Positions 1 through 42,548 of a stretch of DNA of 42,548 nt are shown one piece after another (position 1 is the stretch's first letter; each line of letters opens with the position of its first letter). The DNA is from Oscillospiraceae bacterium (GTDB lineage: Bacteria > Bacillota > Clostridia > Oscillospirales > Oscillospiraceae), in assembly GCA_017440065.1 (NCBI GenBank), contig JAFSHY010000116.1, positions 1 through 42,548 on the forward strand, given 5' to 3'. The notes beneath the pieces were generated by a model. It did no database searches. It saw only the letters and a list, made by a program, of their open reading frames with translations, and was not told the origin of the DNA. The translations under genes and the position numbers were made by a program.

Positions 1-408
1 GCCGTCCTTGATGGTCATGGTCTCACTGCGGCCGAAGAACACGGAACGCAGGTGGCCGTCGGTGTTCATGGAGGTGAAGTTGCCGGGTTCGTCAACATAG
101 CGGCCGAACTGTGCATGGACGGGGCCGGGATGACGGTAGTCGCCTTCGTTGGTGTAGTCGGGGATCATCTTTCTCATGATGTCCAGCAGGTCGTGCTGCA
201 GGAACTCGAGGTCGAAGGTGTCGAAGTCATGAGAGCATTCCTGAACCATAACGGAGCAGGTGGTGTGGTGGGAAACGATGGCGACAGTGCCGTTCTTCAC
301 GCCGGACTCAGCAACGATGTTCATAACGTCGGTGGAGATGTCGTGGAAGGTGGGGACCCAGCCGCGGGACTGCAGTTCGATTTCCTTCTGGAAAACTTTG
401 AATTCCAT
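1..408 (-). CDS. YjbQ/UPF0047 family protein (3' end cut off by window edge)
   Basis: The first 136 codons are present and the reading frame runs off the left edge, so the C-terminus is missing. The start is the ATG at 408, seven bases after a GGAGGA ribosome site. The translation contains HHTTCSVMVQE near residue 45 and GHLRSVFFGRSETMTIKDG at the edge, which match the conserved blocks of the YjbQ family (HTSAG..INE and HL..SLLGPS in typical members). YjbQ proteins are small beta-rich proteins; some have thiamine-phosphate synthase activity as a side reaction, and their main role is unsettled. It lies 36 bp downstream of the triosephosphate isomerase-like gene on the same strand, so the two are probably cotranscribed. 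A role in the neighbouring sugar-phosphate pathway is inference. Confidence 0.85.
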   Translation of the reverse strand, partial: MEFKVFQKEIELQSRGWVPTFHDISTDVMNIVAESGVKNGTVAIVSHHTTCSVMVQECSHDFDTFDLEFLQHDLLDIMRKMIPDYTNEGDYRHPGPVHAQFGRYVDEPGNFTSMNTDGHLRSVFFGRSETMTIKDG

Positions 409-444
409 AATATAATTCCTCCAAAAATATTATTTTTTGTTTGC

Positions 445-1158
445 TTACTTATTATGCCGTGCATCCCATGCTTCACGGACAGCACGGATCATTTCGTCGA
501 CCATGGCATTTCTGGCTTCTCTGGTGGGCAGAGCAACGATGCCGCTGGAAGTACCGGTAGCTTCTGCACCGGCGTAGATGTTGCGGTAAACGTCGTCGTA
601 GCACTTGATGCCGGCGCCCTGCAGCACGAGGATGTCGGGGTTGACGTCCTTGACGGCGTGGATGGAGGCTTCAACGTACTCGATGTCGCTGGCCTTGCCG
701 GTGCCGATCAGCTCGGTGGGCTCGGCAACGATGATGTTGGGGTTCAGATGCGCAATGGCAGAAGCTTCCGCAATGGAGTCGGCACAGACGATGGTGGCAA
801 GACCGACTTCGTCAGCGCGCTGGATGCGGGCCTTCAGCTCGGCAATGGTGACCTGCTTTTCCACGTGGTTCAGCATAACGCCTTCTGCGCCGGCAGCCTT
901 CAGGGATTCGGGCAGAATGTCGGCAAGACCGCGGCCGGGAGTCAGAGCGTCCATATGGGGAGCGAAAACATGGATGCGCTTGGTGGCTTCCTTGACACGG
1001 CGGATGTCGACGATGGGAGTGGTGAAAATGATGTCCACATCGTACTTTTCGGCAGCGGCATCAATAGCAAGAGCCAGATCCAGAATGTCGTCACCGTAGA
1101 GGTAGGACTTGGGGCCGATTTCAAAGAAAGGTGCTTTGATCGTGCAGTTCGGATACAT
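445..1158 (-). CDS. Triosephosphate isomerase family protein, archaeal-type short form
   Basis: A 237-residue TIM-barrel protein, shorter than the ~250 residues of bacterial TpiA and closer in pattern to the ~225-residue archaeal enzymes. The catalytic histidine (H98 in LNHVEK) and glutamate (E146 in VAEPTELIGTG) are present, as is a lysine at K8. The N-K pair of the usual NFK/NWK motif is changed to T-I-K. The phosphate-binding end is seen in QGAGI (180-184) and TGTSSG (201-206). The ATG at 1158 is chosen because GGAGGGAAC precedes it; a longer frame to 1227 lacks a ribosome site and overlaps the promoter. The neighbours (SIS isomerase, DeoR regulator, YjbQ) suggest a specialised sugar- or polyol-phosphate pathway, as for the TIM-like isomerases of erythritol catabolism, rather than central glycolysis. 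The substrate is not shown by the sequence. Confidence 0.87.
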   Translation of the reverse strand: MYPNCTIKAPFFEIGPKSYLYGDDILDLALAIDAAAEKYDVDIIFTTPIVDIRRVKEATKRIHVFAPHMDALTPGRGLADILPESLKAAGAEGVMLNHVEKQVTIAELKARIQRADEVGLATIVCADSIAEASAIAHLNPNIIVAEPTELIGTGKASDIEYVEASIHAVKDVNPDILVLQGAGIKCYDDVYRNIYAGAEATGTSSGIVALPTREARNAMVDEMIRAVREAWDARHNK

Positions 1159-1198
1159 ATGGTTCCCTCCTGTTGACGGAATGGTTTTGTACTTTTTC

Positions 1199-1227
1199 AT
1201 TATAAAATGCAGAAAAAGAAAAGTCAA
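1199..1227 (-). promoter_or_regulatory. Promoter of the TIM-like/YjbQ operon
   Basis: On the minus strand, TTGACT (1227-1222) and TATAAT (1204-1199) are separated by 17 bp, close to sigma-70/sigma-A consensus. It sits 40 bp upstream of the ATG at 1158, back to back with the promoter at 1251-1279. Confidence 0.8.
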
Positions 1228-1250
1228 TGATATTATCGATGTAATTGCTA

Positions 1251-1279
1251 TTGATTTTCGAAAGGCAAAAATATATAAT
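1251..1279 (+). promoter_or_regulatory. Promoter of the SIS/DeoR operon
   Basis: TTGATT (1251-1256) and TATAAT (1274-1279) are spaced by 17 bp, 66 bp upstream of the ATG at 1346. The interval between the two divergent promoters holds an imperfect inverted repeat with outer arms TCAAT and ATTGA (about 1224-1253). It is a plausible but unproven operator for the DeoR-family protein encoded downstream. Confidence 0.75.
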
Positions 1280-1345
1280 GAATTTAAGGGGAAAAACCCG
1301 ACAAAACGGACGAAACGAAAATATTATTTTCTATTAGGAGGACGT

Positions 1346-1942
1346 ATGAAAAAAGAAGCTCTGGAAATGGCAAAGAAGGCCTATCAGATCGAAGCAGAAT
1401 GCATTCAGGAAATGCTGGAATATTTTGATGACGAAGCGTTCGGCAAGGCAGTGGAAGCTCTGGCAAAGGCTCCCCGCATCGGCGCTGCCGGCTGCGGCCA
1501 TTCCGGCATCATCTGCCAGCACTTCGCCCATCTGATGTGCTGCATCGAGCGCCCCGCCCGCTTTATCTCTCCCGCGGAAGCAGTTCACGGTGCCACCGGT
1601 TTCCTGCAGGAAGGCGACGTGATGCTGTTTGCCTCCCGCGGCGGCAAGACCAAGGAACTGCTGCCCATCGTGGATATCTGCAAGGCAAAGGGCGTTACCA
1701 TCATCACCGTCACCGAAAATATGGAATCTCCTCTGGCCAAGAGCGCCGATATCGTGCTGAAGCAGCATGTCAACCGTGAGACCGACAAGTACAATGCGCA
1801 GGGTACCACCAGCACCACCGCGCTCTGCATGATCTTCCATGCGCTGCAGACCGCTCTGATCGAAGAGACCGATTATAAGAATGAGCAGTTCGCGCTGATC
1901 CATCCGGGCGGAGCAGTCGGTGAGCGTCTGAACAAAAAGTAA
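1346..1942 (+). CDS. SIS-domain sugar-phosphate isomerase (KdsD/GutQ-like, no CBS domains)
   Basis: A 198-residue single SIS domain. Family marks are GCGHSG (49-54), SPAEAVHG (75-82), ASRGGKTKE (96-104), TTSTTA (154-159) and HPGGAVGERL (186-195). These align with D-arabinose-5-phosphate isomerases of the KdsD/GutQ family, which interconvert a ketose and an aldose phosphate. The two C-terminal CBS domains of KdsD are absent, as in single-domain API-like proteins of Firmicutes and Bacteroidetes. The start is the ATG at 1346, behind TAGGAGGACGT; frames reaching further upstream cross the promoter. It is followed after 22 bp by the DeoR regulator. Arabinose-5-phosphate isomerase activity is the family's known reaction; the true substrate here is not known, and KDO synthesis is unlikely in a Gram-positive. 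Confidence 0.87.
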   Translation: MKKEALEMAKKAYQIEAECIQEMLEYFDDEAFGKAVEALAKAPRIGAAGCGHSGIICQHFAHLMCCIERPARFISPAEAVHGATGFLQEGDVMLFASRGGKTKELLPIVDICKAKGVTIITVTENMESPLAKSADIVLKQHVNRETDKYNAQGTTSTTALCMIFHALQTALIEETDYKNEQFALIHPGGAVGERLNKK

Positions 1943-1964
1943 GGAGCTTTGGGAGGAACGCGCC

Positions 1965-2744
1965 ATGGCCAGCGGTAAACTGAAAATTGACGCGAGACGA
2001 CAAAAGATCCTGCAGATCCTGAGCAGAGACGGACAGGTGCGGGTGGCAGAGCTGAGCAAGCTGCTGGATGCCACGCCGGTCACCATCCGCAACGATCTGG
2101 ACGCGCTGGAAAAGGACGGCTTTCTGGAACGGATCCAGGGCGGCGCCGTGCAGTCTGTGGGCAATGCCTATCAAATGGATTTCCTGCAGCGCAGGCAGCA
2201 GAACGGCGCGGTTAAGAAGCGTCTGGCTGCGGCCGTGACGGAGATGATCCGTGACGGCGATACCATTCTGCTCAATTCCGGTACCACCACGTACTATGTC
2301 GCGGTGGAGCTGAAGAAGCGGAAAAACCTGAATATCGTCACCAATTCCATCAGCGCCGCCGCCGAACTGGGCGACCATCCCACCTTCCGCGTGATCCTGC
2401 TGGGCGGTGACATCAATGCCCAGTATTCCTTCACCCACGGGTCGGACGCGCAGGCGCAGCTGCGGAATTACCGCGCGGATTACTGTATCCTCTCCGTGGA
2501 CGGTATCAGCTCCGAGACGGGCGTTACCACTTACCATGCGGAGGAAGCGGTGATGGATCGGCTGATGATCGAACGGGCTGCCTGCACCATCGTAGCGGCG
2601 GAGAGCCGCAAGCTGGGCAGAGAGGGATTCTCCCATGTCTGCGAGGCTTCGGAGATCGACTGGCTGGTTACAGATGCCGCTCTGGAGCAAACAGCAGCGG
2701 AAGAACTGCAGAAAAAGAATATCCGCATCAGGATCACCAAATGA
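1965..2744 (+). CDS. DeoR-family transcriptional regulator
   Basis: A 259-residue protein with the typical DeoR layout: an N-terminal helix-turn-helix (about residues 9-60, containing RRQKILQIL and TPVTIRNDLDALEKDGFLERIQGGA) and a C-terminal sugar-phosphate sensor domain beginning near residue 95 (GDTILLNSGTTT). The family's effector-binding marks DGI and the K/R-rich sensor loop are seen near 170-215. Length fits the family (250-260). It starts with ATG at 1965, behind GGGAGGAACG. It probably represses its own operon and the divergent TIM/YjbQ operon, and is released by a phosphorylated sugar. Target and inducer are inference from context. Confidence 0.92.
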   Translation: MASGKLKIDARRQKILQILSRDGQVRVAELSKLLDATPVTIRNDLDALEKDGFLERIQGGAVQSVGNAYQMDFLQRRQQNGAVKKRLAAAVTEMIRDGDTILLNSGTTTYYVAVELKKRKNLNIVTNSISAAAELGDHPTFRVILLGGDINAQYSFTHGSDAQAQLRNYRADYCILSVDGISSETGVTTYHAEEAVMDRLMIERAACTIVAAESRKLGREGFSHVCEASEIDWLVTDAALEQTAAEELQKKNIRIRITK

Positions 2745-2782
2745 CGCAAATAGCCTGCTGCATATGCAGCAGGCTATTTGCG
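2745..2782. terminator. 38-bp perfect palindrome between convergent genes (bidirectional terminator)
   Basis: A completely self-complementary 38-bp sequence fills the gap between the DeoR stop codon (2742-2744) and the end of the convergent amidohydrolase gene (2785). Each strand can fold into a long hairpin. There is no clear U tract on either side, so the terminator call rests on position and symmetry. Confidence 0.65.
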
Positions 2783-2784
2783 AT

Positions 2785-4119
2785 TCAGATCCCGGCTCTG
2801 CGGTAGATCTCCTTCATGCGCTGTGTGCCGTCGGCACGCAGCTTTTCTTCGTCCATGGTCAGGATCCGGCGGTCACGCATGACCAGCTTGCCGTCAATGA
2901 TGGAATCCGTCACGTCCGAGGCACGGACGCCCTCCACAAGCACGTTAACGAGGCTGGCGGTGGGCAGGATGTGAGGCTGCTCTACGTCCAGCAGGATCAG
3001 ATCCGCAAGGTAACCTTCCCGTACCTTGCCCGCTTCCCGTTCCAATCCTGCGCAATGAGCGCCGCCGCAGACCAGCATATCCAGCAGGGTGCGGATGGGC
3101 AGGATCACAGGGTCAAAGATCGGAAGTCCCTGCACTGCCTGAATGGAGAAGCGCAGCAGACGCAGCTCCTCAAAGAGATCCATATTGCAGCCGGAACCGC
3201 CGTCGCTGCCGATGCCGATCTTCAGCCCTGCATGGAGCAGGCGGGGTGTTTTGGGAATGCCGTGGTTGCCGAGATTTGCCCGTGGACAATGGCAGATCCT
3301 CACGTGCTTTTCTGCCAGCAGGTCGATCTCCTGCTCGGAGAGGGAAACGCAGTGGGCTGCCACCAGCCGGTCATTGACGAGGGAAAACCGATCCAGCACC
3401 TCCGCGGGGCGGAGCTGATAGTGCTGCAGGCAGTAGCTGACCTCGTCGCGGTGTTCTGCCAGATGGGCATGAACAAAAGTGTTGTGGGCACGGGAACGAT
3501 CGGCGATCATCTCCAGCAGCGCGGGACTGCAGCTCATCACCTGCCGCATGGCGTAGAAGACGCCGATGCGGCCGTCGCCCATGCCGTTGCAGTCGCGGTA
3601 GAAGGCCTCTGTGCGGTCGATGCATTCCTGCGCGGTCTCTTTCCAGTGGGGCGGGATAAAGCCGCCCTGATCCATGGTGGAGCGGGCCAGCCTTGCGCGG
3701 ATGCCCGATTCCAGCGCGGCCTGCGCCACCGCGTGCATATGGCTGCTGCCGGATTCCACGGTGGTGGTGATGCCGGACTTAATCTGCTGCAGCATGGAGA
3801 GCTGACCGGAAAGATGGCAATCCTCCTCATTGAGTCCGCTCTCAAAGGGAACGAGGATCCTGGTCCATACCATGGGATATTCATCCGCCAGCTTGCCGCG
3901 CAGCATATACTGGCAGGCATGGGTGTGGCCGTCCACAAGGCCGGGCATCAGCAGCTTGCCTTCGCCCCGAAGCGTCTGCGGCGCGGTGTAGGGGCATTCC
4001 GCGTCGGCGCCGAGGGCTTCGATGCGGTTGCCGCGGATGGCCGCGTAGCGGTTCTCTTCGATGGTGTATTCCGGTGTCAGGATCCGGACATTGCGGATCA
4101 GAAGATCACATTGCTTCAT
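2785..4119 (-). CDS. Amidohydrolase-superfamily deaminase (SsnA/TRZ-like)
   Basis: A 444-residue metal-dependent hydrolase. A short beta domain precedes PGLVDGHTHACQ (residues 59-70, metal ligands H65 and H67); further metal-site blocks are HAHLAEHRDE, AAHCVSL and IGSDGGSGCNMDLFEE. These are typical of the branch holding S-adenosylhomocysteine/methylthioadenosine deaminases, chlorohydrolases, guanine deaminases and SsnA. Its position, divergent from a purine permease, favours a purine or purine-nucleoside substrate, but the exact one cannot be read from sequence. The ATG at 4119 is chosen because AAGGAG lies 11 bp before it; a start at 4143 would place the ribosome site inside the gene. Confidence 0.85.
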   Translation of the reverse strand: MKQCDLLIRNVRILTPEYTIEENRYAAIRGNRIEALGADAECPYTAPQTLRGEGKLLMPGLVDGHTHACQYMLRGKLADEYPMVWTRILVPFESGLNEEDCHLSGQLSMLQQIKSGITTTVESGSSHMHAVAQAALESGIRARLARSTMDQGGFIPPHWKETAQECIDRTEAFYRDCNGMGDGRIGVFYAMRQVMSCSPALLEMIADRSRAHNTFVHAHLAEHRDEVSYCLQHYQLRPAEVLDRFSLVNDRLVAAHCVSLSEQEIDLLAEKHVRICHCPRANLGNHGIPKTPRLLHAGLKIGIGSDGGSGCNMDLFEELRLLRFSIQAVQGLPIFDPVILPIRTLLDMLVCGGAHCAGLEREAGKVREGYLADLILLDVEQPHILPTASLVNVLVEGVRASDVTDSIIDGKLVMRDRRILTMDEEKLRADGTQRMKEIYRRAGI

Positions 4120-4177
4120 GCTGTATGCACGCTCCTTTGGCATCGCAGACCACAGCTGCCGCCCTTTTTCTGCAATC

Positions 4178-4207
4178 AGTATACTTCATTGTTTCGGAAT
4201 TTGTCAA
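4178..4207 (-). promoter_or_regulatory. Promoter of the amidohydrolase gene
   Basis: On the minus strand a perfect TTGACA (4207-4202) and TATACT (4183-4178) are separated by 18 bp, 58 bp upstream of the ATG at 4119. Confidence 0.75.
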
Positions 4208-4284
4208 TTGATGATTAAAATGAAGAAATCTGCTCCCAAATTCCTGATATCTGATCTTTTGCGGCATTTTTCGCCGGTATCTAC

Positions 4285-4313
4285 TTGTATTTGGGAAAGG
4301 TTTCATTTACAAT
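4285..4313 (+). promoter_or_regulatory. Promoter of the purine permease gene
   Basis: TTGTAT (4285-4290) and TACAAT (4308-4313) are spaced by 17 bp, 54 bp upstream of the ATG at 4368. The leader left after it (about 50 nt) is too short for a purine riboswitch. Confidence 0.65.
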
Positions 4314-4367
4314 AGGATCAAGGTTTGTTTCTGCAGACCAATATAATGACAGGAGAGAGATACGGTT

Positions 4368-5780
4368 ATGGACAAGTTCTTCAAGATTTCCGAACGCGGT
4401 TCCAATGTTAGAACAGAAATCATCGCTGGCTTAACCACCTTCTTCGCGATGGCGTATATCGTCATCACCAACCCCAATCAGATCACCAGTTTCTCCACAG
4501 ATGGCGCTCTGGGTCAGATTTGGAATGCCGTCTATGTGGCTTCCATTCTGGTTGCCGTCATCGGAACGCTTCTGATGGCGCTCTACGCAAAGATGCCCTT
4601 TGCGCAGGCCTGCGGCATGGGCCTCAATTCCTTCTTCTTCGTAAGCTTCATTCTCCCTGCGCTGGTCTCCGGCGGCGATCTGATTGCCGGCTATCAGTCC
4701 GGTCTGGTCATCATTCTGGTGTCCGGCATTGTGTTCCTGATTTTCTCCATCACCGGTCTGCGCTCCAAGGTGGCAAAGGCTCTGCCTGACTGCCTGAAGA
4801 AAGCAATTCCTGCCGGTATCGGTCTGTTTATTGCCTTCATCGGCTTCCAGAATGTCGGCATTATTCAGGCAAACCAGTACACGCTGGTCCAGTTCAATGA
4901 TTTCCACGGCGCCATTGCCAACGGTGAGTTTGTCTCTGCTTCGCTGCCTGCTCTGCTGGCGCTGATCGGTCTCATCGTGATCGCAATTCTGGAGAAGGCA
5001 AAGGTCAAGGGTGCGGTTCTGATCAGCATCGTTGGCATTACCGTTGTTTACTATATTGCTACCGGCACCGTTCCTTCCTTCGATATGAGCCAGGTCGGTC
5101 AGGCCTTTAAGGATTTTGGCACCATTGGTATCACCGGCGTGTTCCAGGCTTCCGCATGGAAGGATGCCTTCACCGGTCCTGTCATCGGCGGTGTGTTCTC
5201 TGCCATTATGCTGGTCATCACCTTCTGCCTGGTCGATATGTTCGATACCATCGGCACGCTGTACGGCGCTGCCTCTCAGGCCAACCTGCTGGATGAAAAC
5301 GGCGACCCCGTCGATGTGGACAAGTGCATGACCTGCGATTCCGTGGCTACCGTGGCCGGCGCCGTTCTGGGCACCTCCACCTGCACCACCTTTGTGGAAT
5401 CCGCTGCCGGTGTTGGCGCCGGTGGCCGTACCGGTCTTGCCAGCATTGTTACCTCCGCCTGCTTCCTGCTCTGCCTGTTCCTCACTCCTCTGGCAAAACT
5501 GGTTCCCTCCTGCGCCACTGCTCCCGCTCTCATCTATGTGGGCGTTCTGATGCTTAAGGGCTTCGCCAAGGTCGATATGAACGACGTTCGTTCTGCCGTT
5601 CCCGCATTCCTCGCTCTGATCATGATGCCCCTGACCTATTCCATCTCCAACGGCATCGGCATCGGCTGCATTGCTTATACGCTGATCACCCTCTGCACCG
5701 GCAAGTATAAGAAGAACGACATCGCTGTTACTGTGATCGCCGTTCTCTTCATCCTGCGCTTCTGCATGATCACCATGTAA
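4368..5780 (+). CDS. NCS2/AzgA-type purine (hypoxanthine/guanine/adenine) permease
   Basis: A 470-residue multi-spanning membrane protein that begins with the family's GSNVRTEIIAGLTTFFAMAY (residues 11-30), followed by IVITNP. Other AzgA/PbuG/PbuO marks are MGLNSFF (84-90), DMFDTIGTLYGAA (near 290) and GTSTCTTFVESAAGVGAGGRTGL (split around residues 335-357). Members are proton-coupled importers of purine bases in the cytoplasmic membrane. Length is usual (430-500). The ribosome site AGGAGAGA precedes the ATG at 4368. The divergent deaminase suggests uptake plus deamination of purines. It ends just before a strong intrinsic terminator. Confidence 0.93.
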   Translation: MDKFFKISERGSNVRTEIIAGLTTFFAMAYIVITNPNQITSFSTDGALGQIWNAVYVASILVAVIGTLLMALYAKMPFAQACGMGLNSFFFVSFILPALVSGGDLIAGYQSGLVIILVSGIVFLIFSITGLRSKVAKALPDCLKKAIPAGIGLFIAFIGFQNVGIIQANQYTLVQFNDFHGAIANGEFVSASLPALLALIGLIVIAILEKAKVKGAVLISIVGITVVYYIATGTVPSFDMSQVGQAFKDFGTIGITGVFQASAWKDAFTGPVIGGVFSAIMLVITFCLVDMFDTIGTLYGAASQANLLDENGDPVDVDKCMTCDSVATVAGAVLGTSTCTTFVESAAGVGAGGRTGLASIVTSACFLLCLFLTPLAKLVPSCATAPALIYVGVLMLKGFAKVDMNDVRSAVPAFLALIMMPLTYSISNGIGIGCIAYTLITLCTGKYKKNDIAVTVIAVLFILRFCMITM

Positions 5781-5792
5781 TCGTTCCGATCG

Positions 5793-5823
5793 AAAGAACC
5801 CTCCCCGGAGGGTTCTTTTTTAT
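5793..5823 (+). terminator. Intrinsic terminator of the purine permease gene
   Basis: A 12-bp stem (5793-5804 with 5807-5818), a two-base loop, then TTTTTTATTT. It starts 12 bp after the permease stop codon. Confidence 0.9.
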
Positions 5824-5937
5824 TTGCGGGGGCGGACGCGGAGGTACCGCGGCAACGGTTTCAAAGGCGGAAAAGTGCCGCAGCGTATGCACGGATCACA
5901 TCGGCGGTGATCCTGCAGCGCCACCGGAATAAAAGAT

Positions 5938-5975
5938 GCCCTCCGGTCGGTACAGACCGGAGGGCTTGTTTTATT
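5938..5975 (-). terminator. Terminator of the thioester/vWA surface protein gene
   Basis: A perfect 11-bp stem (5938-5948 with 5955-5965) and a 6-base loop, with T-rich sequence on both sides (CTTTTATT on the minus strand, TTGTTTTATTT on the plus strand). It lies 36 bp beyond the stop codon of the minus-strand gene ending at 6001. Confidence 0.8.
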
Positions 5976-6000
5976 TGCTTGCCGGGATCACTTCAGCCGG

Positions 6001-9000
6001 TCAGGCCTTGCGGGCGAAGGCGTAGGTGGAGGATTTGCCGTTCTTGGCGGTCAGAGCATGGTCGCCTTCACCGAAAACGATCGCATCGGCATCCTTGTAA
6101 GAGTTGTAGTTGCCCTTCAGGCAGGCGATGACGGCCTGCTGGGTGGCTTCGTCTACTTCTTCCGAGAACCAGAGCATACCGGAGTTGGATTCTCTGATGT
6201 ACACGGCGGTGATCTTGCCGGAAACAGAGGCGATCTCAACGGAGGTCTGCTTTTTGATGTCGGTCGTTTCAAGGAACTCAACGGCGCCGGTAGCCTTGTC
6301 GATCAGCACGACGCAGACACCGGAAGCCTTACCGGATTCGAGGTTCAACTCAAAAGGCTTCTCCTCAACGGCGGGTTCTTCGACCACGGACTCTTCGACC
6401 TCGGGTTCAACCACGGGCTCTTCGACCTCGGGTTCAACCACGGGCTCTTCGACCTCGGGTTCAACCACGAGTTCTTCGACCACGGGTTCGACCACGGGTT
6501 CTTCGACCTCGGGCTCGACCACGGGCTCTTCAACAACGGGCTCTTCGACCACAGGTTCTTCAGCCTCGGGAGCCTCTGCGGCGGGAACATCGGTCTCGGG
6601 GATGACGGCTGCGGCACCGTCTGCGCTGAAGGTGTAGGTGGCGAACTTGTTGTTCTTATACTCCAGCTCATGATCGCCGGTACCGAAAACAAAGGCATTG
6701 TGACCCTTATAGGAGGGGTTGTTGGCCTTCAGGCAATCGATGACGGCCTGCTGGGTGGCTTCGTCCACTTCCTCGGCGGTCCAGAACAGACCGGAGGTGG
6801 ACTGCTTGATGAACACAGCGGAGATCTTGCCTTCTTCGGAGGGGATCTCGAAGGAGGTTTCGTTCTCGATGTCGATCTTATAGAGGAATTCGACGGCGCC
6901 GGTAGCGGGATCGATCAGCATGAAGCTGATGTTGGAAGCCTGACCGGGCTGGAAGCTGACAACGGGAGGAACATCGGGAGTTTCTTCCACGGGGTAATCA
7001 ACTTCGGGAACGGGGAAGTCCTTGGGATTGCCGCCCTCGGGATACAGTGTTGCGGAATTGTTGGTGTTGACGATGTATTCACCGGCTACAGTCTGCTTTT
7101 CGGTCAGCTGCAGCTTGTAGGTCAGCTTGAGTTCCTGACCCTTCATGATATCCACGCAGAAGGTCCAGACGAACTTTTCGGTGGTCTCACCGTCGCCGTA
7201 GTAGTAATCCAGCAGGAAAGCGGGTTCGGCAGCGCCGGGAGCGGTGAAGGAGAAGGAACCGGTGGCGCCTTCCTTGGTGGTGACCTTGGCAGCGGTGTAA
7301 GCTTCGCCGTCGAGAGTCAGAATCAGGTTGGCAGCGTCTTCGATGAACTCAAAGTTGCCGTTGTCGTTCTTGCCGATGAAGTCTTCCACATAGGAGCCGG
7401 CGGGGATGACGACCATGACATCCTTGATGATGGGCTCGAAGAAGTTTTCATCCAGAACAGTGGTGGCGGAAACAAAGTTGCCTGCCTCGTCACGGGTGTA
7501 ATCCCAAACGGTGGGGGCTTCCGCCTGACCGCCCAGTCTGGCCAGATAGTTCATGAAGCTGTGGCCCAGCTGGATGGTGGAGGTACCGGTGTAGCCAGCG
7601 CCCTGCGTGATGTACTCGGAGCCGTTCTGATAATTGGGGCTTTCGCTGCAGATTGCATAGCAGTGGTAGCCTGCGTTGACCATGTAAGCGTAAACTCTGG
7701 CGGCTTCATACTGGGCGCGCTCGTAGTTCAGGGCGTTCTGGGGGTTGGCACCGGAGCCGATGGCTGCGGGGGTCTTGGTCAGGAAGTTCTCCGCGGTGGG
7801 AACGGGGTTCACGATACCGTTGCCGAAGCGGCTGCCTTCAAGACCCAGTGCTCTCAGATCCTTGCCGTTGTTGGCATACCAGGTTGCATAGGCATTGACA
7901 TCGTTTTTGTCAAACAGAGGAGAGTACACATAGGCGTTCTGGTCTGCCTGTACCCACTTGCAGACATCTGCCCAGTAAGCATCCCAGCTGTTGTTGTAAC
8001 GGGCGGGGATCATGTACAGGGAGGTGTGGCCGCCACGCTGGGACTGCCACAGATAATGACCCCAGTAGTAGGTATCGTTTACCTTGTTGACGATGGTGGA
8101 CTGATCACCGTAGGCATCGTCGAACCAGTAGGTACGGCCGGTGGCCATCACGAAGACATACTTGTTTTCGAAATCTACGGCGGTGTCATTATCCAGCATT
8201 CTCTTGGCTTCCACCAGCTGGCTGTGCAGGTTGGTGGTGCCGACGGGCAGGGAATTGATGTAAGCGAACTTCTCTTCGATCAGCGCTGCGTAGGTGGCAG
8301 GATCAAGCTCGGTCAGCTCCATGATGACTTCCTGGCCGCGTTCCAGCGCGATCAGGCCGAGCTTGACGGAGGTCTTGCCGGCTTCCATCAGAGGCTTAAA
8401 GAGGTTGATGGCGGAATCCACAGTCTCGCGGTTTGCCTGCATGCTGCCGCCCAGGATCAGAACGACATCAATGCTTTCGTCAGCCGCGGTGGAGATGCTC
8501 AGGGTAACATCGGTCTGATCGTTTTCGTCCAGTTCCTCAGCGGTCTTGTCGATGGTGGTTTCCTTGTCGACAGGATTGGGGCTGGTGCCGGGGATCTCGG
8601 GTACGGTGGGAACGGGTTTCTCGGCTTCCACATCGGGAACCTCGATCTCGTTCGTCTGCCGATCGCCGTTTTTGTCGGTATAGGTCAGGTCGGTGTTGCC
8701 GTTGGCAGGCAGCTCCACTTCGTAAACGAAGCCGTTTTCAGCGGTATCGACTGTGACTTCGTACTTGAGAGAGTAGGTATCGGCACGGAGCATGGCGCCG
8801 TCCTTGACGTACCAGGTTAGCTTGTAGATGTCGCCGGAGGTGTTGCCGGTCACATCGTCGCCGCCTGCTGCGTAATCGGCAGCTTCGACCTTCTCGACCG
8901 TAACGGGAACTTCCTGTGCGGTGGGACGGTCTTCGACGTTTTCAATCTTCCAGCCGTCCTGTGCGGACCAGATGACCTCACCGGTGGTGTTGTCAACGAT

Positions 9001-11325
9001 CTTCAGGGTAGCGGCATCCAGATTGACCCACTTGGACATATAGTCGGTCACAACGACATCGTTGAAGGGCGCGATGGAAAGCTCGGTCAGCGTATCCTGC
9101 AGCGCGTCGGTCAGCGTGGTGATGCTGTCGGACTTGACATAGTAGATGTTGTCGGTTTCGGACTTTGCGGCGGCATCGGGCATCCAGGTGGCGCGGCCGT
9201 CATTCTGATATCTGACCAGATACAAACGTTCGACCAGCGTGTTTTCTGCCAGCGCAAAGACGGAGTTGTAGGTGCGGTTCCAGACATCGGGATACTTGTC
9301 GTAGGCGCTGCCCTTCATTGCGATGAGGAAGGAGAAGCTGGTTGCAGCGGCAGTGTGCTCCTCATCGTACTTCAGGAAGGCGCGTTCTGCTTCGGAAATG
9401 GGATAGGTCTTGTTGTAGAGATCCATGCCGGAATAAGCGAACACAGTTTCCCAAATGTAGGTAACAGCGGCATTGAGCTGTTCCTCGGTAGCGTTTGCCT
9501 TTGCTTCTTCCAAAGTGGAATAGCCGGTAGCTGCGGAAAGCGCTTCCGTCAGCAGATCTGCATCGGTATAGTTGAAGGCATAGTTTCTGACATTGGCGGC
9601 GCTGGTGGCAACGTCTGCCCACTTGCTGTAATCTCTGCGGGTCTCGTCGGTGTTGATGCCGCCGTCGGTGATGTAGACCACGACCGCGTCATGGAGTTCC
9701 GTGCTGTGGTTGCGGATGTATTCATCCACACCGGTGAAGCCGGCTTCGCAGTTGGTGGAGGAAACACCGCGCAGCAGGTTGCCGGGCAGCTCGCCGAGGG
9801 CGGCTGCAAGATCGGCAGCATCATCGATCTGGACGAGGACTTCGTTGTCGCCCATACCGAAGGCCATCAGAGTCAGCTTGGTGCTGCCGCTGCCGTTCAG
9901 AACGGCTTCGCCGATGGCATTGATGGCTTCCTTCATGGCGGGCCATTCCTTGTCGCCGGAGTAGGAGCCGTCGACCATCAGAATGACTTCGTCGTGGAGG
10001 GTGTAGCCGTCCTGGCCGGGAACGCTGACGGAGATCTCATAGCGGTCATCCTCGCGGTCCAGCAGTTCGGAGGTCTTGTTGCCCATTTCCATGGGTTCGG
10101 GTTCGGGGAGAGGAGGCAGGGGGATGTCCATGGCGCTCAGATCCAGGGACGCTTCGGCGTAGACCTTGGTGGGGCCCATGTTCACGTCGACCAGATTCTG
10201 AGAAACCTCACGGCTGGTGGCAATGCCGTCGCCGTTGGTATCGGCGGGTCTGGGAGCATAGAAGTAAACGCCCAAGGGCAGAACCTGCGTGCCTTCCACA
10301 ACGGCCGTGACGGTGTCGCTGCGGCCTGCATCGACGGTCAGCGCGTAGGTCTCCTGACCCAGCACAACAGGGATCTCCTGAACGGCAGTGCCGTTGATGA
10401 GAACCTTGATCTTGATGTCATCTTCATAGCCGCTGCCGCTGTTGTTCAGCTCCATGTTCAGATTGACGCGGACGTTGTTGTCGTCGATCAGAACGGGTTC
10501 GCCGTTCAGCTCCAGCTTGGTGATGACGATCTGTGCCTTTTCGGCATAGGTGGCTTCCTGTGCCAGCAGGTATTCGACCAGAGAATCAATGCGGGTACCG
10601 ACCTCTTTGTAGGTCTCAAACACTCTCTTGCCGGCAACATTCAGACCGGATTCGGCGCTGGTGTCATGGAGGGGATAGCCCCACTGCAGGTTGTCGGAAA
10701 CCTTATAAGACTTCTGGTACAGGAAGTCCCCGGCGGTCTTGCCGTTGGCGGAAGCCCAGATCGCGGCCTGCACGGCAGCCAGAGCCTCGTTGCGGGTCAG
10801 CTCTGCGGCATACGCGTAGCCGTTTTCGGCCAGATCGGCCTTCATGGCTTCCAGAGAAACATAGGGATAAGCGTTGGTAACGATGGCACGGATCTTGGCA
10901 GCCTGTTCTTCGTTGTAGTATTCGCTGTCTTCCAGATTCATGCGCTTGTAGTAGGTGCCGTCCGCGATTATGGTTTCCACGTCGCAGCAGTAAGCAACCT
11001 CATAGTTGCTCGTCATAGGATCGTAGATCCCGCTGGGAGACCAGGTGGTGCCGTTATGCTCGACCGTGTCGATCACAACGAAGGTCTGAGGACCTTCACC
11101 ATCGCCCAGGAAGTGGCCGCTGAATTCGTAGCCGTGGACGGGCTGTCTGAACAGAGACATAAAGGTGTAGCCCTCGGTACCGGCGGTGACATCGACGGAC
11201 ACTTCATCACCGTACCAGGTGTTGCCGTTGATCGTCTCTGCCGCGAGGACAGTTGTGCAGAATAAGCCTCCGCACATGACCAGCGCCAGAATCAGGGCGC
11301 AAAGTCGCTTTACAGTATTTGCCAT
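6001..11325 (-). CDS. Large secreted thioester-domain / von Willebrand A adhesin-like protein
   Basis: 1774 residues. Signal peptide 1-29 (ending VLAAE). A thioester domain follows: YCCD (112-115) and AVQAAIW (184-190) correspond to the Cys of the YC.D block and the Gln of the TQxA block that form an internal Cys-Gln thioester (C113 or C114 with Q186) for covalent binding to host surfaces. The usual Thr before Gln is Val. A DTNGDG calcium-type loop starts at D362. vWA domain 1 (about 440-690) has an intact MIDAS: DGSYS (D452, S454, S456) and D554. vWA domain 2 (about 945-1180) is degenerate (GGSMQ at 959-963). Two ~115-residue homologous domains end the protein (1455-1570 and 1658-1774), joined by a Glu/Pro/Val repeat linker. 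No LPXTG or C-terminal membrane segment is seen. ATG 11325 follows AAAGGAG and opens the signal peptide. A c-di-GMP aptamer and a SARP-type operator lie upstream. Confidence 0.88.
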   Translation of the reverse strand: MANTVKRLCALILALVMCGGLFCTTVLAAETINGNTWYGDEVSVDVTAGTEGYTFMSLFRQPVHGYEFSGHFLGDGEGPQTFVVIDTVEHNGTTWSPSGIYDPMTSNYEVAYCCDVETIIADGTYYKRMNLEDSEYYNEEQAAKIRAIVTNAYPYVSLEAMKADLAENGYAYAAELTRNEALAAVQAAIWASANGKTAGDFLYQKSYKVSDNLQWGYPLHDTSAESGLNVAGKRVFETYKEVGTRIDSLVEYLLAQEATYAEKAQIVITKLELNGEPVLIDDNNVRVNLNMELNNSGSGYEDDIKIKVLINGTAVQEIPVVLGQETYALTVDAGRSDTVTAVVEGTQVLPLGVYFYAPRPADTNGDGIATSREVSQNLVDVNMGPTKVYAEASLDLSAMDIPLPPLPEPEPMEMGNKTSELLDREDDRYEISVSVPGQDGYTLHDEVILMVDGSYSGDKEWPAMKEAINAIGEAVLNGSGSTKLTLMAFGMGDNEVLVQIDDAADLAAALGELPGNLLRGVSSTNCEAGFTGVDEYIRNHSTELHDAVVVYITDGGINTDETRRDYSKWADVATSAANVRNYAFNYTDADLLTEALSAATGYSTLEEAKANATEEQLNAAVTYIWETVFAYSGMDLYNKTYPISEAERAFLKYDEEHTAAATSFSFLIAMKGSAYDKYPDVWNRTYNSVFALAENTLVERLYLVRYQNDGRATWMPDAAAKSETDNIYYVKSDSITTLTDALQDTLTELSIAPFNDVVVTDYMSKWVNLDAATLKIVDNTTGEVIWSAQDGWKIENVEDRPTAQEVPVTVEKVEAADYAAGGDDVTGNTSGDIYKLTWYVKDGAMLRADTYSLKYEVTVDTAENGFVYEVELPANGNTDLTYTDKNGDRQTNEIEVPDVEAEKPVPTVPEIPGTSPNPVDKETTIDKTAEELDENDQTDVTLSISTAADESIDVVLILGGSMQANRETVDSAINLFKPLMEAGKTSVKLGLIALERGQEVIMELTELDPATYAALIEEKFAYINSLPVGTTNLHSQLVEAKRMLDNDTAVDFENKYVFVMATGRTYWFDDAYGDQSTIVNKVNDTYYWGHYLWQSQRGGHTSLYMIPARYNNSWDAYWADVCKWVQADQNAYVYSPLFDKNDVNAYATWYANNGKDLRALGLEGSRFGNGIVNPVPTAENFLTKTPAAIGSGANPQNALNYERAQYEAARVYAYMVNAGYHCYAICSESPNYQNGSEYITQGAGYTGTSTIQLGHSFMNYLARLGGQAEAPTVWDYTRDEAGNFVSATTVLDENFFEPIIKDVMVVIPAGSYVEDFIGKNDNGNFEFIEDAANLILTLDGEAYTAAKVTTKEGATGSFSFTAPGAAEPAFLLDYYYGDGETTEKFVWTFCVDIMKGQELKLTYKLQLTEKQTVAGEYIVNTNNSATLYPEGGNPKDFPVPEVDYPVEETPDVPPVVSFQPGQASNISFMLIDPATGAVEFLYKIDIENETSFEIPSEEGKISAVFIKQSTSGLFWTAEEVDEATQQAVIDCLKANNPSYKGHNAFVFGTGDHELEYKNNKFATYTFSADGAAAVIPETDVPAAEAPEAEEPVVEEPVVEEPVVEPEVEEPVVEPVVEELVVEPEVEEPVVEPEVEEPVVEPEVEESVVEEPAVEEKPFELNLESGKASGVCVVLIDKATGAVEFLETTDIKKQTSVEIASVSGKITAVYIRESNSGMLWFSEEVDEATQQAVIACLKGNYNSYKDADAIVFGEGDHALTAKNGKSSTYAFARKA
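6380..6550 (-). repeat. 27-bp tandem repeats coding an EPVVEPEVE-type linker
   Basis: Near-identical 27-bp units (9 codons, EEPVVEPEV register) occur at least three times in a row, followed by diverged copies with VVEEPVVEEP register. They form the acidic Pro-rich spacer between the two C-terminal domains of the surface protein. Copy number is likely to vary between strains, since identical units slip easily. Confidence 0.85.
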
Positions 11326-11365
11326 TATTTCGTTCTCCTTTCTGCAAACAAAAGGCAAAATCGAA

Positions 11366-11452
11366 ACACCGGCGACCGGGCTGCCATAGCCTTGCGGCCT
11401 TAGACCCCATAGTTTTGCGTCCTGTCCTTTCGGGCAGTTTGCCTTTGACATG
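11366..11452 (-). ncRNA. Cyclic di-GMP-I (GEMM-I) riboswitch
   Basis: Read on the minus strand, the leader holds the GEMM-I consensus in order: AAAGGCAAAC (11446-11437); a helix capped by a GAAA tetraloop; GGACGCAAA; the tetraloop-receptor strands TCTAAGG and TATGG; and the closing GGCAGCC..GGTCGCC. These match the conserved parts of c-di-GMP-I aptamers (GGCAAAC, GAAA loop, GGACGCAAAGCC, CCTAAG/TATGG receptor). It lies 40 nt upstream of the ATG at 11325. No U-tract terminator follows, so control is probably at translation or by alternative pairing. The nine bases AAAGGCAAA of the aptamer (11446-11438) are perfectly complementary to UUUGCCUUU just before the ribosome site (11359-11351), a likely switch helix. 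Whether ligand turns the gene on or off is not evident. Confidence 0.92.
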
Positions 11453-11471
11453 TATTTCTGCGTTGGATAGA

Positions 11472-11488
11472 GCAGGAATGCTTCCTGC
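11472..11488 (-). other. Small hairpin in the leader of the surface protein gene
   Basis: A perfect 7-bp inverted repeat (GCAGGAA and TTCCTGC, 3-base loop) lies between the promoter and the riboswitch in the ~240-nt leader. Its role is unknown; it may only insulate the aptamer fold. The rest of 11489-11567 shows no recognisable element. Confidence 0.5.
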
Positions 11489-11573
11489 GGCCTGTCCTTA
11501 CCGCGCGGATCTCCGGGGAGGGAAAAAGGCGCAGCAAAACAGAAGGAATGCCCGCACATTCGCTTTGAAGTTC

Positions 11574-11606
11574 AGTATACCCTGTTTCTGTTACGAAACG
11601 TGTTAC
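11574..11606 (-). promoter_or_regulatory. SARP-type operator and -10 box of the surface protein promoter
   Basis: On the minus strand two direct repeats GTAACA (11606-11601 and 11594-11589) start 12 bp apart, and the nearer ends 9 bp before a -10 box TATACT (11579-11574). There is no -35 consensus; the nearer repeat occupies the -35 position. This geometry is the one described for SARP/BTAD activators, whose direct repeats lie at ~11-bp periodicity close to the -10. The same element with identical spacing precedes the small-protein/regulator operon at 13455-13487. Transcription would start near 11567. Confidence 0.72.
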
Positions 11607-11670
11607 ATTTTGCGGAATGTTATTCAAAAGATACCGTGTGCGTAACTTATGGTAATCTGTGACAAAAAGA

Positions 11671-11700
11671 AAAAGCGGCAGATACTGCCGCTTTTTCGGA
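11671..11700 (-). terminator. Terminator of the SARP-like regulator gene
   Basis: An 11-bp perfect stem (11671-11681 with 11685-11695) with a 3-base loop, flanked by U-rich sequence on the minus strand (TTTTCTTTTTG). It starts 15 bp after the regulator's stop codon and separates it from the downstream surface protein promoter. Confidence 0.85.
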
Positions 11701-11709
11701 ATGACGGTA

Positions 11710-12906
11710 TTAAGAACGGGTGCTGGGCATCAGAGGCTGCACAAAGAAATCCACATAGACAGGTGCGTGGGGATATTTCTTTTCAAAGGCGGAAATGAAC
11801 CGCCGGCATACCTTGCAGCTGTTCTCGTAGTTGGCGGAAGGAAGCATCACAAGGAACTGCGAGGCGCTGCATCGGGTGATCACATCCCCCTTCCGCAGGG
11901 AACGGCCGAGATGCTGCTCCAGATTATCCATGGCAAGGGAGAGACTTCTTTCCGATACATCCCGCCGGGAGAGCGGCTTCAGTGTCAGCAGCGCGATGTG
12001 GATCACCTGCCCGCTGCGTACCACAACTCTGGCCTGCGCCTGATAGACCATGCGGAAGAAATCGTAATCACAGATCAGCGCGCTGCGGATCTCGTCCTGC
12101 TCGGAAAGCCGGGCGATCGCGTCTTCGGGGGAGATCACGCTGCCGCGGGTATCCGTCTGCAGCGCTTCGCGGTAAAGGGCTCTGCTTTCCTGATCCGGCA
12201 TGACACCGAAGGCGGTCAGCAGCAGCTTGCTCATTTCCTCGTATACCTGCATGACCTCCTGCCGTCTGCCCTCTGCCAGAAGGGCTCGCATCAGGTGCTG
12301 GTAGAAGGTTTCGTTATAGGGGTCAAATTCCAGCGCTTTCCGGCAGATCGTGATATCTTCTTCATACCGCTTCTGCTCCTCCAAAAGGGGGATCACACGG
12401 TCCACGATGGCGGTAAACACATTCTGATAATAGGCCTGCACGGGCATGACCCAAAGCTCGGAGGACTGCATCGGCAGGAACTTGCCTTCATACAGCTCCA
12501 ACGCGGCCAGACCTGCCTCCAGATCGTCGCTGCTGCCGGAAAGGGATACCGCCAGACGGTCGAATTCGTCCGTATCCACGACGGTTTCCACTTCGGGATT
12601 CCAAAGATAGCCGCCGTTTTTGGAGATCAGCAGCTGCACGGAGGGATCGTCTACCAGCTCGCTGAGCATCTGACGCGCCCTGTGGATGGCGGTACGCATG
12701 GCGCTGGAGGGATTGCCGTTCTTTTCGGACTTCCAGATGACGGCGCTCAGTTCCTCCGCGGATACAAATTCGCCGCGGTGACACACCAGATAGGCCAGCA
12801 TGTTCCAAAGAAGCTTGGAGCGGCTTTCGCTGCAGCTGATCGTTCTGCCTGCATAGCTTAGAGAAAATGTGCCGAACATCTGCACATGAAGTGTTTCTGC
12901 ATTCAT
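11710..12906 (-). CDS. SARP-like BTAD transcriptional regulator with degenerate GGDEF domain
   Basis: 398 residues in three parts. Residues 5-105 form an OmpR/SARP winged helix (VQMFGTFSLSYAG, SKLLWNMLAYLVCHRGEFVS). Residues 110-250 form a bacterial transcriptional activation domain (TPR-like; YEGKFLP, YEEDITICRKALEFDPYNE). Residues 285-390 resemble a GGDEF fold with the catalytic motif replaced by SASQF (347-351). Upstream of it RKGD (338-341) sits exactly where the RxxD c-di-GMP inhibitory site stands in diguanylate cyclases (RxxD, five residues, GGDEF). The domain is thus probably catalytically dead but could bind c-di-GMP; that is inference. Start ATG 12906, after GGAAGGAGG. It is the second gene of an operon with the 135-residue protein. 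Its likely targets are the two operators at 11574-11606 and 13455-13487. Confidence 0.85.
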   Translation of the reverse strand: MNAETLHVQMFGTFSLSYAGRTISCSESRSKLLWNMLAYLVCHRGEFVSAEELSAVIWKSEKNGNPSSAMRTAIHRARQMLSELVDDPSVQLLISKNGGYLWNPEVETVVDTDEFDRLAVSLSGSSDDLEAGLAALELYEGKFLPMQSSELWVMPVQAYYQNVFTAIVDRVIPLLEEQKRYEEDITICRKALEFDPYNETFYQHLMRALLAEGRRQEVMQVYEEMSKLLLTAFGVMPDQESRALYREALQTDTRGSVISPEDAIARLSEQDEIRSALICDYDFFRMVYQAQARVVVRSGQVIHIALLTLKPLSRRDVSERSLSLAMDNLEQHLGRSLRKGDVITRCSASQFLVMLPSANYENSCKVCRRFISAFEKKYPHAPVYVDFFVQPLMPSTRS

Positions 12907-13004
12907 GCTGCGTACCTCCTTCCCGACGGTTTCCGATAGCGGACAGAGCATCAGAAATAGCGGTTCGGAGGAGCGGGATCATAGCCCCTGAACGGAAACG
13001 CCTC

Positions 13005-13412
13005 TTACTTTTCTACGAAACCGAGAACGTTGTCCATCAGCACCAGCAGCTCCAGCACACTGCGGAAAAAGATCTCCTGATTCCCCTCCAGCCATGTGAC
13101 AGAGCCCTGCCAGCTGGCATTCTGACGGAAGAGGATGCGGAGCGACAGGGTCGCCAATGTGCCGCTATTCTGATTTGCACGGGGAAGGAACGGTTTTGAC
13201 AGTTCAGAAGGTATGTGGAATTTTCGCAATTCCTCGAATGCCTGCGGGAAGTTTTCGCGGTCCAGCATCTCATTGATCCCGATCAGCAGCGGAGCAAAAC
13301 CGTGGAACGGCTTCGGCTCCGGATCGGACGCCATGTGATACCGGCCGGTCGGGATCCTGTCCGAAACGGAATCCACATAGACCATCACGGTCCTGTTCAA
13401 TTCGCCCTTCAT
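13005..13412 (-). CDS. Small protein of unknown function, first gene of the SARP-like regulator operon
   Basis: 135 residues, no signal peptide or membrane segment. The family is not one I can name with certainty. Visible features are YVDSVSDRIPTGRYH (13-26), a helix-rich middle part (INEMLDRENFPQAFEELRKF) and a well-formed C-terminal block, RQNASWQGSVTWLEGNQE, followed by FRSVLELLVLMDNVL (about 118-132). That block looks conserved in design: a Trp-rich strand pair and an amphipathic helix. The start is the ATG at 13412, eight bases after GGAGG; an ATG six bases upstream lies too close to it. It precedes the regulator gene by 98 bp and has the same operator-promoter element as the surface protein gene, so a role in the same regulatory circuit is likely. 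Confidence 0.75.
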   Translation of the reverse strand: MKGELNRTVMVYVDSVSDRIPTGRYHMASDPEPKPFHGFAPLLIGINEMLDRENFPQAFEELRKFHIPSELSKPFLPRANQNSGTLATLSLRILFRQNASWQGSVTWLEGNQEIFFRSVLELLVLMDNVLGFVEK

Positions 13413-13454
13413 TCGCATACCTCCTTTCTTTTGGATGTCCTGTCATGCAAAACC

Positions 13455-13487
13455 AGTATATCCAAATTCTGTTACAAAACCTGTTAC
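13455..13487 (-). promoter_or_regulatory. SARP-type operator and -10 box of the small protein/regulator operon
   Basis: On the minus strand GTAACA repeats lie at 13487-13482 and 13475-13470 (12 bp start to start), and TATACT at 13460-13455, 9 bp beyond the nearer repeat. Bases between and around them also resemble the element at 11574-11606 (GTTT between the repeats, CAGAA after the second). The leader is ~36 nt and has no riboswitch. This suggests autoregulation by the encoded regulator. The AT-rich stretch 13488-13650 upstream shows no gene. Confidence 0.72.
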
Positions 13488-13650
13488 ATACCAAAAAATC
13501 GTAAAACTGTCAAAACGGGAGTCCTGTTCCCGTTATTCTTTATCATAACAAACTGTATTTCCAAAAGCAACAGGGATGGCAAATATATTCCCTTTAATTT
13601 GCGGTCTACTTTGCATTATATGGGAAAAACCTACGCAAAATACGGATTTT

Positions 13651-14367
13651 TTACGACTGCTCCGCGATCGGGCGGTCGGGCAGCGGCTCGCCGCTGCCGC
13701 CCGTGAGCAGCTCCGCGGGGAAGAGATTCCACGGATAGGCGTCGGGCGGCCTGCGGAGAAGATCGACCTGTTTTCCCGTGGAAGGATGGGAGAAGGCCAG
13801 ATGGAACGACCAAAGGGCGCAGTCGCAGGCGGGGTCCTTGCTTCCGTAGCGGATGTCGCCCAGCAGCGGCAGCCCGCGGGAGGAGAACTGCGCGCGGATC
13901 TGATGGGTGCGTCCCGTATGCAGCCGTACCCGCACCAGCGTCAGCGTATCGGTCTTTGCCAGCACACGGTAGGCGAGGGAGGCGTCGCGGACGCCCTTTC
14001 GCATCCGCTTGACTACATAGGTCTTGTTCTTCGTGCTGTCGCGGAAGAGCAGATCCTGCAGGATGCCCTCTTTTTCTTCGATATGACCGCGCAGCACGGC
14101 GAGGTATTCCTTCGTCACGCGGTGTTCCGCCACGGCGGCGGTCAGCTTTCCCGTGATCTGTTTTTTGCGGGAAAAGACCATCAGACCGCCCACATTGCGG
14201 TCCAGACGGTGAACGCCCGCGATAAAATCGGGCTTGCCCGCTTCCCTGTATCGGGCGGCCAGCAGCTTCGGCATGCAGTTTTCGGTGGGGCCGTCCTCGG
14301 AAAGGCAGCCGACGGGCTTGACGCAGACCAGCAGATCGCGGTCTTCATATACGATCTCGGGAACCAT
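13651..14367 (-). CDS. RluA-family pseudouridine synthase
   Basis: 238 residues holding only the catalytic domain, without an S4 domain. Motif I is GVHRLDRNVGGLMVFSR (about 51-67), with the catalytic Asp in HRLDR; the family usually has HRLDxxTSGL, so the Thr-Ser is changed to Val-Gly. Motif II is VRVRLHTGRTHQIRAQ (about 145-160), and GDIRYG follows. Such enzymes isomerise uridine in 23S rRNA or tRNA. The start is the ATG at 14367, eight bases after GGAGG; a GTG nine bases upstream overlaps the spacer. The short length fits single-domain RluA paralogues (220-250). Which RNA site it modifies cannot be told. Confidence 0.88.
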   Translation of the reverse strand: MVPEIVYEDRDLLVCVKPVGCLSEDGPTENCMPKLLAARYREAGKPDFIAGVHRLDRNVGGLMVFSRKKQITGKLTAAVAEHRVTKEYLAVLRGHIEEKEGILQDLLFRDSTKNKTYVVKRMRKGVRDASLAYRVLAKTDTLTLVRVRLHTGRTHQIRAQFSSRGLPLLGDIRYGSKDPACDCALWSFHLAFSHPSTGKQVDLLRRPPDAYPWNLFPAELLTGGSGEPLPDRPIAEQS

Positions 14368-14491
14368 GGCAGACACCTCCTTTTCCGTTAGTATACCAAA
14401 ACAGGAAAAAAACGCAACCGCTATTCAAAAAGACCGCTTTATGGGACAAGTATTCTGCTATGCTGAAAGAAAACCCAAGGGAGGCATCTTT

Positions 14492-16663
14492 ATGCTGGAA
14501 CTGAATGATCTGAACAGGGAGCAGCGGCAGGCGGTGGAGACCACCGAAGGCTATATCCGCGTGGTGGCAGGCGCGGGATCGGGCAAGACCCGCACGCTGA
14601 CCAGACGGTTTCTTTATCTGGTGGAGGCGCTGGGCATCTCCACCTCTGCCATCCTCTGCGTGACCTTTACCAACAAAGCCGCGGCGGAGATGAAAAAGCG
14701 CATCCGTCAGACGCTGCCGGATCAGGATCTGGCGCATATCACCACCTTCCACGGCTTCTGCATGACGCTTTTGAAGGAGGATTGCCATGTGCTGCAGTAT
14801 CCTTCCACGTTCATCGTGCTGGATGAGGAGGATAAGGCGGGCATCCTTCGGAATGTATTTGCCGATCTGGGGCTGACCTCACGGGATCTGACGGTAAAGG
14901 ATGCCATCGACTATATCGGCTGGCGCAAGGGCGGCAGAGGCTATGTGAAAACGCTGATCGATATGGATCTGGACCGTCTGCGGCAGTTGGAAAAGGACGC
15001 CTCCACCGTCAAGGATAAGGTCATGTACCGCTATTTCTATGAGCAGCGCAAGTGCTACGGGCTGGATTTTGACGATCTGGTCTACTTTGCCCTGCACATT
15101 CTGCAGACCGATCGGGAGACCCGCGAAAAGTGGCAGAAGCGCATGGAATATATCATGGTGGATGAATTTCAGGATATCGACAAGGATCAGTATGAGCTGG
15201 CGGAGATCCTCTCCGGCTATCACAAAAACCTTTTTGTGGTGGGCGATCCCGATCAGACGATCTATACCTGGCGCGGCGCGGACGTCAAATTCATGCTGGA
15301 GTTTGAAAGCCGCCATGAAGGCGCGAAGACCGTCTATCTGAATCAGAACTACCGTTCCGTGCCTGAGATCCTGCAGGCCTCCAATGCCCTCATCGAAAAG
15401 AATCGGGAACGTCTGCCCAAGCAGCTGACGGCCGTCCGACCCGGCGGTGTGAAGCCTCTTTACTTCCATGCGAAAACCTCGGAGCTGGAGGCGGACTGGA
15501 TCGCGGAGAAGATCAAGCGGCTGGTGCGGGAGGGGATTCCGCATTCGAAGATCGGCGTTCTGTACCGCGCCCACTATGTCTCCCGTACGGTGGAAGAAGC
15601 GCTGATCCGCGAGAAGATCCCCTATGTGCTCTATTCCGGTGTGGAGTTCTATAAGCGCAAGGAGATCAAGGACGTCATCTGTTATCTGCGCATGGTCTAC
15701 TGCGGCGACGATCTGGCCTTTTTGCGCACAGTCAATGAACCGCGCCGCGGTGTGGGGCGGACAAGGATCGCTGCTCTCAAGGAATATGCCGCGCTGCACC
15801 GCTGCAGCCTCTATGAGGCGCTGCTGGAAAATCTGGATTCGGATCTGTTCCGCCGCAGCCGTGCCAAAGAGTATGCCCGCATGATCGAGAAATACCGCGC
15901 CATCTATGACAGGATGGATCTGACGGATCTGCTGGCGGGCATCCTGTCCGAAAGCGGCTATTAGGCCATGCTGCGCCTTTCGGGCGAGGAAGACCGCCTG
16001 GACAATCTGGCGGAGCTGAAGCAGGCAATTTTTGATTATGAGGCCAAGGCGGGCGAAGACGTCACGCTGGCCGCCTATTTGGATCATGCCGCCCTCTTTA
16101 CCAATATGGACGGAGCCGAGCGGGTGGCAGCGGTCAAGCTCATGACGGTGCATGCGGCCAAGGGCCTGGAATTCCCCGCGGTGTTCGTTTGCGGCCTGTC
16201 TGAGGGCATTTTCCCCTCCAAAAAGACGGATACGCGGGAAAAGCTGGAGGAGGAGCGGCGGCTGGCCTATGTGGCCTGTACCCGCGCCTGTGATCGCCTG
16301 TTCCTCTCCGATGCCGCGGGAACGAACTATGACGGCTCCTACCGCTATCCTTCCCGCTTCCTCTTTAATGCCGGGAAGGAGAATCTCGACTTTGTTGTTC
16401 CGCTGGATCCGGAGCTGATCGAGGAGGCGGGCAGAGTCATCAGCCGCACGGAACCGGATTGCGGCTTCTGCAGGCGGGAGGAAGGGTTGACGGCGGGAAC
16501 ATGGGTGCGGCATCCCATCTTCGGCGAAGGTCAGCTTCTGCTGCCGGAGGAAACGGGAGCGGTCTGCCTCGTGCAGTTCACCGGCATGGTCACGCCCCGC
16601 AGCGTCAAGCGGGAAATGCTGGAGCTTGCCGATCAGATGGTGCTGCCCGGCAGAGAATTTTGA
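14492..16663 (+). pseudogene. pcrA: PcrA/UvrD-type DNA helicase with an in-frame TAG stop
   Basis: Read through, the frame codes ~722 residues, normal for PcrA/UvrD. The first part has the Q motif (LNREQRQAV), Walker A AGAGSGKTRTL (about 27-37), TFTNKAAAEM, DEFQDID (Walker B), GDPDQTIYTWRGA and QNYRS. At 15962-15964 a TAG interrupts the frame (SGY[14 protein letters not shown]). The remainder keeps motif V ([14 protein letters not shown]), motif VI ([14 protein letters not shown]) and the C-terminal Tudor-like end ([10 protein letters not shown]). Everything else in the frame is intact and well conserved, so the stop is recent, a sequencing error, or is read through. TAG ends at least one other gene here (29042-29044), so it is not generally reassigned. 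Without read-through the product lacks motifs V and VI and should be inactive. The ribosome site GGGAGG precedes ATG 14492. It acts in DNA repair and replication-fork clearance. Confidence 0.85.
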
Positions 16664-16724
16664 CTTTACAGAAGCGGACGTGTTGAGTATGATAGTCAAA
16701 ACTCTCTGAAGCTGGTGGTTTTCT

Positions 16725-17600
16725 ATGAATCCGAAGATCCGTCATACTGTCCTTCCGCTGATCACGGCCATGATCTGGGGCACGGCCTTTTCCGCCCAGA
16801 GCATGTGCGCCGACCATGTGCAGGCCTGCACGCTGAATGCCGCGAGAGGCGCCATTGCCTTCCTGCTGCTGCTTCTGATGTGTGTGGTGCGCCGGGTGAA
16901 GATCACGGACTGGAAGGCCCTTATCACGGGCGGGCTTTGCTGCGGCATGGCGCTGTGCCTTGCCAGCAATCTGCAGCAGCTTGGCATCGAGACCACCTCC
17001 GCAGGCAAAGCGGGCTTTATCACCGCCCTGTATATCGTGCTGGTTCCCGTGGGCGGTGTCCTTTTGGGCAAGAAAAGCACATGGAAGGTTTGGCTGGCGG
17101 TGGCCATTGCCGTGGCGGGCATGTACTTCCTCTGCATGACGGAGCAGTTTACCGTCGCGCCCGGGGATCTCTATGTGGCGGCCTGCGCGCTGCTCTTTAC
17201 CGTGCAGATCATGTGCGTGGATCATTTCGTGCAGAAGGTGGACGGCATGGCGCTGTCCTGCGCCCAGTTCCTTGTGGTGGCGCTGGGATCGTCCGTTCCC
17301 ATGTTCGCCTTTGAAGCCCCCACATGGGCAGGTCTGCAGGCCTGTATCTGGCCGCTGCTCTACATTGCGGTGTTTTCCAGCTGCGTGGGCTATACGCTGC
17401 AGATCATCGCGCAGAAGGATGCCAATCCCACCGTGGTCTCGCTGCTGCTCAGCGTGGAATCGGTGTTTGCCGTGATCGGCGGCGCCGTGCTGCTGCAGGA
17501 ACGGCTGACGGGCAGGGAACTGCTGGGCTGCGCGCTGATGATGGCGGCCGTGGTGCTGGCGGAGCTGCCGGACAGGAAAGAAGCAGCCGCAAACGTATAA
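16725..17600 (+). CDS. EamA/DMT-family transporter
   Basis: 291 residues with about ten hydrophobic segments arranged as two EamA repeats. Family features are LITAMIWGTAFSAQ in the first helix (13-26), GKAGFITALYIVLVPVGGVLL (about residues 93-113), AVFSSCVGYTLQIIAQK, and LSVESVFAVIGGAVLLQERLTGRELLG near the C-terminus (the family's EP/E-x-F motif in helix 9 and the following Glu-Arg-Leu). Members export amino acids, metabolites or sugars across the cytoplasmic membrane; the substrate is not shown. It follows the helicase gene by 61 bp on the same strand and ends at a strong terminator. Confidence 0.9.
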   Translation: MNPKIRHTVLPLITAMIWGTAFSAQSMCADHVQACTLNAARGAIAFLLLLLMCVVRRVKITDWKALITGGLCCGMALCLASNLQQLGIETTSAGKAGFITALYIVLVPVGGVLLGKKSTWKVWLAVAIAVAGMYFLCMTEQFTVAPGDLYVAACALLFTVQIMCVDHFVQKVDGMALSCAQFLVVALGSSVPMFAFEAPTWAGLQACIWPLLYIAVFSSCVGYTLQIIAQKDANPTVVSLLLSVESVFAVIGGAVLLQERLTGRELLGCALMMAAVVLAELPDRKEAAANV

Positions 17601-17606
17601 AAACAG

Positions 17607-17640
17607 AACGACCCGTACGGAATTCCGTATGGGTCGTTTT
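17607..17640. terminator. Bidirectional terminator between the EamA gene and the convergent lipoprotein gene
   Basis: A 13-bp stem with one mismatch (17607-17619 with 17624-17636) and a short AATT loop; TTTT follows on plus and CTGTTTTTAT on minus. It lies 6 bp after the EamA stop codon and 9 bp after the end of the minus-strand gene. Confidence 0.85.
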
Positions 17641-17645
17641 CTGCC

Positions 17646-19397
17646 TTATTCGATGGGTGTCACCCCACTAAAGTAGCTGCCGCCGGCCTCGATGCGGAAG
17701 ACGGAGGATTGTTCTCCCGTCAGTTCTCCGCGCCCGAAGCCGCCCCGTCCGCCGAATCCTCCTTCGGGGAACTCCATGCCTTCGGGGAACTCCATGCCCT
17801 CAGGGCGTTCCATCCCTTCGGGAGGCTCCATGCCTTCGGGGCGTTCCATGCCTTCGGGGAACTCCATGCCCTCGGGGCGTTCCATCCCTTCGGGGAATTC
17901 CATCCCTTCGGGGCGCTCCATCCCTTCGGGGCGTTCCATGCCTTCGGGAGGTTCCATGCCTTCGGGGAACTCCATGCCCTCTGGAGGTTCCATGCCTTCG
18001 GGAGGCTCCGTGCCTTCGGGGCGCTCCATCCCTTCGGGACGCATCATAGCGCCCATACCGCTTCCGCCGGCCAGCTGCTGCCCGTCACGCCAAAGAGTGT
18101 ATTCGCCTTCGGTCATGACCTCGGAGGCAAGGATGAGGACGGAGCAGTCATTTTGCGGATTGGCTTCGATCACGGCATCGCCTGCCGCGTTTTTCAGCAG
18201 GAAGGTGCTGCCGCCGCTTTGCTGCGAAGCGAAGTTGAATACGGCATAGCAGAGGTCACCGCCTGCGATGTGATCCAGCATATTGCCGGAGGCAATGACA
18301 GAACCGCCGTTCAGATAGATACCCATGTCGGAGTCGATGCCCGCGTCACCGCTGAAGCCGCAGGCAAAGGCGCATACCCTGCCGCCGTTGATCACCAGCC
18401 ATCCGTTGGAATCAATGCCGTCGCCTTCTCCCGTGGAGCCGTTGACCGTGATGGTAAGCTTGCCGCCGTTGACGGTGGTGACGGAAACGCCGTCCTCATT
18501 GGTGTTGATGCCGTCGTTGCCGGATTCGATGCGGATGTCGCCGCCGTTGACGGTCAGATGCAGTTCGGAGTCCAGCCCTTCGTTTTCCGCGAGGATGTTG
18601 AGAATGCCGTCATTGCCGTCCAGATTCATGGACATTTTGGAATAAAATGCCGCATCATACTTGTGCAGTTTCTTGGCATCGGTCACTTCCGTTCCCTCGT
18701 CATTCAGCACCACACTTTCGGGCTTGTAGATCTTTGCCACATAGGAACCGGAAATGTTGTTGACGCTGCCGTCCGCCAGGAAGACATTGGCACCGGCAGA
18801 GGAAGTATCAACTTCCGCACCGACAGCTTGCAGATAGCCGCATTCGTAGACGTTGTAGAAGATGACGGCGGGAGCAACGGTACAGGTGATGTCCACGCCG
18901 TTCAGCAGAAGCGTGACCACCGCTTCGGGATCTTCTTCGGCATCTTCACCGAGGTCTACCGCGATCTGCCCCGCGGAGAGCCTGCCGCTGATTTCATAGG
19001 TGCCGGGCTGTGTAATGTGCAGCACGGTGTGGCCATCGGCTTCCTCTGCCTCATGGGCATCGTCCTCCGTGCCTTCGCCGAAGGTAAAGTCCATTCCTGC
19101 GGGATAGTAGACGATATCACGGGCAGTATAGAGCGCCTGCGTACTGTCTTCGGATACGGGAACTCCGTTGACGGTGATCCCGTCATCGCTCAGCACGATC
19201 ACGGTGTCTGCCTTGGGCGCTTCTGCGATGCGGGCGGGTTCCGCAGCCGCAGGCTCGCTGCCTGCCTCAGCGGCAGCTCCTGGTTTCGTGTCTGCGGCAG
19301 ACGGTTCGGACGGAACGTCCGTTTCTGTTTCGTTTTTTGCGGCGCAGCCTGCCAGCAGCAGGGAAAGCACCAGCAGCCATGCAAGAATTCGTTTCAT
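17646..19397 (-). CDS. Lipoprotein with Cthe_2159-like carbohydrate-binding beta-helix and PEGME repeat tail
   Basis: 583 residues. Lipobox LLAGC puts the lipidated Cys at 18. A low-complexity Ala/Glu spacer (to about 65) is followed by a right-handed beta-helix region. Short rungs such as LTVNGGDIRIESGNDGINT, VNGGKLTITVNGS and GDGIDSNGWLVINGGRV are typical of the calcium-binding, polysaccharide-binding Cthe_2159 family (carbohydrate-binding domain-containing protein). The C-terminal part holds 16 hexapeptide units xPEGME (x = R, P or F; encoded at 17757-18041), then a Gly/Phe/Arg stretch and a last ~25-residue strand region (SSVFRIEAGGSYFSG). The start ATG 19397 follows GAAGGAG; frames upstream lack a ribosome site. 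It is probably displayed on the outer membrane face, binding plant or host polysaccharide; the tail's role is unknown. Confidence 0.82.
   Translation of the reverse strand: MKRILAWLLVLSLLLAGCAAKNETETDVPSEPSAADTKPGAAAEAGSEPAAAEPARIAEAPKADTVIVLSDDGITVNGVPVSEDSTQALYTARDIVYYPAGMDFTFGEGTEDDAHEAEEADGHTVLHITQPGTYEISGRLSAGQIAVDLGEDAEEDPEAVVTLLLNGVDITCTVAPAVIFYNVYECGYLQAVGAEVDTSSAGANVFLADGSVNNISGSYVAKIYKPESVVLNDEGTEVTDAKKLHKYDAAFYSKMSMNLDGNDGILNILAENEGLDSELHLTVNGGDIRIESGNDGINTNEDGVSVTTVNGGKLTITVNGSTGEGDGIDSNGWLVINGGRVCAFACGFSGDAGIDSDMGIYLNGGSVIASGNMLDHIAGGDLCYAVFNFASQQSGGSTFLLKNAAGDAVIEANPQNDCSVLILASEVMTEGEYTLWRDGQQLAGGSGMGAMMRPEGMERPEGTEPPEGMEPPEGMEFPEGMEPPEGMERPEGMERPEGMEFPEGMERPEGMEFPEGMERPEGMEPPEGMERPEGMEFPEGMEFPEGGFGGRGGFGRGELTGEQSSVFRIEAGGSYFSGVTPIE
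17757..18041 (-). repeat. 18-bp tandem repeat array (16 units) coding xPEGME
   Basis: Sixteen consecutive 18-bp units code R/P/F-Pro-Glu-Gly-Met-Glu, with only the first codon varying systematically and one Met-to-Thr change. The array is in frame with the lipoprotein gene. High identity between units suggests recent expansion. Confidence 0.93.
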
Positions 19398-19480
19398 GGG
19401 GGTTCGCTCCTTCTTTTGGTTTGGGTAAAGTATACACCCGAAGGCTGAAAACTTCATGAAAGCGGATAACCAATCGGAAA

Positions 19481-19509
19481 TTGATTCACATGGGATCCTA
19501 TGGTATAAT
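19481..19509 (+). promoter_or_regulatory. Promoter of the metal-chelate ABC operon
   Basis: TTGATT (19481-19486), 17-bp spacer, perfect TATAAT (19504-19509). Transcription would start near 19516, which excludes translation starts upstream of that point. Confidence 0.85.
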
Positions 19510-19543
19510 CACAGTAATTCGGAAACAGAAAGGAACATACGGT

Positions 19544-20503
19544 TTGAATTTCGGAAAAAGAATGCGCGGAATGCTTGCACTTTTATTGGCGGTGCTTTTG
19601 CTCAGCGGCTGCGCCGCCAAGCTTTCTGCGCCTGCGCCTGCGGCAGATACGGTCACCTTTACGGATGACCTGGGAAGAACGGTCACGGTGGAGAAGCAGC
19701 CGCAGCGGGTGGCTTCTCTGCTGGGCAGCTTTACGCAGGTCTGGATGCTGGCGGGCGGAACGGTCTGCGCCACGGCAGATGACGCGTGGGAGGATTTTGA
19801 ACTGGATCTGGCGGAGGATACCGTCAATCTCGGCACGACCCAGTCGCTGAGTATGGAGCTGCTGCTGTCCGCGGAACCGGATTTCATCCTTGCCAGCACC
19901 AACCGCCGACAGAATATGGAGTGGCTGGATACGCTTGAAAGCACGGGAATTCCCGTGGCCTATTTTGATGTGGCGGATTTTGCGGATTATCTTCGCCTTC
20001 TCGATATTTGTACCGATTTGACGGGGCAGAAGGATCGCTATGAGACCTACGGCCTCGCGGTGCAGGAGCAGATTGATGCGGTCCTCGAAAAAAGCAGGGA
20101 GCGCCTGGCTTCGTCCGCTGCGCCCACCGTTCTTTCCATGCGCGCTTCCGCGGCGGGTCTGACGGTAAAGAACAGCGAGGGCAACGTGCTGGGCGAGATG
20201 CTGCAGGCACTGGGCTGCGTCAACATTGCCGATTCCGATGCCACGCTTCTGGAAGACCTGAGCGTGGAGCAGATCCTGCTTGCCGACCCCGATTATATCT
20301 TCATCGTCCAGCGCGGCGATGACACGGAGGGAATGCAGCGATACCTTGCGCAGTTTATTTCCGACCATCCCGCGTGGGCGGAGCTGACCGCCGTACGGGA
20401 AGGGCGCGTTTATATGATGGATAAGCGGCTATATAATCTGAAGCCCAATGACCGCTGGGGCGAAGCTTATGAGAAGCTGGAGGAGATCCTGCAGAATGGA
20501 TAA
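19544..20503 (+). CDS. ABC transporter substrate-binding lipoprotein (BtuF/FhuD/iron-siderophore type)
   Basis: 319 residues if translation starts at TTG 19544, nine bases after AAAGGA; the ATG at 19562 is the alternative but is 27 bases from that site. Starts further upstream fall before the promoter's transcription start. The signal sequence MNFGKRMRGMLALLLAVLLLSGC ends in a lipobox with Cys 23. The mature part begins TVTFTDDLGRTVTVEKQPQRVASL, the usual opening of PF01497 periplasmic binding proteins for siderophores, haem or corrinoids, and ends with EGRVYMMD. It binds the ligand outside the membrane and passes it to the permease encoded next (8-bp gene overlap). The ligand is unknown; the precorrin-2 dehydrogenase-like gene at the end of the operon points to a tetrapyrrole or iron link. 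Confidence 0.87.
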   Translation: MNFGKRMRGMLALLLAVLLLSGCAAKLSAPAPAADTVTFTDDLGRTVTVEKQPQRVASLLGSFTQVWMLAGGTVCATADDAWEDFELDLAEDTVNLGTTQSLSMELLLSAEPDFILASTNRRQNMEWLDTLESTGIPVAYFDVADFADYLRLLDICTDLTGQKDRYETYGLAVQEQIDAVLEKSRERLASSAAPTVLSMRASAAGLTVKNSEGNVLGEMLQALGCVNIADSDATLLEDLSVEQILLADPDYIFIVQRGDDTEGMQRYLAQFISDHPAWAELTAVREGRVYMMDKRLYNLKPNDRWGEAYEKLEEILQNG

Positions 20504-21488
20504 GAGAAAGACCGTGATCCTGATCGCCGCCGCGGTGTTGACCGCAGCGGCAGCCCTGCTGAGCCTGCTGCTGGGCGCCGCGGGTCTTTCTCTGCGTCAG
20601 ATCTGGCAGGCGGTCTGCCTTGGCCCGCAGAACGCGGCGGGCAGGATCTTCTGGTATGCCCGTCTGCCGAGAACAGCGGCCTGCCTGCTCTCGGGCGCCG
20701 CATTGGCGGTGTCGGGTGCGGTGATCCAGGCGGTGCTTCATAATCAGCTGGCTTCGCCCGGCATTTTGGGCGTCAATTCCGGCGCGGGTCTGGCGGTGAC
20801 GGTGTGCTGCGCCTGCGGCGTCCTGTCCGGCTGGGCGGTGGCGGCTGCTGCCTTTGGCGGCGCTGTCCTTGCCGTGCTGCTGGTGGTGTTTGCCGCGAGA
20901 AAGACAGGCGCTTCCCGCACCACGGTGATCCTGGGCGGTGTGGCCATCGGCGGCTTTCTGAGCGCCCTGTCCGAGGCGATCTCGACCTTGGTTCCCGAAA
21001 CCGCTATGCTGACAGGCTCGTTCCGTGTGGGCGGCTTCGGCTCTGTTTCCCATCTGCGGCTGATCCCCGCCGCGGTGCTGATCCTTGTCGGCCTTGCGGC
21101 TGTGCTGCTGCTGACCAATGAGCTGGATGTACTGTCGCTGGGCGAACAGACGGCAGGCAGCCTGGGTCTTTCCGTGAAAACCGTGCGCCCGCTGTTTCTG
21201 ATCCTTGCCGCGATGCTGGCAGGCGCCAGCGTCAGCTTTGCGGGACTTCTGGGCTTTGTCGGTCTGCTGGTGCCGCATATGGGAAGAAAGCTGGTGGGCG
21301 GAGAAAGCCGCCTGCTGATCCCGCTCTGCGCCATCGGCGGCGCGGGCTTTGTGACGCTTTGCGATCTGGCGGCGCGGCTCATCTTTGCGCCCCATGAATT
21401 CCCGGTGGGCATTCTGATGTCCGTGATCGGCGGTCCATGCTTCCTGTTGCTGCTGATTCGTCGGAAGGGAGGTGCGGGCCGTGCTTGA
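20496..21488 (+). CDS. FecCD/BtuC-type ABC transporter permease
   Basis: 330 residues with about ten membrane segments. Family marks are WYARLPRTAACLLSGAALAVSGAVIQ (near 50-75: the R-L-P-R and G..L..sG block), NQLASPGILGVNSGAGLAV (about 80-98) and, near the C-terminus, FAGLLGFVGLLVPHMGRKLVG, which contains the cytoplasmic loop contacting the ATPase. These are typical of importers for iron-siderophore, haem and vitamin B12. ATG 20496 lies inside the previous gene, after GGAGGAG, giving an 8-bp overlap and translational coupling. Confidence 0.92.
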   Translation: MDKRKTVILIAAAVLTAAAALLSLLLGAAGLSLRQIWQAVCLGPQNAAGRIFWYARLPRTAACLLSGAALAVSGAVIQAVLHNQLASPGILGVNSGAGLAVTVCCACGVLSGWAVAAAAFGGAVLAVLLVVFAARKTGASRTTVILGGVAIGGFLSALSEAISTLVPETAMLTGSFRVGGFGSVSHLRLIPAAVLILVGLAAVLLLTNELDVLSLGEQTAGSLGLSVKTVRPLFLILAAMLAGASVSFAGLLGFVGLLVPHMGRKLVGGESRLLIPLCAIGGAGFVTLCDLAARLIFAPHEFPVGILMSVIGGPCFLLLLIRRKGGAGRA

Positions 21489-22239
21489 GATCAAAGGTCT
21501 GACCGCAGGCTATCCCGGAAAAACAGTATTGAAGGATCTTTCTCTGTCTGTTCCCGCGGGCAGCGTTACGGCGGTCATCGGTCCCAACGGCTGCGGAAAA
21601 TCCACGCTGCTGAAGACTGCCTGCGGTCTTTTGCCCGTATCCGCAGGCTCTGTGTCGGTGAACGGCACTCCGGTTTTGTCATTGCCCGGTAGGGAACGGG
21701 CGCAAAGGATCGCCTATCTGCCGCAGGAACGGCAGATTCCCGAGATCACCGCGCTGCGTATGGTGCTGCACGGACGGTTTCCCTATCTCTCCTATCCGCG
21801 CCGTTACCGGGCAGAGGATCTGAGGATCGCGCGGGAGTCTTTGTCACGCATGGATCTGGCAGGACTGGAAGAAACGCCTGTCGGCACCCTGTCGGGCGGT
21901 ATGCGGCAGAAGGTCTATATCGCTATGGTGCTGGCGCAGGATACGCCTGCGGTGCTGCTGGATGAACCCACCACATTTCTGGATGTGGGACATCAGCTGC
22001 AGATGATGGAGGAGGCAGCACGGCTGGCAAAGGACGGAAAGGCCGTCCTGCTGGTGCTGCATGATCTGACCCTGGCGCTGCAGCATTGCGACCGCATCGC
22101 CGTCATGGAGGATGGAAGGATCGACATTTCGGGTACCGCGGAGGAGATTTGGGCATCCGGCTGCATCGACCGCGTGTTCGGTGTGCGCCTCTGCCGCGTG
22201 GAAACACCCAACGGGTGGCATTATTACTGCGAAAGGTGA
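21481..22239 (+). CDS. ABC transporter ATP-binding protein (FepC/BtuD type)
   Basis: 252 residues. Walker A GPNGCGKST (about 34-42), Q-loop LPQER, signature LSGGMRQKV (near 137), Walker B AVLLDEPTTFLD and switch His in LVLHDLTLAL. The rare start GTG 21481 is chosen because GGGAGG lies eight bases upstream; it overlaps the permease stop by 8 bp. It powers the import system encoded by the two genes before it. The signature and D-loop (FLD) are those of metal-chelate importers. Confidence 0.93.
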   Translation: MLEIKGLTAGYPGKTVLKDLSLSVPAGSVTAVIGPNGCGKSTLLKTACGLLPVSAGSVSVNGTPVLSLPGRERAQRIAYLPQERQIPEITALRMVLHGRFPYLSYPRRYRAEDLRIARESLSRMDLAGLEETPVGTLSGGMRQKVYIAMVLAQDTPAVLLDEPTTFLDVGHQLQMMEEAARLAKDGKAVLLVLHDLTLALQHCDRIAVMEDGRIDISGTAEEIWASGCIDRVFGVRLCRVETPNGWHYYCER

Positions 22240-22247
22240 GGGCAGAA

Positions 22248-22838
22248 ATGAAAAGCTTTCCCCTGTATCTGGATCTGGAAAAAGGAACGGTGCTGCTGAC
22301 AGGCAGCGGGTATCTGCTGCGGCAGCGGCTCGGGAAGCTGCGCGCTTTGGGGGCAGAATTGCGGGTCTTTACGGAAGATGATCTTCCCGAAGAAACCGTG
22401 ATCCGCGGTCATATGACGGAAGCGGATCTGGAGGATCGGCCGCTGTTCGTGGCGGCGGCAGGCCTCAGCGAACAGGAAAGCCGCCGCGTTTTTGCGCTTT
22501 GTACCGCCCGCGGGATCCCTGTCAATGTGGCGGATATGCCGAAGCTTTGCACCTTCTATTTTCCCGCCGTGCTGCAGCGCGGCGCACTGACCGTGGCCGT
22601 CGGCACCAACGGCGTCTATCCCGCGGCGGCTGCGCTGATCCGCGACAGGCTGGAGGATCGCATCCCGGACAGGACAGAGGAGATTCTTTTGTGGGCGCAG
22701 ACCTTGCGGCTGCGCCTGCGGGAAGAAATCCCCGATGCGAAACTCCGAAGCACCTTTCTGCGGCAGTTCATGGCAGCTGCGCTGGAACAGAACCGTCCGC
22801 TGACGGAAGAAGAACTTCAGAATCATTTGTATGCGTAA
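22248..22838 (+). CDS. Precorrin-2 dehydrogenase / sirohydrochlorin ferrochelatase-like protein
   Basis: 196 residues, similar in layout to the N-terminal part of CysG and to yeast Met8p. A Rossmann motif (LLTGSGYLLRQRLGKL, 16-31) is followed by VFTEDD, and by the block VNVADMPKLCTFYFPA (92-107). D96 there matches the catalytic Asp of CysG/Met8p (NVVD..), and TVAVGTNGVYPAAAALIRDRLE is the next conserved region. The helical tail (to 196) is short. These enzymes oxidise precorrin-2 to sirohydrochlorin with NAD and may insert iron. It is eight bases behind the ABC ATPase gene and clearly in the same operon, which is unusual. It may process or divert an imported tetrapyrrole, or supply sirohaem. 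Confidence 0.8.
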   Translation: MKSFPLYLDLEKGTVLLTGSGYLLRQRLGKLRALGAELRVFTEDDLPEETVIRGHMTEADLEDRPLFVAAAGLSEQESRRVFALCTARGIPVNVADMPKLCTFYFPAVLQRGALTVAVGTNGVYPAAAALIRDRLEDRIPDRTEEILLWAQTLRLRLREEIPDAKLRSTFLRQFMAAALEQNRPLTEEELQNHLYA

Positions 22839-22840
22839 TA

Positions 22841-22872
22841 AAAGCGACTGTATCGATCAATACAGTCGCTTT
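22841..22872. terminator. Bidirectional terminator between convergent genes
   Basis: A perfect 13-bp stem (22841-22853 with 22860-22872), 6-base loop, followed by CTTTCTTTC on plus and by TTATTACGC on minus. It lies 2 bp after the stop codon of the dehydrogenase-like gene and 7 bp past the end of the minus-strand gene at 22880. Confidence 0.88.
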
Positions 22873-22879
22873 CTTTCTG

Positions 22880-23941
22880 TTATTTGCCGATGCAGCGGCC
22901 TGTGATAGGCAGACGGTCGATGACCTTGCAGTCATCCACAATGTAGAGCTTCTCGTGCAGATTGATCGTGGAGCAGCAATGCCCGGGGATCAGAAGGATG
23001 TGTTCCCCCGGCTTTTCGCTGCCGGTGTAGCCGTGCAGCTGGAAATGCTCCTCGCTGTCGACGATGTGGTCTACGCTGCCGCCGATGGGAACGGGCATGC
23101 CCTGTTCCACACCGCAGGTCTTTACGCCCGCGTCGACTACGGTCAGACCGTCGCGGCGGCTGACCACCGTGGAGAGCAGGAACAGAGAATTACGGAAGGG
23201 GAGTTCCAGTTCGCGGTAGGTGGAGTCCATAAAGAGGTAGCTGCCTGCCTGCAGTTCGGTGTAAAGTCCCTCGGCGGCCTTCAGCACGGAGGTGCCTGTG
23301 CTGCCGCCGGAAAGGGTCGCAGCGGGCATCCCGTGGGCTTTGAGCTGCGCCATGAGGGAGCGTAGCGTGGCAGAGTATTCCGCTGTCAGCGTCTTCATCT
23401 GCTGCGCGTCGGTCAGATGGGAAATGTGACCCGCGTAAGCCTGAATGCCTTCAAAGCGCAGGTGAGAATGGCTGCCGATGCGCTCCGCCAATGCGAGGAA
23501 TTCCTTCGGATCCGAAACACCGCAGCGCTCCATGCCGAGGTCGAACTCGATCAGACAGTGGATTGTTGTGCTGTGGTCGGCGGCGGCTTTGGCAATGGCA
23601 TCGATGTTCTCCGCATGATCCACGCAGACGGTCAGCCTGCAGTCGCCTGCCAGTTCTGCCATGCGGCGGATCTTTTTCGGGTCGGTGATCTGATTGGCAA
23701 TGAGGATATCTTCAATGCCGCTGTCCGCCAAGTCCAGCGCTTCGCCCAGCTTGGCGCAGGTCATGCCTTTGGCGCCGTCCTTCATCTGCATATGGGCAAG
23801 GGCAGCGCATTTGTGGGTCTTATAGTGGGGGCGAAGCTGAAGCGGAGAATCCTTCAGCAGCGCTTTCATGGTCTCTCTGTTTTGGCGCAGGATCTTTTCT
23901 TCCACGATCAGAGCCGGTGTTTCCAGACGGTCGATATGCAT
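22880..23941 (-). CDS. D-serine dehydratase / D-threonine aldolase-like PLP enzyme (alanine racemase fold)
   Basis: 353 residues, fold-type III. It opens with ETPALIVEE and RPHYKTHK (37-44), where K41 is the PLP lysine. Near the end, GHCCST (320-325) gives H321 and C323, the HxC zinc site of eukaryote-type D-serine dehydratase and D-threonine aldolase. Other marks are EFDLGMERCGV and LSGGSTGT. Members cleave or dehydrate D-3-hydroxy amino acids in the cytoplasm; which one cannot be decided. ATG 23941 follows GGGAGGAAC. It is a single-gene unit sharing a terminator with the convergent ABC operon. Confidence 0.88.
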   Translation of the reverse strand: MHIDRLETPALIVEEKILRQNRETMKALLKDSPLQLRPHYKTHKCAALAHMQMKDGAKGMTCAKLGEALDLADSGIEDILIANQITDPKKIRRMAELAGDCRLTVCVDHAENIDAIAKAAADHSTTIHCLIEFDLGMERCGVSDPKEFLALAERIGSHSHLRFEGIQAYAGHISHLTDAQQMKTLTAEYSATLRSLMAQLKAHGMPAATLSGGSTGTSVLKAAEGLYTELQAGSYLFMDSTYRELELPFRNSLFLLSTVVSRRDGLTVVDAGVKTCGVEQGMPVPIGGSVDHIVDSEEHFQLHGYTGSEKPGEHILLIPGHCCSTINLHEKLYIVDDCKVIDRLPITGRCIGK

Positions 23942-24068
23942 GGCAGTTCCTCCCTTTCGTGATCGGTTTCATTATAGCGCGGGAAACGGCGGATTGCAAT
24001 GCGGGAAAACAGGGCTGGAAAAAATGGAAGGCAGGTTGTATAATACGGAAAAAAAGGAGGGATCCTGT

Positions 24069-24911
24069 ATGGAGAAACAGCAGGTCATTCAGGCGGCAGA
24101 GCGGTTGTTCCCGATCTGCGCAGGCAATCAGGTGGCGGAAGAGGTGGCCATTTCTGCGGAACTGGCAGGGCTTACGATCTTTGAAGCGCCGCTGGTGGGC
24201 ATCGGTTCCGCGCAGGATCCGCTGTTTCAAACGTTCCTCGATCCCGCGGTCATCGGCCCGTGGTTCAAGCAGCCGCAGGAATGGCTGGAGGGAGCGCAGA
24301 CGGTTGTGTCCTTTTTCTTCCCCTTTACGGAGGAGATACGCCGAGCCAACCGTAAGCAGACAACCGATCCGTCCGCGCAGTGGCTGCACGGCCGCATCGA
24401 GGGAGAAGCCTACCTGCATTCCTTCATTACGGCCTTGGGCGCATGGTTTGAGGAGCAAGGCATCAGAACCTGTGCACCCATGACGGATAGCCGATTCCTT
24501 CCCGTTCATAACGGAAACCGCTTCCACGAATACGGCTGCGTGACGGAAAAGACCTTCGGCAGTAACTGGTCGGAGCGACATATTGCCTATCTATGCGGTC
24601 TCGGCACCTTCGGCCTGTCCAAGGGTCTGATCACGGAGAAGGGCATGGCGGGCAGATTTACCTCCATCATTCTCGATGAAAAGATCCTTCCGGATGAACG
24701 GCCGTATACGGAGGTGTACGAATACTGCATCCATTGCGGTGCCTGTATCCGCCGCTGCCCTGCAGGCGCCATCACGGAGCAGGAGAAGGATCATACGGTC
24801 TGTCGTCCGTGGCTGCTGCAGATGGCGCAGCGCTATGCGCCCCGCTACGGCTGCGGTCTCTGCCAGACAGGTGTTCCCTGCGAGAGCAGAAATCCTTCTA
24901 AAAAGAAATAA
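24069..24911 (+). CDS. Epoxyqueuosine reductase-like 4Fe-4S protein
   Basis: 280 residues. The C-terminal part has a ferredoxin motif CIHCGACIRRCP (about residues 218-229) and a second cysteine set CGLCQTGVPC near 268, enough for two [4Fe-4S] clusters. The preceding region HIAYLCGLGTFGLSKGLITE resembles the QueG/reductive dehalogenase core. It lacks the C-terminal HEAT-repeat extension of QueG and the usual N-terminal catalytic Asp context is not obvious, so it is more likely a paralogue of unknown substrate than the queuosine enzyme. ATG 24069 follows AAGGAGGGATCC. It stands alone between two terminators. Confidence 0.78.
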   Translation: MEKQQVIQAAERLFPICAGNQVAEEVAISAELAGLTIFEAPLVGIGSAQDPLFQTFLDPAVIGPWFKQPQEWLEGAQTVVSFFFPFTEEIRRANRKQTTDPSAQWLHGRIEGEAYLHSFITALGAWFEEQGIRTCAPMTDSRFLPVHNGNRFHEYGCVTEKTFGSNWSERHIAYLCGLGTFGLSKGLITEKGMAGRFTSIILDEKILPDERPYTEVYEYCIHCGACIRRCPAGAITEQEKDHTVCRPWLLQMAQRYAPRYGCGLCQTGVPCESRNPSKKK

Positions 24912-24917
24912 GAAAAG

Positions 24918-24955
24918 CACCAACAGGTGACCGCCCGGCCACTTGTTGGTGTTTT
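24918..24955 (+). terminator. Intrinsic terminator of the QueG-like gene
   Basis: A 12-bp stem with one mismatch (24918-24929 with 24940-24951), GC-rich loop, then TTTT. It begins 6 bp after the stop codon. Confidence 0.85.
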
Positions 24956-24971
24956 GTTGATTAGGGAAACA

Positions 24972-25066
24972 ACCGGCAGCGCTCGGCTTGCTCCCCGGGA
25001 TCTCACCTCCGGTTCGATCCCTTCCGATACCAAAAAAGAGGAGGCTTTTGCCTCCTCTTTTTTGGC
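24972..25066 (+). repeat. ~95-bp direct repeat, copy 1 (tRNA-3'-end-like sequence plus terminator hairpin)
   Basis: Copy 1 differs from copy 2 (25981-26077) at one of the first 60 positions, by one base in the A and T tracts and in the four-base hairpin loop (TTTT against AAAA). It contains GGTTCGATCC and ends ATACCA before the hairpin, like the 3' end of a tRNA with CCA, but no pairing T-stem can be formed, so it is not a functional tRNA. The hairpin (25032-25063) has a 14-bp A/T-ended stem. Both copies point the same way and bracket the AT-rich nuclease gene. Confidence 0.85.
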
Positions 25067-25140
25067 ATATACTTCACAATTTGATACAATGCAACGCAAG
25101 TGCGCCAAGCGTTGCATTCGTTAAAGAGTTGCGGAAATAT

Positions 25141-25740
25141 CTATTTCTTTTCTTTTGAAGGAATTCGTTCTGTTATTCTTTCAGCCAAGTTATCATACTC
25201 GCATTTTTCTGCCCCTGCCTTAATCAGCGAAGAAAGTGATGCTGTTTTCTGATTGCCAAATTTCTCATTCAGGATTTGCGTAGGTATCAAATAGAAATCC
25301 CATTGTGAAATTTGCAAAGGATCAACTGTCTGCTGATCTGTATGTTTGTGTACGCAGAATACATAAATATCTGACTGACGTTTTTGCACTGGTTCATACT
25401 CGTTGGATTTAGAATTCCATCCATAGGTCGGTTGAATACCGAATACAAGTTTTGAAAGTGTCTTTTGCTCCCATGTTTGCAGATATCCGGAAGTTTTGAC
25501 CTCAACGGCAATCCCTTCTTTTGTAACCAGGTCATATTTGTCCCAAGATATCCGCTCTGCGTGATTGATACCCAACGCACACGCCACAATGTATTCCGCT
25601 AAAGCACCGCGCTCAGCGTTACCAATAAGATCAGAGTATGCCCAGCGCCAAAAATCGATTAAGCTACTGACTGGTTCCCCATCTGGATTAATAATAAGTT
25701 CTTGGCCCGTAAGCCGTTCAGGTATAATCGCAGGATACAT
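25141..25740 (-). CDS. PD-(D/E)XK nuclease-like protein, AT-rich islet gene
   Basis: 199 residues, no named family recognised with certainty. The putative catalytic set is E49 (GALAEYIVA), D70 (WDKYDLV), and E80-V-K82 followed by TS (AVEVKTSGYLQ). This is the D-x9-E-x-K spacing of restriction-endonuclease-like folds. The rest reads as a soluble mixed alpha/beta protein ending in a basic tail (ERIPSKEKK). Start ATG 25740 follows AGGAGGCCGCT. Base composition and codon use are visibly AT-richer than in all neighbours, pointing to recent transfer. No methylase or other partner lies next to it. It could be an orphan restriction-like or defence nuclease, or a relic of one. Confidence 0.75.
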   Translation of the reverse strand: MYPAIIPERLTGQELIINPDGEPVSSLIDFWRWAYSDLIGNAERGALAEYIVACALGINHAERISWDKYDLVTKEGIAVEVKTSGYLQTWEQKTLSKLVFGIQPTYGWNSKSNEYEPVQKRQSDIYVFCVHKHTDQQTVDPLQISQWDFYLIPTQILNEKFGNQKTASLSSLIKAGAEKCEYDNLAERITERIPSKEKK

Positions 25741-25980
25741 AGCGGCCTCCTATACGAAAACTAGTTGAATTATATCATATTCTACGTATCCATACAACGC
25801 TTGCTGGATAATTAAGTTTTCTACAACAAGAACACCTACCCTTGCTGAACGAAAAGTATCAAAGAAGGGTAGGTATTATGGTGCCGGTGTCCCGGTCGCG
25901 GTGCCCGAAATGATCGTCGGGCTTACGCGGATCCTCGATCATTTCGACCGCTTCCCCTCGCTCGCCTCGCTGCATCTGCC
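25741..25980. other. Non-coding part of the islet upstream of the nuclease gene
   Basis: No gene is seen. It holds the nuclease promoter, a 10-bp inverted repeat ACCTACCCTT/AAGGGTAGGT with a 21-base loop (25834-25874) and a second 10-bp inverted repeat GAAATGATCG/CGATCATTTC (25907-25945). The left side of the islet has its own 9-bp inverted repeat ATGCAACGC/GCGTTGCAT (25089-25117). Their roles are unknown. Confidence 0.6.
25769..25797 (-). promoter_or_regulatory. Promoter of the nuclease-like gene
   Basis: On the minus strand TTGTAT (25797-25792), 17-bp spacer, TATAAT (25774-25769), 29 bp before the ATG at 25740. Confidence 0.7.
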
Positions 25981-26077
25981 ACCGGCAGCGCTCGGCTTGC
26001 TCCCCGGGATCTTACCTCCGGTTCGATCCCTTCCGATACCAAAAAAAGAGGAGGCAAAAGCCTCCTCTTTTTTTGGT
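25981..26077 (+). repeat. ~95-bp direct repeat, copy 2, abutting tRNA-Leu
   Basis: Same sequence and orientation as 24972-25066. Its hairpin end (26041-26074) touches the CCA end of the minus-strand tRNA-Leu gene, so the repeat unit covers the region immediately downstream of that tRNA. Confidence 0.85.
26041..26074 (-). terminator. Terminator downstream of tRNA-Leu
   Basis: A perfect 15-bp stem (26041-26055 with 26060-26074) with a 4-base loop and seven A/T base pairs at its base, giving U runs on either strand. Confidence 0.85.
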
Positions 26078-26160
26078 GCCGGGGACCGGGCTCGAACCGG
26101 TACGCTTTTTACGGCGAGGGATTTTAATTCCCTTGTGTCTGCCTGTTCCACCACACCGGC
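26074..26160 (-). tRNA. tRNA-Leu (anticodon UAA)
   Basis: An 87-nt minus-strand gene with encoded CCA. The anticodon arm is GGGA-ATTAAAA-TCCC, giving TAA at 34-36. The long variable arm is typical of tRNA-Leu, and the T-arm is ACCGG-TTCGAGC-CCGGT. The acceptor strands GCCGGTG and CCCCGGC pair except at position 6, where U faces C. Confidence 0.93.
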
Positions 26161-26285
26161 AATTTGATCCCATATATTCTACCATCAAACTGTCGTATCG
26201 TCAAGCGATACGGCGGATTTTCGGGCGGTTGACGGGTGGTCGGGGCTGTGATAAACTGAAGAAAAAACAGGAAAGTGTGAATCGG

Positions 26286-27113
26286 ATGGTACAAAATATC
26301 CTGCCTCATATCTATCACAATACCTTTCAGCTCCGCAAGGCGGAGCAGGGCGACCTGCTCTTTATCTGCAAAGACGATTCGATCCTGCTGCAGGTGGAAG
26401 ACGGAAGGCTGAGCCTGCCGCGACTGGGCGAACTGCCCGGTGTTTCCGCGGAGCAATGCCGATCGCTGTTCTCTGTGGACGAGCAGTGGTTCTGTATGCT
26501 GCGGGAGGGGGCTGTCGAGCCGTCTGCGGGCTATGACTATTATAATGTCCGCCAGTACCGTGAATTCCGTCCGATGGACCGTCTGTTCCCGGTGGCGATC
26601 GCGGGCAGCCTCAACCGCTGGTACCGCGATAACCGCTTCTGCGGCCGATGCGGCGCGGTTTTGCAGGACAGCGAAACGGAGCGGGCGCTCTGCTGCCCCG
26701 CATGCGGCAGAGTCATTTATCCCAAGATCTGCCCCGCCGTGATCGTGGCGGTGCGAAAGGGCGACTATCTGCTGCTGACCCGCTACGCGGGCAGAGCCAT
26801 CAAGACCTACGCGCTCATCGCGGGCTTTAATGAGATCGGCGAGACCATCGAAGAAACCGTCCATCGGGAGGTCTTCGAGGAGGTGGGCGTCCGCGTCAAG
26901 AATCTGCAGTATTATAAGTCCCAACCGTGGGTCTTTACCGATACGCTGCTGATGGGCTTCTTCTGCGATCTGGACGGCGACGACCATATCACGCTGCAGG
27001 AATCGGAGCTTTCCATGGGCACATGGGTGCATCGCAGCGAGCTGCCGGAGGATACGGCCCACTTGAGCCTCACCGCGGAGATGATCGAGCAATTCCGTCT
27101 GGGGCTTGCCTGA
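26286..27113 (+). CDS. nudC: NADH pyrophosphatase / NAD-capped RNA hydrolase (NudC)
   Basis: 275 residues with the full NudC layout: an N-terminal domain, a zinc ribbon with C119, C122, C137 and C140 (CGRCG..CCPACG), the Nudix box at 180-202 (starts GFNEIGE, ends EEVGV, with the catalytic REVFEE), and the NAD-specific SQPW at 212-215. It hydrolyses NAD(H) to NMN(H) and AMP and can remove NAD caps from RNA in the cytoplasm. The ATG at 26286 follows AGGAAAG at a slightly long distance. Whether it is transcribed with the Rrf2 gene (66 bp downstream, which has its own promoter) is open. Confidence 0.95.
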   Translation: MVQNILPHIYHNTFQLRKAEQGDLLFICKDDSILLQVEDGRLSLPRLGELPGVSAEQCRSLFSVDEQWFCMLREGAVEPSAGYDYYNVRQYREFRPMDRLFPVAIAGSLNRWYRDNRFCGRCGAVLQDSETERALCCPACGRVIYPKICPAVIVAVRKGDYLLLTRYAGRAIKTYALIAGFNEIGETIEETVHREVFEEVGVRVKNLQYYKSQPWVFTDTLLMGFFCDLDGDDHITLQESELSMGTWVHRSELPEDTAHLSLTAEMIEQFRLGLA

Positions 27114-27121
27114 AACTTCCG

Positions 27122-27150
27122 TTGAATTTCGGAAGGGAACATGCTATACT
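27122..27150 (+). promoter_or_regulatory. Promoter of the Rrf2 regulator gene
   Basis: TTGAAT (27122-27127), 17-bp spacer, TATACT (27145-27150), 29 bp upstream of the ATG. An Rrf2 protein could repress itself here, but no clear dyad is seen. Confidence 0.75.
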
Positions 27151-27179
27151 AACAAAAAAGAGAAACGGAGGGATACGGT

Positions 27180-27596
27180 ATGATGGTTTCCACCAAGGGG
27201 CGCTATGCCCTGCGGATCATGATCGATCTGGCGCAGAATCGGGACGAGGGCTATGTGTCCCTGTCGGATATCTCCAAGCGGCAGTATGTGTCCCTCAAGT
27301 ATATGGAAGCGATCGTGTCCATTCTGAACAAGGCGGGCTTTGTGGAAAGCCAGCGCGGCAAGGACGGAGGCTACCGCCTGAAGCGCGCACCGGAGGGCTA
27401 TACCATCGGCTCCATCCTGAAGCTGACGGAAGGCAGCCTCGCGCCGATCTCCTGCTCGGAAATGGGCAGCGGCGGCAGCGCCTGCGCGCAGGCGGGCAGC
27501 TGCATTACCTTCCCCATGTGGCAGCATCTGGACGAGATCGTGGACAGCTATCTGGAGCGGATCACGCTGCAGGATCTGCTGGACGGCAATGTCTGA
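27180..27596 (+). CDS. Rrf2-family transcriptional regulator (IscR/CymR-like)
   Basis: 138 residues. The N-terminal winged helix begins STKGRYALRIMIDLA (4-18), the family hallmark, followed by SLSDISKRQYVSLKYMEAIVS and the wing GKDGGYRL (61-68). Three cysteines follow (SCSEMGSGGSACAQAGSC, about residues 98-115) in a C-x11-C-x5-C pattern; IscR-type sensors have three closely spaced cysteines binding a [2Fe-2S] cluster. The spacing differs, so a cluster is possible, not certain. The ATG at 27180 lies eight bases after GGAGG; an adjacent second ATG is an alternative. No iron-sulfur assembly genes are next to it. Confidence 0.88.
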   Translation: MMVSTKGRYALRIMIDLAQNRDEGYVSLSDISKRQYVSLKYMEAIVSILNKAGFVESQRGKDGGYRLKRAPEGYTIGSILKLTEGSLAPISCSEMGSGGSACAQAGSCITFPMWQHLDEIVDSYLERITLQDLLDGNV

Positions 27597-27612
27597 TTCA
27601 AGCAAATAAGTC

Positions 27613-27646
27613 GCCGGAGCACAGGAAATCTGTGCTCCGGCTTTTT
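27613..27646 (+). terminator. Intrinsic terminator of the Rrf2 gene
   Basis: A perfect 12-bp stem (27613-27624 with 27630-27641), 5-base loop and TTTTT. Confidence 0.93.
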
Positions 27647-27666
27647 GGTGATGAGAGCATCTTCGA

Positions 27667-28941
27667 TTACTCGAAGTATGCGTCATATTCGGGATCGTAG
27701 AGCGGGAATCTGGAAATCAGCGCCTCGGCCTTTTCCTTGCAGGCGTCCAGCACGGCGGTATCGTCGATATGGGCGGCAACCTCGTCCATGATCTGCGCGA
27801 TGACCTCGATATCTTCTTCATGGAAGCCGCGCTGGGCGGTGGAGGTCAGACCGATGCGGACACCGCTGGTCACATTGGGCGAGGCGGTATCACCGGGGAT
27901 CATGTTCTTGTTTACCGTGATGCCGACATATTCAAGGGCATCCTGGAAAGCCTTGCCGGTGATGCCTCTGGGGCGCAGGTCGACCAGCACGATGTGGTTC
28001 TCTGTGCCGCCGGAAACGATGCGGAAGCCCTTCTGCGCAAGACTGCCTGCCAGATACTTGGCGTTACGCACCACGCGGGTCATGATCTCGCGGAATTCTT
28101 CGGAGCCTGCATAGAGGAAGGTGTAGGCCTTGGCGGCCATGGTCTGCAGGTGGATGGAGCTGACAGAACCGGGGAATACACCGGAATCCAGCTTTTTCGC
28201 ATATTCCTCCTTGCAGAGGATGAAGCCGCCTCTGGGGCCGCAGAGCGTCTTGGCCATGGAGGAGGTGACGAAATCGGCATAGGGAACGGGGGAGGGGATG
28301 ACCTTCGCGGCCACAAGACCGGAAATATGAGCCATATCCACCATGTACTTGGCGCCGACGGATGCCGCGATCTTACCGATACGTTCATAGTCGATCAGCT
28401 GGGGATAGGCGCTGCCGCCTGCAATGATGAGCTTGGGCTGCACTTCCTTTGCCTTGCGTTCCAGACCGTCATAGTCGATCTGCTCCGTGGCGGGGTCGAG
28501 GGAATAATGCTCAAACCGGAAGAAGCGGGACATGAAGTTGGCGGGGCTGCCGTGGGTCAGATGTCCGCCTTCATCCAGGCTCATGCTGAGGATGGTGTCG
28601 CCGGGTTCCATCAGACCGAGGCGCAGCATGGCGGAGTAAACGCCGTAGTTGGCGGAGGAGCCGGAATAAGGCTGGATGTTGATATGATCCGCGCCGTAGA
28701 GCGCCTTGCCGCGTTCGATGGCCAGCAGCTCCATCTTGTCCGCAATCTGAGAACCGGCCTGAAAACGCTTGCCGGGATAACCCTCGGTGGTCTTGTTGTT
28801 GAAGACGCAGCCCGCCAGCTCCAGACATTCCATGGGAGAGGTGCTTTCGGACGCAATCATTTCGATGTTATGCTTCTGGCGTTCGTATTCTTCACGGACG
28901 ATGCCGTAGAGAACAGGGTCGTTTTTCTTTGTGGCTTTCAT
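27667..28941 (-). CDS. Serine hydroxymethyltransferase-family PLP enzyme with altered active site
   Basis: 424 residues, colinear with GlyA: IASES (29-33), EGYPGKRF (53-60), GGHLTHGSP (125-133), VDMAHISGLVAA (201-212) and the PLP-lysine region ending KTLCGPRGG (231-239), with K231 the Schiff-base lysine. Several residues fixed in true SHMT are changed: the His before the lysine is Ala (A230), the TTTT block is TSSM, the second Tyr of KRYY is Gln (KRFQ), and the NKYAEGYPG Tyr is Thr (NKTTEGYPG). These positions handle serine and folate in GlyA, so it may use a different amino acid or a different one-carbon or aldehyde partner. ATG 28941 follows AAGGAGG. It could still be a diverged GlyA. Confidence 0.82.
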   Translation of the reverse strand: MKATKKNDPVLYGIVREEYERQKHNIEMIASESTSPMECLELAGCVFNNKTTEGYPGKRFQAGSQIADKMELLAIERGKALYGADHINIQPYSGSSANYGVYSAMLRLGLMEPGDTILSMSLDEGGHLTHGSPANFMSRFFRFEHYSLDPATEQIDYDGLERKAKEVQPKLIIAGGSAYPQLIDYERIGKIAASVGAKYMVDMAHISGLVAAKVIPSPVPYADFVTSSMAKTLCGPRGGFILCKEEYAKKLDSGVFPGSVSSIHLQTMAAKAYTFLYAGSEEFREIMTRVVRNAKYLAGSLAQKGFRIVSGGTENHIVLVDLRPRGITGKAFQDALEYVGITVNKNMIPGDTASPNVTSGVRIGLTSTAQRGFHEEDIEVIAQIMDEVAAHIDDTAVLDACKEKAEALISRFPLYDPEYDAYFE

Positions 28942-29041
28942 GGCAGCAGCCTCCTTGTTTGGATGCTTCCATTATGAAACGTTCTCCCGCAAAATTCTAT
29001 GCCGAATCTTGCGGGAGTTTTTAGCTTTTTTATCATATGTC

Positions 29042-30496
29042 CTAGCAGGGAAGGGTAATGCGGAAGGTCGTGCCGCTGCCCGGCTCGCTGCGGATCTCCA
29101 TGGTAAAGTCCATGCCGAATACACCTGCCAGCTTTCGGCAGACCAGCGAAAGACCGTGGGTTGAACTGTCGGAAAGGGATGTTCGCAGGGCTTCAAGCTG
29201 CGCCGCATCCATGCCGCAGCCGTTATCCCGCACGGTGAGGACGGCACGGTTTTCCTCCAACGCGGTGCTGATGCGCAGCTCTTTCTTTCCTCGCTGATCC
29301 CTGAAGCCGTGGAGAAAGGCGTTTTCCGCGATGGGCTGCAGGAAATTATGCGGAACGATGACCTTTTCTGCGGCAGAGGAGCGGCTCCAGACCACGTTGA
29401 GACTGCCTTCGTGCCGCAGCTCCTGCAGGCTGATATACCGCTGCAGGAAGATCAGCTCTTCGGAAAGCGGTACGCGGCTGCCTTCCTTTCGCAGAAGTCC
29501 CCGCAGCAGCTCGGAAAGATCCAGTATGGCGGTATAGGTGTCCATGGAATTGTCACGGATGGCCAGTGAGGCAATGGAATTGAGAGCATTGAAAAGGAAA
29601 TGGTTGCGGATCTGAATGTTCAGCGTCTTTTCTTCCTGTCGGGCGAAGGCTTCCGCAATGGCGGCACTGCGGCTGTCCTCCCGCGTCAGCGCCCATTCCT
29701 GCTGCGCGGAGGTATGCAGCGCCTGCAAATAGCGCGCAATATCCTGCAGAAGAATGCGGATGGAGCTGACGGTGGAGCCGGGGACATCGTAGGCGCCTTC
29801 CACGGCGGGAACATTGGGATATTCATGGAACAGGCCGCTCATCAGATAGAACCACGTTTCTCCGGCGGCTTCCACAGGCTGCATCAGAACCGTCAGTCCT
29901 TTGGGACAGACCACGGAGCCGGAGTCGGCATTCTGCAGCAGATGCAGTTCCTGACGGCTGCAGCGGATGGGGCAATCCTGTGCCGTACAGCCTTTGCAGA
30001 TCTCCGGTCTGCGGCTATCGTAAATTACGGCATTTTCTGTATCCGTGATGACCAGCGGAACATTGAGATGGTCGAGCGTATCGGCAGCCAGCTGACGGAT
30101 GCCGTCCAGCAGGATACGGCGGATCTGTCCGCGGTTCATGGAGGCGGGAACAGGAGCTGCGGCAGCGCCGAGACTGGGCAGCAGATGCGCGGGGATGGAG
30201 ACCATCAGCTCCCGCATCGGTGCGCTGCCGAGGTTGGTGGTGGCATGGCGCACACCGCAGGGCAGAAAGAAATGGTCACCGGGCGCGAAGGCATGGCGCA
30301 CACCGTCGATGATGTGCTCGCCGTGACCCTCCAGCATATAGAGAAACTGCGTTTCGGAATAGTGGGTGTGCTCCGCCTGCTTTTTGCCCGGCAGCAGACA
30401 GACGATGCCGATATCCGCCTGTGCGCTGCTGTCTTTGGCCTTTGTCCGCAGCCAGTCGATATGACCCCATGAAGTGATCTGCCGGTATTCGCTCAC
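29042..30496 (-). CDS. LytS-type sensor histidine kinase with cupin and PocR-like sensor domains
   Basis: 484 residues without membrane segments, so a cytoplasmic sensor. Residues 20-105 form a cupin (H43, H45, E48 and H84 as likely metal ligands; PGDHFFLPCGVRH). Residues 115-250 resemble the PocR ligand-binding domain, with cysteines 167, 170, 175, 179 and 197 (CKGC..CPIRC, VVCPKG). Residues 290-375 form the His_kinase dimerisation domain with phospho-acceptor H299 (QIRNHFLFNALNSIAS), followed by the ATPase domain with ENAFLHGF and DNGCGM. It starts with GTG 30496, nine bases after GAGGAG. It ends with TAG. Divergent from the response regulator at 30583, its obvious partner. It may sense a small organic ligand; the symporter gene behind the regulator hints at an amino acid. 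Confidence 0.85.
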   Translation of the reverse strand: MSEYRQITSWGHIDWLRTKAKDSSAQADIGIVCLLPGKKQAEHTHYSETQFLYMLEGHGEHIIDGVRHAFAPGDHFFLPCGVRHATTNLGSAPMRELMVSIPAHLLPSLGAAAAPVPASMNRGQIRRILLDGIRQLAADTLDHLNVPLVITDTENAVIYDSRRPEICKGCTAQDCPIRCSRQELHLLQNADSGSVVCPKGLTVLMQPVEAAGETWFYLMSGLFHEYPNVPAVEGAYDVPGSTVSSIRILLQDIARYLQALHTSAQQEWALTREDSRSAAIAEAFARQEEKTLNIQIRNHFLFNALNSIASLAIRDNSMDTYTAILDLSELLRGLLRKEGSRVPLSEELIFLQRYISLQELRHEGSLNVVWSRSSAAEKVIVPHNFLQPIAENAFLHGFRDQRGKKELRISTALEENRAVLTVRDNGCGMDAAQLEALRTSLSDSSTHGLSLVCRKLAGVFGMDFTMEIRSEPGSGTTFRITLPC

Positions 30497-30513
30497 TTTT
30501 TCTCGCTCCTCTA

Positions 30514-30561
30514 TGGAAAATTCGGTGGCTTTATGATATCATACGGGCGAAGAGAAATCAA
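30514..30561. promoter_or_regulatory. Overlapping divergent promoters of the kinase and regulator genes
   Basis: A 12-bp palindrome TATGATATCATA (30532-30543) supplies a TATCAT -10 box to each strand. On minus, TTGATT (30561-30556) lies 17 bp upstream of it; on plus, the weaker TGGAAA (30514-30519) lies 17 bp upstream. The two promoters overlap almost fully, so only one direction can be transcribed at a time. Confidence 0.6.
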
Positions 30562-30582
30562 ACGGCAGGGAGGTCGGGCAGT

Positions 30583-31308
30583 ATGCTTCGCGCCATCATT
30601 GCGGATGACGAGCCGGCAGTCGGCAAGCTGATCCGTCATTTTCTGAATAAAGAGCAGATGCCGGTGCAGATCATTGATGAGGTCACGGACGGACAGGCTG
30701 CGCTGGATGCCATTCTGACCCAGCGCCCCGATCTGGTGTTTCTGGATGTGCAGATGCCGGTCATGACCGGTCTGGAGGTCATTGAGCGGGCAAAACGGCA
30801 GCATTCCACTGCGAAATTCATTATTATCACCGCCTACAGCATCTTTGAATACGCGCAGGCGGCGCTGCGGCTGGGCGCGGATGATCTGCTGCTCAAGCCC
30901 CTCAGCGGCGATCAGCTGATCGCGTCGGTCAACCGTGCCGTCGGTATGCAGTTTTCCGGAAACCGTCAGGTCAATGATATCCTGCTCTATCTCAACGACC
31001 ATCTCAGCGAGAGTCTGACCCTCGGCGAGATCGCGGAAAAGTTCTATATCAGCTCTTACCATCTCTCCCATCTTTTTAAAAAGTATATGGGAAAGACCTG
31101 CATCGAGTGTGTCCATTGGATGCGCATTGAAAAAGCCAAGGAGCTGCTCAAAAACACCAATATGAGCATCAAGGAGATCTCAGAGCGGACGGGTTATGCC
31201 AATCTCAATAACTTCTATATGCATTTTAAAAAACTGACGGGCATGACGCCCAAAGCCTATACCGGCGGCGGTGTGGAAGAAGGAATCCCCGATCCGCTGC
31301 GGGACTGA
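30583..31308 (+). CDS. YesN-type response regulator (REC + AraC helix-turn-helix)
   Basis: 241 residues. Receiver domain 1-120 with acidic pair D8-D9, phospho-acceptor D55 (LVFLDVQMP), T83 in ITAYS and K105 in LKPL. An AraC-type DNA-binding domain fills 130-230 (LGEIAEKFYISSYHLSHLFKKYMG and IKEISERTGYANLNNFYMHFKKLTG). ATG 30583 follows GGGAGG. It pairs with the divergent LytS-type kinase. The next gene downstream (amino-acid symporter) has its own promoter with AT-rich repeats upstream and is the likely target; this is inference. Confidence 0.93.
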   Translation: MLRAIIADDEPAVGKLIRHFLNKEQMPVQIIDEVTDGQAALDAILTQRPDLVFLDVQMPVMTGLEVIERAKRQHSTAKFIIITAYSIFEYAQAALRLGADDLLLKPLSGDQLIASVNRAVGMQFSGNRQVNDILLYLNDHLSESLTLGEIAEKFYISSYHLSHLFKKYMGKTCIECVHWMRIEKAKELLKNTNMSIKEISERTGYANLNNFYMHFKKLTGMTPKAYTGGGVEEGIPDPLRD

Positions 31309-31326
31309 GATCCGTATTTGGCAGAA

Positions 31327-31366
31327 AAGAAGCTTCCTGCAGGAAAACAGGAGGCTTCTTTTGTTT
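31327..31366 (+). terminator. Intrinsic terminator of the response regulator gene
   Basis: A 13-bp stem with one mismatch (31327-31339 with 31348-31360), 8-base loop, then TTGTTT. It separates the regulator from the symporter transcript. Confidence 0.85.
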
Positions 31367-31371
31367 GAAAT

Positions 31372-31412
31372 CGATAAATAATATATATGATTTTTGCGGT
31401 ATTATATATTTA
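31372..31412. promoter_or_regulatory. AT-rich inverted repeat upstream of the symporter promoter
   Basis: Two near-matching AT-rich arms, ATAAATAATATATA and (reversed) ATAAATATATAATA, flank TTTTTGCGG just upstream of the -35 box at 31426. Position and symmetry fit an activator site for the neighbouring YesN-type regulator or an UP element. Low information content makes this tentative. Confidence 0.4.
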
Positions 31413-31425
31413 TATTGCGTTTTGC

Positions 31426-31454
31426 TTGCAACAAATGCTGCGGAACTGTATAAT
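31426..31454 (+). promoter_or_regulatory. Promoter of the AGCS symporter gene
   Basis: TTGCAA (31426-31431), 17-bp spacer, perfect TATAAT (31449-31454), with an ~80-nt leader. Confidence 0.82.
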
Positions 31455-31541
31455 CCGCATATGAATAAAATAGTTTTTGGGTATAAAGATCCCTGATAAC
31501 TATCGATTCAGAATATAAGGAAAGAAAGAGGGAAATTGAAA

Positions 31542-32945
31542 ATGAGTGGATTTTTTGACGCGCTGAATAATTTCCTGGTTGGCGGTATCGGCTTCCTGTT
31601 TGGCCCCATCATGCTGGTCGTGTTCTTCGGCACCGGCCTTCTGATGACCATCGTCACCAAGGGTGTTCAGTTCAGAAAGTTCGGTCTGGCCTTCCGTGAA
31701 GTGTTCGGCGGCCTGTTTAAGAAGAGCGAGGGCGACGGTCAGCTGAAGCCGTTCCAGGCTCTGGCTACCGCGCTGTCCTCCTGCATCGGCAACGGCAACG
31801 TCGTCGGTGTCGCGGCAGCGCTGGTAACCGGCGGTCCCGGCGCCATCTTCTGGATGTGGGTCGCAGCCATCATCGGTATGGCCACCAAGTATTCCGAAAT
31901 CGTGCTTGCTATGCACTACCGTGAAAAGGACGAGCAGGGCATCTGGCGCGGCGGTGTTATGTACATCCTGTCCAAGGGCATGAAGAAGTGCAAGTGGCTG
32001 GGCAAGGCTCTCGGTGTTGTCTTCGCTGCCTGCTGCGTGCTTGTCAGCTACATCTCCTGCAATGCGCTGCAGACCAACACCATGATCGGTGTTCTGGGCA
32101 CTACTCTCCCCGCCATCCCCGCATGGGTATGGGGCATCGTCATCTGCGCCCTGTCCGCTATGGTTATCATGGGCGGCGTTAAGAAGATCGGTAGAGTCTG
32201 CACCCTGCTGACTCCCGTCATGGCCGTCATCTATGTCTTCTTCGGTATTGTCATTCTGGTCATGAAGGCTCCTGCCATTCCCGCAGCCTTTGCCTCCATT
32301 TTCACCAGCGCCTTCAGCAGCAATGCTGCCTGGGGCGGTCTCGTTGGTATTACCATCTCCACCGCCATCTCCAAGGGCGTTGCCCGTGGCATCTTCTCCA
32401 ACGAAGCCGGTGTCGGTGGCGCTCCTCTGGTTCATGTCACCTCCGATATCGATGTTCCTGCCAAGCAGGGTCTCTACGGCATTGTGGAAGTCTTCGTCGA
32501 TACCATCATCGTCTGCACCTTCACCGCTCTGATCATCATGGTCTCCGGTGTTGGCGATCTGGTTGCCGGTGGTACCATTGCTGCCGATCAGACGGCTGTT
32601 ATCTCCAATACTGCATGGAGCATGACCCTCGGCAGCGTTGGCGATATCGTTGTCACCGTTGCTCTCATGCTGTTCTGCTTCTCCACCATCATCGGCTGGT
32701 GCACCTACGGCGAGACTGCATGGAAGTGGCTCTTCGGCTCCAAGACCATCATCATCTACCGCATTATCCACCTCGCCTTCAGCTTCATCGGCTGCGTCCT
32801 GTCCTCCGCTCTGCTGTGGAACGCTGCCGACTTCTGCAACGGCGTTATGTGCATCCCCAACCTGTTCTCCCTGATCCTCTTCTGCGGCATCATCTATAAG
32901 GATACCAAGAAGTTCATCGATCCCCTCAAGGCCAGAGCCGAATAA
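31542..32945 (+). CDS. Sodium:alanine/glycine symporter family protein (AGCS)
   Basis: 467 residues with about 10-11 membrane segments. AGCS marks are KPFQALATALSSCIGNGNVVGVA (about 66-88), GPGAIFWMWVAA, ATKYSEIVLAMHYR, ARGIFSNEAGVGGAP (near 285) and FCFSTIIGWCTYGE (near 383). Usual AGCS members have TQVGTGNI..VA; here the motif is SCIGNGNVVGVA. It imports a small neutral amino acid with sodium. ATG 31542 is chosen over TTG 31536 from the spacing to AGAGGG. Codon choice is more optimised (pyrimidine-ending codons) than in its neighbours, as in the purine permease, suggesting high expression. Likely controlled by the two-component pair upstream. Confidence 0.92.
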   Translation: MSGFFDALNNFLVGGIGFLFGPIMLVVFFGTGLLMTIVTKGVQFRKFGLAFREVFGGLFKKSEGDGQLKPFQALATALSSCIGNGNVVGVAAALVTGGPGAIFWMWVAAIIGMATKYSEIVLAMHYREKDEQGIWRGGVMYILSKGMKKCKWLGKALGVVFAACCVLVSYISCNALQTNTMIGVLGTTLPAIPAWVWGIVICALSAMVIMGGVKKIGRVCTLLTPVMAVIYVFFGIVILVMKAPAIPAAFASIFTSAFSSNAAWGGLVGITISTAISKGVARGIFSNEAGVGGAPLVHVTSDIDVPAKQGLYGIVEVFVDTIIVCTFTALIIMVSGVGDLVAGGTIAADQTAVISNTAWSMTLGSVGDIVVTVALMLFCFSTIIGWCTYGETAWKWLFGSKTIIIYRIIHLAFSFIGCVLSSALLWNAADFCNGVMCIPNLFSLILFCGIIYKDTKKFIDPLKARAE

Positions 32946-32970
32946 GAACAGGCGAACCCGAAAACAAATT

Positions 32971-33002
32971 CCCCTGCCCTATGACCGTAGGGCAGGGGTT
33001 TT
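32971..33002 (+). terminator. Intrinsic terminator of the symporter gene
   Basis: A perfect 11-bp GC-rich stem (32971-32981 with 32988-32998), 6-base loop, then TTTT. It ends 17 bp before the start of the hydrolase gene. Confidence 0.88.
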
Positions 33003-33019
33003 CCAAAGGAGTGGATATT

Positions 33020-33859
33020 ATGAAACTGTATCCCGAATATCTTTGTGCCGACCGCCCCTTTGCAGCGGGTGAAGAATTGCCGGATATGAGCGGCGTTCAG
33101 CTGGTCAGCCATGGCTGCACGCTCAACGGCTATGTGCTGACGCCCGGCGGCGCGGCGGAGGAGCTTCATCCGCTGGCCATCATGCTGCACGGCTTTCCCG
33201 GCAACTGCACCAATAACGATCTGGGTATTGCCCTGTGCCGCATGGGCTGCGTGGTGCTGAATGTGTTCTACCGCGGCGCGTGGGGCAGCGAGGGCTATTA
33301 TACCTTCACCGGTAAGGTGGAGGACGCGGTGGAGGTCGCCAACTGGGCGGTCAGCGAAGCGGTCGCGTCCCAATACCGCATCGACCCCGAGAATGTCTTC
33401 CTTGTGGGGCACAGCATGGGCGGCTTTGCCGCGGGCAATGCCATGCGCCGTCTGCCCTGGGTCAAGGGTGCGGTGCTGATGGCGCCTTACGATATGCCGT
33501 GGTTCTTTGAAAACGGCAAGGAACAGGAATTTTACGATCTGCTGCCCATCGGCAGATCGCTGCGGCAGGAATCTCCGGATTCTCTGGTGCAGGATGCCCT
33601 GTCCTGCTGGAAGACCATGGGCTTCTCGCAGGCGTATGAGGATCTGAAGGATCGCAATCTCTATTTCATCGGCGGCAGCAAGGATGGCTGCGCCCGTCCT
33701 GCCGAGATGATCGAACCGCTCTTCCGCAGACTGCAGGCACATGAGACCGATGCGGATCAGAAGTATGACCTGCTGGATACGGATCATTGCTTCGCCGATA
33801 TGCGGCTGCGTCTTTGCTCCATGGTGGGCAATTGGATCGCCTCTGTGGCCGAAAAGTAA
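33020..33859 (+). CDS. Alpha/beta hydrolase
   Basis: 279 residues. HGFPGN (57-62) gives the oxyanion-hole region, GHSMGG (about 135-140) the nucleophilic Ser, and the C-terminal DTDHCFAD supplies the catalytic His; the Asp is probably in GGSKDGCA. It is most like peptidase S9/esterase-type hydrolases. No signal peptide. ATG 33020 follows AAAGGAG. It lies between two terminators and has no obvious own promoter in the 17-bp gap, so it is probably expressed by read-through from the symporter gene. Substrate unknown. Confidence 0.87.
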   Translation: MKLYPEYLCADRPFAAGEELPDMSGVQLVSHGCTLNGYVLTPGGAAEELHPLAIMLHGFPGNCTNNDLGIALCRMGCVVLNVFYRGAWGSEGYYTFTGKVEDAVEVANWAVSEAVASQYRIDPENVFLVGHSMGGFAAGNAMRRLPWVKGAVLMAPYDMPWFFENGKEQEFYDLLPIGRSLRQESPDSLVQDALSCWKTMGFSQAYEDLKDRNLYFIGGSKDGCARPAEMIEPLFRRLQAHETDADQKYDLLDTDHCFADMRLRLCSMVGNWIASVAEK

Positions 33860-33863
33860 ACAC

Positions 33864-33914
33864 AGCACAGACCGAAAACCGTCCGTTCAGATGGCCTGCG
33901 GTCTGTGCTTTTTT
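33864..33914 (+). terminator. Intrinsic terminator of the hydrolase gene
   Basis: An 11-bp perfect stem (33864-33874 with 33899-33909) enclosing a 24-base loop, then TTTTTT, 5 bp after the stop codon. Confidence 0.85.
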
Positions 33915-33915
33915 C

Positions 33916-33943
33916 TTGACCTTTTTTGAGAATCGGGTATGAT
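33916..33943 (+). promoter_or_regulatory. Promoter of the NMT1/SsuA-type ABC operon
   Basis: TTGACC (33916-33921), 16-bp spacer, TATGAT (33938-33943). The leader is ~25 nt, so no thiamine or other riboswitch fits. Confidence 0.75.
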
Positions 33944-33975
33944 AATAAGGATGTGAAAAGAAAAGGAGCTTTGTT

Positions 33976-34941
33976 ATGAAGAAGCTGATCGCGTGGTTTC
34001 TCGCTGCCTGTACGGTGCTTGCGCTGGCAGGCTGTGGGAAGAAGGAAATTGCCGGCAATGTGCGCCTCGGCGCGCTGAAAGGGCCGACGAGCATGGGCCT
34101 TGTTAAATTGCTGGAGGACGATGCCGAAGGAAAAACCGAAAATGACTACAGCTTCCAAATGGCTGCCGCGGCCGATGAGCTGACGCCGCTGCTGCTGAAG
34201 GGCGAACTGGATATTCTGGTTGCTCCGCTGAATCTCGGCGCGATCCTGCATCAAAACTCCGGCGGTGAAGTGCGGCTGCTGGCGGTCAGTACGCTGGGCG
34301 TGCTGCATCTGGTGGAATCCGGCGGCGAGACCGTGCAGGATTGGGCAGATCTCAAGGGCAAGACCATCTATGCCACCGGAAAGGGAACGACTCCGGAATA
34401 CGCGCTGCGCTATCTGCTGGAGCAGTACGGTCTGGATCCCGATGCTGATGTGACCTTTGCATGGAAGAGTGAACCCACGGAGATCGTGGCGCAGATGGCG
34501 CTGGGCGAGCCTGTCGTTGCCATGCTGCCGCAGCCGTTTGTAACGGTCGCGAAGGGGCAGATCCCCGACCTGCGGGTGGTATTTGACCTGACCGAGCAAT
34601 GGGACGCGCTGGAGAACGGCAGCCGTCTGCTGACGGCGGGTGTGCTGGTACGCAAGGCATTTCTGGAGGATAATCCCGGTGTCGTGGAGACCTTCCTCAA
34701 GGAATTTGATGCGTCTGTGACCTATCTCAATGAGAATGTGGCGGAAGGTGCGGTTTTGGTGGAAAAGTACGGCATCGTGAAGGCTGCCGTGGCGGAAAAG
34801 GCCATTCCCGGCTGCCACGTGGTCTGTATCACAGGCGAGGAGATGGAGTCCGCCGTCCGCGGGTACTATCAGACCCTGTTTGATCAGAATGCCGCTGCCG
34901 TGGGCGGGGAACTTCCGGAGGATGACTATTATGCGCCGTAA
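33976..34941 (+). CDS. ABC transporter substrate-binding lipoprotein (NMT1/SsuA-like)
   Basis: 321 residues. Signal sequence with lipobox LAGC (Cys 20). The mature protein begins VRLGALKGPTSMGLVKLLED, the usual opening of NMT1/ABC-sub-aliph proteins, and contains LKGKTIYATGKGTTPEYALRYLL, the family's second block. Members bind nitrate/taurine/sulfonates, thiamine pyrimidines or other small organics outside the membrane. MGLVKLL is typical of a clostridial subgroup of unknown ligand. ATG 33976 follows AAAGGAG. The next gene overlaps its end by 11 bp, which gives a three-gene transporter operon. Confidence 0.88.
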   Translation: MKKLIAWFLAACTVLALAGCGKKEIAGNVRLGALKGPTSMGLVKLLEDDAEGKTENDYSFQMAAAADELTPLLLKGELDILVAPLNLGAILHQNSGGEVRLLAVSTLGVLHLVESGGETVQDWADLKGKTIYATGKGTTPEYALRYLLEQYGLDPDADVTFAWKSEPTEIVAQMALGEPVVAMLPQPFVTVAKGQIPDLRVVFDLTEQWDALENGSRLLTAGVLVRKAFLEDNPGVVETFLKEFDASVTYLNENVAEGAVLVEKYGIVKAAVAEKAIPGCHVVCITGEEMESAVRGYYQTLFDQNAAAVGGELPEDDYYAP

Positions 34942-35680
34942 GGCTGTGGGAAGGCTGCTTTCCGTTTTGCTGGCGCTGACCGTGTGGGAGATCGCGGCGC
35001 TGTGCTTCCGCATTCCCGCGCTGCTGCCCGAACCGTGGCAGGTTGGCAGGCGGCTTTTGGAACTGCTGCCGAAGCCTGCGGCATGGCGCTCCGTGGGCAT
35101 GACGTCCCTTCGTATCCTGCTGGGGTTTTTGCCCGCGGTTCTGCTGGGCGCGGCTGCCGCTGCGGCGGAACAAAAATTTCCCTTCGTCGGCACGCTGCTT
35201 TGGCCGTGGGTCACCGCCATGCGGTCTGTGCCTGTGGCTTCGTTGACGGTCATCTGCCTCATCTGGTTTTCCGCGGGAAAGCTGGCGGCCTTTATCACCT
35301 TTCTGGTGGCATTCCCGCTGTTCTATGCGGGCATCGCGTCCGGCATCCGCGCGGCAGACCCCAAGCTGACGGAGATGGCGAAGCGCTTTGATGTTCCCGC
35401 GGGCAAGAGGTTCCGCTGCATTCTGCTGCCGCAGCTGCGTCCGTGGCTGCATACCGCTGCCGTTTCCTCGGTGGGACTCTGCTGGAAAGCCTGCGCCGCC
35501 GCGGAGGTCATCGGTGTGGTGAGCGGTTCCGTGGGCGAGCAGCTCTATCTGTCCAAGGTGTATTTTGATGTGGCGGGTCTGCTGGCATGGACGGTCGTGA
35601 TCATCCTCTGCAGCGCTGCCTGCGAAAAGCTGGCGGGACTTTTGACGGATCTCATCTGCGGGAGGTGGAGCAGACAGTGA
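34931..35680 (+). CDS. ABC transporter permease (SsuC/TauC type)
   Basis: 249 residues, about six membrane segments. LWEIAAL-type opening (VWEIAALCFRIPALLPEPWQV, split around residues 19-39) and the EAA-type loop PLFYAGIASGIRAADPKLTEMAKRF (about 137-161), followed by RCILLPQLRPWL, identify a BPD-transporter permease of the SsuC family. ATG 34931 overlaps the binding-protein gene; GGAGGATG precedes it. Confidence 0.9.
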   Translation: MRRKAVGRLLSVLLALTVWEIAALCFRIPALLPEPWQVGRRLLELLPKPAAWRSVGMTSLRILLGFLPAVLLGAAAAAAEQKFPFVGTLLWPWVTAMRSVPVASLTVICLIWFSAGKLAAFITFLVAFPLFYAGIASGIRAADPKLTEMAKRFDVPAGKRFRCILLPQLRPWLHTAAVSSVGLCWKACAAAEVIGVVSGSVGEQLYLSKVYFDVAGLLAWTVVIILCSAACEKLAGLLTDLICGRWSRQ

Positions 35681-36234
35681 AACTGGAACATATCTGTAAA
35701 TCCTACGGCGAAAAGCAGGTGCTGCGTGATTTCTCACTGACGCTGGAACCGGGTGATATCCTTGTGCTGATGGGGCCTTCCGGCTGCGGAAAGACCACCC
35801 TTCTTCATATCATTGCGGGGCTGATCCAAGCGGATGCCGGTGAACGATCCGGAATTCCAGACAGGCTTTCCGTGGTGTTTCAGGAGGATCGGCTCTGCGA
35901 ATGGGAATCGGTTCTTTGGAATCTGCGGCTGGTCTGCAGAGAATCGGAGGATACGATCCTCGGCCATCTGACGGAGCTGGGGCTGGAACGGGAACTGCAT
36001 ACCAAGGTCAGCGAACTGAGCGGAGGCATGAAGCGCCGCGTGGCGCTGATCAGAGCCGTACTGCACGGCGGTGATCTGATCCTCGATGAAGCCTTCCGCG
36101 GCCTTGACGCGGAGCGGCTGGAGAATGCTGTCCGCTATGTGCTGCGCCATAAAGGCGAAAGAAGCATCCTCTGCGCCACCCACGATGCCCGCGTGGCAGA
36201 ACTGCTGGGCGGCAGACTGATGCATATGAAATGA
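35677..36234 (+). CDS. ABC transporter ATP-binding protein, short form (SsuB-like)
   Basis: 185 residues, clearly shorter than the 240-260 of SsuB/TauB. Walker A GPSGCGKTT (33-41), Q-loop VVFQEDRLCEWESV, signature ELSGGMKRRVALIRA (about 122-136), Walker B LILDEAFRGLD and switch His CATHD. The insert after Walker A is compressed (GERSGIPDRLSVV) and the C-terminal part after the His switch is only ~18 residues. All catalytic elements remain, so it should work. The rare GTG start at 35677 overlaps the permease stop (GTGA), following GGGAGG at 11 bp. Confidence 0.88.
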   Translation: MKLEHICKSYGEKQVLRDFSLTLEPGDILVLMGPSGCGKTTLLHIIAGLIQADAGERSGIPDRLSVVFQEDRLCEWESVLWNLRLVCRESEDTILGHLTELGLERELHTKVSELSGGMKRRVALIRAVLHGGDLILDEAFRGLDAERLENAVRYVLRHKGERSILCATHDARVAELLGGRLMHMK

Positions 36235-36242
36235 AATGACGG

Positions 36243-36275
36243 AGCCGCTCTGCCGAAAGGCAGGGCGGCTTCTGC
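36243..36275 (+). terminator. Probable terminator of the ABC operon
   Basis: A 12-bp stem with one G-U pair (36243-36254 with 36259-36270) and a GAAA loop. The downstream T tract is weak, so efficiency may be modest. Confidence 0.65.
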
Positions 36276-36289
36276 AGCTTCTGTTTGTT

Positions 36290-36318
36290 TTGACAGCATC
36301 TCAAAAGTATGGTATCTT
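36290..36318 (+). promoter_or_regulatory. Promoter of the tldD-tldE-sfsA operon
   Basis: A perfect TTGACA (36290-36295), 17-bp spacer, TATCTT (36313-36318), 48 bp before the ATG. Confidence 0.8.
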
Positions 36319-36366
36319 GATTTCATAAGAAGCGGACACCTGTTCGCCGGAGAAAGGAAACCTGCC

Positions 36367-37752
36367 ATGATCGAAAAGAAACTTATGTCCGATCTGATCG
36401 CCATCGTATTGCATGGCGGCGCGGACTTCGCGGAAGTCTACTGCGAATATTCCAAAAACAGCCGCATCGGCTACGCCGACAGGAAGATCGAATCGATCTC
36501 CGATCAGATCGTCAGCGGCGTCGGCATCCGCGGCTTTGTGGGAACAAAGACGTTTTTTGCCAGCACCACGGATCTTTCCGAAAGCGGACTGCGGGAATGT
36601 GCCAATCGTGTGGCGCAGGCCATCGGTTCTCCCGTGGACCGTATTCCCACCTTCAGCCTTGTGGAGCGGATCCCTACCAATATCCATCCCGTCAAAACCG
36701 TTCCGCAGGATGTTTCCACGGCGGTGCGGGCAGGTCTGCTGCGGGCAGGCTGCGGCAAGGCCTACGAAGCCGATGAAAAGATCATTCAGGTCAGCGGCAG
36801 CCTCGTGGCCAACGACCATTCCTTTGTGGTGGCCAATTCGGAAGGCCTTTATACCGCCGACCGTCAGATCCGTACCCGCATGGCTGTTTCTGCCATTGCC
36901 TCCAACGGCGCGGAGAATCAGGAAGGCTCCTGCAGCCCCGGCAGAAGCATGGGTCTTGAACTGCTGGAAATGATCTCTCCCGAATCCATCGGTGAAGAAG
37001 CGGCACGGCAGGCACTGGTCAATCTGCGCGCCGTACCCTGTCCCTCGGGTCTGATGCCCGTGGCCATTGAGAATGGTTTCGGCGGCGTCATTTTCCATGA
37101 GGCCTGCGGCCATTCGCTGGAAGCCACCTCCGTAGCCATCGGCATGAGTCAGATGGCGGGCAAGCTGGGGCAGCAGGTGGCGAATCCCAAAGTCACCGCC
37201 ATCGATGACGGCACCATTGCCAACGCATGGGGCAGCTGCAACATCGACGATGAGGGCGAGCCCATGATCCGCCGTGTGCTGATCGAAAACGGCATCCTCA
37301 AGAGCTATATGATCGACCGCCTGGGCGCCCGCCGTATGGGCATGGCCTCCACGGCTTCTGCCCGCCGTCAAAGCTATGCCTTTGAGCCGACCTCCCGCAT
37401 GACCAACACCTACATTGCCAACGGCCCCGACCGCAACGAAGATATCATCGCCTCCATCGAAAACGGCATCTACTGCGCGGCCATGGGCGGCGGCTCCGTC
37501 AATCCCTTCACGGGTGCGTTCAATTTTGCCGTGCGGGAAGGCTATATGATCCGCAACGGCAAGATCTGTGAACCGGTTCGCGGCGCCAGCCTCATCGGCA
37601 CCGGCAGCGAAGTCATTCAAAAGATCGATATGGTGGGCAATAATCTGGATACCGCGCAGGGTATGTGCGGCAGTTCCAGCGGCAGCGTTCCCACGGATGT
37701 GGGTCAGCCGCTGCTCCGCGTCAGCGAGATCACCGTAGGCGGACAGGCATAA
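36367..37752 (+). CDS. tldD: Metalloprotease TldD
   Basis: 461 residues. The active-site motif HEACGH (HExxxH; near residue 242) is present with the flanking GVIFHEACGHSLE. The C-terminal region AQGMCGSSSGSVPTDVGQP has the conserved Cys and is followed by LRVSEITVGG, as in TldD. It forms a heterodimer with TldE, encoded 18 bp downstream; the pair degrades unfolded peptides and matures ribosomal peptides such as microcin B17. No peptide-toxin gene is visible here, so a housekeeping role is likely. ATG 36367 follows GAAAGGAAACC. Confidence 0.95.
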   Translation: MIEKKLMSDLIAIVLHGGADFAEVYCEYSKNSRIGYADRKIESISDQIVSGVGIRGFVGTKTFFASTTDLSESGLRECANRVAQAIGSPVDRIPTFSLVERIPTNIHPVKTVPQDVSTAVRAGLLRAGCGKAYEADEKIIQVSGSLVANDHSFVVANSEGLYTADRQIRTRMAVSAIASNGAENQEGSCSPGRSMGLELLEMISPESIGEEAARQALVNLRAVPCPSGLMPVAIENGFGGVIFHEACGHSLEATSVAIGMSQMAGKLGQQVANPKVTAIDDGTIANAWGSCNIDDEGEPMIRRVLIENGILKSYMIDRLGARRMGMASTASARRQSYAFEPTSRMTNTYIANGPDRNEDIIASIENGIYCAAMGGGSVNPFTGAFNFAVREGYMIRNGKICEPVRGASLIGTGSEVIQKIDMVGNNLDTAQGMCGSSSGSVPTDVGQPLLRVSEITVGGQA

Positions 37753-37770
37753 GAAAGGGGAGCGGAACAG

Positions 37771-39087
37771 ATGCAGAACGAAAAACTGAAAGCCATTGTG
37801 GCGGAGGCTGCCGCCCGTTTCGGTGCCGATGCCTATGAGATCCGGATCAGCACCACGGAAAGTGCCGGCGCGGAAGCGCTGAAGGATGAGATCAGCACCG
37901 TGACCTATGCGCTCTCCGGCGGTATGACCGTCCGATGCGTGAAGAACGGAAGATCCGGCTATGCCGCCAGCGAACTGATTTCGGAGGAAGCAGCAGCGGA
38001 GCTGGTAAGGCAGGCCTGCGCCAACGCGGAGGCCATCGATGAAGAAGACGCCGTCCCGCTGTTTGAAGGCTCCGATGCATATGAAAGTCGTGAAGGCGAG
38101 GCGGAAGCCCTTCCTTCCGCGGAAGAACTGAAGGCGCAGACCCTGCAGCTGCAGAAGCTGACCTATGAAGCCTCCGATCGGATTGTGGATGGCACCCAGT
38201 GTCAGGTCAAGGGTATCTTTGTTCGCGATTCTTTCCTCAATTCCGCGGGGCTGGATCTTTCCTATGAATGTTCGCGGGTGATCCGCGTGGTGGCGGCAGC
38301 TGTCCGTGAAGGCGATCAGGCTGACGACGACTATTCCGTTGTGCCTGTTGCCAAAGAAACGCCGGAAGAGACAGTAAACAAAACTGTGCAGTCAGCACTG
38401 GGTAAACTGGGCGCTGATACGGTGGATTCCGGCAAGTATGATATCATTTTTGATAAGGCTTCGCTGCGTAGTCTGCTGGAGACCTATGCCTCTGTCTTCT
38501 CCGCGCGCTCTGCCTATCTCAAAACCACGCTGCTGGCGGGCAAAGAAGGCGAGGAAGTGGCGGCGCCCTGCGTGACGCTGGTGGATGATCCGTTCTGGGC
38601 GGATAAGTTCGGCCATTGCCCCTATGACGGCGAAGGCGTTGCCGTCCGTACCAAGAAACTCATCGAAAACGGCGTTCTCAAAACACTGCTCTATAACCGC
38701 ATGTATGCCAAGCTGCTGGGGCGGGAGACCACGGGCAATGCGGCCGGTGCCCGCAATATCGAGCCGAAGGGCCTTTATATTGCTCCTGGTGCCTATGCGG
38801 AACAGGCGCTTCTGGAGCATATGGGCAGCGGCCTTTATATCACTGCCCTCAACGGTCTGCATGCAGGTGCCAACACACAGAGCGGCGATTTCTCTTTGCA
38901 GGCGGAAGGCTGGCTGGTGGAAGACGGCAAAAAGGTGCGTCCCGTCAAGAATATCACCGTGGCGGATAATTTCTTCCGCATTCTCAAAAAAGTGGATGCC
39001 ATCGGTGATACGGTGGAATTCGATGCGGTTTCCGACTTCGGCGCTCCCGAACTGCTGGTCAAGGATGTCAGCGTATCCGGCAGATAA
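37771..39087 (+). CDS. pmbA: TldE/PmbA non-catalytic metalloprotease subunit
   Basis: 438 residues with the PmbA fold order: an N-terminal domain (YEIRISTTESAGAEALKDEIST), a middle domain (KYDIIFDKASLRSLLETYASVFSA), and the C-terminal beta-barrel (FGHCPYDGEGVAVRTKKLIENG, LYNRMYAKLLG, TTGNAAG and NTQSGDFSLQAEGWLVEDGK). The HExxxH motif is absent, as expected for the TldE partner. It is translated right after tldD (18-bp gap with AAGGGGAG). Its stop codon overlaps the next start (TAATG). Confidence 0.94.
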   Translation: MQNEKLKAIVAEAAARFGADAYEIRISTTESAGAEALKDEISTVTYALSGGMTVRCVKNGRSGYAASELISEEAAAELVRQACANAEAIDEEDAVPLFEGSDAYESREGEAEALPSAEELKAQTLQLQKLTYEASDRIVDGTQCQVKGIFVRDSFLNSAGLDLSYECSRVIRVVAAAVREGDQADDDYSVVPVAKETPEETVNKTVQSALGKLGADTVDSGKYDIIFDKASLRSLLETYASVFSARSAYLKTTLLAGKEGEEVAAPCVTLVDDPFWADKFGHCPYDGEGVAVRTKKLIENGVLKTLLYNRMYAKLLGRETTGNAAGARNIEPKGLYIAPGAYAEQALLEHMGSGLYITALNGLHAGANTQSGDFSLQAEGWLVEDGKKVRPVKNITVADNFFRILKKVDAIGDTVEFDAVSDFGAPELLVKDVSVSGR

Positions 39088-39776
39088 TGGAAATGCTGAA
39101 ATATCCTGCCCTGAAGCAGGGTCGATTTTGCCGCAGACTCAACCGCTTTTTGGCAGAGGTGGAGTTGGACGGCGTTGTGGAGCGCTGCCATGTGAAGAAT
39201 ACGGGAAGGCTGCGGGAACTGCTGCTGCCCGATGCGGAGGTATGGTGCGAGTGCCATGACGATCCGAACCGCAAAACGAAATTTTCTCTGCTGCTCGTCC
39301 GCGCGGGTGAAGAACTGGTGAGCATCGACTCGCAGGCGCCCAATAAAGTGGCATTTTCCTATGTGCAGGACGGAGGATTGGGCTTCGTGCCGGATTCGCT
39401 GCGGCGTGAGGTGACCCGCGGCGATTCCCGCTTTGACCTTTGCTGCACGCATGACGGTCAGACGGTATACATAGAGGTCAAGGGCGTCACGCTGAAAAAG
39501 GACGGCCTTGCCATGTTTCCGGATGCGCCCACAGAGCGGGGCGCCAAGCACGTCCGCGGTCTGATGCAGGCGGTGCGGGAGGGCTGCGAGGCCTGCATCC
39601 TTTTTGTCATCCAGCGCCGCGATGTGCGGGAATTCATGCCCAACGAGGGCTCCGATCCCGAATTTGCCGCGGCGCTGCGGGAAGCGGCGGCAGGCGGCGT
39701 CCGTGTGCAGGCGGTCTCCTGCGAGATCACCACGGAGGGCATAAAAACAGCCGCACCGGTGACGGTACGGCTGTAA
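39087..39776 (+). CDS. sfsA: SfsA family protein (DNA/RNA nuclease-like)
   Basis: 229 residues. Conserved blocks are RFCRRLNRFLAEVELDG (13-29), VKNTGRLRELL with PDAEVW, and the nuclease-type core IEVKGVTL (PD-(D/E)XK-like E-x-K; near 130) followed by MFPDAPTERGAKH. SfsA was first described as a maltose-regulon regulator; its fold is nuclease-like. Start ATG 39087 overlaps the pmbA stop (TAATG); a second ATG six bases on is possible. Its last codons contain the hairpin that terminates the convergent HAD gene. Confidence 0.93.
   Translation: MEMLKYPALKQGRFCRRLNRFLAEVELDGVVERCHVKNTGRLRELLLPDAEVWCECHDDPNRKTKFSLLLVRAGEELVSIDSQAPNKVAFSYVQDGGLGFVPDSLRREVTRGDSRFDLCCTHDGQTVYIEVKGVTLKKDGLAMFPDAPTERGAKHVRGLMQAVREGCEACILFVIQRRDVREFMPNEGSDPEFAAALREAAAGGVRVQAVSCEITTEGIKTAAPVTVRL
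39747..39773 (-). terminator. Terminator of the HAD gene, embedded in the 3' end of sfsA
   Basis: An 11-bp stem with one mismatched pair and a 4-5-base loop lies in the last codons of sfsA. Read on minus, it follows the HAD stop codon (39780) by 6 bp and is followed by TTTTTATG. On plus it has no U tract. Confidence 0.8.
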
Positions 39777-39779
39777 GGG

Positions 39780-40457
39780 TCAGATCAGATCCTCCAATTC
39801 CAGAAGATCAGCGATCTCATGATCGGGACGGACTTCGGTTCGTCCCGTTTTTTTATTGGGGTTAAACCAGATCGTGGTGATACCCGCCCGAATACCGCCG
39901 AGGATATCGGAGGAAAGACTGTCACCCACAATGGCGGTCTCTTCGGGGCGGAAGCCTTCGATGCGGGAAAACACATGGTCAAAATATTCCTTGGAGGGTT
40001 TTACCGCGCCGATCTCTTCGGAAATGAAGATCTGCTCAAAGTAAGCATCCAGACCGGAAGCTGCAAGGCGGCTGTACTGCGTTTCCGCCACACCGTTGGA
40101 GGTGATGAACAGGCGGCAGCGGGGCTTCAAACGGTCAAGGATCTCCACGGCATGGGGGATCAGCTTATAGCCGATGCCGAGGTTTTTGCGGTAGATCCGT
40201 TCGCATTCCGCGGGATCATGGGGAAGATGATACTCCTCAAACATCTGACGGTGCCTCGCAACGAGCATATCGGCACGTTCGAACTCTCCGCGCTCGTAGG
40301 CCATCCAGAAGCTTCGGTTGACCGTGTGATAGCGGGCGTACATTTCATCCGTCATGGGCGATCCCAATGCCTCATAGGTGCGGCGGATGGCCTGCTGCTC
40401 CTGCCAAGGGAAATCCAGCAGCGTGTCATCCACATCCATCAAAAGGCATTTAATCAT
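39780..40457 (-). CDS. HAD-superfamily phosphatase (YjjG-type)
   Basis: 225 residues. Motif I DVDDTLLDF (8-16), motif II FITSNG, motif III lysine in GAVKPSKEYFD, and motif IV IVGDSLSSDI. The cap domain is helical (C1 type). MIKCLLMDVDDTLLDF and GDSLSSDILGG resemble YjjG, a nucleoside 5'-phosphatase acting on pyrimidine nucleotides and damaged bases. The start ATG 40457 follows GGAGG and overlaps rsmA by 8 bp, so the two are coupled. Confidence 0.88.
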   Translation of the reverse strand: MIKCLLMDVDDTLLDFPWQEQQAIRRTYEALGSPMTDEMYARYHTVNRSFWMAYERGEFERADMLVARHRQMFEEYHLPHDPAECERIYRKNLGIGYKLIPHAVEILDRLKPRCRLFITSNGVAETQYSRLAASGLDAYFEQIFISEEIGAVKPSKEYFDHVFSRIEGFRPEETAIVGDSLSSDILGGIRAGITTIWFNPNKKTGRTEVRPDHEIADLLELEDLI

Positions 40458-41316
40458 GGTGCAGCCTCCGGTAGAGAACATTGGAAAGGTTGGCAAAGGC
40501 GGGGATATCCAGCGTTTCGCCGCGGACATTGGCGGGCAGACCTGCCTCCTCAATGACCTCCGCGAGGGCAGCCTTACCCAGCTGGGAGAAGCCCATGGAA
40601 AGGCCGTTCAGCAGCGTCTTGCGGCGGACGGCAAAGGAAGATTTGACCACGCGGAAGAAGAGTGCCTCATCGAGGATCTCACAGATCGGCTCTTCCCGCA
40701 TTTCCAGCTTCATGACGGCAGATGTGACCTTCGGCTGGGGCAGGAAGCAGGAGGGCGGCACATCAAAGAGCAGCTGCGGCTTGGCATAGTACTGGCAGAA
40801 GACGGTGAATGCGCTGTAGTCCGCAGTGCCTGCTTTGGAGCAGATGCGCTGGGCAACTTCTTTCTGCACCATAACGGTGACGGAGGAGAAGCAGCGGCTT
40901 TCCAGCAGCGCTGCCAGAATGGGAGAGGTGATGTAATAGGGCAGGTTGGCACAGGCCATGGGTTTCAAATCGCCGAACTTTTCCCGCACCAGTGCGGGGA
41001 TGTCCTGCTTGAGGATATCGGAGAAGATGATCTCCAGATTATCAAATTCCGCCAGAGTCTCCGCCAGAATGGGCTTGAGGTTCAGATCCACCTCCACGGC
41101 TACGACCTTGCCCGCGTTGCGGCAAAGCTCGCTGGTCAGAGGGCCGATGCCGGGGCCGATCTCCAGCACACCGCACTCGGCGGTAACGCCTGCCTGACGG
41201 GCGATCTCTCTGGGCACCCAGTCCTGGATCAGAAAGTTCTGCCCCTTGGCTTTGGAAAAGTGGAAGCCGTGCCGTTCCAGCAGCGGCTTGACTTCATGGA
41301 TATTGCAAAGATTCAT
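40450..41316 (-). CDS. rsmA: 16S rRNA dimethyladenosine transferase RsmA (KsgA)
   Basis: 288 residues. GQNFLIQ (25-31), the SAM-binding motif LEIGPGIGPLT (about 50-60), acidic VVAVEVD, and the adenine-binding NLPYYITSP (near 124) are diagnostic. A C-terminal helical domain holds PQPKVTSAVMKLE and FAVRRKTLLNGL. It dimethylates two adenines in the 3' hairpin of 16S rRNA during small-subunit assembly. The ATG at 41316 is preferred; an in-frame TTG lies three codons upstream, and neither has a strong ribosome site. Confidence 0.95.
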   Translation of the reverse strand: MNLCNIHEVKPLLERHGFHFSKAKGQNFLIQDWVPREIARQAGVTAECGVLEIGPGIGPLTSELCRNAGKVVAVEVDLNLKPILAETLAEFDNLEIIFSDILKQDIPALVREKFGDLKPMACANLPYYITSPILAALLESRCFSSVTVMVQKEVAQRICSKAGTADYSAFTVFCQYYAKPQLLFDVPPSCFLPQPKVTSAVMKLEMREEPICEILDEALFFRVVKSSFAVRRKTLLNGLSMGFSQLGKAALAEVIEEAGLPANVRGETLDIPAFANLSNVLYRRLHHD

Positions 41317-41372
41317 ATCGATCAACTCACATTTTCTGATGGTTTCCTATAGTTTAGCAGAAAAGCGGATGG

Positions 41373-41401
41373 TTGACAAGGCGGAAAAACGGTGCTATAA
41401 T
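41373..41401 (+). promoter_or_regulatory. Consensus promoter of thrS
   Basis: Perfect TTGACA (41373-41378) and TATAAT (41396-41401) with a 17-bp spacer, upstream of the T-box leader. The strongest promoter match in the window. Confidence 0.93.
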
Positions 41402-41407
41402 TTCGGC

Positions 41408-41665
41408 AGTTAAAGAGGCTTTGACGAAGACAATGGCCGCGAAACCCAGGTCAGAGAGACGGCGCAACTGCTGCGAGTGCCGTTCCTGCAAGCCGCTGCC
41501 CAACCACTTCCGAGCTGCTCCGTAAAAGGGAAACCGATTAAACGGAGACGGGATTCGCCCGTTACAGCGGCAACGAGCGGCAGATCTTTCTGCAAGCAGG
41601 GTGGAACCGTGGAATGTTTTATCATCCCACCCCTGAACTTTACGTCAGGGGCGGGATTTTTCTAT
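41408..41665 (+). ncRNA. T-box leader (threonine) of thrS with terminator
   Basis: The ~258-nt leader has the T-box core AGGGTGGAACCGT (41598-41610), which reads the uncharged tRNA CCA end. The terminator (11-bp stem, one mismatch, 41626-41636 with 41645-41655, then TTTTT) can be replaced by an antiterminator containing the T-box. Stem I features such as AGAGAG (41453-41458) are present. The likely specifier codon is ACC at 41503-41505, a threonine codon followed by a purine, though its place in the fold was not computed. Uncharged tRNA-Thr should permit transcription of thrS. Confidence 0.92.
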
Positions 41666-41690
41666 GCCCCAAGAGAAAGGAACGAGCGAA

Positions 41691-42548
41691 ATGTCTGAAG
41701 AAAATCTGTACACCTTTGAAAACGAACAGTACCGCAAAACGTACTGGCATACCTGCTCCCATGTGATGGCGCAGGCTGTCAAGCGTCTGCATCCCGAAGT
41801 CAAGCTGGCCATCGGCCCTTCCATTGAAAACGGCTTCTATTATGACTTCGATGCCCCTTTTGCCTTTACCCCCGAGCATCTCACTGAGATCGAAGGCGAA
41901 ATGCGCAAGATTTGCAAGGAAAAGCTGAAGCTGGAGCGCTTTGAGCTGCCCCGTGCCGAAGCCATTGCCTTCATGGAAGAGAAGGAAGAACCTTACAAGG
42001 TCGAGCTGATCAACGATCTGCCCGAGGATGCCGTCATCTCCTTCTACCGTCAGGGCGATTTCGTGGACCTCTGCGCAGGCCCTCATCTGGATTCCACCGG
42101 CCGTATCAAGGGCAATGCCATCAAGCTGACCCAGTGCTGCGGCGCCTACTGGCGCGGCGACTCCAACCGCAAGGTTCTGCAGAGAATCTATGCCGTGGCC
42201 TTCCCCAAGAAGGACGAGCTGGACGCTTACCTCGAGCAGCAGGCCGAAGCGCTGAAGCGCGACCACAACAAGCTGGGCCGCGAGCTGGAGTATTTCACCA
42301 CCGTGGATTCCATCGGTCAGGGCCTGCCCATCCTGTTGCCCAAGGGCGCCAGAGTCATTCAGACCCTGCAGCGCTGGATCGAGGACGAAGAGCAGAAGCG
42401 CGGCTACCTGCTCACCAAGACGCCTCTGATCGCCAAGCGCGAGCTCTACAAGATCTCCGGCCACTGGGATCATTATCTGGACGGCATGTTTATTCTGGGC
42501 GATCCCTATGACGAAGAAAAGGAATGCTTCGCCCTGCGTCCCATGACC
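41691..42548 (+). CDS. thrS: Threonyl-tRNA synthetase lacking the TGS domain (3' end cut off by window edge)
   Basis: 286 codons are present and the frame runs off the right edge. The protein starts almost directly at the N2 editing domain: HTCSHVMAQAVKRL (20-33), IGPSIENGFYYDFD, and FVDLCAGPHL with the editing Cys and His; the editing HxxxH is HTCSH. The ~60-residue N-terminal TGS domain of standard ThrRS is missing, and no other start upstream could supply it, since the T-box terminator ends 25 bp before. The catalytic domain begins near 215 (LPKGARVIQTLQRWIEDEE, KTPLI). ATG 41691 follows AAAGGAACGAGCG. Confidence 0.95.
   Translation, partial: MSEENLYTFENEQYRKTYWHTCSHVMAQAVKRLHPEVKLAIGPSIENGFYYDFDAPFAFTPEHLTEIEGEMRKICKEKLKLERFELPRAEAIAFMEEKEEPYKVELINDLPEDAVISFYRQGDFVDLCAGPHLDSTGRIKGNAIKLTQCCGAYWRGDSNRKVLQRIYAVAFPKKDELDAYLEQQAEALKRDHNKLGRELEYFTTVDSIGQGLPILLPKGARVIQTLQRWIEDEEQKRGYLLTKTPLIAKRELYKISGHWDHYLDGMFILGDPYDEEKECFALRPMT

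Follow-up and report, generated by a model that had tools for sequence, protein, structure and literature searches.

Which protein reads the tandem repeat GTAACA-N6-GTAACA-N9-TATACT that precedes two promoters of this Oscillospiraceae contig, and to what effect? The window, i.e. the whole stretch of 42,548 nt analyzed here, contains the pattern twice without a mismatch, both times on the minus strand and 1.9 kb apart (Table 1). It belongs to an incomplete MAG of 1.93 Mb (85.7% complete). Judging from the sequence, we consider it very probable that a single SARP activator encoded between the two sites serves both promoters, namely that of a thioester adhesin led by a riboswitch and that of its own partner-regulator operon.

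The genes of the locus are all on the minus strand, in the order operator 2, partner, regulator, terminator-like hairpin, operator 1, riboswitch and secreted protein. Operator 2 is separated by 36 nt from the partner gene. The surface protein comprises ~1774 residues, with a TQXA domain just under the cut-off, and a Shine-Dalgarno sequence is present at its start codon. The match to the c-di-GMP-I aptamer in its leader spans model positions 1–87 of 87 and lies above the gathering threshold.

Table 1. Features of the operator locus, in the order of transcription (positions refer to the window).
Feature	Position	Strand	Remarks
Operator-promoter 2	13455..13487	-	TGTAACAG-GTTTT-GTAACAG-N8-TATACT; would serve the partner and regulator operon (putative autoregulation)
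Conserved partner protein, 137 aa	13005..13418	-	first gene of the operator 2 operon
SARP-type regulator: OmpR-like wHTH, BTAD, degenerate GGDEF	11710..12951	-	likely start 12906
Intrinsic-terminator-like hairpin	11669..11697	-	3' of the regulator; sets operator 1 apart from the partner-regulator operon
Operator-promoter 1	11574..11606	-	TGTAACAC-GTTTC-GTAACAG-N8-TATACT; would serve the riboswitch and surface protein
c-di-GMP-I (GEMM-I) riboswitch aptamer, RF01051	11368..11453	-	leader of the surface gene; 69 bits, cut-off 35
Large secreted surface protein	6001..11325	-	signal peptide, thioester domain (TED), GBS104-like Ig domains

The partner carries the motif RQNASWQGxVxWxxG...FRSxLELxxLMDxxL, which ends in LMDxAL in the family version, and no model in Pfam or NCBIfam matched it. 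Its NASWQG stretch resembles N-x-S-x-x-G, but an assignment to PilZ was rejected because the spacing of RxxxR does not fit and no Pfam model matched. Within the partner family (the window protein and relatives L207–L285) the N- and C-terminal halves look like a duplicated unit; members from Lachnospiraceae are ~290 aa long, and the short ones (~60 aa) contain a single unit. Elsewhere in the window (14480–16663), the frame of a UvrD-like helicase is broken by an in-frame TAG at 15962–15964 and picks up again at 15968 without a change of frame.

With up to three mismatches allowed, neither the window nor a genome-wide scan contained a site beyond these two, and the looser patterns GTAACN{6,7}GTAACN{9,11}TANNNT and TAAC-N8-TAAC-N10-TANNNT found no additional ones in the whole genome. 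The 33-bp cores of the two operators are identical in 27 of 33 bases. Their 100-bp flanks yielded local alignment scores of 14 and 14, with 95th percentiles of ~18 for shuffled sequence. As this is within the range of shuffled sequence, the two operators are not a duplicated segment. The distance of only 1.9 kb might suggest coincidence or a recent promoter duplication. However, 100 dinucleotide shuffles of the window gave no match, the flanks are unrelated, and the same layout recurs in many genera, so that the relatives already refute this explanation; we regard its probability as close to nil.

A -35 box at a spacer of 16–18 bp is absent from both promoters, the hexamers there being CACGTT, ACGTTT and ACACGT at one and CAGGTT, AGGTTT and ACAGGT at the other, and a sigma-70 promoter scan listed neither site. 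On these points the sequence-only reading was accurate: it had described one repeat/-10 geometry at two promoters 1.9 kb apart, which is exact at both sites and lies where it was placed, and it had stated that a -35 box is missing and that the sites did not arise by duplication.

Because a T precedes the first GTAAC at both sites, TGTAACA/C-G describes the repeat more accurately. Written as the heptamers GTAACAC and GTAACAG, it has a period of 12 bp and ends exactly 8 bp from the -10 element in both cases. The repeats overlap the -35 region without providing a consensus -35, and the overall layout, heptamer-N4/5-heptamer-N8-(-10), resembles the geometry of a SARP operator. Published SARP operators are direct repeats with a period of 11 or 22 bp, the 3' repeat being 8 bp from the -10 (PMC10936776). 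The 12-bp period of the window sites departs from the canonical 11 and was counted against a SARP assignment.

The regulator encoded between the sites scores 27.1 bits for Trans_reg_C (cut-off 26.2) and 60.4 bits for BTAD (cut-off 22.1; 3.3e-16), and it is the sole BTAD protein in the genome, as far as the 85.7% complete MAG represents it. Profile searches matched it to AfsR (8.8e-19), EmbR (2.1e-11) and GGDEF structures (1.8e-7), AfsR and EmbR being the closest solved relatives. An AlphaFold model calculated from a 10-sequence alignment (pLDDT 82; single-sequence pLDDT 40) matches the folds of AfsR and EmbR, and its C-terminal part those of the GGDEF structures 6khu, 3ign and 6zxm. The activator had remained unnamed in the sequence-only reading; the adjacent SARP/BTAD regulator, together with the 8-bp distance of the 3' repeat from the -10, now provides a candidate.

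In the C-terminal domain the motif RKGD is kept, and GGDEF is replaced by SASQF. Across the 35 orthologues that cover this domain, RxxD is found in 34 and the catalytic GG(D/E)EF motif of an active diguanylate cyclase in none. Five residues separate the RxxD from the place of the lost catalytic motif, which puts it at the position of the I-site. Degenerate GGDEF receptors of the PelD/PopA type have a GGDEF fold without the catalytic motif and retain the RxxD I-site. Sequence and model suggest both features for the regulator, here fused to a DNA-binding activator, with c-di-GMP binding only predicted. Because a non-catalytic GGDEF fold keeps RxxD, c-di-GMP may be the effector of the regulator. 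The motif does not prove binding, since ordinary GGDEF domains also have it.

We searched 149 genomes, the source genome and its relatives, and found the regulator in 34 of them. The strict pattern GTAACN{6,7}GTAACN{9,11}TATANT was present in 11/34 genomes with and 3/115 without the regulator (Fisher 4.6e-6; because the genomes are related, Fisher values overstate their independence), and in the three regulator-free genomes the site precedes unrelated genes. The operator consensus was partly derived from relatives before this count, which makes the GTDB-wide scan described below the more independent test. In six relatives the operator adjoins the regulator gene and points at the divergent gene, and the best site always has the 8-bp gap. 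A maximum-likelihood tree places the window regulator in a 12-member clade (support 100/100). All eight clade members with a known operator have the 12-bp period; outside the clade, 11 of 13 regulators go with 11 bp only, one with 12 and one with both. Many relatives therefore show a period of 11 bp, and the window regulator with its clade one of 12 bp, compared with the 11 or 22 bp published for SARPs. Organism ancestry may contribute to this covariation.

Regulators of the OmpR/PhoB type, too, recognise tandem repeats of ~11 bp immediately before the -10. The operator could therefore belong to another regulator, for example a response regulator of this family encoded elsewhere, with the adjacent SARP as a mere target. 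In line with this, 45 of the 56 c-di-GMP-I leaders in regulator-bearing genomes are without an operator. We nevertheless think this unlikely: the operator co-occurs with the SARP gene, adjoins the divergent SARP gene in relatives, keeps the exact SARP spacing of 8 bp and has a repeat period that follows the SARP clade. For many orthologues of the regulator we could recognise no operator in the vicinity, and 23 of the 34 regulator-bearing genomes lack a strict match. Together with the leaders just mentioned, this means that the operator has diverged in sequence or that other targets exist for the regulator; its specificity has either shifted or is wider than our motif.

For this more independent test, 84,980 GTDB species genomes were searched with GTAACCGN{4,5}GTAACCGN{7,9}TATANT. 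This yielded 93 stretches, of which 80 sites were analyzed. Although gaps of 7, 8 and 9 to the -10 were allowed, 56 sites have a gap of 8 (22 have 7, two have 9). These gap-8 sites are mostly from Clostridia, chiefly Oscillospiraceae and Lachnospiraceae. They precede the partner protein in 23 cases and proteins with a signal peptide, as called by a crude hydrophobicity rule, in 18. The corresponding numbers for the 24 gap-7 and gap-9 sites are 0 and 2 (41/56 vs 2/24, 5.9e-8). The T before each repeat, a base outside the search pattern, is present in 48/51 and 47/51 of the distinct gap-8 sites, compared with 10/20 and 8/20 at other gaps. We rejected the gap-7 and gap-9 matches as operators, as they are mostly unrelated sequences such as biotin carboxylase coding sequence and LacI-type palindromes.

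The scan of the genome and its relatives proposed in the sequence-only reading agreed with the expectation of surface or GEMM-I-linked targets: in relatives, the sites precede c-di-GMP riboswitches, genes for secreted proteins and the small partner gene. The suggested searchable regulon is supported for relatives and GTDB genomes, where sites can be predicted, but in the source genome it amounts to just two promoters. The idea of one activator for both promoters gains support from the co-occurrence of operator and regulator in relatives.

The fixed distance of the element from the -10, combined with the missing sigma-70 -35 box, would also be expected if GTAACA were the -35-like element of a promoter type read by an alternative sigma factor. 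We consider this very improbable, as the -10 is of the housekeeping TATAAT type, the element consists of two direct copies 11 or 12 bp apart, and the association is with the SARP gene. We know of no sigma factor that needs two direct repeats at such a distance. A SARP-like protein might instead bind the sites as a repressor, covering the -35 region and excluding RNA polymerase. The overlap of the repeats with this region, where repressors also bind, and the position of site 2 before the regulator's own operon would fit. Since neither site has a -35 box, however, the promoters should be weak unaided, and SARP proteins with this geometry activate (PMC10936776, PMC10972967); repression is improbable to our judgment.

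From the observed operator geometry, regulator domains and cross-genome association we infer that the SARP-type regulator binds and activates both promoters. Each TGTAAC(A/C)G repeat would be occupied by one of two protomers, arranged head to tail along a single face of the double helix. Placed 8 bp upstream of the -10, the bound regulator would replace the missing -35 contact, as AfsR does. Via site 2 it would turn on its own partner-regulator operon (autoregulation) and via site 1 the thioester surface protein. The mRNA from site 1 would then pass the c-di-GMP-I riboswitch, which would gate translation.

The direction of this gate was approached by folding the site-1 leader under constraints. 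Forcing the candidate P1 (GAAAUAC/GUGUUUC) frees most of the otherwise paired Shine-Dalgarno sequence; forcing the core aptamer alone leaves it sequestered. On balance an ON switch is favoured: c-di-GMP probably turns translation on, a statement we make with low confidence.

Riboswitches are more common in genomes with the regulator (25/34) than in those without (9/50). An operator lies at most 500 nt upstream of 11 of the 56 c-di-GMP-I leaders of regulator-bearing genomes. All five leaders of genome G089 have one. The controls gave 0/672 for shuffled sequences (12 sets), 0 for the antisense strand and 1/22 for leaders from regulator-free genomes. In the opposite direction, 13 of 18 gap-8 loci chosen for long leaders have a same-strand c-di-GMP-I riboswitch downstream of the operator, as opposed to none of 20 other loci, mostly gap-8 sites with short leaders. 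The riboswitch is thus frequent in the Oscillospiraceae branch and not obligatory. Downstream of operators in relatives we found c-di-GMP-I riboswitches (L069 twice, L098, L099), a c-di-GMP-I-GGC riboswitch (L105) and, in L097, a class II c-di-GMP riboswitch. Because class II is an unrelated RNA, the pairing of operator and riboswitch does not simply reflect descent from a single leader. In L039 and L042 the operator is followed by the partner gene, the riboswitch and the surface gene, in this order.

With its GGDEF-like C-terminal domain and the RxxD motif, the regulator might also have c-di-GMP as its effector. The dead GGDEF domain would then bind c-di-GMP at its I-site and switch the activator, and the riboswitch would read the same messenger again in the target mRNA. 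We offer this as a possible but tentative extension. If true, it would constitute a two-layer c-di-GMP gate on adhesins of gut Clostridia, with the 137-aa partner as a further component, and the system would allow a direct test of one messenger being read at the level of transcription and of mRNA.

To our knowledge, SARP activators are known almost only as switches of antibiotic clusters in Actinomycetes. The AfsR-type SARPs of Streptomyces (afs box at afsS) share with the window system the OmpR-like DNA-binding domain, the BTAD and two direct repeats that overlap the -35 region, with 8 bp between the 3' copy and the -10 (PMC10936776). The system described here differs in its host (Clostridia instead of Actinomycetes), its heptamer GTAAC(A/C)G, the 12-bp period of this clade, the C-terminal degenerate GGDEF domain in place of the NOD-TPR part of AfsR, and its putative targets, which are surface proteins and not antibiotic genes. 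EmbR of Mycobacterium tuberculosis (PDB-entries 2fez and 2ff4) has the same wHTH-BTAD core followed by a C-terminal sensory domain, which is a phosphopeptide-binding FHA domain there and GGDEF-like here. SARP-LAL regulators such as PimR likewise fuse the SARP domain to a large C-terminal regulatory half, in that case ATPase/guanylate-cyclase-like. They use two or three repeats of a different heptamer and tolerate non-canonical spacing, e.g. 10 bp at a secondary PimR operator (PMC5930380).

In Clostridioides difficile, c-di-GMP riboswitches precede adhesin or pilus genes as well, but we know of no dedicated SARP activator at these promoters. Searches of the open-access literature for such a regulator joining BTAD and GGDEF, and for SARP, Clostridia, direct repeats and riboswitch in combination, found nothing. 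A SARP with a new sensory domain appears to run surface-adhesin genes across gut Oscillospiraceae and Lachnospiraceae, and the RNAs from these promoters often carry c-di-GMP riboswitches. The operator TGTAACCG-N4/5-GTAACCG-N8-TATAAT can be searched for, which makes the regulon predictable in hardly manipulable genomes, and the conserved partner family gains a genomic context.

Further observations concern individual loci. Identical-sequence gap-8 operators stand upstream of secreted proteins in L231 and L254, both from the non-clostridial Nitrospirae MAG S146_51, and a large SARP-like ORF (E 7e-36) is present on one of these stretches as well. In L098, L232 and L247 the operator precedes a signal-peptidase-I-like gene, with a riboswitch as well in L098 and L232. 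A small coiled-coil-like ORF lies before this gene in L098 and L247, and a large surface protein follows in L098.

The four other c-di-GMP-I leaders of the source genome, at 7833–7918, 10686–10771 and 13736–13821 (minus strand) of L075 (G000:C98) and at 4086–4171 (minus strand) of L076 (G000:C39), have in common an extended conserved stretch that precedes the aptamer, GAGGATTTTTATTTCTTCT...TTTGTCAGAGAGGAGGTTC..., which ends in ATCAGAAAT and may be another structured RNA or a small ORF. Secreted proteins of 700–870 aa are encoded downstream of at least three of them. A tandem GTAACTATTTT-GAAACTATTTT-like element, a weaker GTAAC-like sequence, is located ~220 nt upstream of three of the four riboswitches, with a similar one at the fourth. 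These elements were not counted as operators, as they lie upstream of normal -35/-10 promoters (in at least three cases) and lack the 8-bp geometry.

Between the regulator and a divergent pilus-like operon no operator was found in L039, L041, L042, L044 and L051. Upstream of the lipoprotein divergent from the regulator, L039, L044 and L051 have AAAAAGTACTT ~20 nt before GCTATACT/GCTACACT, with GspF-like genes nearby in L039 and L051. This element is apparently another regulator's promoter element for the type IV pilus-like operon. In L107 (6491, plus strand), an operator precedes the gene of a secreted protein, and GspF-like and prepilin-like ORFs come next, which suggests that pilus genes belong to the regulon of G041.
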